The position numbers and the translations under genes were made by a program. Shown one piece after another: positions 1 to 36,795 of a stretch of DNA of 36,795 nucleotides. The notes beneath the pieces are model-generated. The model ran no database searches. It was not told the origin of the DNA and saw only the letters and a program-made list of their open reading frames with translations. The DNA is from Lachnospiraceae bacterium. GTDB lineage: Bacteria > Bacillota > Clostridia > Lachnospirales > Lachnospiraceae. The stretch is taken from positions 1-36,795 of the forward strand of contig JAFQMS010000016.1 in the NCBI GenBank assembly GCA_017396145.1, given 5' to 3'. The number at the start of each line of letters is the position of its first letter. Positions within the stretch are counted from its first letter, which is position 1.

Positions 1-208
1 CATTAATACCTGCCTTTGTCATGGCTTCCACAGCAACTCCCAATTGTGTGGAGAATATTTCCACAGCATCATGTTCAACATAACCAGGACGAGGATATAT
101 CTGTTTAAATTCCTTTGCTGCAATGCTTACTATGTTACTTTTGTGGTCAAATATAATGCACCTGTTAGATGTTGTTCCTGCATCTAGTGCCATCACATAT
201 TTCTTCAT
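1..208 (-). CDS. glpK: Glycerol kinase, N-terminal fragment (runs off the window)
   Basis: Only the first 69 residues are inside the window; the rest lies beyond position 1. The protein begins [20 protein letters not shown], which carries the DxGTT phosphate-1 motif of the FGGY/ASKHA sugar kinases. It continues with a [10 protein letters not shown] stretch, which is typical of glycerol kinase (QIYPKPGWVEHD in the family) rather than of xylulose or gluconate kinases. Glycerol kinase phosphorylates glycerol to sn-glycerol 3-phosphate in the cytoplasm. The ATG at 206-208 is preceded by AGGAG about 10 nt upstream. The gene follows the tRNA-Leu by 87 nt on the same strand. Identity is fairly sure; completeness of the gene cannot be judged. 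Confidence 0.86.
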
Positions 209-245
209 TCTACCTTTACTCCTTTCATTTTTACATTATAAACAT

Positions 246-265
246 AAAAGCAGGTTCACACCTGC
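246..265 (-). terminator. Probable terminator of tRNA-Leu(CAG)
   Basis: On the minus strand a 6-bp GC-rich stem (GCAGGT / ACCTGC, loop GTGA, 250-265) is followed by TTTTATGTTT. It lies 30 nt past the 3' end of the tRNA and before glpK. The stem is short and the T-run only four long, so some read-through into glpK is possible. Confidence 0.5.
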
Positions 266-295
266 CCTTTGCTTTATTATATCGTTATTGATTAA

Positions 296-379
296 TGCGG
301 AATAAGGGACTTGAACCCTCACGTCGTTACCAACACATGAACCTGAATCATGCCTGTCTGCCAATTCCAGCAATTCCGC
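296..379 (-). tRNA. tRNA-Leu, anticodon CAG
   Basis: An 84-nt class II tRNA folds on the minus strand. The acceptor arms are GCGGAAT and ATTCCGC followed by the discriminator A. The D arm contains GGAATTGGCAGAC, as in other tRNA-Leu. The anticodon stem CATGA/TCATG encloses the loop TTCAGGT, giving anticodon CAG (reads CUG). A long variable arm is followed by the T loop TTCAAGT. No CCA is encoded. It closely resembles the tRNA-Leu(UAA) at 1961-2043. Its own promoter is at 430-458. Confidence 0.95.
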
Positions 380-389
380 TTATAATTGC

Positions 390-419
390 TGATAGGTTGA
401 ATTACCACACAACCTATCA
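390..419 (-). other. 10-bp hairpin in the 5' leader of tRNA-Leu(CAG)
   Basis: TGATAGGTTG (390-399) and CAACCTATCA (410-419) form a perfect 10-bp inverted repeat with a 10-nt loop. It lies wholly between the predicted start of transcription and the mature 5' end of the tRNA, so it would be part of the segment removed by RNase P. No T-run follows it, so it is not a terminator. Confidence 0.6.
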
Positions 420-429
420 ACCAAAATAC

Positions 430-458
430 ATTCTATAGCATAGGAAAGTATGTGTCAA
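430..458 (-). promoter_or_regulatory. Promoter of tRNA-Leu(CAG)
   Basis: On the minus strand TTGACA (453-458) is followed after 17 nt by TAGAAT (430-435), a near-consensus sigma-A promoter. Transcription would begin about 45 nt before the tRNA. Confidence 0.8.
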
Positions 459-487
459 GGATAATATCCGTTTACCATTTTTAGTCC

Positions 488-1144
488 TTAATTTGGCATA
501 AAGAAAATCAAAACTAATAATAACATTATCCATACAATATGATAGTAATTCTTTTCCTTAAGTAATCTCATTCTCATATACATATAAGCCGGTGCCAATG
601 CAATGGCCAACACCCACAGATATCCCACCTTATAGTTATGCTTTTTTAATATAAAATAATCTATCAGACAAAATATTGCATCCAAAAATGTTACAACCAA
701 TATAGCCGGTATATTAATTCCATTAGGGATTAATATGTTGCTTACAATAACACCCGTTAACAATGGCATAAACACTGCAATCCACATAAGTGCAGTAGTT
801 ACATCCAAATCATTTTCCATCATATGTCTGCTTGCAAATGGATTATTAGCATCCATTCTTCCCATATCAAGTCCTACTCCACCATATGTTTCTTCTATAT
901 ATCTCCCTGTTGTCTTATCATCAACCTGATAATAATCCGAAGAAACTGTCACTTTTTCCACTTCGCCACTCATTATCTTTCGTTCATTCTCACTATCTTT
1001 CATCCCCGGAAATATACCTCTTTTTTTTGCTTCGTCTTGGGCAAACTTTAGTTCCTTTGCTGAATGAAGGCTTCTGTCTGTGGTGATATATTTAATTAAT
1101 TTTTCTGAGGAAAGTCCCATTATATATTCTTCCATCTGAGTCAT
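488..1144 (-). CDS. Unknown membrane protein with four predicted helices
   Basis: I do not recognise this 218-residue protein as a named family. The first ~110 residues are soluble and charged, starting MTQMEEYIMGLSSEKLIKYI, with a helical region followed by a YGGVGLDMGRMDANNPF segment. The second half holds about four hydrophobic helices (TALMWIAVFMPLLTGVIV, then the AILVVTFLDAIFCLIDYFIL, LWVLAIALAPAYMYM and IVWIMLLLVLIFF segments). The start at 1144 is chosen because AGGAG sits 8 nt before it; an in-frame upstream ATG at 1174 has no such site. It stands alone between tRNA-Leu(CAG) and the zinc-ribbon gene. Nothing in the sequence points to a function. Confidence 0.75.
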   Translation of the reverse strand: MTQMEEYIMGLSSEKLIKYITTDRSLHSAKELKFAQDEAKKRGIFPGMKDSENERKIMSGEVEKVTVSSDYYQVDDKTTGRYIEETYGGVGLDMGRMDANNPFASRHMMENDLDVTTALMWIAVFMPLLTGVIVSNILIPNGINIPAILVVTFLDAIFCLIDYFILKKHNYKVGYLWVLAIALAPAYMYMRMRLLKEKNYYHIVWIMLLLVLIFFMPN

Positions 1145-1227
1145 ATTATTGCTCCTTTCACGTTTTGGTACCAAACATATCTTTTTCTTTCTATATTCTC
1201 ACGATAACCTAACACAAATAATAATAC

Positions 1228-1261
1228 AAGGCACTCTTAATATATTCATTAAAAGTGCCTT
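1228..1261 (-). terminator. Probable terminator after the zinc-ribbon gene
   Basis: AAGGCACT and AGTGCCTT form the base of a 12-13 bp stem with one mismatch and an 8-nt loop. On the minus strand it is followed by GTATTATTATTTG. It lies 60 nt past the stop of the gene at 1321-1794 and may also limit transcription into the next gene. Confidence 0.55.
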
Positions 1262-1320
1262 AATATTTTATAAAATCTCTTTTGTTTTACAAATAATCTA
1301 ACACAGATATCAATGCTCAA

Positions 1321-1794
1321 TTACTGAAGTTTAAAACCACATGAATTGCAGAACTTTGCTCCTTCTGAATATGTATTACCACATCCAGGACATACATTAG
1401 CATTAGTTCCTGCTGCTCCTGCGTTAGCTTCTGCAATAACATCTTTCATGTTATATCCACACTTATTGCAAAATGCCGATGTCTTATCAACTTCATTACC
1501 ACATCCAGGACAAGTAACTGTCTTTTTTAGAGCAGCCATCTGCTTCTTATAATCCTCTATAAGAGCCATAGATTCCTTAATATTATTAATGAAATTAACA
1601 TATTCATCTGGTGCATTATCTACATTAGCTTCAAAGAACTTCTTACCGATTGCATTATAATACTCAGTAATCTTCTTTTCTTCAGTTGAAACTGCACTTT
1701 TGAGTTTCTGCATCTCTGTTACGTCTTTTGCTTTCTGAGAAGCTGCTGCTCCCATGTTAGAAAGATTTTGTCCTAAATTTTCAAAAAATGCCAT
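1321..1794 (-). CDS. Double zinc-ribbon protein with helical N-terminus
   Basis: This 157-residue cytoplasmic protein has an N-terminal helical, charged region (residues ~1-90, MAFFENLGQNLSNMGAAASQ onwards) and two C-terminal zinc ribbons. The first is CPGCGN...FCNKCG (~95-112) and the second CPGCGN...FCNSCG (~135-153). They are joined by an Ala/Gly/Asn linker. Such ribbons bind Zn2+ through four cysteines and usually mediate protein contacts; the family has no single assigned function. AAGGGA lies just before the ATG. A promoter (1860-1889) and a terminator (1228-1261) flank it, so it is probably transcribed alone. Gene and zinc ribbons are sure; the role is unknown. Confidence 0.85.
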   Translation of the reverse strand: MAFFENLGQNLSNMGAAASQKAKDVTEMQKLKSAVSTEEKKITEYYNAIGKKFFEANVDNAPDEYVNFINNIKESMALIEDYKKQMAALKKTVTCPGCGNEVDKTSAFCNKCGYNMKDVIAEANAGAAGTNANVCPGCGNTYSEGAKFCNSCGFKLQ

Positions 1795-1834
1795 ATCCCT
1801 TGGTACCGCCTTTCGAAATTATCATAAGTCTTAA

Positions 1835-1856
1835 ATATGATAACATTTTATCATAT
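1835..1856. repeat. Perfect 9-bp inverted repeat upstream of the zinc-ribbon gene
   Basis: ATATGATAA (1835-1843) and TTATCATAT (1848-1856) are separated by four bases. The repeat lies between the predicted -10 box (1860-1865) and the start codon at 1794, where an operator or leader hairpin would be expected. No regulator is identified. Confidence 0.5.
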
Positions 1857-1859
1857 ATC

Positions 1860-1889
1860 ACTATAATTTACAATAGAAATCATAGTCAA
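1860..1889 (-). promoter_or_regulatory. Promoter of the zinc-ribbon gene
   Basis: On the minus strand TTGACT (1884-1889) is followed after 18 nt by TATAGT (1860-1865). This leaves a 5' leader of about 60 nt before the ATG at 1794. Confidence 0.6.
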
Positions 1890-1923
1890 TACTTTTACTA
1901 ATCAAGTAGTCTGGATTTTGCCA

Positions 1924-1954
1924 CAAAAAAATCGAGTAGTAAATCTACTCGATT
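1924..1954 (-). terminator. Terminator of tRNA-Leu(UAA)
   Basis: A perfect 10-bp stem (AATCGAGTAG / CTACTCGATT, 5-nt loop) is followed on the minus strand by a run of seven T. It begins six bases after the tRNA 3' end. This is a textbook Rho-independent terminator. Confidence 0.9.
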
Positions 1955-1960
1955 CCATCA

Positions 1961-2043
1961 TGCGGAGTAAGGGACTTGAACCCTCACGTCGCTAAGACAC
2001 ATGATCCTTAGTCATGCCTGTCTGCCAATTCCAGCAACTCCGC
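1961..2043 (-). tRNA. tRNA-Leu, anticodon UAA
   Basis: An 83-nt class II tRNA on the minus strand. The acceptor arms are GCGGAGT and ACTCCGC plus discriminator A. The D arm contains GGAATTGGCAGAC. The anticodon stem CATGA/TCATG holds loop CTAAGGA, giving anticodon UAA (reads UUA). The variable arm is long and the T loop is TTCAAGT. It is nearly identical to tRNA-Leu(CAG) at 296-379 outside the anticodon loop, variable arm and one compensated acceptor pair. It has its own promoter and terminator. Confidence 0.95.
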
Positions 2044-2092
2044 ATATATATTTCCCACTGCAAGCAGCGTTTCAAACCGCTTACAATGTTCA

Positions 2093-2121
2093 ATTATATA
2101 CATATTCTCACCATTAGTCAA
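2093..2121 (-). promoter_or_regulatory. Promoter of tRNA-Leu(UAA)
   Basis: On the minus strand TTGACT (2116-2121), 17-nt spacer, TATAAT (2093-2098). Transcription would start about 40 nt before the tRNA. Confidence 0.85.
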
Positions 2122-2414
2122 GAACTTTTTTTATTTTTCAAAACATTTTTACTACATTATTTATTCTTCCTTCAAATACTTGATTATTTCAACCTTTGTA
2201 CTCTTATAGGCAAACAAAAGAGAAAAAGTCAAAGTCAAAAAAATGCAAAGATAGAAAACAAAATAACCGACTCTCTGCTCATAATCACAGTATATCTTAT
2301 ATCATGCAATTTCATCTGAATATATTTGTACACCACAGCCACATTCATTGTAAGGATTATAGATAAAACAATGTTTGCCAGCATGACTACTATGCCTTCT
2401 ATTTTAACATTAAA
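2122..2414. other. Gene-free stretch, nothing recognised
   Basis: This AT-rich stretch between the tRNA-Leu promoter and the rplT terminator has no ORF with a credible start site on either strand and no clear hairpin or repeat. An open plus-strand frame here runs through the tRNA and has no ribosome binding site, so it was not called. Confidence 0.5.
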
Positions 2415-2446
2415 AAGAACTTTTACCTAAAAAGGCAAAAGTTCTT
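2415..2446 (-). terminator. Terminator of infC-rpmI-rplT
   Basis: On the minus strand a 13-bp stem, AAGAACTTTTGCC pairing with GGTAAAAGTTCTT, is followed by TTTTTAATG. It lies 20 nt past the rplT stop. Confidence 0.85.
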
Positions 2447-2465
2447 ATATATTCTCTGCTATTTA

Positions 2466-2822
2466 TTAAGCTAACTTAGACTTAGCAACATCAACTAATG
2501 CTGTAAATCCTTCTGGATCGTTAACTGCTAATTCAGCTAATATCTTTCTGTTAACCTGAACATTAGCAAGTTTTAAACCATACATAAACTTACTGTATGA
2601 TAAACCATTCATTCTTGCTGCTGCGTTGATTCTTGCAATCCAAAGCTGTCTAAACTGTCTCTTTCTCTCTTTTCTACCTGCGAATGATGATGCTAAAGCT
2701 CTCATTACAGACTGCTTAGCTACTCTGTACTGCTTAGATCTTGCGCCTCTATATCCTTTTGCTAACTTGAGTACACGGTTATGTTTCTTTCTTGCGTTAA
2801 GTCCGCCTTTAATTCTAGCCAT
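2466..2822 (-). CDS. rplT: 50S ribosomal protein L20
   Basis: The 118-residue basic protein starts [20 protein letters not shown] and includes the [17 protein letters not shown] and [16 protein letters not shown] segments that define L20. The length is the normal one for the family. L20 binds 23S rRNA early in large-subunit assembly. In other Firmicutes it also represses its own operon by binding the leader. It is the last gene of infC-rpmI-rplT, 30 nt after rpmI, and is followed by a terminator at 2415-2446. Confidence 0.98.
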
Positions 2823-2852
2823 TTCTTAGTCCTCCTTACACCATATCACAAA

Positions 2853-3050
2853 TTAAAGATATGGTAAAATCTTCTTCATATTCTTTACGTTAGTTGAATC
2901 TGTCATTACTGCTTTTCTAAGATTTCTCTTTCTCTTAGCATCCTTCTTAGTTAAGATATGTCTCTTATAAGCCTTAACTCTTTTTAACTTGCCTGTACCT
3001 GTTTTCTTGAAACGCTTTGCAGCTGCTCTGCTTGTCTTCATTTTTGGCAT
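2853..3050 (-). CDS. rpmI: 50S ribosomal protein L35
   Basis: A 65-residue, strongly basic protein beginning [20 protein letters not shown], followed by [20 protein letters not shown]. These are hallmark segments of L35, and the length is standard. It is part of the large ribosomal subunit. It lies between infC (41 nt upstream) and rplT (30 nt downstream), the order conserved across bacteria, with an AGGAGG-type site before the ATG. Confidence 0.98.
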
Positions 3051-3091
3051 AATAAAATCCTCCTAATCTACACTAATTCGTGTTATATAAT

Positions 3092-3598
3092 CTAGCGTTT
3101 TTCTGACAAAAACATAACCATGCTTCTGCCTTCAACCTTTGCTGGTTTATCAACTACTGCGACATCCTCAAGCTTTGCATAGAAATCATCTAAAATTCCT
3201 TTGCTTGTTGACATATGTGCCATCTCACGGCCTCTAAATCTAAGCGTTACCTTAACCTTATCACCCTTAGCAATAAACTTTCTTGCCTGATTAGCTTTAG
3301 TATTAAGGTCATTATCATCAATGTTTGGAGAAATTCTAATCTCCTTAACCTCTGTTACTTTCTGCTTTTTCTTGGCATCTTTCTCTTTTCTTGCCTGTTC
3401 GTATCTGTACTTACCATAATCAGTAATCTTACATACAGGTGGTTTTGCTGTAGGGGCAATCTTAATCAAATCAAGTCCCGCTTCTTTAGCCAGTTTCATA
3501 GCGTCCTTAGAACTCATTATACCTAACTGTTCTCCATCTTCGCTTATGACACGCACTTCTTTGTCTCTAATCTGCTCGTTAATAAATAAATCGCTAAT
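3092..3598 (-). CDS. infC: Translation initiation factor IF-3, AUU start
   Basis: IF-3 binds the 30S subunit, prevents premature 50S joining and proofreads the initiation codon. The 168-residue product reads (M)SDLFINEQIRDKEVRVI at its N-terminus. It has the ITDYGKYRYEQARKEK linker helix and ends with the C-terminal domain (KEIRISPNIDDNDL through GRSMVMFLSEKR). An ATG-initiated frame extends upstream to 3649, but those 17 residues are unlike IF-3. The correct start is the ATT at 3596-3598, nine nucleotides after GGAGG. AUU starts on infC are known to allow IF-3 to repress its own translation. First gene of the operon with rpmI and rplT. A leader with an attenuator lies upstream. Confidence 0.95.
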   Translation of the reverse strand: MSDLFINEQIRDKEVRVISEDGEQLGIMSSKDAMKLAKEAGLDLIKIAPTAKPPVCKITDYGKYRYEQARKEKDAKKKQKVTEVKEIRISPNIDDNDLNTKANQARKFIAKGDKVKVTLRFRGREMAHMSTSKGILDDFYAKLEDVAVVDKPAKVEGRSMVMFLSEKR

Positions 3599-3754
3599 AG
3601 TAGTACACCTCCAAATGCATAACGCTAATAAATAAAAAAAGATAGTCAAAGACTATCCACACAATGTACTTTATATTGACATTAACCCGAGTCATCTAAA
3701 ATGCTAAGGTGAGAGTGGATACTCTTCTTTTTAGGGTATTTACCCAACGAACAT
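3599..3754 (-). promoter_or_regulatory. infC operon leader, probable L20-type attenuator
   Basis: About 150 nt separate the predicted promoter from infC. In transcript order there is a GGGTA..TACCC hairpin (3734-3745). Next comes an AGAGT/ACTCT hairpin (3712-3725) whose loop side contains UAUCCAC. An intrinsic terminator stem follows (3641-3657). UAUCCAC (3721-3715) can pair with GUGGAUA (3660-3654), which overlaps the terminator stem, so the two folds exclude each other. Leaders of this type in front of infC-rpmI-rplT are regulated by L20 in Firmicutes. That this one binds L20 is inferred from position. Confidence 0.65.
3634..3657 (-). terminator. Leader terminator upstream of infC
   Basis: On the minus strand GATAGTC, loop TTT, GACTATC is followed by seven T. 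It stands about 35 nt before the infC start codon, so it would stop transcription before the operon unless an alternative fold forms. Confidence 0.8.
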
Positions 3755-3784
3755 ACTTTACCATACAGTCCCCATTAATGTCAA
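3755..3784 (-). promoter_or_regulatory. Promoter of the infC operon
   Basis: TTGACA (3779-3784), 18-nt spacer, TAAAGT (3755-3760) on the minus strand. The -10 box is imperfect. It is the best candidate upstream of the leader. Confidence 0.5.
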
Positions 3785-3945
3785 CACATTTTTTGTTATT
3801 TTTATTAATTTTTTCTTTCATTGCAAGATACAAAAATATCTGGTACTATTTTATAAGAAAATACATGTTATAGCAATAACTTTTTTATAAGTGCATGTGA
3901 ATTAGGTAAGTCTATACTACATTATTGTGAATACGGAGAACTACT

Positions 3946-4296
3946 ATGGGAATTATCAAGAATATAAAGCATATGGTAAACGAACTAGAAGCAGAAGAGA
4001 TAGAAAGAGAGAGTTATCAAAAGAAGAAATTAGAAAAACTTAATTCTTTAAGCAATCAAATCATAATAAAAAACGACAGCAACAGAATGGATAAGGATGA
4101 ACTTGAAGCATTTTTGCAAAACAACGAAATAACCATACCAGAAGGTGCATTCATCAACAAGGAAGGCAATATAGAATATGAAATATTAGAACGTTGTATT
4201 TATCCACCCAAGATTATCTGTCCTGACTGTGGTGGAATCACATTAGAAGGTCTGGATTTTTGTGATAAATGTGGTGGTGAGATTAATATTTTTTAA
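3946..4296 (+). CDS. Small zinc-ribbon protein with coiled-coil N-terminus
   Basis: A 116-residue protein of unknown function. Residues ~10-60 are highly charged (EAEEIERESYQKKKLEKL) and likely helical or coiled coil. The C-terminus carries one zinc ribbon, CPDCGG...FCDKCGG (~94-113). GGAG lies 10 nt before the ATG and a terminator follows directly at 4297-4330, so it is a stand-alone gene. It is one of the few plus-strand genes in this half of the window. It shares only the ribbon style with the protein at 1321-1794. Confidence 0.8.
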   Translation: MGIIKNIKHMVNELEAEEIERESYQKKKLEKLNSLSNQIIIKNDSNRMDKDELEAFLQNNEITIPEGAFINKEGNIEYEILERCIYPPKIICPDCGGITLEGLDFCDKCGGEINIF

Positions 4297-4330
4297 AACC
4301 CTCTTTCTTAGGATACTAAGCAGAGGGTTT
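4297..4330 (+). terminator. Terminator after the small zinc-ribbon gene
   Basis: AACCCTCT pairs with AGAGGGTT and an inner CTTAG pairs with CTAAG. The stem begins directly after the stop codon and is followed by TTATCTTC. Confidence 0.75.
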
Positions 4331-4361
4331 ATCTTCAACAAAACTTAATAATATACAATTC

Positions 4362-4396
4362 GAAAGCCCCCGTTCTCCTAGGTTACGGGGGCTTTC
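4362..4396 (-). terminator. Probable flagellin terminator
   Basis: A very GC-rich stem, GAAAGCCCCCGT with ACGGGGGCTTTC, 80 nt past the flagellin stop. The tail on the minus strand (GAATTGTATATTATT) is only moderately T-rich. The stem could serve either strand. Confidence 0.65.
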
Positions 4397-4475
4397 TCAT
4401 ATAATAATACTTAATGTAAAATTAGCTTTTGTATTAAGGTTATTACTCTTTTACTACCTGTAACTTACTCTACAA

Positions 4476-5291
4476 TTACTGGAGTAATGAAAGTACACCC
4501 TGGTTAGACTGGTTAGCCTGTGCAAGCATAGACTGTGCAGCCTGCTGGATAATACTGTTCTTTGAGTATGTAACCATTTCTTCAGCCATGTCAACGTCAC
4601 GAATTCTTGATTCAGCTGCCTGTAAGTTCTCAGCTGCTGTATCAACATTAGCGATTGTGTGCTCAAGTCTGTTCTGGATAGCACCGATGTTACCTCTTTC
4701 AGTTGAAACACTCTCAATTGCTGAGTTGATAGTTTCGATTGCAGTATTGTATGTATCCTGATCATCAGCGTCAAGACCAAGTGAATTAACACTTAATCCA
4801 GTAGCACTCATATCACCTATTGAAATGCTAATTGTCTGATCCTTGTTAGCACCTACATGTAACTTCTTATCAAAGCTACCGTCTAATAACTTCATTGTAT
4901 TGAACTCTGTATCAGTAGAAATTCTATCAATTTCTGCTACTAACTGATCCATCTCAGTGTTGATAGCTGCTCTATCTACTGAAGTCTCAGTACCATTAGC
5001 ACCCTGAACTGCTAACTGTCTCATTCTCTGAAGAATAGCGTGAGTCTCGTTAAGAGCACCCTCAGCTGTCTGAGCTAATGAGATACCATCCTGTGCATTT
5101 GTAGAACCCTGATTAAGACCACGAATCTGAGCTCTCATCTTCTCTGAAATTGAAAGTCCTGCTGCATCATCTGCTGCACGATTAATTCTGTAGCCTGATG
5201 ATAACTTCTCTGTTGATTTTGACTGTGATGTTACTACTGAACCTAACATTCTGTTGGCATTTGCTGCCTGCATATTGTGCTGTATTATCAT
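4476..5291 (-). CDS. fliC: Flagellin
   Basis: Structural subunit of the flagellar filament. The 271-residue protein is short: conserved D0/D1 helices at both ends and almost no variable D2/D3 insert. The N-terminus MIIQHNMQAANANRMLGSVV is followed by KLSSGYRINRAADDAAGLSI and LQRMRQLAVQGANGT. The latter is the D1 stretch that in other flagellins is seen by TLR5. The C-terminus has ESRIRDVDMAEEMVTYSK and ends QGVLSLLQ. It has no signal peptide, as expected for export by the flagellar apparatus. It has a sigma-D-type promoter (5429-5455) and a long leader with CsrA-like hairpins. The neighbouring receiver-domain genes upstream are on the same strand. Confidence 0.97.
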   Translation of the reverse strand: MIIQHNMQAANANRMLGSVVTSQSKSTEKLSSGYRINRAADDAAGLSISEKMRAQIRGLNQGSTNAQDGISLAQTAEGALNETHAILQRMRQLAVQGANGTETSVDRAAINTEMDQLVAEIDRISTDTEFNTMKLLDGSFDKKLHVGANKDQTISISIGDMSATGLSVNSLGLDADDQDTYNTAIETINSAIESVSTERGNIGAIQNRLEHTIANVDTAAENLQAAESRIRDVDMAEEMVTYSKNSIIQQAAQSMLAQANQSNQGVLSLLQ

Positions 5292-5299
5292 AATAATTA

Positions 5300-5353
5300 C
5301 CTCCTTGGTTTTAATGTCTCAAATCCTTTTGAGTACATGTGGCGGTTTCCCGC
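5300..5353 (-). promoter_or_regulatory. Flagellin leader with CsrA-type hairpins and SD site
   Basis: In transcript order there are three GGA-containing sites. First is GCGG-GAAA-CCGC (5342-5353), a tetraloop hairpin with GGA at the stem-loop junction. Second is CTCAAA-AGGA-TTTGAG (5318-5333), a perfect 6-bp stem with AGGA as the loop. Third is the Shine-Dalgarno AAGGAGG (5300-5306). A GGA in a hairpin loop plus a second at the SD is the arrangement that CsrA binds in the Bacillus subtilis hag leader. That CsrA binds here is inferred; csrA and fliW are not in the window. Confidence 0.6.
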
Positions 5354-5428
5354 GTTAATTGTTATTTTTTCTTAACATCCGTTGCACCTAGGATTGCTTG
5401 AATGTTATTTTTGTTTCTTACACCTTAT

Positions 5429-5455
5429 ATATCGGAGCTTAATTTATATACTTAA
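5429..5455 (-). promoter_or_regulatory. Sigma-D (sigma-28) type flagellin promoter
   Basis: On the minus strand TTAA (5452-5455), a 15-nt spacer, then TCCGATAT (5429-5436). This fits the TAAA-N15-GCCGATAT consensus for the motility sigma factor. It implies a leader of about 130 nt before the flagellin start. It lies directly after the stop codon of the upstream receiver gene. Confidence 0.85.
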
Positions 5456-5474
5456 CCCCTAAAATTAAATTTTT

Positions 5475-5822
5475 TTATTTTTTTATAAATTTTTTTATTT
5501 CCTTTGATATTACCCCATCTTCACATGGTAACTGAATTACCAAATCATTATTAGTTACATGTCCTATGTTTTCTTTTGTCAGATAAACAACTGGGAGATT
5601 CTTATACTTAAGATTACTTCTTATCTTCCTCACCATATCTTCCGGACAATTATTAGATGAAAGACCATCTCCCATTACTAGAAGTTCAATATCTTTTTGC
5701 CTTAACACCTTAAGCATCCATTCTTCTGTTCTTGCCGGATATATTACAAATTCCTTATCTAATTCATATTGCACTTTCAAAATATTGGATTTCGATGAAT
5801 CCGCCACAATAATCTGTTGCAT
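5475..5822 (-). CDS. Stand-alone degenerate receiver-domain protein
   Basis: This 115-residue protein is the size of a single CheY-like domain. It begins MQQIIVADSS, so one of the two usual acidic residues is present (D8) and the other is Ala7. The phospho-acceptor position is filled by D52 (LLVMGDG). Thr82 (PVVYLTKEN) matches the conserved Thr/Ser. The conserved Lys of the K-P pair is Leu98 (IQLPCED). It has no output domain. It probably works through protein contact and may be poorly phosphorylated. It is 38 nt after the receiver-HPt gene, in the operon led by the clpX paralogue. No terminator separates it from the flagellin promoter. The family resemblance is fairly clear, the role unknown. 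Confidence 0.75.
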   Translation of the reverse strand: MQQIIVADSSKSNILKVQYELDKEFVIYPARTEEWMLKVLRQKDIELLVMGDGLSSNNCPEDMVRKIRSNLKYKNLPVVYLTKENIGHVTNNDLVIQLPCEDGVISKEIKKFIKK

Positions 5823-5860
5823 AAAATCCCCATACCTTTCCTTGTCATGTATATCACATT

Positions 5861-6961
5861 TTAATTAACCAAACACTCTTTTAACAATCTCATTGCTCTT
5901 TCATATTCCATATTCTCTATATACTCCACCACCGACCTTACAGCGCTTTCCCAGTCTGTTGGTAACTGACATTCTAAAAGTTTTACCAATTCCTTAACCG
6001 CTGCATTAGGCATAATATTATCCAAATAACTAAGAGCTACGAGTAATTCATTTTTGCACTCATGTTCAGATATCGGTAATTTCTTTTTAGGTCTGTCATT
6101 CCATGTATTTTCTTTTAAACATACTTCTATATGAGAAACTATTGAATTAATATTCTCATATATATTAGGAAATCTTTCCTCTATAAAATCATAATTACCC
6201 GCAAGACCTGCTATCTGATGAACCTTCGCTAACTCATACAATGTTGATGCCCCAATCTCTTTGGCAAACATCTTTATATATTTCATCTGCTCAATATAGT
6301 TAGCATAGTCACCTTTATTAATGTATTCACACAGAATATCTGCTTTTTGCATAGCCTGATGATATACAATCACCAATTTTTGTAGCAATGCTTTTCTCTC
6401 ATATCCACAACTTTTATAAAGGTATGGCATATCTAACCCCGGAATCTCTATCTTATCTTTTTTATTCTTACACTCTGTTTTTTCCTTTACCTCATTCTTC
6501 TTTATCTTTTTATTATCAGCAATCCACTTACGCAACATTCTGTCAAGATAATAGACTTCCATTGGTTTAACAATAAAATCATCTATAACATCACCAAGAA
6601 CTACTCTCTTATTACCAGTAGCGTTTTTTCCTATAACTACTATTATAGGTACCGAACTAACATACTTTTCATAAGCAGGATTTACCAAGGAAATATTTCT
6701 TATACTTTGGGCCACCTCAAGAAAATCCTTCTTATGATTGTTATAATCTACAAATATAACATCAAATCTTTCCTCAATTACATTCTTAACATATTCACTA
6801 TCTGAAGTCATAGTTGTAACATTAATGTCATAAAGTTTAATTAAATCTCTTTGCAAAGAATAATCCTTATCGCAATCGTCAACTATAAGTGCCTTTACCT
6901 TCTTTGTCTTAAATGTTCCATTGTCAACATAATCTCTGATAGTTGAATCAAAATAGTTCAT
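5861..6961 (-). CDS. Receiver domain plus degenerate HPt-like domain
   Basis: The 366-residue protein has an N-terminal receiver domain (~20-145): acid pair D28-D29 (LIVDDC), acceptor D72 (DVIFVDYN) and K132-P133 (DFIVKPME). The usual Thr/Ser is Ile110. A Lys-rich linker (~150-172) leads to a helical region (~180-270) that aligns with HPt domains around residues 226-246. There Lys227 (QMKYIKMFAKEIGA) occupies the place of the phosphorylated His. The C-terminal ~70 residues are helical (YLDNIMPNAAVKELVKLLEC). It starts immediately after the clpX-paralogue stop (TAA then ATG), so translation is probably coupled. No kinase or DNA-binding domain is present. A regulatory or adaptor role is inferred. 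Confidence 0.8.
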   Translation of the reverse strand: MNYFDSTIRDYVDNGTFKTKKVKALIVDDCDKDYSLQRDLIKLYDINVTTMTSDSEYVKNVIEERFDVIFVDYNNHKKDFLEVAQSIRNISLVNPAYEKYVSSVPIIVVIGKNATGNKRVVLGDVIDDFIVKPMEVYYLDRMLRKWIADNKKIKKNEVKEKTECKNKKDKIEIPGLDMPYLYKSCGYERKALLQKLVIVYHQAMQKADILCEYINKGDYANYIEQMKYIKMFAKEIGASTLYELAKVHQIAGLAGNYDFIEERFPNIYENINSIVSHIEVCLKENTWNDRPKKKLPISEHECKNELLVALSYLDNIMPNAAVKELVKLLECQLPTDWESAVRSVVEYIENMEYERAMRLLKECLVN

Positions 6962-8374
6962 TTAGCATCCCTGCCTCATCTCAATTTTAGGTATACCTTT
7001 ATTATCAATATAATCTTTTGTTATTGTTACTGTTCCAATGTTATCATCTTTAGGAATCTCATACATAATATCCAACATAAACTCTTCTATAATTGCTCTT
7101 AACGCTCTTGCACCTGTATCCTTTTTTATGGCTCTTTCAGCGATGGCTTCTAATGCCTCATCTTCAAATACAAGTTTAACCTCATCCATCTCAAGAAGCT
7201 TCTGATACTGCTTAAGTATTGCATTTTTAGGTTCTTTAAGAACGCTTACCAACATATCCTTAGTCATTCCCTTAAGTGCGAAAACTATAGGAAGTCTTCC
7301 TAAAAATTCTGGTATCATTCCAAACTCTCTTAAGTCTTCTGTCTGTACCTTATCAAATATATTCTCATCTTTGTCAAACTTATCTTTAAGATCCGCACCA
7401 AAACCTATACTGCTGCTCTTAGTCAATCTGTTTTTAATTATTTTTGCAAGATCAGGAAATGCTCCACCGCAAATAAATAGAATATTCTTGGTATTAATAG
7501 TTGTCATTGGCACCATAGCATTTTTAGATGTGGCACCTACAGGCACTTCTATGTCCGCTCCTTCTAAAAGTTTTAACATTCCTTGTTGAACGGATTCTCC
7601 ACTTACATCACGGTTATTAACATTCTTCTTTTTTGCTATCTTGTCGATTTCATCTATATATATTATGCCTCTTTCTGCCCTGTCCACATCATTATCCGCT
7701 GCAGCTAGTAGTTTAGACACAACACTTTCTATATCATCACCTATATATCCTGCTTCCGTAAGAGAAGTTGCATCTGTAATAGCCAAAGGTACATTAAGAA
7801 GTTTTGCAAGAGTCTTAACTATATATGTTTTTCCACACCCTGTAGGCCCAAGCATTAGCATATTGGATTTTTCAATTTCTATATCATCTTCGCCCTTCAT
7901 AGATGCTGCTACCCTTTTATAATGATTATAAACTGCTACTGATATTACTTTCTTTGCATGCTCCTGACCGATAACATAGTCATCTATTTTACTTTTAATG
8001 ATATGTGGAAGGGGTATATTCTTTATATCAAATATTTCTTCATCTGTTTTCTTTTCTTTATTATCTTCTTTAGGTTTAGCTTGCTTTTTCTTAAGTTTTT
8101 GTCTGTTAGGTATATTACCCATATCTTCCATAAAATCACTACCCATGCCCATAAACGGCATTCCCATCATGTCAAACCCACTCATGCTATTCATTGAATC
8201 AAATGTTTTTTGCATACAGTCGTTACAAATGCATATGTTATTAGGGATGTGCATCATCTTCCCTGCGATACGTTCACTTCTTCTGCAGATATAACAAATA
8301 TCTTCTCTATCATCCTTATCTTTCTCATTATCATTATTAATCTTATCTATATCTTTACTATCCTTTTCTTCCAT
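6962..8374 (-). CDS. clpX: ClpX paralogue (AAA+ unfoldase) with altered RKH loop
   Basis: A 470-residue ClpX-type ATPase. It has an N-terminal zinc domain (C27, C30, C50, C53), a long Met-rich and then Lys-rich linker (~60-115) not seen in ordinary ClpX, and the AAA+ core from ~118. Walker A GPTGCGKT is at 176-183, Walker B IIYIDEID at ~237-244, pore loop GYIGDD at ~209. The IGF loop (SIGFG, ~323), which docks on ClpP, is kept, as is sensor-2 GARALR. In the position of the RKH loop (needed for ssrA-tag recognition in E. coli ClpX) an ungapped match gives SKN. It is longer than typical ClpX and is not next to tig or clpP, so it is probably a second copy with different substrates. It leads an operon with two receiver-domain genes. 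Confidence 0.88.
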   Translation of the reverse strand: MEEKDSKDIDKINNDNEKDKDDREDICYICRRSERIAGKMMHIPNNICICNDCMQKTFDSMNSMSGFDMMGMPFMGMGSDFMEDMGNIPNRQKLKKKQAKPKEDNKEKKTDEEIFDIKNIPLPHIIKSKIDDYVIGQEHAKKVISVAVYNHYKRVAASMKGEDDIEIEKSNMLMLGPTGCGKTYIVKTLAKLLNVPLAITDATSLTEAGYIGDDIESVVSKLLAAADNDVDRAERGIIYIDEIDKIAKKKNVNNRDVSGESVQQGMLKLLEGADIEVPVGATSKNAMVPMTTINTKNILFICGGAFPDLAKIIKNRLTKSSSIGFGADLKDKFDKDENIFDKVQTEDLREFGMIPEFLGRLPIVFALKGMTKDMLVSVLKEPKNAILKQYQKLLEMDEVKLVFEDEALEAIAERAIKKDTGARALRAIIEEFMLDIMYEIPKDDNIGTVTITKDYIDNKGIPKIEMRQGC

Positions 8375-8411
8375 ATCTTCACTCTTTCTCCATCAATCTA
8401 GTAGTATTATA

Positions 8412-8440
8412 ATTATACCTTTTTACCATAATAATAACAA
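8412..8440 (-). promoter_or_regulatory. Promoter of the clpX-paralogue operon
   Basis: TTGTTA (8435-8440), 17-nt spacer, TATAAT (8412-8417) on the minus strand. The -35 box falls in the T-rich tail of the htrA terminator. Confidence 0.65.
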
Positions 8441-8467
8441 GATGCCACAGACAATTTCTGTGGCATC
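8441..8467 (-). terminator. Terminator of htrA
   Basis: A perfect 11-bp stem (GATGCCACAGA / TCTGTGGCATC) with a 5-nt loop, followed on the minus strand by TTGTTATTATT. It begins seven bases past the htrA stop. Confidence 0.85.
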
Positions 8468-8473
8468 CCATAA

Positions 8474-9937
8474 TTATTTATTATTCTCATCGTCAGTCAC
8501 TTGATTAGAAAAACCTTCTGGTCTTTTTCCAAGTGTAAGTTCTTTTTTCATCTCATTATACTTTCCATCCTCAAATCTTTCAAATGTAAGCGTAATCTTT
8601 TCTCCTGCTCTATAATCTCCAACCTTATCAATCAACTGTTCATTAGATGTAACCTCTATGTCGTTAATCTTTGTTATAATATCTCCCTTTAACATTCCCT
8701 GCTCAGCAGCCGGTCCATCCTCTACAATCTCCGTAAACATTACTCCCGCAGGGCAATTATATAGTTGGCTTATCTCCTTACTTACAGTACTGCAAACCAC
8801 TCCAAGATAACCTTTTTCCTCATCAGGAATATGCTCTTTATTCATAAGTTCTTGAATTATAGGAAGAACTTTTGATACTGGAATGGCATACCCCATTCCC
8901 TCAACATCTTCACTGGCAAGTTTTGCAGAATTAATCCCAATAACTTCTCCTTTGCCATTCAAAAGAGCGCCTCCTGAATTACCCGGATTGATTGCTGCAT
9001 CTGTCTGAATTGCTGTATAAGTAGTTTGGTCTATTTTTACCTCTCTGCTAAGTGCACTGATACATCCCTTTGTCACTGACTGTCCATATCCTAAAGCATT
9101 ACCTATGGCAATGGCCAATTCTCCTGTTCTTAGTTTACTCGAATCTCCAATAACAGCTATTTTAATTGCTTTTACTGTTTCATCCTTCAAATCCTTTTTG
9201 CTGACAGAACATACAGCCAAGTCTACAGAAGCATCTGTTCCCTTAACCGTAGCCTCATAAGATTCTCCATCAGCAAATGTAATCTGAACTTTATCTGTGT
9301 CCTCAACCACATGATTGTTAGTCACTATCAACAATTCATCATCATTTTCACCAATAATTATTCCAGAACCACTACTGTCATATTCACGTTGATCATAGTA
9401 CCCTGGCCAAATGGTGATATTATGAGTACTAGTACATGTTATTGATACTACTGATGGCATAGCCTCTTCTACAATATCTGCTATATCTGATTTTGTCTCA
9501 ACTGTATTATTAGATACCACTGTTGTCGCAATGGTAGTATTAGCGCCAGTTTTATCACCTTGTTCTACTTTAGTTTGTTCTTTATCGTTATTATCATTAA
9601 AATGCTTGTCAACAAAGTAAAAACCTGCTCCTGCTGATACTCCAAATAATACCGCGCTTAAAACTACCGCCACAACCTTGCCCAAAAATCTCCCTTTTTT
9701 CTTCTTAGCAGGTTCCATGTTATCCTTTCTCTCATCACTTACAATCTTATTATTCTCTGTGTTCTCATAAGTATAATATTTAGGAGACTCAAACATCTCC
9801 TCTACTCTTTCTTCCTCTTTTTCTTCTATTCTGTTTTCTTCTGTCATTGCCCTATCCTCCTCTATGCTTGTATTTTCAGTATCTTCTCCCATCTCTTCAT
9901 TATTGTTTTCTATATTGTTTTCTTTATTATCTATCAT
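8474..9937 (-). CDS. htrA: HtrA/DegP-family membrane serine protease with PDZ domain
   Basis: An envelope quality-control protease of 487 residues. The N-terminal ~80 residues are very acidic and presumably cytoplasmic. Then KKKGRF and one membrane helix (~88-108) anchor it. The trypsin-like domain has His209 (TNNHVVED), Asp239 (ASVDLAV) and Ser321 (NPGNSGGALL). One PDZ domain follows (~395-480, GYLGVVCSTV to LTFER). The start at 9937 is supported by AAAGGAAAG upstream. A longer frame from a GTG at 10009 lacks a ribosome site and adds unlikely residues. It is divergent from the LCP gene at 10158, so both promoters lie in 9938-10157, though no single site stands out. A strong terminator follows. 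Confidence 0.93.
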   Translation of the reverse strand: MIDNKENNIENNNEEMGEDTENTSIEEDRAMTEENRIEEKEEERVEEMFESPKYYTYENTENNKIVSDERKDNMEPAKKKKGRFLGKVVAVVLSAVLFGVSAGAGFYFVDKHFNDNNDKEQTKVEQGDKTGANTTIATTVVSNNTVETKSDIADIVEEAMPSVVSITCTSTHNITIWPGYYDQREYDSSGSGIIIGENDDELLIVTNNHVVEDTDKVQITFADGESYEATVKGTDASVDLAVCSVSKKDLKDETVKAIKIAVIGDSSKLRTGELAIAIGNALGYGQSVTKGCISALSREVKIDQTTYTAIQTDAAINPGNSGGALLNGKGEVIGINSAKLASEDVEGMGYAIPVSKVLPIIQELMNKEHIPDEEKGYLGVVCSTVSKEISQLYNCPAGVMFTEIVEDGPAAEQGMLKGDIITKINDIEVTSNEQLIDKVGDYRAGEKITLTFERFEDGKYNEMKKELTLGKRPEGFSNQVTDDENNK

Positions 9938-10157
9938 TTGACAACTTTCCTTTCTCTTATTATAATTTTCAAAGTCCCAAAAGATTTCTATACAAAAACC
10001 ACGGGCCACATTAAAAACTTATCACAGATTATAATTCTAAAATGTGTTGTAATTGTGAAAAATATGTTATAGAATTTTGAAAATGATAAAATACGAAAAT
10101 ATGTAAACTATAACATTATAATAACCTACTGAAACAATACACGAAACGGAGATATAT

Positions 10158-11225
10158 ATGAAAAAGAAAAAATACGAAAATGAGTCTCCTAAAGCCAGAA
10201 AAAAAAGACTCAAACGAAAAAAAATAATAAGAAGAAGAATCTTTGCTTTCTTAATACTTTTACTGTTCGTATTAATAGCAGGAGTGGTTCTTTTTATCAT
10301 GGACAAGCTTAACAAGATTAATTACAAAGATGTTGATAGAGATAATCTTTATACCGTAGATTTAAACCTTGAAGATTACTACAACATCCTGGTATTCGGT
10401 GTTGATTCTAGAGCAGACGAATTAGAAAAGAATACTCGAAGTGACACTATGATATTAGTATCCATCAACACCAAAACCAAAGAAATCAAACTCACTTCTT
10501 TCTACAGAGATACCTACGTTCAAATTGAAGGCCACAACTATAATAAACTCGGACATGCCTACTCCTATGGAGGTGCTACTCTTGCTTTGTCTACCTTTAA
10601 TAAGAACTTTGACTTAGATTTAGATACCTATGTTACCGTAAACTTTACCAGTGTCGCCAACGCAATTAATATGTTAGGCGGTGTGGAAGTAGAAGTTAAA
10701 GAAGCAGAAATCCCGCATATCAATAAATATGGCGAAGAAATTGCAAGAATTAACGGTTGCAAATACACCAATGTTACTACTCACGGAAAAATAACCCTAG
10801 ATGGCTATCAGGCTATAGGCTATAGCCGAATACGAAAATTAGGCAATGGAGATTTTGAGCGAACAAACAGGCAAAGAGCAGTTCTTAATGCCATGTTTGC
10901 TAAATTAAAAAAATCCGATTTGTCCACAATAAACGATATGCTTGACGAAATTCTTCCTCAAGTGCTAACCAATATGGACAACAAAACAATTCTTGCATTA
11001 GCAAAAGACTGTTTAGCCTATGATATTACAGAAAGCGCAGGCTTCCCTTATAATCTAAAAACAGGCTATGTAGGAAAAGCTGCAATGGTACTTCCAAACA
11101 CTCTTTATGATAATGTAATACAACTCCATGATAGGCTATTCAAGGCAGAAACCGGAAAGGATTATATTCCTACCTCAACAGTAGAGGAAATAAGTTCCCA
11201 TATAAGCCAATATATCAAAAAATAA
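10158..11225 (+). CDS. LytR-CpsA-Psr (LCP) family cell-wall polymer ligase
   Basis: A 355-residue protein that should attach undecaprenyl-linked glycopolymers to peptidoglycan on the outer face of the membrane. The N-terminus is strongly basic (KKKKYENESPKARKKRLKRK) and is followed by one membrane helix (~27-48). The LCP domain spans ~75-265, with the FGVDSR, RSDTMILVSIN, SFYRDTYV and HAYSYGG motifs and conserved arginines (IGYSRIRK, ERTNRQRAVL) that bind the pyrophosphate lipid head. GGAG precedes the ATG by 8 nt. It is a single gene, divergent from htrA and convergent with leuA, with a shared hairpin at 11237-11281. Confidence 0.93.
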   Translation: MKKKKYENESPKARKKRLKRKKIIRRRIFAFLILLLFVLIAGVVLFIMDKLNKINYKDVDRDNLYTVDLNLEDYYNILVFGVDSRADELEKNTRSDTMILVSINTKTKEIKLTSFYRDTYVQIEGHNYNKLGHAYSYGGATLALSTFNKNFDLDLDTYVTVNFTSVANAINMLGGVEVEVKEAEIPHINKYGEEIARINGCKYTNVTTHGKITLDGYQAIGYSRIRKLGNGDFERTNRQRAVLNAMFAKLKKSDLSTINDMLDEILPQVLTNMDNKTILALAKDCLAYDITESAGFPYNLKTGYVGKAAMVLPNTLYDNVIQLHDRLFKAETGKDYIPTSTVEEISSHISQYIKK

Positions 11226-11236
11226 TACAAACAAAA

Positions 11237-11281
11237 AATGCCCCCAGAAGTTATCTTTTACATCAAACTTTTGGGGGCATT
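11237..11281 (-). terminator. Terminator of leuA, shared with the LCP gene
   Basis: A 15-16 bp stem (AATGCCCCCAGAAGTT with AACTTTTGGGGGCATT) lies between two convergent genes. On the minus strand it is followed by TTTTTTGTTTG, ending leuA. The plus-strand tail (TTATATATA) is weaker. Confidence 0.88.
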
Positions 11282-11315
11282 ATATATACATCTGATTGTA
11301 TTATCACTATATAGT

Positions 11316-12986
11316 TTATTCTCTAATTCTGTTTATTGCACTAAATAAAGCTCTTATAGTCGCTCTTGTAATATTAGAACTTTCACCTACACCAAATGTA
11401 GTTTTTCCAGTTTCCTTATCTAGAAGTTGTATGTATGCAGCTGCTTTTGCATTAGAACCAGCAGTAAGCGCATGCTGTGAATAATCAAGAATCCTATATT
11501 TAACACCAAGATATTCGTCAAGTCCATTATTAACAGCATCTACCGGACCATTACCAGTTGCAGTAATAGTCTTCATCTCACCATGGTCTGTAAAACTAAG
11601 CTGAATACTAGTGTCGAAATCTTCTTCCTGACTATCACCCATATCTGTGAACATGCACTTCTTAAAATGAAGTGGTTCCTTTTTATCAATGTAATGAGAC
11701 TTAAACTCAGCCATGATTGTTTCAGGTGCAACTTCGCCATGTTTTTCAGCAATTACCTGAATTACATCAGCAAATTCTTTATGCATTCCCTTTGGAAGTT
11801 TATATCCAAAATATGTATCCATAATAAATGCTACGCCACCCTTACCGGATTGACTGTTAATTCTAACAATTGGCTCATATTTTCTACCAATATCCATTGG
11901 GTCAATTGGAAGGTATGGAACCTGCCAAATCTTAGACTGTCTCTCCTGCATTGCCTTAACACCTTTGTTAATGGCATCTTGATGAGAACCAGAAAATGCT
12001 GTGAATACAAGTTTTCCAGCATATGGATGTCTTGCATCAATAGGAAGTTTTGTACATCTTTCATACACCTCAATAATCTCTGTGATATTTTCCACATCAA
12101 GTTCTGGATTAATACCCTGAGAGAACATATTGTAAGCTAATGTTAGTATATCAACATTACCTGTTCTTTCCCCATTACCAAATAAAGTACCTTCTACTCT
12201 GTCTGCACCTGCCAAAAGAGCAAGTTCACTTATTGCTACACCGGTTCCTCTGTCGTTATGCGGATGAATACTTAAAATAATACTCTCTCTATCTTTAAAA
12301 TGTCTATCCATCCATTCAATCTGATCTGCATATACATTAGGAGTATTCATCTCAACTGTAGCAGGAAGGTTGAATATAATCTTATTATCCTTTGTTGGTT
12401 GCCACACATCCTGAACTGCAGTACAAATCTCAAGGGCAAAATCAAGTTCAGTTCCCGTAAAACTCTCTGGAGAGTACTCAAGAATAATATTTCCCGGGAA
12501 ATCTTCAGCATACTGTTTAACAAGTTTTGTTCCCTCAATTGCAATCTGAATAATCTCTTCTTTAGACTTATTGAATACAACGTCTCTTTGAAGTGTAGAA
12601 GTTGAATTATATATATGAACTACAACATTCTTAATTCCCTCAATAGCTTCAAATGTTCTTTTAATAAGATGTTCTCTACACTGTACAAGTACCTGTACAA
12701 CAACATCATCTGGAATAAGTTTTCTATCAACAAGCTGTCTTAAAAAATCATATTCTATCTGGGATGCTGATGGAAAACCTATCTCTATCTCCTTAAATCC
12801 AAGTTTTACTAACATATTAAAGAATTCTATTTTTTCCTCAACAACCATTGGTTCAATAAGAGCCTGATTACCATCTCTTAAGTCTACACTACACCATATT
12901 GGTGCTTTTTCAATTTGCTTACTTGGCCACTGTCTGTCCTCAAGTTCTACAACAGGGTTGCGCATATATCTTTTATAGTTTAACAT
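11316..12986 (-). CDS. leuA: 2-isopropylmalate synthase, long type 2 form
   Basis: Condenses acetyl-CoA with 2-oxoisovalerate, the first committed step of leucine synthesis. At 556 residues it is the long LeuA2 class. The catalytic TIM barrel starts around WCSVDLRDGNQAL (metal Asp) and includes SIHPHNDRGTG (HxH metal ligands) and the GNGERTGNVD loop. The C-terminal third is the regulatory domain (ITATGNGPVDAVNNGLDEYL) that binds leucine in this family. GGAGG precedes the ATG. The start lies only 17 nt after the cdaR stop, with no promoter or leader between, so it appears to be the last gene of the cdaA-cdaR operon. A strong terminator follows. Confidence 0.97.
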   Translation of the reverse strand: MLNYKRYMRNPVVELEDRQWPSKQIEKAPIWCSVDLRDGNQALIEPMVVEEKIEFFNMLVKLGFKEIEIGFPSASQIEYDFLRQLVDRKLIPDDVVVQVLVQCREHLIKRTFEAIEGIKNVVVHIYNSTSTLQRDVVFNKSKEEIIQIAIEGTKLVKQYAEDFPGNIILEYSPESFTGTELDFALEICTAVQDVWQPTKDNKIIFNLPATVEMNTPNVYADQIEWMDRHFKDRESIILSIHPHNDRGTGVAISELALLAGADRVEGTLFGNGERTGNVDILTLAYNMFSQGINPELDVENITEIIEVYERCTKLPIDARHPYAGKLVFTAFSGSHQDAINKGVKAMQERQSKIWQVPYLPIDPMDIGRKYEPIVRINSQSGKGGVAFIMDTYFGYKLPKGMHKEFADVIQVIAEKHGEVAPETIMAEFKSHYIDKKEPLHFKKCMFTDMGDSQEEDFDTSIQLSFTDHGEMKTITATGNGPVDAVNNGLDEYLGVKYRILDYSQHALTAGSNAKAAAYIQLLDKETGKTTFGVGESSNITRATIRALFSAINRIRE

Positions 12987-13003
12987 TTCAAATCCTCCAC
13001 ACT

Positions 13004-14350
13004 TTAATCGCTTTCCACATTATTATCAATTACTGTATTCTCAGTTTCTATTGTATCATCAACCTCTTGTGAATTCTCATCTACTACATCGTCACTGATA
13101 GTTGGTTCTTCTGGTTGTTCTATTACTTCTTTTAGAGTTATTTCTATATATGGACCATCAATTATCTCTACCCCTTCTACATCCTCAAATTTCACTGACA
13201 CCTTTTGTGTTCCAATTATCAATTTTTCCATATCAATATTTGGCGCAAACATAGAAGCATCCAGATTCTCAACAGCATCACTCAAACCTCTAACTGTAAA
13301 GCTTAATTTCTTATCAGTTTCGTAATCTGTCATTACATCTGTTCTTAGATTTAGAAATTTAATGTCCTTAGCAGAAAATTCTATCTTTTTCTCAACAAGT
13401 TTTTCTATCTCCAAAGTAACTTCACATTCTTTATCATCAGATATAATCTTAATCTCATTTGACAGATATTTCTTCAGGTCAAATGTACCACTGTAATCAT
13501 CAACATACCCTGTAACATCTACATCTAGCACTATTTTATCAATCTTATCCAATGAAGTTTTTGTTCCGGCAATCCTTAGTTCTTTTAGTGAACATTCTTG
13601 TTGTGTAATTATATATCCATCTTCTAAATTACCTGCAATATTAATCTCCACAGGAATTGATTTAACCTTTAACGGATTAGCTGATACCGATATAGAATTT
13701 ACTCCAAATTTTATCTTATCAGATTTAATATGTGTTCCATTAACATCATATGCCTTCGGTTCTGCTATTACTCTAAATTCTTTGTTTACGTCATTGACAT
13801 ATACATCGATTCTAACCTCAGATATCTTTTTCATCACAGATTCAGGTGCTGATACATTAATACGGTTAGGTGACGCATTTATCTCATCAACACTAATATA
13901 ATAATCCTTCGCTGGCTCACCTTTTGTCTGTATCATAACCTCAAACTGTTTTGTAAGATAATTCTCAACAGATAGCATCATAGTCTGATTCTTTCCTTCA
14001 ACTATCTCTTGCTCAGAAGCATATTTTTTTGCAAGTGATACTTCTATAGGAACCGCATTAGTTATAGAATACTTTGACAAATCCGCAACTGCATAAAAGT
14101 CTGATTCAGTTAATGTATCTACAATGCTTTTTTTACCTTTAACCACAACTGTAACTTGGTCATTACTTTCTACCTCATAATACATTCCTGCTCCAGTTAT
14201 ACTCTCTCCATTGACTGTTTTTACATCAATACCTGTAATCCTTGTTGTAATGGTAGGGTCATCAACATTTAATATAACCAGCCAAATTACAAATGCAACC
14301 ATCACTGAAAGGATTTTCAGGCCCAGATTATTTGTCAGTCTTTTTCTCAT
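13004..14350 (-). CDS. cdaR: CdaR/YbbR, regulator of diadenylate cyclase
   Basis: A 448-residue membrane-anchored protein. The N-terminus MRKRLTNNLGLKILSVMVAF is followed by a single helix, and the rest is extracellular with repeated YbbR beta domains (about four, ~50-410). The tail is acidic (QPEEPTISDDVVDENSQEVD). CdaR binds CdaA and modulates c-di-AMP synthesis in Firmicutes. The reading frame overlaps the end of cdaA by 23 nt, as expected for a coupled pair. leuA follows by 17 nt, where glmM is usual. Confidence 0.92.
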   Translation of the reverse strand: MRKRLTNNLGLKILSVMVAFVIWLVILNVDDPTITTRITGIDVKTVNGESITGAGMYYEVESNDQVTVVVKGKKSIVDTLTESDFYAVADLSKYSITNAVPIEVSLAKKYASEQEIVEGKNQTMMLSVENYLTKQFEVMIQTKGEPAKDYYISVDEINASPNRINVSAPESVMKKISEVRIDVYVNDVNKEFRVIAEPKAYDVNGTHIKSDKIKFGVNSISVSANPLKVKSIPVEINIAGNLEDGYIITQQECSLKELRIAGTKTSLDKIDKIVLDVDVTGYVDDYSGTFDLKKYLSNEIKIISDDKECEVTLEIEKLVEKKIEFSAKDIKFLNLRTDVMTDYETDKKLSFTVRGLSDAVENLDASMFAPNIDMEKLIIGTQKVSVKFEDVEGVEIIDGPYIEITLKEVIEQPEEPTISDDVVDENSQEVDDTIETENTVIDNNVESD

Positions 14351-15215
14351 TCTTACGCCATCCTTTCAGATTTTTAATTTTATTCTTTCGTGGGTCCACA
14401 GCTACTATCTTTTGAATAGCAAGGAGTTCCTTACGAATTCTGTCCGAATCTACATTACGAGTTATCTTCCCATCATGTGCTATGGAAATCTTTCCTGTTT
14501 CTTCCGAAACAACAATAACAACCGCATCTGATACCTCTGTTATTCCAATTGCCGCTCTGTGTCTTGTTCCCATATCTTTGCTTAGATATTTATTATCAGA
14601 CAATGGCAAATAGCATGTTGCAGCCACAATCCTATTACCACGAATTATAACTGCTCCATCGTGTAGAGGTGTATTTTTCTCAAATATATTTATTAACAAC
14701 TGACTACTAATATTAGAGTCAAGTTTAATCCCTGTACTTTCATACTCAGCAAGTTTAACCTCGTGTTCGACCACAATAAGTGCTCCCATGCTTGATTTTG
14801 CAAGGTCAAGTGTTGCGCTGACAATCTCCGAAATTGTATCCTTAGAAAACCTGTCATTCTTTTCCTGATCATCAAACACAAATATAGAAGACATAATATT
14901 TTTACTACCAAGTTGCTCTAAGGCTCGCCTCAACTCAGGCTGGAAAACTACAAATATGGCTATAATTCCAACACTAATTGTCTTTGAAAATATCCACAGA
15001 ACCACATTAAGTTGCAAAATAGCTGCAACTAATGCAAATCCAAGAATAATAACAAGTCCTTTAAAAAGAACCCATGCTCTTGTATTTCTAACCCACACTA
15101 TTATATGATAAACCAAATATGCAAGGATGAAAATCTCCAATACATCTGTTATGCCTATTTTAGGGAATACTATCCAGTCAAGATAATCTTTTACAGCATT
15201 AAAAAATGTATTCAT
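14328..15215 (-). CDS. cdaA: Diadenylate cyclase CdaA
   Basis: Membrane enzyme that makes cyclic di-AMP from two ATP, a second messenger that controls potassium and osmolyte transport. The 295-residue protein has three N-terminal helices (~22-95) and a DAC domain with DGA at 186-188 (LHDGAVI) and RHR at 218-220 (GTRHRAAIG). Both are the catalytic motifs. The start at 15215 has GGAGG 8 nt upstream; an in-frame ATG at 15236 does not. The C-terminal tail is basic. It lies downstream of two unknown membrane proteins and overlaps cdaR. Confidence 0.97.
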   Translation of the reverse strand: MNTFFNAVKDYLDWIVFPKIGITDVLEIFILAYLVYHIIVWVRNTRAWVLFKGLVIILGFALVAAILQLNVVLWIFSKTISVGIIAIFVVFQPELRRALEQLGSKNIMSSIFVFDDQEKNDRFSKDTISEIVSATLDLAKSSMGALIVVEHEVKLAEYESTGIKLDSNISSQLLINIFEKNTPLHDGAVIIRGNRIVAATCYLPLSDNKYLSKDMGTRHRAAIGITEVSDAVVIVVSEETGKISIAHDGKITRNVDSDRIRKELLAIQKIVAVDPRKNKIKNLKGWRKNEKKTDK

Positions 15216-15259
15216 TTTGCACCTCCATTCCTGCATTTTAAAAATAATAATTTATATAA

Positions 15260-16372
15260 CTACTCGTCATGGTTTTGATAGTTTATATCTTTTATGTTAG
15301 TAGTTGCTGTCAATTCATCTATATCAGAAGTATCTATAGTAACATCGAAATCATCATATTCATCTTCATAGGTCACATCCGTATCTTCTGAGGCATATTC
15401 AGCTTCTTTTTCTTCGTCCACGCTCTCCTTACCAGCATCTTTATCTTCGTCTTCACTGATATTTTTCACTTCACTTAACTGTGCTGAAATCTTAATCTTA
15501 GGAACTGCTTTAACATAATAATAATAGTCGTCATCCTCAAATTGGACAATTTCAACTGCGGAATAATCCAATACTGTTCTCATAAAATATGCAACGTAGG
15601 CAACGGCACCACTGAGCAATGAAAAAACAATAATTCCTACAATACTCATTTCCAAATCCATACCCACACAACTTAAAACAAAGATAATCATACTAACAAC
15701 AACACCTGTTACCGTTGCTATTTCTGTGCTATGATTAAACTTACTTCTTCTAAGAACGTAAACCATCATAAGAATTACAGCAAGTATTACAGTAACAAGA
15801 ATCATTTCCTTATCTGATTTGAACCTGTCTACAACGCCTTTAAAAATCTGCAACGCCTCATCCGGATTAACAGCATCCTGTCCTTTAGTAACATCTCCCA
15901 CAGCTCTTAAAGAATAATAAATAATTGAGCCACCAATAACTGGAACTATAGTGACAGGTGTTGCTAATATACCAAGTAAAATCGGCATAAATACAGGCAT
16001 TCCCAAATAAATTAATACGGGTGTTGCCACTAATACATATCCATACTTTGGTGTATATCTAAGCATTAAGAAATACATTATTAAGAAAATAAACAAAATA
16101 AACAAAGCTAATATACTTGACATCTTGTATACACTAAATATAGTAACCCCTGCACATACTAGGGCAAATAATCCACTTGGAATAAATGCGGTTACAAGTG
16201 CCAAAGCCAAAACAACCGGAGTTGATAAAAATGTTATTTCATTGCTGAAAGCATTCTTTAGTAAAAGGAAAACAACAAGTCCAAAAACAAATTTAAATAT
16301 CAGATTTAGATATGTTCCAAACTTCTGATATACTACTCTCAATTTTTCTCTAAGTTCTAATATATATATCAT
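15260..16372 (-). CDS. Unknown polytopic membrane protein in the cdaA operon
   Basis: I cannot name this 370-residue protein. Residues ~20-290 hold roughly nine hydrophobic helices, many rich in Val/Ile/Leu, with a conserved-looking GLFALVCAGVTIFSVYKM segment. The last ~85 residues form a very acidic cytoplasmic or external tail (EDEDKDAGKESVDEEKEAEY). Its ATG overlaps the stop of the preceding gene (ATGA, 16369-16372). It lies 44 nt before cdaA with no terminator between. This coupling suggests a role linked to c-di-AMP, for example turgor or ion balance. That is inference only. Confidence 0.8.
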   Translation of the reverse strand: MIYILELREKLRVVYQKFGTYLNLIFKFVFGLVVFLLLKNAFSNEITFLSTPVVLALALVTAFIPSGLFALVCAGVTIFSVYKMSSILALFILFIFLIMYFLMLRYTPKYGYVLVATPVLIYLGMPVFMPILLGILATPVTIVPVIGGSIIYYSLRAVGDVTKGQDAVNPDEALQIFKGVVDRFKSDKEMILVTVILAVILMMVYVLRRSKFNHSTEIATVTGVVVSMIIFVLSCVGMDLEMSIVGIIVFSLLSGAVAYVAYFMRTVLDYSAVEIVQFEDDDYYYYVKAVPKIKISAQLSEVKNISEDEDKDAGKESVDEEKEAEYASEDTDVTYEDEYDDFDVTIDTSDIDELTATTNIKDINYQNHDE

Positions 16373-16776
16373 AGTGTTCCTTTCTTCTCCTCCTGCTCAT
16401 CATAATACTTTTTTAAAATCTTAAGCCTCTTAAGATACTTATTTAATCTTTTAATTGCTTTTGAATATCTTTGAGAGGAAATTAGTAATCCGGCTAAAAC
16501 AAATACAATAACGGAAATAGCATAAAACCCTAAAATCCTTACTCCCAAACTCTTGTAATCTAATGTAACTGCGTTGGCAATCAAATACTCTATCTGATAC
16601 AGTCCTACTATTACCAAAACCAAAATATATGCAACTGTCACAGACAAAACATTCTTTATAAGATTCAGTCTTACATAATCCGACTTGGAATACTTTGAAA
16701 TCTCTATATCCTCTTTATGTTTTTTTTCATATACGGCAAGTTTTGTCATTAGTTTAACTTTACTATTGTTAATCAT
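16369..16776 (-). CDS. Unknown small membrane protein, first gene of the cdaA operon
   Basis: A 135-residue protein of unknown function. It has a charged N-terminal segment (~1-38), two membrane helices (~43-65 and ~83-102), and a basic C-terminal helix with repeated Lys/Leu (KRLNKYLKRLKILKKYYDEQ), likely a coiled coil. It is the first gene after the promoter at 16826-16854, with a GGAGG site, and overlaps the next gene by four bases. The pair may act together; no function can be assigned. Confidence 0.78.
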   Translation of the reverse strand: MINNSKVKLMTKLAVYEKKHKEDIEISKYSKSDYVRLNLIKNVLSVTVAYILVLVIVGLYQIEYLIANAVTLDYKSLGVRILGFYAISVIVFVLAGLLISSQRYSKAIKRLNKYLKRLKILKKYYDEQEEKKGTL

Positions 16777-16825
16777 ATTGCCTCCATTTAAGTTCTATGG
16801 TTGATAAATCGCTAGAGAGCACTTC

Positions 16826-16854
16826 ATTATAGCACGTTTTGGTAAATAAGTAAA
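16826..16854 (-). promoter_or_regulatory. Promoter of the cdaA operon
   Basis: TTTACT (16849-16854), 17-nt spacer, TATAAT (16826-16831) on the minus strand. The -35 box overlaps the end of the upstream terminator stem. Confidence 0.65.
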
Positions 16855-16882
16855 GCAGAATGCACCATGTACATCCTGCTTT
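16852..16882 (-). terminator. Terminator of the SPFH/NfeD operon
   Basis: AAAGCAG and CTGCTTT form the base of a hairpin with a partly paired interior (GATGTACATGG region). On the minus strand ACTTATTT follows. It lies 35 nt past the SPFH gene stop. Confidence 0.6.
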
Positions 16883-16917
16883 ATTAATCTTTAATATAAT
16901 AATTTACTTATGTCTGA

Positions 16918-17835
16918 TTACTTCTTAGCAACCTCAGTAATTCCTGTAACAAGTCCAGCTACTGACTGTAAGTCAGATGGAATAATAATTTTCGTTGCCT
17001 GACCATCACAAGCCTTCTGGAACGTTTCAAGACTCTTAAGTTGAATAGCTTCGTTACTTGGATTAGACTCATTAATGTATCTAATACCTTCTGCGTTAGC
17101 AAGTTGAATAGCTTTAATAGCCTCTGCCTTACCTTCTGCTTCTCTGATTGTTGCTTCTTTTACAGCCTCAGCTCTAAGAATTGCAGCTTCCTTTTCTGCT
17201 TCAGCTTCAAGAACTAATGCTGCTTTCTTACCTTCCGCTCTAAGAATCGCCGACTTCTTCTCACCTTCTGCAACAAGAATAGTCTCTCTTCTTTCACGCT
17301 CAGCCTTCATCTGCTTCTCCATAGAATCTTTAATTGCTGGAGGTGGAATAATATCCTTTAATTCCACTCTGTTAATCTTAATACCCCATGGATCAGTGGC
17401 AAGATCTAATTCAGATCTCATTCTGGTATTAATAATCTCTCTTGATGTAAGAGTTTGGTCAAGTTCAAGTTCACCAATAATGTTACGAAGAGTTGTTGCT
17501 GTAAGATTCTCAATAGCCATTAATGGATTCTCAACACCATATGTGAAGAGTCTTGGATCTGTTATCTGGAAAAAGATAACTGTATCAATTCTCATTGTAA
17601 CATTATCCTTTGTGATAACAGGCTGTGGTGGGAAATCAATTACCTGCTCTTTAAGCACAATTTTTCTTGCCACATTATCGATAATAGGCCATTTCCAATG
17701 AAAACCTACTGACCATGTTGCCTGATAAGCTCCTAACCTTTCTACAATATACGCTTGTGCCTGTGGAACGATTTTTATACATGATGCTGCTAAAACCACT
17801 CCAATAATCAATATGACTATAGGTACATATTCCAT
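16918..17835 (-). CDS. SPFH/Band 7 (stomatin-like) membrane protein
   Basis: A 305-residue protein of the stomatin/prohibitin class that scaffolds membrane domains. It has an N-terminal membrane helix (VPIVILIIGVVLAASCIKIV) and a Band 7 domain starting VPQAQAYIVERLGAY (~26-175). A long Ala/Glu/Lys coiled coil follows (~175-255, AEGEKKSAILRAEGKKAALV), where such proteins oligomerise. The start has AGGAGG 8 nt upstream. An nfeD gene lies 21 nt upstream. This SPFH-NfeD pairing is widespread and the two proteins are thought to act together. Confidence 0.93.
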   Translation of the reverse strand: MEYVPIVILIIGVVLAASCIKIVPQAQAYIVERLGAYQATWSVGFHWKWPIIDNVARKIVLKEQVIDFPPQPVITKDNVTMRIDTVIFFQITDPRLFTYGVENPLMAIENLTATTLRNIIGELELDQTLTSREIINTRMRSELDLATDPWGIKINRVELKDIIPPPAIKDSMEKQMKAERERRETILVAEGEKKSAILRAEGKKAALVLEAEAEKEAAILRAEAVKEATIREAEGKAEAIKAIQLANAEGIRYINESNPSNEAIQLKSLETFQKACDGQATKIIIPSDLQSVAGLVTGITEVAKK

Positions 17836-17856
17836 TACACATCCTCCTTTAAAATA

Positions 17857-18285
17857 CTATTTTGTTAATATTAATTTAACTCCAGAAATGTTAGCGATTG
17901 TTGCCATATCACCAACATCAAAAGTTACGCTATCATCCTGGGCTCTCGCTGTCCATTCCTGCCCATTCAATACTGCACAGCCTGTAGCTGCATTATTATC
18001 TACTTTTTCAATTATTCTGACTCTTTTACCAATCCATTCGTCAATATTAGTTTTGTTTGTCTTCTCGTTGAACTTCCTTACCATAGAAGGTCTGAGCAAT
18101 ACTAAAATTCCAATAGAGACAAATATAAACACAAGAACCTGAACTATCAACTTATCACAAAAAAGTGATACTATACTAGCCACCAATGCTCCTGCTGCAA
18201 ACCAAATTGTTGTAAGCGCAACAGTTGCCAGTTCAAACAACAATAAAACAACCATAGCTATCAGCCAACAAATTGCATTAAACAT
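17857..18285 (-). CDS. nfeD: NfeD-family membrane protein (short form)
   Basis: A 142-residue protein with three to four N-terminal helices (MFNAICWLIAMVVLLLFELA onwards) and a C-terminal OB-fold region (~85-140, WIGKRVRIIEKV to TIANISGVKL). It lacks the ClpP-like protease domain of long NfeD. The start at 18285 is chosen because GGAGG lies 7 nt before it; the ATG at 18303 would place this site inside the gene. It is co-transcribed with the SPFH protein. Confidence 0.9.
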   Translation of the reverse strand: MFNAICWLIAMVVLLLFELATVALTTIWFAAGALVASIVSLFCDKLIVQVLVFIFVSIGILVLLRPSMVRKFNEKTNKTNIDEWIGKRVRIIEKVDNNAATGCAVLNGQEWTARAQDDSVTFDVGDMATIANISGVKLILTK

Positions 18286-18340
18286 ACATATTCCTCCATT
18301 CACAGATATAATCTTCTCTTTCTTAATTAATTGTAAACCT

Positions 18341-18365
18341 TTCTAACTGTAATTACAAATTAGAA
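18341..18365. repeat. 25-bp imperfect palindrome between trmH-like gene and nfeD
   Basis: TTCTAA (18341-18346) and TTAGAA (18360-18365) flank a central palindrome TGTAATTACA. It lies 6 nt past the stop of the gene at 18371 and about 55 nt before the nfeD start. It could be an operator for nfeD or a weak hairpin at the 3' end of the upstream gene. Confidence 0.4.
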
Positions 18366-18370
18366 TTTGA

Positions 18371-19171
18371 TTAGAGAGTTTTATTTTTTTGTCTGTGAAC
18401 TTCATACATCATAATAGCAGCCGCAACAGCTGCATTTAGAGATTCCACTTTTCCTTCCATTGGAATTCTAACAAGACTCGTTGCGCACTGTGATACTTTC
18501 TCACTAATACCATTTGCTTCATTTCCAATAATTATACCGGTTTTCTCACCATAATTAATGCTGCAATAGTCTTCCTTACCTAAAAGATGGGCAGCATATA
18601 TCTCCCACTCATCCTTTACAAACACATTAATCGTTTCACACAAATCATCTACATACACAAAGGGCAATCTATATATAGCCCCCATAGTAGCCCTTATTAC
18701 TTTAGGATTATATATATCAACGCATCCTTTACTCATAACTATAAAATCAAACCCTGCTCCCTCTGCAGTTCTGATAATGGTCCCTAAATTTCCCGGATCT
18801 CTTACATCATCTAAAAACAGTACATCTCCTGACTTTTCAATCAAGTTTTCAATGTGGTACTGGGGCATCTTAAGAACCGCCATTATTCCTTGAGGTGTTT
18901 TTGTATCGGCAATCTGGTCAAATACTTTGTCAGCCAATATCTCATACCCCTTTGTATCCAGAATATTCTTGATTCTTTCGTAATACTCTTCTTTCTGCCA
19001 ATTACTAAGGAAGGTTTCACTTACATATATCCTGTCAATCTTATCAACAAAAGCCTCGCTTAGTATTCTGACCCCCTCTGCCACAAAAAGTCCCTGTTCA
19101 TTTCTTGTCTTTCTTTTATTAATTAGGGCAATCAGATTTTTAATCTGCTTGCCTGATGTATTCTCAATCAT
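18371..19171 (-). CDS. TrmH/SpoU-family RNA 2'-O-methyltransferase
   Basis: A 266-residue SAM-dependent enzyme expected to methylate a ribose 2'-OH in rRNA or tRNA. The N-terminal domain (~1-105) resembles the substrate-binding part of RlmB-type enzymes (RNEQGLFVAEGVRILSEA). The SPOUT knot domain has motif 1 (DDVRDPGNLGTIIRTAEG), motif 2 (GIIIGNEANGIS) and motif 3 (IPMEGKVESLNAAVAAAI). The exact target cannot be read from sequence. It lies 26 nt after cheX. Confidence 0.92.
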   Translation of the reverse strand: MIENTSGKQIKNLIALINKRKTRNEQGLFVAEGVRILSEAFVDKIDRIYVSETFLSNWQKEEYYERIKNILDTKGYEILADKVFDQIADTKTPQGIMAVLKMPQYHIENLIEKSGDVLFLDDVRDPGNLGTIIRTAEGAGFDFIVMSKGCVDIYNPKVIRATMGAIYRLPFVYVDDLCETINVFVKDEWEIYAAHLLGKEDYCSINYGEKTGIIIGNEANGISEKVSQCATSLVRIPMEGKVESLNAAVAAAIMMYEVHRQKNKTL

Positions 19172-19197
19172 ATCTAGTATTCCACCGCATTCAAGTA

Positions 19198-19659
19198 TTA
19201 TATATTAATATACACTTTCATATACTCTTGTTCATTGTAGCTCAATGGTACAACCAAGCCTTTATTAATAGTTGCATCTGCTGCTGACAATTCAGCAATC
19301 AGCCTTGGTGTTGTTATATCAATCAAAATATCCATTGAAGAAAAAATAGTTGCTGCATTACCTGCAACCATATTCCCCAATTCACTAAGCGCAGAACATG
19401 CCATCTCATCTAAAGCCTCTACGGGCATTCCACACATCATCTTACTTGCAATATCTTTAGCATTATCCGGCGATATCTCAAAGGTAACCTCTCCATTCAG
19501 TTCCCCTACCACACCAACTTTTATAGCTAAATGTCCCTGAGTCATACTATTTGCAATCTTCGGACCCACTACTTTTAGTTGAGTTTGTGCAACCATTCCT
19601 ATGACACCGACACATGCTTCTAAAAACGGATTAATCAATCTTGCGTCTAAGCCCTGCAT
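19198..19659 (-). CDS. cheX: CheX-like chemotaxis phosphatase
   Basis: A 153-residue CheC/CheX-family protein. It begins MQGLDARLINPFLEACVGVI and carries the E-x2-N signature in ALSELGNMVAGNAATIF (~91-107). In characterised CheX these residues remove the phosphate from CheY-P. Its length fits CheX rather than the two-motif CheC. It may act on chemotaxis CheY or on other receivers. It leads a probable two-gene unit with the TrmH-family gene. The other chemotaxis genes are not in the window. Confidence 0.85.
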   Translation of the reverse strand: MQGLDARLINPFLEACVGVIGMVAQTQLKVVGPKIANSMTQGHLAIKVGVVGELNGEVTFEISPDNAKDIASKMMCGMPVEALDEMACSALSELGNMVAGNAATIFSSMDILIDITTPRLIAELSAADATINKGLVVPLSYNEQEYMKVYINI

Positions 19660-19791
19660 ACCTGCCTCTTTTCCTTCGAATTTCTTTCTTTTCGCATAAA
19701 TATATAGTATAATTTGCCTACATATGGTTAATTATACTAAAGAAATCCAAACTTATCAAGCAAAATAACACCATGAAACGGAGATAAATAT

Positions 19792-20964
19792 ATGCATCAT
19801 TCCTTTTATTCTATAACAGTTGTGATATACATTTTAACCTGTCTTTATACTGGGCATCATATTAGGCAAATAATTATTCCTAATTCCAAGAAAAACATCA
19901 CTCTGACAAGGAAAATATTTTTCTTCGGAATTTATTTTGTGTTATCTTTATCAATATTTTTAGGATTTACAGAGCGATTTGGTACAACAATACAAAACAT
20001 TGGTTGTCTGCTATGGGGCTTTTATTTTTATTTTTTATTATTTTGTTTTCTAAGTGATTTATTTCTGGGAATCATGCTTATTATATCCACCTGGAAACGC
20101 AAACAGTTTGTAACAGAATCTTTTACGCGAAAGACATATATCATTTCTGTGGCATGTTGTTTGCTCCTTCTTGTAACAGGTGCAATTTATGCCAAAATAA
20201 TTCGAATTGCGGACTATAATGTCACTATTGATACTGCTACCAAAAACAATTCTAAAGATATAAAGATTACCATGGTTTCAGACACACATTTAGGGAAGCA
20301 ATTAGGTCTTGTGGACGCCAAAAAGTGGGTAGCCAAGATTAACGAAACAAACCCCGACCTTGTTTGCTTTTGTGGAGATATTTTTAACGACTCTATTTTC
20401 GATGTGAATGATTTAGACGAAATTGCAAAAGAGTTTTCTAAAATCAATTCAACATACGGAACTTATTCCTGTCTTGGCAACCATGATACTTACGGAATTA
20501 TTGACTCCTATGGCAATATCACTGGTAATGCTAAGGATTTTTTTGAAAAATCCAATATAACCATATTACATGACGAATATGTATTAATAGACAATTCATT
20601 CTATCTTGTTGGAAGAAAAGACGCCTCTCCTTCAATGGATGAAAGCAATTATTCCTGCATGGATTTATCAGACATACTAAAGGGTGCCTCTAAAGACACC
20701 CCTATAATTCTTCTCGACCATCGCCCGCAACGTTTTGGGGAAGCAATAGATAATAATGTTTCATTACTTCTAGCAGGACACACCCATCTGGGTCAATTGT
20801 TTCCTGCAAATATATTAACCAATATAACCTACGAATGTGACTACGGCTTATACGAAAAAGGGGGGTTCAAAGCCATAGTGTCTTCTGGATTAGGATACTG
20901 GGGTCCGCCTCTTAGAATCGGCAGCAGTTGTGAAATAGTTGTTGTAAATGTTACATTTAACTAA
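19792..20964 (+). CDS. Membrane metallophosphoesterase (YkuE/YaeI type)
   Basis: A 390-residue protein with about four N-terminal helices (~8-135) and a C-terminal calcineurin-like phosphoesterase domain. Metal ligands are visible: SDTHLG (D164, H166), GDIFND (D196), GNHD (N230-H231), the DHRP histidine (H310) and GHTHLGQ (H330, H332). Related enzymes hydrolyse phosphoesters such as UDP-diacylglucosamine-like lipids, but the substrate here is unknown. GGAG precedes the ATG. It converges on nadE with only 16 nt between stop codons. Confidence 0.92.
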   Translation: MHHSFYSITVVIYILTCLYTGHHIRQIIIPNSKKNITLTRKIFFFGIYFVLSLSIFLGFTERFGTTIQNIGCLLWGFYFYFLLFCFLSDLFLGIMLIISTWKRKQFVTESFTRKTYIISVACCLLLLVTGAIYAKIIRIADYNVTIDTATKNNSKDIKITMVSDTHLGKQLGLVDAKKWVAKINETNPDLVCFCGDIFNDSIFDVNDLDEIAKEFSKINSTYGTYSCLGNHDTYGIIDSYGNITGNAKDFFEKSNITILHDEYVLIDNSFYLVGRKDASPSMDESNYSCMDLSDILKGASKDTPIILLDHRPQRFGEAIDNNVSLLLAGHTHLGQLFPANILTNITYECDYGLYEKGGFKAIVSSGLGYWGPPLRIGSSCEIVVVNVTFN

Positions 20965-20980
20965 GCAAATACCGGCATAA

Positions 20981-21742
20981 CTAATTCGCCAACGTCTTCA
21001 AGGAATCTATCTCAAAGCATGGCATAAGTTCTAACTTAAACAAGTTACGCTTATGCATGCTGTCTATCCTTTTCTTAGTTTCCTCATCCTCACATATTCC
21101 CTCCCTAATATATCTGTCTAATGTAGCATATGAAAACCCTAGATTGTCCTCATCCGTCTTCCCACACAGTCCATCAATAGGCACTTTATCAACCAAACTC
21201 TCAGGTAATCCTAGCACTCTCCCAATGGCTTTAACTTCTGCAACAGTCAGACGTGAAAGTGGGCTAAAATCCCCCACTGAATCACCATATCTTGTAGAGT
21301 ATCCTACCCAGTCCTCCGACAGATTACATGTGTTAGCAACTCTACCATTAACACATTGGCTAATAGCATATAATGTAGACATTCTTATTCTTGGCGGAAG
21401 ATTCATTTTACTTTGGGGAGTTATTGTTAAGTCTTCTAAACCTTCAAGTTCTTCCATAACTCCTTTAACCGCATTTTCAACATTAACTGTATAGTTTTTT
21501 ATTCCAAGGAATTCCACTAAAAGTTTTGACATATCAATATCTGCCTGAACACCACAAGGCATCAGCACACCTATCACTCTTTCTTTACCTAGTGCTTCAA
21601 CACATAATGCGGCAACCACCGAACTGTCCTTGCCGCCGGATATTCCAACTACAGCATTGCAATCAGGACCGTTTTTTTCAAAAAACTCTTTAATCCAGTT
21701 TACACACTCATCTTTAACTTTTAATGCATCAAATTCGTACAT
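20981..21742 (-). CDS. nadE: NAD synthetase, ammonia-dependent short form
   Basis: Final step of NAD synthesis: nicotinate adenine dinucleotide + ATP + NH3 to NAD. The 253-residue protein has the PP-loop SGGKDSS (35-41) and the later YGDSVGDFSPL and KTDEDNLGFSYATLD segments typical of NadE. It lacks the N-terminal glutaminase domain, so it should use free ammonia. AGGTG precedes the ATG. The gene lies 63 nt after a nicotinamidase-like gene, which fits a salvage pair. Confidence 0.93.
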   Translation of the reverse strand: MYEFDALKVKDECVNWIKEFFEKNGPDCNAVVGISGGKDSSVVAALCVEALGKERVIGVLMPCGVQADIDMSKLLVEFLGIKNYTVNVENAVKGVMEELEGLEDLTITPQSKMNLPPRIRMSTLYAISQCVNGRVANTCNLSEDWVGYSTRYGDSVGDFSPLSRLTVAEVKAIGRVLGLPESLVDKVPIDGLCGKTDEDNLGFSYATLDRYIREGICEDEETKKRIDSMHKRNLFKLELMPCFEIDSLKTLAN

Positions 21743-21805
21743 AATTTACACCTATTCTTTCCATTGCATTTTGTTTGCATTTTGTCATTAAATAATATGA
21801 CACTT

Positions 21806-22312
21806 TTATTGTCCAGTAATCTCCACCTGACACATCTTCATAGTAAGAAGTGCTGCCTGATGGCTTTCTATGCTTACTCCTGCACAACAACTTGCATCAA
21901 CACTAACCTTAATCTCCGGATATAAAGCCTTAATAATCAACGCATTTGATACTACGCAGATATCAGTACACAGCCCTACCAACTCCACCTCCTGCAAATC
22001 ATAATCTCTCCAATTAAGGTATCCGAAAGTAGGTTTATCAATACATTTATCCCCTTCTTTATATAATCCCTCATATATCTCCCATCCTTTTGTACCTTCT
22101 ATACAGTGCTCTACCGGAAGATACTTTCCTTCATTAGTGTTAAGATAATTTACTTTATGAGTGTCCCTTGTAAAAATAATCTCCTCTCCACACTCTCTAT
22201 ACTCATCTATCTTCTTTTTAACATTAGCAACTATACTTTGCGCCTCTTCACTTCCTAGTGCTCCATTAATAAAATCATACTGCATATCCACAACAATCAG
22301 TGTCTTTTTCAT
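21806..22312 (-). CDS. pncA: Isochorismatase-fold cysteine hydrolase, probable nicotinamidase
   Basis: A 168-residue cytoplasmic hydrolase. The catalytic triad of the family can be placed: Asp in VVDMQYDFI, Lys in DKPTFGYLNW, and Cys in LVGLCTDICVV. The HCIEGTKGWEI segment resembles the loop of nicotinamidases. Nicotinamidase converts nicotinamide to nicotinate. The neighbouring nadE supports this reading. The start is the ATG at 22312, with AAGGA 10 nt upstream; a GTG nine bases earlier is too close to that site. A promoter lies at 22374-22401. The alternative is another isochorismatase-like hydrolase. Confidence 0.8.
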   Translation of the reverse strand: MKKTLIVVDMQYDFINGALGSEEAQSIVANVKKKIDEYRECGEEIIFTRDTHKVNYLNTNEGKYLPVEHCIEGTKGWEIYEGLYKEGDKCIDKPTFGYLNWRDYDLQEVELVGLCTDICVVSNALIIKALYPEIKVSVDASCCAGVSIESHQAALLTMKMCQVEITGQ

Positions 22313-22373
22313 ACTCTTCACATCCTTAATAAGATTTGTTTTATCACGATGTTATCCTACATCTTTACTTCTT

Positions 22374-22401
22374 ATAATAATCTTTAAAAAAAATATGTCA
22401 A
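22374..22401 (-). promoter_or_regulatory. Promoter of pncA-nadE
   Basis: TTGACA (22396-22401), 16-nt spacer, TATTAT (22374-22379) on the minus strand, about 60 nt before the pncA-like start. Confidence 0.6.
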
Positions 22402-22407
22402 TTATAT

Positions 22408-23214
22408 TTATTGAACCAAATCTTTATTACCAATGCTTATCTGTCTGCCTTCATGATCCATCTTATAATCTTTTGTCATTATTAATTGAGATATAGGTAC
22501 CAATTCATATCCTTTCGCTTTCAAGGATTTAATTATAGTATCTAGCGCATCAACTGTATATTTTGCGCCGTTGTGCATTAGAATAATGGAGCCACCTCCC
22601 AGATGCTTATGCTCACATACGGTCTGTACTATAGCCTCCACCCCATAATCTTTCCAATCCAGACTGTCCACATCCCACTGTATACAATAATAACCTTCAT
22701 CTTCTGCTGTCCTAATAAGAGTATCATTATAATCTCCATAAGGCGGTCTAAAAAGAAACATATCATACCCAGTTAAGTCTTTAACTTTATTGTGTGTCTT
22801 TTTGATTTCCTCGACACATTCATTTTTGCTCAAAGTAGACATCTGTTTATGGTTTTCACTATGATTACCCAAATCATGACCGGCTTCTTTAATTGCTTTT
22901 ACATCCTCCGGATACGCTTCTACCCATCCTCCTGTCATAAAAAACGTTGCTTTAACATCATTATCCTCTAATATTTTCAAAATATTTCGCAAATCCTCAT
23001 TACCCCATGCCGCATCAAAACTTAGCGCCACCTCTTTTTTATCAGTTTCCACACAATATATTGGTAAAAGTTTGTTTTGTGTTACATTATAAGATGCCAT
23101 GGTAGTTTTGCTCAGTTTTGAGGATGTTGCTCCATAGGCAATTATAGTTATTAGTCCCAATACTAGAATTACCATCCCTACTATGTACATAATACTTTTT
23201 TTCTTATATTCCAT
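22408..23214 (-). CDS. Polysaccharide deacetylase, PdaB-like
   Basis: A 268-residue membrane-anchored deacetylase of the NodB family, acting outside the cytoplasm on a cell-wall or exopolysaccharide N-acetyl group. It has one N-terminal helix (~9-28), then the NodB domain. SFDAAWG (D67), HSENH (H118, H122), RPPYGDYN (156-163) and ILMHNG are visible. FDAAWGNED is the wording of PdaB-type proteins rather than TFDDG of classical NodB. The start at 23214 has GGAG 6 nt upstream. No clear terminator follows. Confidence 0.9.
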   Translation of the reverse strand: MEYKKKSIMYIVGMVILVLGLITIIAYGATSSKLSKTTMASYNVTQNKLLPIYCVETDKKEVALSFDAAWGNEDLRNILKILEDNDVKATFFMTGGWVEAYPEDVKAIKEAGHDLGNHSENHKQMSTLSKNECVEEIKKTHNKVKDLTGYDMFLFRPPYGDYNDTLIRTAEDEGYYCIQWDVDSLDWKDYGVEAIVQTVCEHKHLGGGSIILMHNGAKYTVDALDTIIKSLKAKGYELVPISQLIMTKDYKMDHEGRQISIGNKDLVQ

Positions 23215-23292
23215 TGCTATCTCCACTTAGTTATCTTCTATAAATTCTACTAATTATAAAGCACAATTATTACATTTCTCCTTTTGATTTTC

Positions 23293-23321
23293 TTGAATTT
23301 TTAGCACTACTATGATATAAT
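23293..23321 (+). promoter_or_regulatory. Promoter of the carD-like/ttcA-like pair
   Basis: TTGAAT (23293-23298), 17-nt spacer, TATAAT (23316-23321) on the plus strand, about 70 nt before the ATG. Confidence 0.75.
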
Positions 23322-23390
23322 TGCATTGTATTTTCGTTAACAATTCCCGCGTAAATTTATAAGGAATTATCCTTAGAAACGGAGTGACTT

Positions 23391-23906
23391 ATGTTTAAAA
23401 TTGGTGAGTTTGTAGTAAAAGCCAATAGTGGCATATGCAAAATTGAGGAAATAACTGAACTAGATTTACTTGACGATGGTAATCTTATACCATACTATGT
23501 AATTCTACCTCTAGACGAAAAAAGTAGTCGACTTTTTGTTCCAGTTGATACTGCAGCAAATGTACTAAGATATGTTATTGATGAGACAAAAGCATGGGAT
23601 ATAATACATTCTATTCCCAGCATTCCAGAACCCATATTTGAAAATGAGAAGATTCGAGAACTTAAATATAAAGAAGCAATTAAAAATTGCGATCCGCAGT
23701 CCTTGGTAGGCATACTCAAAAGCATGTGTACAAGAAAAAAACTTCGTATCGAGCAAGGAAAAAAGAGTTTTGCAATTGATGAGCATTATTTTAAATTGGC
23801 CGAGAATAGCCTTTATTCAGAACTTGCATTTGCTACGGGTAAAGAAAAAACAGATATACATGAAATGATAACAGACTTAATTGATAATAACGGAGAACAA
23901 CAATGA
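23391..23906 (+). CDS. CarD-family transcription regulator
   Basis: A 171-residue protein. It begins MFKIGEFVVKANSGICKIEE, the start of the CarD/TRCF RNA-polymerase-interacting domain (~1-60), with YVILPLDEKSSRLFVPVDTA typical of it. The rest (~70-165) is helical. CarD proteins bind RNA polymerase beta and stabilise the open promoter complex. GGAG precedes the ATG by 7 nt. The stop overlaps the next gene's start (ATGA), so the two are co-translated. Confidence 0.9.
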   Translation: MFKIGEFVVKANSGICKIEEITELDLLDDGNLIPYYVILPLDEKSSRLFVPVDTAANVLRYVIDETKAWDIIHSIPSIPEPIFENEKIRELKYKEAIKNCDPQSLVGILKSMCTRKKLRIEQGKKSFAIDEHYFKLAENSLYSELAFATGKEKTDIHEMITDLIDNNGEQQ

Positions 23907-24805
23907 ATTCATCCCAAGGCAACATAAACCTTAATACAGATACTGCTACATATTTAACGGATGAGGAATTGAAGAACACCACCCTAAACATAGAGCGAAG
24001 CATAATAAAAAGATATCGCAAATCCATATGGCGTCGCTTTACTAAAGCCGTAAACGACTATAAGTTAATTGTGGATGGTGACAAGATAGCCGTATGTATT
24101 TCCGGTGGTAAAGATTCAATGCTTATGGCAAAACTATTACAAGAAATGAAACGCCATGGCAAGAATAACTTTGAATTAGAATTTATCATTATGAATCCCG
24201 GATATAACGAAGAAAACTGGCAATTGATATTGCACAACGCTAAAATACTTGGAATTCCTCTAACAGTGTTTAATTCCGATATATTTGACGTAGTAACAAC
24301 TGTAGGTGGCAATCCTTGTTATTTATGCGCCAGAATGCGTAGAGGCTGCCTATACAACAAAGCCAAGGAATTAGGTTGTAACAAAATTGCTTTAGGTCAT
24401 CACTTTGATGATGTAGTGGAAACCATTCTCATTGGAATGTTCTATGGAAGCCAAATTGAAACAATGATGCCAAAGCTTCACAGCCAGAACTTTGAAGGAA
24501 TGGAATTGATTCGTCCAATGTATCTGATTAAAGAAGATGCCATAAAACTTTGGCGTGATTACAATAATTTAAGATTCATTCAATGTGCCTGCAGATTTAC
24601 AGAGGCTATAGCCCAAAGCAAAGACAGCGCAGATGTGGTTAATCCTTCAAAACGTCAGGAGATAAAAGAACTTCTTGCCAAATTAAAAGAAAACCACAGT
24701 TCCATTGATATGAATATATTTAACAGTGTGTCTAATGTTAACCTTAACAAGATTACAGGATATAAAAAAGATGGTGTATGGCACAATTTTTTAGATGATT
24801 ATTAA
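23903..24805 (+). CDS. TtcA-like tRNA thiolase (PP-loop, Cys-rich)
   Basis: A 300-residue protein of the TtcA/TilS-like ATP pyrophosphatase group. It has PP-loop SGGKDS (67-72), C139-x2-C142 (PCYLCARMR), GHHFDD (165-170) and a CAC motif (C228, C230) before RFTEA. These Cys residues match the positions that hold an Fe-S cluster in TtcA, which makes 2-thiocytidine-32 in tRNA. The first ~55 residues are an extra charged N-terminus. It overlaps the carD-like gene by four bases. The stop overlaps that of the convergent GNAT gene. Exact modification is not certain. Confidence 0.87.
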   Translation: MNSSQGNINLNTDTATYLTDEELKNTTLNIERSIIKRYRKSIWRRFTKAVNDYKLIVDGDKIAVCISGGKDSMLMAKLLQEMKRHGKNNFELEFIIMNPGYNEENWQLILHNAKILGIPLTVFNSDIFDVVTTVGGNPCYLCARMRRGCLYNKAKELGCNKIALGHHFDDVVETILIGMFYGSQIETMMPKLHSQNFEGMELIRPMYLIKEDAIKLWRDYNNLRFIQCACRFTEAIAQSKDSADVVNPSKRQEIKELLAKLKENHSSIDMNIFNSVSNVNLNKITGYKKDGVWHNFLDDY

Positions 24806-25299
24806 AGTTCACTTACCATCTCAATACATTTCCACTCTTCACCTTTAATGGTGTATGTAGATATCTTACCGTCTCTTACAAATCCGGATGCCTCATAACA
24901 ATGAAGTGCAGCCGGATTGTTTTCAAATACACCTAAAGTAACTCTTTTTGCCTTTAGACACTGTTTCGCGTAGGTTTTTGCAAGTTCTAACATCTGTTTT
25001 CCATACCCTTTTCCACGAATACTAGTATCAACTATTATATACCCCAACCTGACAGTTTCTCTATCATCCCCTAAAAACCTCATTATTAATTGCCCTACCA
25101 GTTTGCCTTCATCATTACATGCACAGAACACATAAAAGTTCGTATCATCTTTTTTCTTGTTGTAGTGTTCTATAAGTTTTTGAGCTGTAAGCGGCGCCTC
25201 ACCCATAGTTTGGGCAGACCACTGATAAAAGGCTTTTTCATCCACTATCCATTTACTAATCTCATTAGCATCAACATCTTTATAAGGTCTAAGTATCAT
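24802..25299 (-). CDS. GNAT-family N-acetyltransferase
   Basis: A 165-residue acetyl-CoA-dependent acetyltransferase. The protein begins MILRPYKDVDANEISKWIVD. The acetyl-CoA binding motif A is RGKGYGKQMLELA (~95-107), followed by VFENNPAALHCYEASGFV (motif B). The substrate cannot be told. It starts 13 nt after the patatin-like gene's stop, so both may be in one transcript. Its stop codon overlaps that of the plus-strand ttcA-like gene. Confidence 0.9.
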   Translation of the reverse strand: MILRPYKDVDANEISKWIVDEKAFYQWSAQTMGEAPLTAQKLIEHYNKKKDDTNFYVFCACNDEGKLVGQLIMRFLGDDRETVRLGYIIVDTSIRGKGYGKQMLELAKTYAKQCLKAKRVTLGVFENNPAALHCYEASGFVRDGKISTYTIKGEEWKCIEMVSEL

Positions 25300-25312
25300 A
25301 ACAATCCTCCAT

Positions 25313-26152
25313 TTAAAAGTGTATTAAACCATCTGCTATCTTTTTCTTTGCCAACATATAACCATGATTATATATCAACTTTATCTTATCTATATCTTTT
25401 TCAAAAGACTCTATCTGATATGCCCTTCCAGGTCTTAGTATTACTGCTTTTCCTTCTTTTTCAAGTTGTTCGCAATATCTCACCTGTTCATTATACATCT
25501 TCGGTCTGTTCAATATTGCTTCACTTAGTTTTGGATACTTTTTTCGTAGAGCTCTTGCAGCCACAATGTTAGCCTTAGATAACTTCTTTTTATATCCTTT
25601 AGGTCTTGTGAGAACTATGACAAGTTTATCGCACCCGTCCTCTAATGCTTTAGCTGCAGGAATGGAATCAGCAATACCACCATCATAGTATTCCTCTTCA
25701 CCTATTTTGATAACCGGAAATATCATTGGTAGGGCACATGTTGCCTTTAGCATATTACACTTTTTATCCATTTTCTTTCCATCAAGATATCTGGGTTTAC
25801 CTGTTTTTGCATCAGTTACACCTATCCTTACCTGCATAGGATTTTTATAATATGTCTCCCAATCAAAAGGATATATCTTTGTGGGTAACTCTTCATATGC
25901 AAATCTTATTCCAAACAAACTTTTATCAGAAATATAGTTTCTTAATCCAATATATCTTTTATCATGCCTTAAATTAACTAAAACATTATAGTTTCTCTTC
26001 TTTTGCTTAGAAACAAAAGAAACTCCATTGGTTATTCCTGCTGAAACTCCTATAACATAATCAAACTCAACACCTGCCTCAAGCATTGCATCCATAACTC
26101 CCGCAGAAAATATAGGTCTAAATGTACCACCTTCTAATACTAATCCACGCAT
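25313..26152 (-). CDS. Patatin-like phospholipase
   Basis: A 279-residue acyl hydrolase. The oxyanion-hole motif is EGGTFRP (~7-13), the nucleophile Ser37 lies in GVSAG, and the catalytic Asp157 in YDGGIADS completes the Ser-Asp dyad. No signal peptide is seen, so it is likely cytoplasmic and may act on membrane lipids. Divergent from azlC. The GNAT gene follows. Confidence 0.93.
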   Translation of the reverse strand: MRGLVLEGGTFRPIFSAGVMDAMLEAGVEFDYVIGVSAGITNGVSFVSKQKKRNYNVLVNLRHDKRYIGLRNYISDKSLFGIRFAYEELPTKIYPFDWETYYKNPMQVRIGVTDAKTGKPRYLDGKKMDKKCNMLKATCALPMIFPVIKIGEEEYYDGGIADSIPAAKALEDGCDKLVIVLTRPKGYKKKLSKANIVAARALRKKYPKLSEAILNRPKMYNEQVRYCEQLEKEGKAVILRPGRAYQIESFEKDIDKIKLIYNHGYMLAKKKIADGLIHF

Positions 26153-26223
26153 AATATACTTCCTTTTCTATTCTTATTTGCCCTTTATTAATTTGCTCAA
26201 AATCCTCAATAATAATTTACTTA

Positions 26224-26251
26224 TTGATATTAATTTTGTTTTGTTTATAAT
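26224..26251 (+). promoter_or_regulatory. Promoter of azlCD
   Basis: TTGATA (26224-26229), 16-nt spacer, TATAAT (26246-26251) on the plus strand, 37 nt before the azlC start. Confidence 0.65.
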
Positions 26252-26287
26252 ATTTAATGAAATTAATGATAACACGGAAGGTTAGAT

Positions 26288-27004
26288 ATGTCCAAGAAAA
26301 ATTTATATAAAAAAGGAATGAAAGATGGTATACCCATTGCTCTCGGATATTTAGCAGTATCTTTTACATTTGGTATTATGGCTAAAATAGCTGGTCTTTC
26401 CATACTACAGGCTGTCATACTGTCAGCCACCAATGTTACAAGTGCCGGCCAGTTTGCAGGTTTAACAGTAATTACCGCAGGTTCTTCCTATATTGAGATG
26501 GCATTTACTCAACTAATTGTTAATCTAAGATACTGCCTTATGTCCTGCGCTCTGTCTCAGAAGTTTAGTAACAAAACAAGCATTTCCCACAGACTTATGG
26601 TTGCGTATGGCAACACTGATGAAATATTTGGAATATGTACGATGTCACAGGGTGTTTTAAGTCCTTATTATGCTTTTGGAGCAATTAGCGTAGCTGTTCC
26701 CGGATGGACCTTAGGAACTTTTCTAGGTGCTCTTTCAGGCAGCATTTTACCTGCCAATATACTTAGCGCTTTGGGTGTTGCTCTTTATGGAATGTTTATT
26801 GCAATAATCATTCCACCTGCAAAAAAAAGTAGGATTATTTTAGGACTAGTTATTGTTTCTATGATACTTAGTCTGGTATTTAACATACTCCCTCTTCTAA
26901 GTAGCATATCTTCAGGTTTTAAAATCATTATCTTAACCTTATTAATTGCTGGAATTTGGGCAAAACTTTTTCCGGTAGATGAGTCAACCAGCGAAAACTC
27001 ATAA
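26288..27004 (+). CDS. azlC: AzlC, large subunit of a branched-chain amino acid exporter
   Basis: A 238-residue membrane protein with six to seven helices. GIPIALGYLAVSFTFGIMA at the N-terminus and TSAGQFAGL (~58-66) are AzlC-family wording. With AzlD it exports branched-chain amino acids or analogues. GGAAGG precedes the ATG. azlD begins 52 nt after its stop. Confidence 0.94.
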   Translation: MSKKNLYKKGMKDGIPIALGYLAVSFTFGIMAKIAGLSILQAVILSATNVTSAGQFAGLTVITAGSSYIEMAFTQLIVNLRYCLMSCALSQKFSNKTSISHRLMVAYGNTDEIFGICTMSQGVLSPYYAFGAISVAVPGWTLGTFLGALSGSILPANILSALGVALYGMFIAIIIPPAKKSRIILGLVIVSMILSLVFNILPLLSSISSGFKIIILTLLIAGIWAKLFPVDESTSENS

Positions 27005-27056
27005 AACACCACGACAAATATATGCACTATGTACAAATCGAAAGGAAACTAATATC

Positions 27057-27362
27057 ATGTCAGGAAATATTTACATATACATTCTGGTTATGGCAACAGT
27101 AACCTATTTAATAAGAGTACTTCCTCTAACACTAATACGAAAAGAAATTAAAAGTCCTTTTATTCGTTCTTTTTTATACTATGTCCCTTATGTAACACTT
27201 TCAGTTATGACTTTTCCTGCCATATTGTCGGCTACTAAAAGCACATTATCCGCTCTTTTTGGATTCGTGGTTGCAATAGCTGTGGCTATAAAAGGCGGAA
27301 GCCTTATTAAGGTTTCCGCCATGAGTTGTGTTGCCGTCTTTGTTATTGAATTAATTGTTTAA
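27057..27362 (+). CDS. azlD: AzlD, small subunit of the branched-chain amino acid exporter
   Basis: A 101-residue protein with about four helices, starting MSGNIYIYILVMATVTYLIR. TYLIRVLPL is typical of AzlD. The start at 27057 has AAAGGAAA upstream; an earlier ATG at 26979 lies within azlC and gives unrelated residues. The last third of the gene contains, on the opposite strand, the hairpin that probably terminates pyk. Its stop is 5 nt from the pyk stop. Confidence 0.92.
   Translation: MSGNIYIYILVMATVTYLIRVLPLTLIRKEIKSPFIRSFLYYVPYVTLSVMTFPAILSATKSTLSALFGFVVAIAVAIKGGSLIKVSAMSCVAVFVIELIV
27290..27320 (-). terminator. Pyruvate kinase terminator inside azlD
   Basis: On the minus strand GGCGGAA-A-CCTT, loop AAT, AAGG-C-TTCCGCC is followed by TTTTATAG. 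The stem has 11 pairs and one A.C mismatch. It stands about 48 nt past the pyk stop, within the azlD coding region. On the plus strand no T-run follows, so azlD itself should not be cut short. Confidence 0.75.
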
Positions 27363-27367
27363 TATCC

Positions 27368-28780
27368 TTATATAGACTCGACTTTTATAGTGTTCGTGTT
27401 ACCTGTTTTACCATTAACCTGTCCACCTGTAAGTACAACATTGTCTCCCTTTTCAAGTTTAAACACTTCTTTTGCCTGTCTCAAGGCATGGTATAGCATT
27501 ACTTCTACAGAATTAAACTCCTCACTTAAAACAGGTGTTACACCCCAACTTAAGTTAAGTTTTCTCCACACTTTTTTAGAAGTTGTCATACCTACAATAT
27601 CTATTGGACATCTAAAACGGCTTACCATTCTTGCAGTTCTACCACTTATGGAACTTACAACAATAGCCTTAGCCTTAATATCCACCGCCATAGCACATGT
27701 TGCATGGGACACGGCATCAATATTTGAATTAATCTTAAATTCCTTAGTCTTGAACCATTCATAATAATTAATATTTTTCTCTGTAAACTCTGCAATTTCA
27801 GCCATATTTTTAACTGCTGCCACAGGATACTTACCCGCTGCTGATTCTCCTGAGAGCATTACTGCACTTGTTCCATCATAAACCGCATTTGCCACGTCTG
27901 ATATCTCTGCTCTGGTAGGTCTTGGGTTATGAATCATTGATTCTAGCATTTCTGTTGCTGTAATAACTCTTTTACCTAGAAGACGACATTTATTAATCAG
28001 ATATTTTTGAACCGATGGAACTTCCATGAATGGAATCTCCACCCCAAGGTCTCCTCTTGCAATCATTATGCCATTAGCATACTGACATATGTCATCAATA
28101 TGATTAACTCCTGAACGATTTTCAATCTTTGCAATAACATCAATGTCGGAACCACCGTTCTCATCAAGAAAATCTCTAAGTACCTTCATATCTTCTCCAG
28201 TAGACACAAAAGATGCTGCTACAAAATCCACACCATTCTTAATTCCAAATAAAAGGTCACCCTTATCCTGTTCGCTTAAGTATTCATTAGTCATAACCTT
28301 ATTAGGGAAATTCATACTCTTTCTATCAGACAACTCACCACCAATGACTGTCTTACATACAGCATCATTTCCTTCAAGTTTTTCAACCTCAAATACTACA
28401 AGCCCATTATTAACTAAAATTCTATCACCTATCTTTAAGTCTTTAATAAGATTTTTGTAAGTTACAGATACTTTTGTTTCATCTCCCACAACATCATCCG
28501 TAGTGAAGGTAAATGTATCACCATCGTTAAGCATTACTTTTTTATTAGCAAATGTTTTAATTCTGTACTCCGGACCTTTTGTATCCAGCATTATGGCTAT
28601 TGGCAAATCTAATTTTTCCCTAACTCTTTTTATTAAATCTATCTTTTCTTGATGTTCCTCGTGATCTCCATGAGAAAAATTAAGTCTAGCCACATTCATA
28701 CCTGCAAGGCACATTTGCGTTAAGGTTTCCTCGTTATCGCTAGCTGGACCAATTGTACATATTATTTTCGTTTTGCGCAT
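27368..28780 (-). CDS. pyk: Pyruvate kinase
   Basis: Converts phosphoenolpyruvate and ADP to pyruvate and ATP. The 470-residue protein begins MRKTKIICTIGPASDNEETL, with NVARLNFSHGDHEEH, the catalytic KIENRSGVNHIDDI region, IARGDLGVEIP, and ATEMLESM. It ends with a normal C-terminal regulatory domain; the extra PEP-utiliser domain found in some Firmicutes is absent. AAAGGAG precedes the ATG. No terminator is visible between the TIR gene stop (28823) and this gene. Confidence 0.98.
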   Translation of the reverse strand: MRKTKIICTIGPASDNEETLTQMCLAGMNVARLNFSHGDHEEHQEKIDLIKRVREKLDLPIAIMLDTKGPEYRIKTFANKKVMLNDGDTFTFTTDDVVGDETKVSVTYKNLIKDLKIGDRILVNNGLVVFEVEKLEGNDAVCKTVIGGELSDRKSMNFPNKVMTNEYLSEQDKGDLLFGIKNGVDFVAASFVSTGEDMKVLRDFLDENGGSDIDVIAKIENRSGVNHIDDICQYANGIMIARGDLGVEIPFMEVPSVQKYLINKCRLLGKRVITATEMLESMIHNPRPTRAEISDVANAVYDGTSAVMLSGESAAGKYPVAAVKNMAEIAEFTEKNINYYEWFKTKEFKINSNIDAVSHATCAMAVDIKAKAIVVSSISGRTARMVSRFRCPIDIVGMTTSKKVWRKLNLSWGVTPVLSEEFNSVEVMLYHALRQAKEVFKLEKGDNVVLTGGQVNGKTGNTNTIKVESI

Positions 28781-28822
28781 GTTTAACTACTCCTTTCATG
28801 TTTAACCTTGTATTTATCATTT

Positions 28823-30190
28823 TCATTCTTTAATTCTTACTTTGCTTAAATCTATTGTCATTGCCGGTCTTATTCCATTACCCTCCAGCCCTACAGCATC
28901 AGAGATAATAAGTTTACTGCAAAAACTCGGACAAACAACATATCCATTACATGCTGTTGTTTCATCAGCATCTCTAAGCCACCAATAATGATTATATACA
29001 TTATAATCATTTATTTGACATGTATACCAATTACTTTCACAGAACTGTCTTGCTAAAGTTGTAGGAACTGCATATATATCAACATTGGCAGTTTCTAGCC
29101 ATTTAAGTTCTTCCCTTGACAAAAGAAATACTTTATCTTCAGTTACCACATTACCTGTTGTAACTTTTGTAACTATTATTGCCGCTTTTTCTTTCTCACT
29201 AAAGTATCTTAAAAAACCCGCTTCAGAATTATAGCCATTATTCTTCTCAGACATAGCTTCATCACATGGAATTTGATCCTTGTAAATAACACTTTCCTTA
29301 TCTGAATTAAGCCATGTTCTGATATTTGACAACTCCCATGAATTATTACCGCGAACTAGTTTTTGAATCTCAACATCTAATTCTGCCGATTTAACATTCC
29401 AATACTCTTTACCATCATGAAGATTAAAGGCTCCTCCTTCGGCAGCATCATATGCTTTCATAGTTAGTATTTTATCCGCAACTACTATTGCCCTTTTCTT
29501 ATCTTCTGAAACTTTAATAACTCTCCATTCTATAGGTTCACTATAGTATTCACCTAAAACAATGGTGTCCCCCAGTTTTACATCTGCATATGTTTTGTCA
29601 TGACTATCGCTATACTCTTTACTACCAGTATTCTCAGATGTTTTCTGTCTGTATATTAACCCAATGCCTACAATCAGTATCGTAACAGCAACCACACCAA
29701 CCAAGACCGGTAACTTGGTTCTTTTTCGCACAGTTACATGGTCTTTGGACGTATCATCACCTTTTCCAGCATTATAGGTGTCCGAATTAATCTGTTCTTT
29801 TTTCCCTTTTGCAAGTTCCACCATAGATGCAACTATGGCGTCCCAATCTCTTTTTTCTGTACTATAAAACCACTGTGGAGTCATCAAAAAGTACTCCAAA
29901 GATTTATTTAAAACCACATCTTCTAGTTTATAAACAACTATAGGAATTCTTCTACTTACACTTCTTTCAACCTCCCTTAAAACATGTTGGGATTCATTAG
30001 CTTCATTGGATAATAACAGCAAAACAACATCACTAGAATCTATTCCATTGATAATCTCCGCTGCATATTCATATCCTGTTCTAATATTTCTAGGGGCAAT
30101 GAAACATTCATGCCCCCTGCTTTCTATTGCATTACAAAATTCATTTGCTTGTATTGAGTTAACCGATGAGTGAGAAATAAAAACTTTCAT
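28823..30190 (-). CDS. Transmembrane TIR-domain protein with DUF6273 sensor-like domain
   Basis: A 455-residue protein in three parts. The N-terminal TIR-like domain (~1-125) starts MKVFISHSSVNSIQANEFCN. It contains ECFIAPRNI, SSDVVLLLLS and HVLREVERSV, where E73 sits at the position of the catalytic or conserved Glu. A polar linker leads to one membrane helix (~160-180). The C-terminal ~250 residues match the DUF6273 pattern: LGEYYSEPIEWRVI, WELSNIRTWLN, DKVFLLSREE, WWLRDA and GNGIRPAMTI. Topology would place TIR inside and DUF6273 outside. Many bacterial TIR domains cleave NAD; whether this one does is open. It follows a 92-residue membrane protein by 18 nt, downstream of a cobalamin-riboswitch operon. 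Confidence 0.85.
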   Translation of the reverse strand: MKVFISHSSVNSIQANEFCNAIESRGHECFIAPRNIRTGYEYAAEIINGIDSSDVVLLLLSNEANESQHVLREVERSVSRRIPIVVYKLEDVVLNKSLEYFLMTPQWFYSTEKRDWDAIVASMVELAKGKKEQINSDTYNAGKGDDTSKDHVTVRKRTKLPVLVGVVAVTILIVGIGLIYRQKTSENTGSKEYSDSHDKTYADVKLGDTIVLGEYYSEPIEWRVIKVSEDKKRAIVVADKILTMKAYDAAEGGAFNLHDGKEYWNVKSAELDVEIQKLVRGNNSWELSNIRTWLNSDKESVIYKDQIPCDEAMSEKNNGYNSEAGFLRYFSEKEKAAIIVTKVTTGNVVTEDKVFLLSREELKWLETANVDIYAVPTTLARQFCESNWYTCQINDYNVYNHYWWLRDADETTACNGYVVCPSFCSKLIISDAVGLEGNGIRPAMTIDLSKVRIKE

Positions 30191-30208
30191 AACATTTCCT
30201 TTTACATA

Positions 30209-30487
30209 CTACAAACTAAGTATTAGCGCTAGCAAACCTAAAACACTTATCACCACACCTAATACCATAATGATTACACCTGAAATTCTTCCAGGTTTAC
30301 ATGATTTGTTATACTTCTTACCTACAATATTACTTGTTACCCAAACTATCGCCCCAGCATTGGCAACTAGCATTCCACCTGCAATCATCGCTACCACCAA
30401 AATCCAATATGCCATATTTATGATAAATTCTATTGCCATAAAAAGCATAATAAAAGGTATCAAAAATAACGCAAATGCTACTCCCAT
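30209..30487 (-). CDS. Small three-helix membrane protein upstream of the TIR gene
   Basis: A 92-residue, mostly hydrophobic protein with about three helices (MGVAFALFLIPFIMLFMAIE; the WILVVAMIAGGMLVANAG region; and IIMVLGVVISVLGLLALIL). A basic loop, GKKYNKSCKPGR, lies between the last two. The start at 30487 has AGGAG 8 nt upstream. It lies 29 nt after the ECF gene and 18 nt before the TIR gene, so it is probably in the same transcript. No known family was recognised. Confidence 0.75.
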   Translation of the reverse strand: MGVAFALFLIPFIMLFMAIEFIINMAYWILVVAMIAGGMLVANAGAIVWVTSNIVGKKYNKSCKPGRISGVIIMVLGVVISVLGLLALILSL

Positions 30488-30516
30488 ATCTTCATCTCCT
30501 GTCATCTTTTTTTCGC

Positions 30517-31029
30517 TTATATCTCAATTCTTTCTATCCTGTTTAGTAAGTTGACCAATGGCATAATCAAAATTCCACAAAAAAGATTACTAATTCCATG
30601 AATCATATCAAAAGGTAGCCCCGCTACTATCCAAGCAATCATACCATCAAAACTAAGTCCATATATGATTGCCTGAGAAGGTGCATACAAGATTCCATAC
30701 AAAAAACCATGAGACGCACACACTACCATATAAACAATAGGTTTTATCTTTTGTGACATCTTCTTTGGTAATAACATTGTGATTCCCCAAAGAAGCGTCC
30801 ATATATATAGATAGGGAATCCACCATGAAGAAAACCCATTTAACAATCCTGTTATTAGCACAAATACATATATTGGATATAAAGCTTTCCATCTATACTT
30901 CACAGTAAATGCTACAATAAATGTTCCAAGCAAATGTATGTTAGGAGCAAAATCCATAACAATCTTAGAAATGTACATTATTGCTCCAAGCATTGCAAAT
31001 ACTACTATTTCTCTTGTCTTTAATTTCAT
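30517..31029 (-). CDS. ECF transporter S-component, probable cobalamin specificity
   Basis: A 170-residue membrane protein with about six helices. The N-terminal VFAMLGAIMYISKIV matches the helix that S-components use to contact EcfT. PFDMIHGISNLFCGILI near the C-terminus is also typical. S-components bind a vitamin and work with a shared EcfA/A'/T module, not in this window. The cobalamin riboswitch upstream and the DUF4430 lipoprotein next to it suggest the substrate is vitamin B12 or a precursor. The gene starts 11 nt after the lipoprotein. Confidence 0.85.
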   Translation of the reverse strand: MKLKTREIVVFAMLGAIMYISKIVMDFAPNIHLLGTFIVAFTVKYRWKALYPIYVFVLITGLLNGFSSWWIPYLYIWTLLWGITMLLPKKMSQKIKPIVYMVVCASHGFLYGILYAPSQAIIYGLSFDGMIAWIVAGLPFDMIHGISNLFCGILIMPLVNLLNRIERIEI

Positions 31030-31040
31030 AACCCTACCTG

Positions 31041-31517
31041 TTATTTCTCAACCTTGAGGGTATACGTAACACCTTCTTCTATATCTGTTTGATCTGCTCC
31101 TGTGGTTGCATACTCACCATCAATATAGAAAGCCCAATAGGTTTTGTCCTGATCATAATCTGCAGTGATTCCATTCACTTTTTTAATAAAAAGTCCATAC
31201 GGTCCATCTTCCCCTTCAATTATATCAAGTTCTACTAAAGCTTCCCCCACTGTCTTTTTATCTGTCTTGATAATATAACTGCTTTCGCTGCCTTCCTTAT
31301 CTACAACAACCAATTCAAACTTAGTGTTACCCTCACCCAACACATTGGCCTCTACTGACTGAGTACTCTGTGGGTCTTTGGTGCTTTTTGCACTCTGGGT
31401 TGCTTTAGTACTTTCACCGTCTTTTTTTTCACCACAACCTGTCAATGCCATAGCCACAGTAAGCATCATAACAAGGAGTAATGAAATTAATCTCTTATTA
31501 CTTAATTTCAACTTCAT
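31041..31517 (-). CDS. DUF4430 lipoprotein, likely cobalamin-binding
   Basis: A 158-residue lipoprotein. The signal peptide ends in lipobox LTGC with lipidated Cys28. A Ser/Thr/Lys-rich linker follows (~30-55). The DUF4430 domain (~65-158, VGEALVELDIIEGEDGPYGL to TYWAFYIDGEYATTGADQTD) resembles the C-terminal beta domain of transcobalamin and intrinsic factor. It is the first gene after the cobalamin riboswitch and lies 11 nt before the ECF S-component. Together they suggest capture and import of cobalamin. AAGGAG precedes the ATG by 9 nt. Confidence 0.88.
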   Translation of the reverse strand: MKLKLSNKRLISLLLVMMLTVAMALTGCGEKKDGESTKATQSAKSTKDPQSTQSVEANVLGEGNTKFELVVVDKEGSESSYIIKTDKKTVGEALVELDIIEGEDGPYGLFIKKVNGITADYDQDKTYWAFYIDGEYATTGADQTDIEEGVTYTLKVEK

Positions 31518-31555
31518 ATTGTTGTCTCCTTTTGATTAAATTATATTTTCTTATT

Positions 31556-31755
31556 CCTGACACGCTGGTACCCCGCAGCGTATATGTCTGGTTGCTTACA
31601 TCTAGATATTTCGACTTAGTACTACTTCTAATCGTCCTTCTCAGATTAACCAATGGACCTTTCTCAAAATGTGGCTTTTGATAAGATTAGAAATACTTAT
31701 GGTACTTCACGGCGACGGGCTCGTACAGGATTTACACCTGTTTCCCTACATGTAA
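31556..31755 (-). ncRNA. Cobalamin riboswitch
   Basis: In transcript order: GTAGGGAA (31742-31749), CAGGTGTAAATCCTG, then GAGCCCGTCGCCGTG (to ~31706). This closely matches the GGGAA-GGTG-AA-TCC-CCCGCC core of cobalamin riboswitches. AAGCCAC (~31672-31678) is B12-box-like. CCAGACATATACGCTGC follows, then a strong hairpin ACGCTG/CAGCGT (31561-31582 region) with a G-rich loop that could make the kissing contact. No T-run follows, so control is probably at translation of the lipoprotein, whose AAGGAG is ~35 nt further on. Ends are approximate. Confidence 0.85.
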
Positions 31756-31763
31756 ACTACTAT

Positions 31764-31792
31764 ATTTTAACATAATGGCTATAGAAAAACAA
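31764..31792 (-). promoter_or_regulatory. Promoter of the riboswitch operon
   Basis: TTGTTT (31787-31792), 17-nt spacer, TAAAAT (31764-31769) on the minus strand. The -35 box lies in the T-tract of the plsC terminator. Confidence 0.5.
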
Positions 31793-31793
31793 G

Positions 31794-31824
31794 AAAGGAG
31801 TAAGAACAGTATTCTTACTCCTTT
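31794..31824 (-). terminator. Terminator of plsC
   Basis: A perfect 13-bp stem (AAAGGAGTAAGAA / TTCTTACTCCTTT, 5-nt loop) followed on the minus strand by CTTGTTTTTC. Confidence 0.85.
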
Positions 31825-31852
31825 TATCTCGAACTGTATCTTGCATATTGCC

Positions 31853-31870
31853 CTATGGCAATTCCTTTAG
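31853..31870. repeat. 18-bp direct repeat, copy 1 (near plsC end)
   Basis: CTATGGCAATTCCTTTAG matches the sequence at 33284-33301 at 16 of 18 positions, in the same orientation. The two copies flank the maa-like/plsC pair. Confidence 0.5.
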
Positions 31871-31901
31871 AATCTGTACCATGCCCTATCCAAGGCTATT
31901 T

Positions 31902-32618
31902 TCATTGTTGGGTCACCTCTTTAATCTTATCCTCTATTCTCTTATGTACTAAGTTTGCCAACTCTTTAGTGTTCATATCCTTATATTCATCATATTCTAT
32001 TACCGGTAAGAAATGAAGTTGAACCGACACTGGCTTACTTCCCTTTTGGTCAAGTACTTTATAGGAATCCACGTACGCCAAAGGCACAATCTTACACTTT
32101 GACTTTAGAGCACACTTAAAACTTCCGCTATGAAACTCCAACATCTCATTACCATTTCTACTTCTTGTTCCCTCAGGGAATATGGCAATAGTCTTTCCGC
32201 CCTTAACTTCTTCAGTAACTTTCATGATAACCTTCATAGACTGTCTTACATCTTCTCTATCCATTGCATGAGACCCTGTACAAGCCACAATCTGTTTAAG
32301 CAATGGAATGTTTTTAAGTTCTTTCTTAAATACCCCTGCAAATGGTCTGTCATAAGCAGCAACCAAAGCTACGATATCAAAAAGTCCCTGATGGTTACCA
32401 TAGAACATAAATCCATCTTCATCCGGCAAACTCTCCTTACCATATACCTGCAAATCAATATTTCCGTCCTTTACAAGTTTCTTCATCATATATTGAATAT
32501 GGTCATATTTTTCCTGTTCGGGATATCTGTCTGTATTCTTGGCGTAACGGCAAAGTTTACCATACGCCCAAGGAAATCTGTAAAAGTTCTTAAGTATTGC
32601 CAGTGCTATTCTATTCAT
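31902..32618 (-). CDS. plsC: 1-acyl-sn-glycerol-3-phosphate acyltransferase
   Basis: Makes phosphatidic acid from lysophosphatidic acid at the membrane. The 238-residue protein has the acceptor motif NHQGLFD (H-x4-D, H76 and D81) and FPEGTRSR (~147-154), the two defining motifs of the family. The N-terminus is weakly hydrophobic (IALAILKNFYRFPWAYGKL). The start at 32618 has AAAGGA upstream; a TTG 18 bases earlier overlaps that site. It follows the acetyltransferase gene by 23 nt and ends at a strong terminator. Confidence 0.93.
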   Translation of the reverse strand: MNRIALAILKNFYRFPWAYGKLCRYAKNTDRYPEQEKYDHIQYMMKKLVKDGNIDLQVYGKESLPDEDGFMFYGNHQGLFDIVALVAAYDRPFAGVFKKELKNIPLLKQIVACTGSHAMDREDVRQSMKVIMKVTEEVKGGKTIAIFPEGTRSRNGNEMLEFHSGSFKCALKSKCKIVPLAYVDSYKVLDQKGSKPVSVQLHFLPVIEYDEYKDMNTKELANLVHKRIEDKIKEVTQQ

Positions 32619-32641
32619 CTTAATGAATCCTTTCAATTTAA

Positions 32642-33247
32642 TTATATTTGCCTAATTTCCTGCTCCATATCCACAATATCATCATCAGTAATATTTCTTA
32701 TTACTTTGCAAGGGTTCCCAGCTGCAATAACACCTTGTGGAATGTCTTTGTTTACAACGCTTCCTGCGCCAATGATGGAGCCATCTCCAATATGTACACC
32801 TGGAAGGATTACCACACCCGCTCCTATCCACACATTCTTACCAATATGAATTGGTTTAGATGTCTGATATATCTTTCTTTCACTAGGGTGAACTCCGTGC
32901 CCTGCACAAGCAATACACACTCCCGGGGCAATGAACACGTTTTCTCCTATGTACACAGGCGAAGTATCTAATATTGTGCAATTATAATTCATAAACGCAA
33001 AGCCTTCAAAATGAATATTAAACCCATAATCACAGTGAAATGGTGGTTCAATAAGGACATTTGAATGTGGATTTTCAAACAGTTCTCTAAGAATACCTTG
33101 TCTTTTATCCATCTCATCTGGTGCTGTATTGTTATATTGATAAATTAGTTTCTTTGCTTTTATCTGTGAAATATCCATGCATTCATCATGTTTTGCAATA
33201 TATCCTTTGTCTTGTTTCATAATTTCTAAAAACTGTTCTGTAGTCAT
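32642..33247 (-). CDS. Maltose/galactoside O-acetyltransferase family protein
   Basis: A 201-residue hexapeptide-repeat acetyltransferase of the Maa/LacA/NodL group. The N-terminal cap reads KLIYQYNNTAPDEMDKRQGI. The left-handed beta helix holds GENVFIAPGVCIACAGHGVH (catalytic His) and the hexapeptide repeats (IGKNVWIGAGVVILPGVHIG). AAGGAGG precedes the ATG at 33247. It acetylates a sugar or related hydroxyl; the substrate is not readable. It forms a unit with plsC. Confidence 0.92.
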   Translation of the reverse strand: MTTEQFLEIMKQDKGYIAKHDECMDISQIKAKKLIYQYNNTAPDEMDKRQGILRELFENPHSNVLIEPPFHCDYGFNIHFEGFAFMNYNCTILDTSPVYIGENVFIAPGVCIACAGHGVHPSERKIYQTSKPIHIGKNVWIGAGVVILPGVHIGDGSIIGAGSVVNKDIPQGVIAAGNPCKVIRNITDDDIVDMEQEIRQI

Positions 33248-33283
33248 ACTGTTCCTCCTTTCCGTGTTAAGCATAATCTATTA

Positions 33284-33301
33284 CTATGCCAATTCCTTCA
33301 G
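33284..33301. repeat. 18-bp direct repeat, copy 2 (upstream of the Maa-like gene)
   Basis: CTATGCCAATTCCTTCAG, 16 of 18 identical to 31853-31870 and in the same orientation. It lies in the leader of the Maa-like gene. Confidence 0.5.
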
Positions 33302-33314
33302 TTTTCACATTTTA

Positions 33315-33344
33315 ATTATAAATATTATTAGGTTTGTGCGGCAA
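33315..33344 (-). promoter_or_regulatory. Possible promoter of the Maa-like gene and plsC
   Basis: TTGCCG (33339-33344), 18-nt spacer, TATAAT (33315-33320) on the minus strand. It lies directly past the comB-like stop. Confidence 0.45.
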
Positions 33345-33347
33345 ACA

Positions 33348-34067
33348 CTACATCCTAACAATTCTAGTGACATACCCCATCTCATCTTTATAAGCCTCTA
33401 TAACAAACGGAAATCTATTATACTGTGTGCACATCCAGAAATCCTTCTCTGGATATATGTCTTGTCTATCTGCATCAAAGAAACGCTCTCCACCTTCAAT
33501 TTGCAACTGCTCCACCCGATTTTTAATGTCCTCCATCTCCTTGCCCTCCAAAATACTCTTTATATAATGGGCACACAACTCATCTTCTAATCCTATACTA
33601 ATACCAGCATTCCCCATACACACTAAGGACACTGTATCAGGTTGTTTTTTAATTATATATTCTGCAACTGCTTTAGCATTAACAAGGCTTCCTGTGATAA
33701 TCTGGCTTGCACCTGTGGCATTAACTATTCCCTGGGTTCCCGCGCTAGTTGTATGAATAATCATCTTATCTTTAACATCTAGTTCCTCTATTGTTGATGG
33801 AGAATTCCCGTAATCGAAACCTTCACATTTTGCGCCACCACGCTCCCCAATAAGAACACATTCCTCTCCCTTATCCTTATAGTATTCGCCAAGAGTTAAC
33901 GCATCTTCAAGACTTCCCACAGGTCTAATTCCTTTAACCTTCATATCATAAAGATAACATTCTAAGGAAAATGCTCTAAACACATCTATTATAACCGTTA
34001 AACCCTTTGCCTGCTTTGCACCTTCTATTAGATGTAAAATATTTATTTTTCCGTTATACCTATTCAT
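33348..34067 (-). CDS. ComB-like 2-phosphosulfolactate phosphatase family protein
   Basis: A 239-residue protein. VIIDVFRAFSL near the N-terminus, GERGGAKCEGFDYGNSP and IHTTSAGTQGIVNA are ComB-family segments with likely Mg-binding acidic residues. In methanogens ComB makes sulfolactate for coenzyme M. Bacterial homologues are widespread in species that lack this pathway, so the substrate here is unknown. AAAGGAA precedes the ATG. It is followed by the Maa-like/plsC pair, which seems to have its own promoter. Confidence 0.88.
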   Translation of the reverse strand: MNRYNGKINILHLIEGAKQAKGLTVIIDVFRAFSLECYLYDMKVKGIRPVGSLEDALTLGEYYKDKGEECVLIGERGGAKCEGFDYGNSPSTIEELDVKDKMIIHTTSAGTQGIVNATGASQIITGSLVNAKAVAEYIIKKQPDTVSLVCMGNAGISIGLEDELCAHYIKSILEGKEMEDIKNRVEQLQIEGGERFFDADRQDIYPEKDFWMCTQYNRFPFVIEAYKDEMGYVTRIVRM

Positions 34068-34117
34068 ATATTATTACCATATTCCTTTCTAATTCTAAAT
34101 ATATATCCTTACATTCT

Positions 34118-34145
34118 TTTATAGCACATTATATGGCGAATGCAA
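34118..34145 (-). promoter_or_regulatory. Possible promoter of the comB-like gene
   Basis: TTGCAT (34140-34145), 16-nt spacer, TATAAA (34118-34123) on the minus strand, about 50 nt before the ATG. Confidence 0.35.
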
Positions 34146-34200
34146 TACCAATTCTTTTGATAATATGGCAAACTAATCATCTATTCTTGTAATAATATCA

Positions 34201-36159
34201 TTACTTTTTCTTATGCACATTTCGAATTGTCTTTTTCTTAATAGGCTTTCCACCAGATTTTTCGCCAGTCTTACCCGAGTTATTCTTGGCGTTCTTGCCT
34301 CCACTCTTACCAACTATTTTCCCTTTCTTTTCTCCATAATTCCCATTCTTTTCCCCAGACATCTTTCTAGGACGAACCAGACATTTCTTATCAAATCCAA
34401 TCAAATCTGTTCTTCCTGCTTTAGTCAAGGCTTCTACTACTAGGTCATAATTCTTTGGATTACGGTACTGAATTAGGGCGCGTTGCATAGCCTTCTCATG
34501 TGGATTGGTAGACACATACACCGGCTTCATATCTCTTGGGTCCACTCCAGTATAGTACATACATGTTGATATGGTTGAAGGAGTAGGATAAAAATCCTGA
34601 ACCTGTTCCGGCATATATCCCAAATCCCTAAGATACTCTGCTAATTCTATTGCTTCCTTTAGCGTTGAACCTGGATGGGATGACATAAGGTATGGTACCA
34701 GGAACTGATTCTTACCTATCTTCTCATTCATCCCCTTATAAGCCTTAACAAAACTATTATATACTGATACCTCTGGCTTTCCAAGTTTTTGAAGCACCGC
34801 GTCTGATATATGCTCTGGAGCAACCTTTAACTGACCACTAACATGGTATTCACACAGTTCTTTAAGGAAGGTTCTGTCTTTATCATACATAAGATAGTCA
34901 AATCTAATACCTGAACGAATAAATACCTTCTTAACATTAGGAAGTTCTCTAAGTTTTCTTAATAATTTCAAATAATCTTTGTGGTCAACTTTCAGATTCT
35001 TACATGGTTTAGGGAAGAGACACTGCTTATTAGGACATGCTCCTTTTGTAAGTTGCTTATCACAGGCTGGTGCTCTAAAATTAGCAGTAGGTCCACCAAC
35101 ATCATGAATGTATCCTTTAAAATCAGGCTCCCATATCATTTTGTTAGCCTCGGCTAATATAGACTCGTGACTTCTAGTCTGAATAATTCTTCCCTGATGG
35201 AAAGTAAGAGCACAAAAACTACAACCACCAAAACATCCTCTGTTACTAATAAGCGAGAACTTAACTTCCTCTATTGCAGGAATTCCCCCTGCCGCTTCAT
35301 AGGAAGGGTGGTATGTTCTCATATAAGGCAAAGCATATACTGCGTCCATTTCCTTCTGAGACAATGGTTTGGCAGGTGGATTTTGAACCACAAACATTTT
35401 CCCATCATAAGTCTCATATAATCTTTTGCCTGAAAATGGATCCGTATTGCAATACTGAATATAAAAACTTTTCGCAAACTCTAACTTATCTTTTTTTATT
35501 GCTTCGAAATGAGGCAATTCTATTGCATCATAGATAATACTTTTATCTCTGGTCTTATATACAGTTCCATCAATAAATGTAATATCTTTTACTTCTATTC
35601 CACTATTTAGTGCGTCTGCAATCTCTACAATACTTTTCTCTCCCATTCCATAGGAAATCAAGTCTGCCCCTGAATCTAAAAGTATGGAGCGTTTTAATTT
35701 ATCCGACCAATAATCATAGTGAGCCAATCGACGAAGTGAGGCTTCAATACCACCTATGATTATAGGTTTATTTTTATATGTTTGACGAATGAGATTGCAA
35801 TATACTACTGTGGCGTAATCAGGTCTTTTACCCATCACTCCACCTGGAGAATAAGCATCCGTAGTCCTTTTCTTTTTTGAAACAGAATAATGATTCACCA
35901 TTGAATCCATATTACCTGCAGATACCAAGAATCCAAGGCGAGGTTCACCAAGGACATTAATTGAAGCCTTATCCTTCCAGTCTGGTTGGGCAATGATTCC
36001 CACGCTATAACCGTGAGACTGTAAGACCCTTGCAATTATTGCATGTCCAAAGGAAGGATGGTCTACATAGGCATCCCCTGTTACATACACAAAATCAAGT
36101 TGGGAAATATTATCCCTAGCCATATCCTCTTTTGAAATCGGCAAAAATCCATTACTCAT
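34201..36159 (-). CDS. YgiQ-family radical SAM protein
   Basis: A 652-residue protein. The N-terminal region ([40 protein letters not shown]) is the YgiQ cobalamin-like N-domain. The radical SAM core starts at [20 protein letters not shown], where CxxxCxxC binds the 4Fe-4S cluster. The C-terminal region ([17 protein letters not shown]) is conserved in YgiQ. After that, ~65 residues form a Gly/Lys/Asn-rich basic tail ([20 protein letters not shown]). The reaction is unknown in the family. It overlaps a 45-codon ORF by eight bases at its start, with GGAG ~10 nt upstream. Confidence 0.93.
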
Positions 36160-36289
36160 TTTTCATCTTCTCCAAATATATTTCCTTGTCATTATTATCT
36201 ACTTCAAATTCGTCTGAAGAAACACGAATCAAACTAGTTCCTACCGGCATAGTTATGTACTTCCATATTGTTTTATCATATTGAACCAT
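36152..36289 (-). CDS. Possible 45-residue protein upstream of ygiQ
   Basis: The frame reads [20 protein letters not shown] and ends [11 protein letters not shown], finishing eight bases inside ygiQ. AAAGGTG lies 10 nt before the ATG. No family was recognised. It may be a genuine small protein coupled to ygiQ, or the second half of a gene whose first half is the overlapping 27-codon frame at 36276-36359 in a shifted frame. Confidence 0.4.
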
Positions 36290-36359
36290 CAATAGCACCT
36301 TTACCCTCTAAATCTTCCAAATTAATCTTTGGCAAATGTTCTTTTACGCTTTCAAGCAT
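36276..36359 (-). CDS. Possible 27-residue frame, or first half of a frameshifted gene
   Basis: The frame reads MLESVKEHLPKINLEDLEGK and ends GAIDGSI at a TGA. It starts 15 nt after the GNAT gene stop, with only a weak AAAGAG site. It overlaps the 45-codon frame by 14 nt in a different frame. Could be one broken gene of ~68 residues; undecided. Confidence 0.3.
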   Translation of the reverse strand: MLESVKEHLPKINLEDLEGKGAIDGSI

Positions 36360-36373
36360 TTTTCTCTTTACTT

Positions 36374-36795
36374 CTAATAATAATTTGTAAACTCTAAAAC
36401 TGTTTCTTCATCATTTATATGATACACAACTGGCGCATAGGGTTTAGTAACCCTTGTCCAAAGTTTTTTTGCCCCCATATTTTTCTCGTTGTATTTTATT
36501 TCCCACTTTCCACGGTTGCCTGATAAAATTAAGTCAGCTGCATCAATAGCATAATGCTTTCTCCGATATACAGGAAAAATAGTAAACTCAGCCATTGTGT
36601 AATCTGGTTGATGTTCAATGTAAGAATACGGATTCAACATAGCAAATCCCACTAAAGTTTCTTCATCATAAATGAAGAAAGCCTTTCTTTTTGCATCAGT
36701 AAAGTATGCTTCAAAATATCCGTAATGATAATTTCCCTGCTCATCCATTTCATCTGGATAATACATTGTCATTTCATATAAATATTTTTGATTTA
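36374..36795 (-). CDS. GNAT-family acetyltransferase, N-terminus beyond the window
   Basis: The frame stays open to the end of the window, so the protein is probably longer than the 132 residues that follow the first ATG (36770-36772). The visible part has YFEAYFTDAKRKAFFIYDEE and TLVGFAMLNPYSY, then MAEFTIFPVYRRKHYAIDAA, which is the acetyl-CoA motif A (xxRRKxxA in place of RxxGxG/A). The terminal VTKPYAPVVYHINDEETVLE closes the fold. Family is likely; substrate unknown. Confidence 0.78.
   Translation of the reverse strand, partial: NQKYLYEMTMYYPDEMDEQGNYHYGYFEAYFTDAKRKAFFIYDEETLVGFAMLNPYSYIEHQPDYTMAEFTIFPVYRRKHYAIDAADLILSGNRGKWEIKYNEKNMGAKKLWTRVTKPYAPVVYHINDEETVLEFTNYY

Follow-up and report, generated by a model that had tools for sequence, protein, structure and literature searches.

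Does a clpX-like gene that lies in one putative operon with two receiver-domain genes encode a dedicated ClpXP variant, whose substrate choice is set by the receivers as CpdR does for ClpXP in Caulobacter? This was the proposal of an earlier note on a contig of a Lachnospiraceae bacterium (JAFQMS010000016.1, positions 1 to 36,795; the window). The gene order, the common strand, the zero-gap TAA/ATG junction at 6962/6961 and the 38-nt gap at 5823-5860 are all as first described, and a search within the three-gene putative operon turned up no terminator on the minus strand. The elements of the locus are these:

8437-8471, minus strand: strong intrinsic terminator with a 15-pair stem, belonging to htrA, the next gene upstream, and adjoining the clpX2 promoter
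8412-8440, minus strand: sigma-70-like promoter TTGTTA-17-TATAAT before clpX2 (site density not above chance)
6962-8374, minus strand: clpX2, encoding a ClpX-type AAA+ unfoldase of 470 aa, a paralogue by profile search, by the presence of a second clpX in the genome and by the tree
5861-6961, minus strand: P0002, 366 aa, a receiver followed by a pseudo-HPt and a second helical bundle (Response_reg match, homologues and model)
6281-6283, minus strand: codon 227 of P0002, Lys at the HPt His position
5475-5822, minus strand: P0003, a lone pseudo-receiver of 115 aa

ClpX2, a second ClpX

ClpX2 (a label coined in this analysis for the paralogue encoded at 6962-8374, minus strand) passes the curated ClpX models, with 557.7 bits against NCBIfam NF003745 (cut-off 359) and with 485.0 bits where the cut-off is 370.75. 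It is rightly called a paralogue, because a tig-clpP-clpX cluster of the usual kind lies elsewhere in the same genome; the two proteins are 52% identical over residues 107-466. With canonical bacterial ClpX (E. coli, Listeria; NCBIfam TIGR00382/NF003745) it shares the zinc-finger cysteines, the AAA+ core with Walker A and B, the GAR sensor 2 and an IGF-type loop; it differs in its pore and RKH loops and its linker, and in that its gene does not lie beside clpP. The corresponding segments are, from the N terminus:

8216-8296, minus strand: C4 zinc finger (C27, C30, C50, C53)
8084-8101, minus strand: basic motif QKLKKK, close to where the long linker ends
7733-7750, minus strand: pore-1 loop GYIGDD (canonical GYVGED), the V-to-I and E-to-D exchanges present in 40 of 40 ClpX2
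7592-7624, minus strand: pore-2 loop, by alignment two residues shorter and with G replaced by S; Asn precedes RDVSGE (Thr199 in E. coli)
7508-7540, minus strand: RKH-loop equivalent VGATSKNAMVP (canonical PQGGRKHPHQE)
7400-7408, minus strand: IGF loop for ClpP docking, kept

These assignments come from an alignment of 40 ClpX2 sequences (locus L133 left out), which lean to close relatives, being the loci ranked highest by likeness to the window's ClpX2, with 41 canonical ClpX sequences, in which some genomes figure twice (49 loci were tried; the other 8 gave no frame with the motif used). Rows were chosen by Walker A, whose presence is thus by construction. Walker B and GAR are kept in all 40 ClpX2, as are the four cysteines in their C..C...C..C pattern, although the window's protein scores 23.7 bits against Pfam zf-C4_ClpX, below the cut-off of 27. 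The docking tripeptide, read from the alignment column, is IGF in 33 and MGF in 7. The linker, often rich in Met and Asn, has a median of 78 aa, about twice the 37 aa of canonical ClpX, and carries the basic motif in 35 of the 39 ClpX2 for which it was measured (one of the 40 gave no linker measurement) and in none of the 41 canonical sequences.

The substrate-reading loops are where ClpX2 departs. The set Y153, V154, T199, V202, R228 and H230 of ssrA-reading ClpX (E. coli numbering) is not matched: Y153 and V202 are kept, but all 40 sequences have Ile for V154, one of Ser, Asn or Gln for R228, and Asn for H230, the RKH loop having given way to (S/N)KNAMVP. V154I is a conservative exchange. 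The T199 position is empty in all 40 in the MAFFT alignment, an outcome that depends on gap placement, whereas HMMER aligns the residue just before RDVSGE with this Thr; that residue is Ser in 17, Asn in 11, Gln in 9, Thr in 1 and Ala in 1, with one sequence unmatched. According to passages of PMC7652416, the changes T199A/V, R228A and H230A in E. coli ClpX strongly raise KM, T199S raises it only about 4-fold, and ssrA substrates are not degraded by human ClpX, which has Leu at both 199 and 230. Human (mitochondrial) ClpX likewise departs from the E. coli positions, but by other replacements. The retained motifs for ATPase activity and ClpP docking, together with the altered substrate-reading loops, support ClpX2 as a ClpX variant distinct from the housekeeping protein; to this extent the idea of a ClpXP variant stands.

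Distribution among Lachnospiraceae

ClpX2 is found in 372 of 397 sampled Lachnospiraceae genomes at E <= 1e-118, and in about 367 (counted by eye from the match table) at E <= 1e-133, a limit that lies beyond the best canonical ClpX of the order sample (3.2e-121); the five genomes dropped have matches at 1e-118 to 1e-122. In the order sample, all 11 Lachnospiraceae genomes give two ClpX matches. The 105 genomes of the order outside the family include none with ClpX2 by homology search: 102 give one ClpX match (best 9.5e-120) and 3 give none. A DNA pattern for the ClpX2 RKH loop picks out 10 of 13 Lachnospiraceae genomes and none of 328 others in the class sample. The ClpX2 sequences form a single group with 100/100 support in a tree that omits 5 ClpX2 rows lacking the start motif and does not fix the ClpX/ClpX2 root. 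ClpX2 is a second, altered ClpX in most sampled Lachnospiraceae, and is not specific to the window's operon. Among the open-access papers searched, none describes a second ClpX in this family as judged by title and opening lines of the abstract, and a term search of PMC3971600 yields no mention of Clp or ClpX.

The receiver genes, a rare addition

The neighbouring receivers have a very different distribution. Strong matches to P0003 occur in 2 of 397 Lachnospiraceae genomes, the window's own and RUG11200, which belongs to another genus. Conservation of the three-gene set extends to this second genome, where a subtilase fragment intervenes, and was found in no further one. Receivers are present at 0 of 38 other ClpX2 loci with flanks of ~1.4 kb (L133 again left out); the scan of genome contigs for receivers used two short peptide patterns, which diverged receivers may escape. 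The receiver genes beside clpX2 are a rare later addition. Because ClpX2 is family-wide and none of these 38 loci has receivers, the part of the proposal by which it is dedicated to them is not supported.

P0002 scores 31.1 bits against Pfam Response_reg (cut-off 30.2) and its model has a pLDDT of 84. Over receiver and HPt it aligns with the REC-HPt tails of hybrid histidine kinases of the ArcB/BarA type, many of which also align with the helical region behind the HPt; among NCBIfam models it scores best against ArcB and BarA, without reaching their cut-offs, and its homologues mostly lie in long frames. In contrast to these kinases, P0002 has no kinase part, and two key residues are lost in both orthologues: the HPt His, present in 21 of 21 aligned homologues, is Lys in the window and Gly in RUG11200, and the receiver switch Thr, likewise present in 21 of 21, is in neither. 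The acidic trio of its receiver is intact. P0003 matches no Pfam family above cut-off; its AlphaFold2 model (pLDDT 90) resembles PDB receiver domains with TM-scores of 0.71-0.86 by query length among the 50 matches listed, so that a receiver (CheY) fold is predicted. Its phospho-Asp position is Gly (G51) in the window and Asn in RUG11200, and the second acidic residue and the Lys are lost in both. Judged by these residues, both receiver proteins are decayed in both genomes and are not CpdR-type phospho-switches; regulation through the receiver of P0002 alone, with its acidic trio, is possible.

In RUG11200 the two receiver genes make up a 1,577-bp insert that interrupts the subtilase gene next to clpX2. 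The insert is bounded by 12-bp inverted repeats, TA may be duplicated there, and the subtilase reads through cleanly once the insert is left out. Together with the rarity of strong matches, this speaks for receivers unrelated to ClpX2, a small cassette that inserted behind clpX2 and is expressed from the clpX2 promoter: a serious contender, to which we give somewhat less than an even chance. Yet two genera have the receivers behind clpX2, and both genes still look constrained (differences by codon position 0.45/0.37/0.62 and 0.43/0.38/0.63), as would also be expected of a functional partnership. The insert, moreover, contains no transposase, no repeat of this type lies near the receiver genes in the window, and the 12-bp sequence is not clearly a repeated element: RUG11200 has 4 exact copies, 2 at the insert and 2 further single ones, and the window's genome has 1. 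A mobile-element family behind the repeat was rejected on these few single copies, with no shared flank seen by eye at the one copy examined. A phage origin of the receiver pair was discarded, no relative appearing in viral contigs with two short peptide patterns, as was a plasmid origin, for which the two matches were weak and to ordinary response-regulator or hybrid-kinase proteins. The surroundings of one plasmid match hold nothing relevant.

What ClpX2 and the receivers may do

Of 23 Lachnospiraceae genomes, 17 give a single ClpP match and 4 give two, and a dedicated second ClpP was as a rule not found; the window's own genome is 58.5% complete. The likeliest reading of ClpX2 is that of a second ClpX that shares ClpP and would recognise other substrates. 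As a whole, the best explanation, and one that we consider reasonably probable, is a second family-wide ClpX with altered loops and with receivers that, should they affect ClpX2 in any way, would most likely be phosphorylation-independent partners. ClpX2 would work with the common ClpP alongside canonical ClpX; its changed loops would cost it ssrA reading and give it a new substrate set; and the long linker with its terminal basic motif (e.g. QKLKKK) separates the zinc finger from the motor. The receiver-type gene pair came to lie behind clpX2 in the window's lineage and in RUG11200, and any contact of its products with ClpX2 is putative.

That ClpX2 might instead be an ATP-driven chaperone acting without ClpP fits the absence of clpP from the window (frames judged by eye) and the usual single ClpP match, but is unlikely with a docking tripeptide retained in 40 of 40 ClpX2. 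The analogy with CpdR, named as a ClpXP adaptor in passages of PMC8119881, is weak: like CpdR, P0003 has the fold of a small receiver standing alone, and its gene neighbours a clpX gene, but it has no phosphorylation site, is linked to clpX2 in two genera only, and is a putative adaptor at most. Dedicated phospho-regulated adaptors that set ClpX2 substrate choice could draw on the gapless junction in the window, the recurrence of these genes behind clpX2 in another genus, their constrained codon-position pattern and the priming of Caulobacter ClpXP by unphosphorylated CpdR (in passages of PMC8865702), but are downgraded to quite unlikely because the phospho-sites of P0003 and the HPt are lost, and ClpX2 is widespread without receivers. 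We find it equally improbable that two ClpXP assemblies on one ClpP read two degron codes, with a decayed phosphorelay cassette captured as always-on adaptors of ClpX2, like a permanently unphosphorylated CpdR.

Because curated ClpX models accept ClpX2, annotation would probably name both proteins "ClpX" and so hide the paralogue. In a dominant gut family, the majority of members carry a second ClpX whose tag-reading loops have all been remodelled along the same lines. This is a natural experiment on substrate choice by AAA+ proteases, and the prediction is that a large share of the gut microbiota has a second degron code.

Promoters and the neighbouring flagellin gene

The clpX2 promoter at 8440-8412 is present as reported, but is not the sole candidate: six further minus-strand promoter-like sites lie in the three-gene span, one of which (5887-5858, minus strand) shortly precedes the lone receiver gene. 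Between 4000 and 9000, 23 promoter-like sites were found, with 21.3 +/- 4.7 expected by chance. The flagellin gene that follows has a promoter of its own:

5429-5455, minus strand: sigma-28-like promoter TTAA-16-CCGATAT before flagellin

Since flagellin has this promoter and ClpX2 is family-wide, the suggested link to motility is unsupported. The window has 2 sigma-28-like matches, with 0.15 expected; the other, at 13669-13693 (plus strand), lies inside a minus-strand gene.

The clpX2 locus

The ClpX paralogue of the window (ClpX2; gene clpX2) lies downstream of htrA and heads a run of three minus-strand genes that stand in the order and positions in which the earlier note had placed them, the TAA of clpX2 abutting the ATG of the receiver-HPt gene and 38 nt separating the latter from the lone receiver gene. 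The features of the region are:

8471-8437, strong htrA terminator, upstream of clpX2
8440-8412, promoter-like site after the htrA terminator and before clpX2
6962-8374 (-), clpX2
5861-6961 (-), receiver-HPt gene (protein P0002)
5475-5822 (-), lone receiver gene (protein P0003)
5455-5429, sigma-28-like promoter of flagellin
4476-5291, flagellin gene

The absence of an internal terminator holds up, none being found on the minus strand of the three-gene span. The promoter proposed at 8412-8440 is present as a promoter-like site; six further minus-strand sites of this kind lie within the three genes. The density of such sites in the region is not above chance. The 5455-5429 site resembles the sigma-28 consensus; with this promoter of its own, flagellin is probably a transcription unit apart from the clpX2 genes. 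The flagellin leader (5292-5474, ~180 nt) contains AAGGA/AGGAGG sites, which presumably could bind CsrA.

A second ClpX common to the Lachnospiraceae

That the clpX-like gene is a paralogue is borne out by a second, canonical clpX on another contig of the same genome (58.5% complete), in the usual tig-clpP-clpX order. The two proteins are 52% identical over residues 107-466 and ClpX2 passes the ClpX equivalog cut-offs, so that automatic annotation would probably name both ClpX; no prior description of the paralogue was found among the open-access papers searched. A ClpX2 match at E ≤ 1e-118 is present in 372 of 397 Lachnospiraceae genomes, and (as read from the table) in 367 at E ≤ 1e-133, a level beyond the best canonical ClpX of an order-wide sample (3.2e-121). 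Two ClpX matches occur in all 11 family members of that sample (116 genomes); the 105 genomes from outside the family have a single match in 102 cases (best 9.5e-120) and none in three. With canonical ClpX as the query, 21 of 23 family genomes yield at least two matches and two incomplete ones yield one. At the DNA level, a pattern for the altered RKH loop is found in 10/13 Lachnospiraceae genomes of a class-wide sample versus 0/328 others. A tree built from 35 ClpX2 and 41 canonical sequences separates ClpX2 from canonical ClpX by a branch supported at 100/100; its root is not fixed. One family genome (G005) also carries a third, more distant ClpX-like gene (C9:43354-44358; 39% identity to canonical ClpX) ~6 kb from its clpX2.

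ClpP matches number one in 17 of 23 family genomes, two in four and none in two incomplete ones; since one is the rule, a single ClpP most likely serves both ClpX proteins.

Rebuilt substrate-reading loops

Comparison of 40 ClpX2 with 41 canonical sequences (rows picked by Walker A) identifies 32 alignment columns that differ consistently (≥90% each way), 12 of them in the three channel-lining loops; the remainder are spread over the zinc finger, the linker and other parts of the motor. All 40 ClpX2 retain the zinc-binding cysteines, Walker B, GAR and a docking tripeptide of IGF or MGF. Pore-1 changes from GYVGED to GYIGDD, pore-2 is shorter by two residues, and the RKH loop goes from PQGGRKHPHQE to (V/I)G(A/S)xxKNA(M/L)(V/T)P. 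ClpX2 also has a linker of about double length after its zinc finger (median 78 residues versus 37 in canonical ClpX), with a basic motif in 35/39 ClpX2 versus 0/41 canonical sequences.

In E. coli numbering, Y153 and V202 are retained, and in all 40 ClpX2 V154 is replaced by Ile, R228 by Ser, Asn or Gln, and H230 by Asn. The T199 position is a gap in 40/40 of the MAFFT alignment, but the gap can be shifted: the residue directly before RDVSGE is Thr in 41/41 canonical sequences, and in ClpX2 is Ser (17), Asn (11, the window's copy included), Gln (9), Thr (1) or Ala (1), with one unmatched. PMC7652416 names six degron readers for E. coli ClpX and reports large KM rises for T199A/V, R228A and H230A and an approximately 4-fold rise for T199S; it also describes human ClpX, which carries Leu at both 199 and 230, as not degrading ssrA substrates. 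ClpX2 differs from the human protein in its H230 substitute and in having position 199 gapped or mostly Ser, Asn or Gln. Given the KM effects reported there, the replacement of R228 and H230, mainly, makes it likely that ClpX2 has lost ssrA reading, and we infer a new substrate set. The likeliest picture is a second ClpXP, common to the family, that prefers degrons of its own.

A rare pair of receiver genes

The receiver genes are not comparably widespread. Among 38 ClpX2 loci of relatives other than the window and RUG11200 (among L067-L095 and L134-L142; ~1.4 kb each side, the downstream flank shortened by contig ends in two), none has receiver genes by clpX2. An htrA homologue lies upstream in 21/38; an S8 subtilase lies downstream in 12/38, and in one further locus it is on the opposite strand. 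These neighbours hint at a setting of protein quality control. In G001, a genome of the window's genus, htrA-clpX2 is followed by a zinc-ribbon gene and a subtilase on the opposite strand, and receivers are absent from the locus.

P0003 finds only two strong matches in 397 family genomes, the window and RUG11200, a metagenome-assembled genome of another genus (E 3e-22); no other match is better than E 2e-8, and of the 27 others that were aligned most resemble ordinary receivers. P0002 has matches in 33 of 61 relatives; among those listed, only that in RUG11200 (39%, E 3e-71) exceeds 200 bits beyond the window, the next being at 7e-28. The other listed matches lie mostly within frames of 600 to 1900 aa, with at least one possible stand-alone protein (G005:C13, frame 367 aa, 22%), on a different contig from that genome's clpX2. 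Two short peptide patterns searched across 84,980 species gave 27 relatives, of which only RUG11200 (36%) exceeds 29% identity.

In RUG11200 the order is clpX2, subtilase fragment, receiver-HPt, receiver, remaining subtilase:

L065 (RUG11200), 1711-3291, insert with the two receiver genes, inside an S8 subtilase gene split in two

The insert (1,577 bp, both receiver genes inside) sits directly behind DSGID, which we take to be the catalytic Asp motif. It contains no transposase, its ends carry 12-bp inverted repeats, a match not equalled in any of 2000 single-letter shuffles of the flanks, and the subtilase minus the insert aligns smoothly with its relatives. This subtilase has GTC where the G001 copy has GTS, placing Cys at what is presumably the catalytic Ser position. 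RUG11200 being metagenome-assembled, the insert is possibly an assembly artefact. Near the window's receiver genes neither a subtilase (by eye) nor a 12-bp inverted repeat was seen; elsewhere the same genome encodes a single, distant S8 relative (31%).

Both receiver-type proteins have lost phosphotransfer residues. The HPt His and switch Thr are present in 21/21 REC-HPt homologues aligned with P0002 and in neither of its two orthologues (window and RUG11200); the acidic trio D28, D29 and D72 is retained in both, the Lys in the window copy only. In P0003 three receiver residues are gone: the second acidic one, the phospho-Asp (replaced by Gly, or by Asn in RUG11200) and the Lys; the protein is nevertheless predicted to adopt a receiver fold. 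In its predicted model (pLDDT 84, pTM 0.44), P0002 consists of a receiver plus two helical bundles, and its best PDB matches are receivers or multi-domain receiver proteins. Differences between the two lineages at codon positions 1/2/3, with synonymous change near saturation, are 0.45/0.37/0.62 and 0.43/0.38/0.63 for the two receiver genes and 0.22/0.13/0.56 for ClpX2, which fits purifying selection on both receiver genes, weaker than on ClpX2. The lost residues and this codon pattern together argue that P0002 and P0003 are not ordinary phospho-switches, but not evidently dead genes either.

The earlier note had seen possible CpdR-like adaptors in them. According to PMC8865702, it is in its unphosphorylated state that CpdR primes Caulobacter ClpXP; by analogy, a non-phosphorylatable receiver could in principle be a permanent adaptor. 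Most likely, the two proteins are a rarely found pair of decayed signalling components that came to lie behind clpX2 in two lineages. The finding is more aptly described as a ClpX paralogue, present across the family, whose tag-reading loops have been rebuilt, than as a system of ClpX and receivers.

Other features of the window

A cobalamin riboswitch (31584-31768, minus strand; Rfam RF00174, 37.7 bits) lies upstream of two genes, which we take to encode a lipoprotein-like protein and a probable ECF-type transport component. The protein at 28823-30190 (-) presumably has a TIR-like start followed by a transmembrane-like segment, and the small one at 19198-19659 (-) resembles, in our estimation, the CheX chemotaxis phosphatase.
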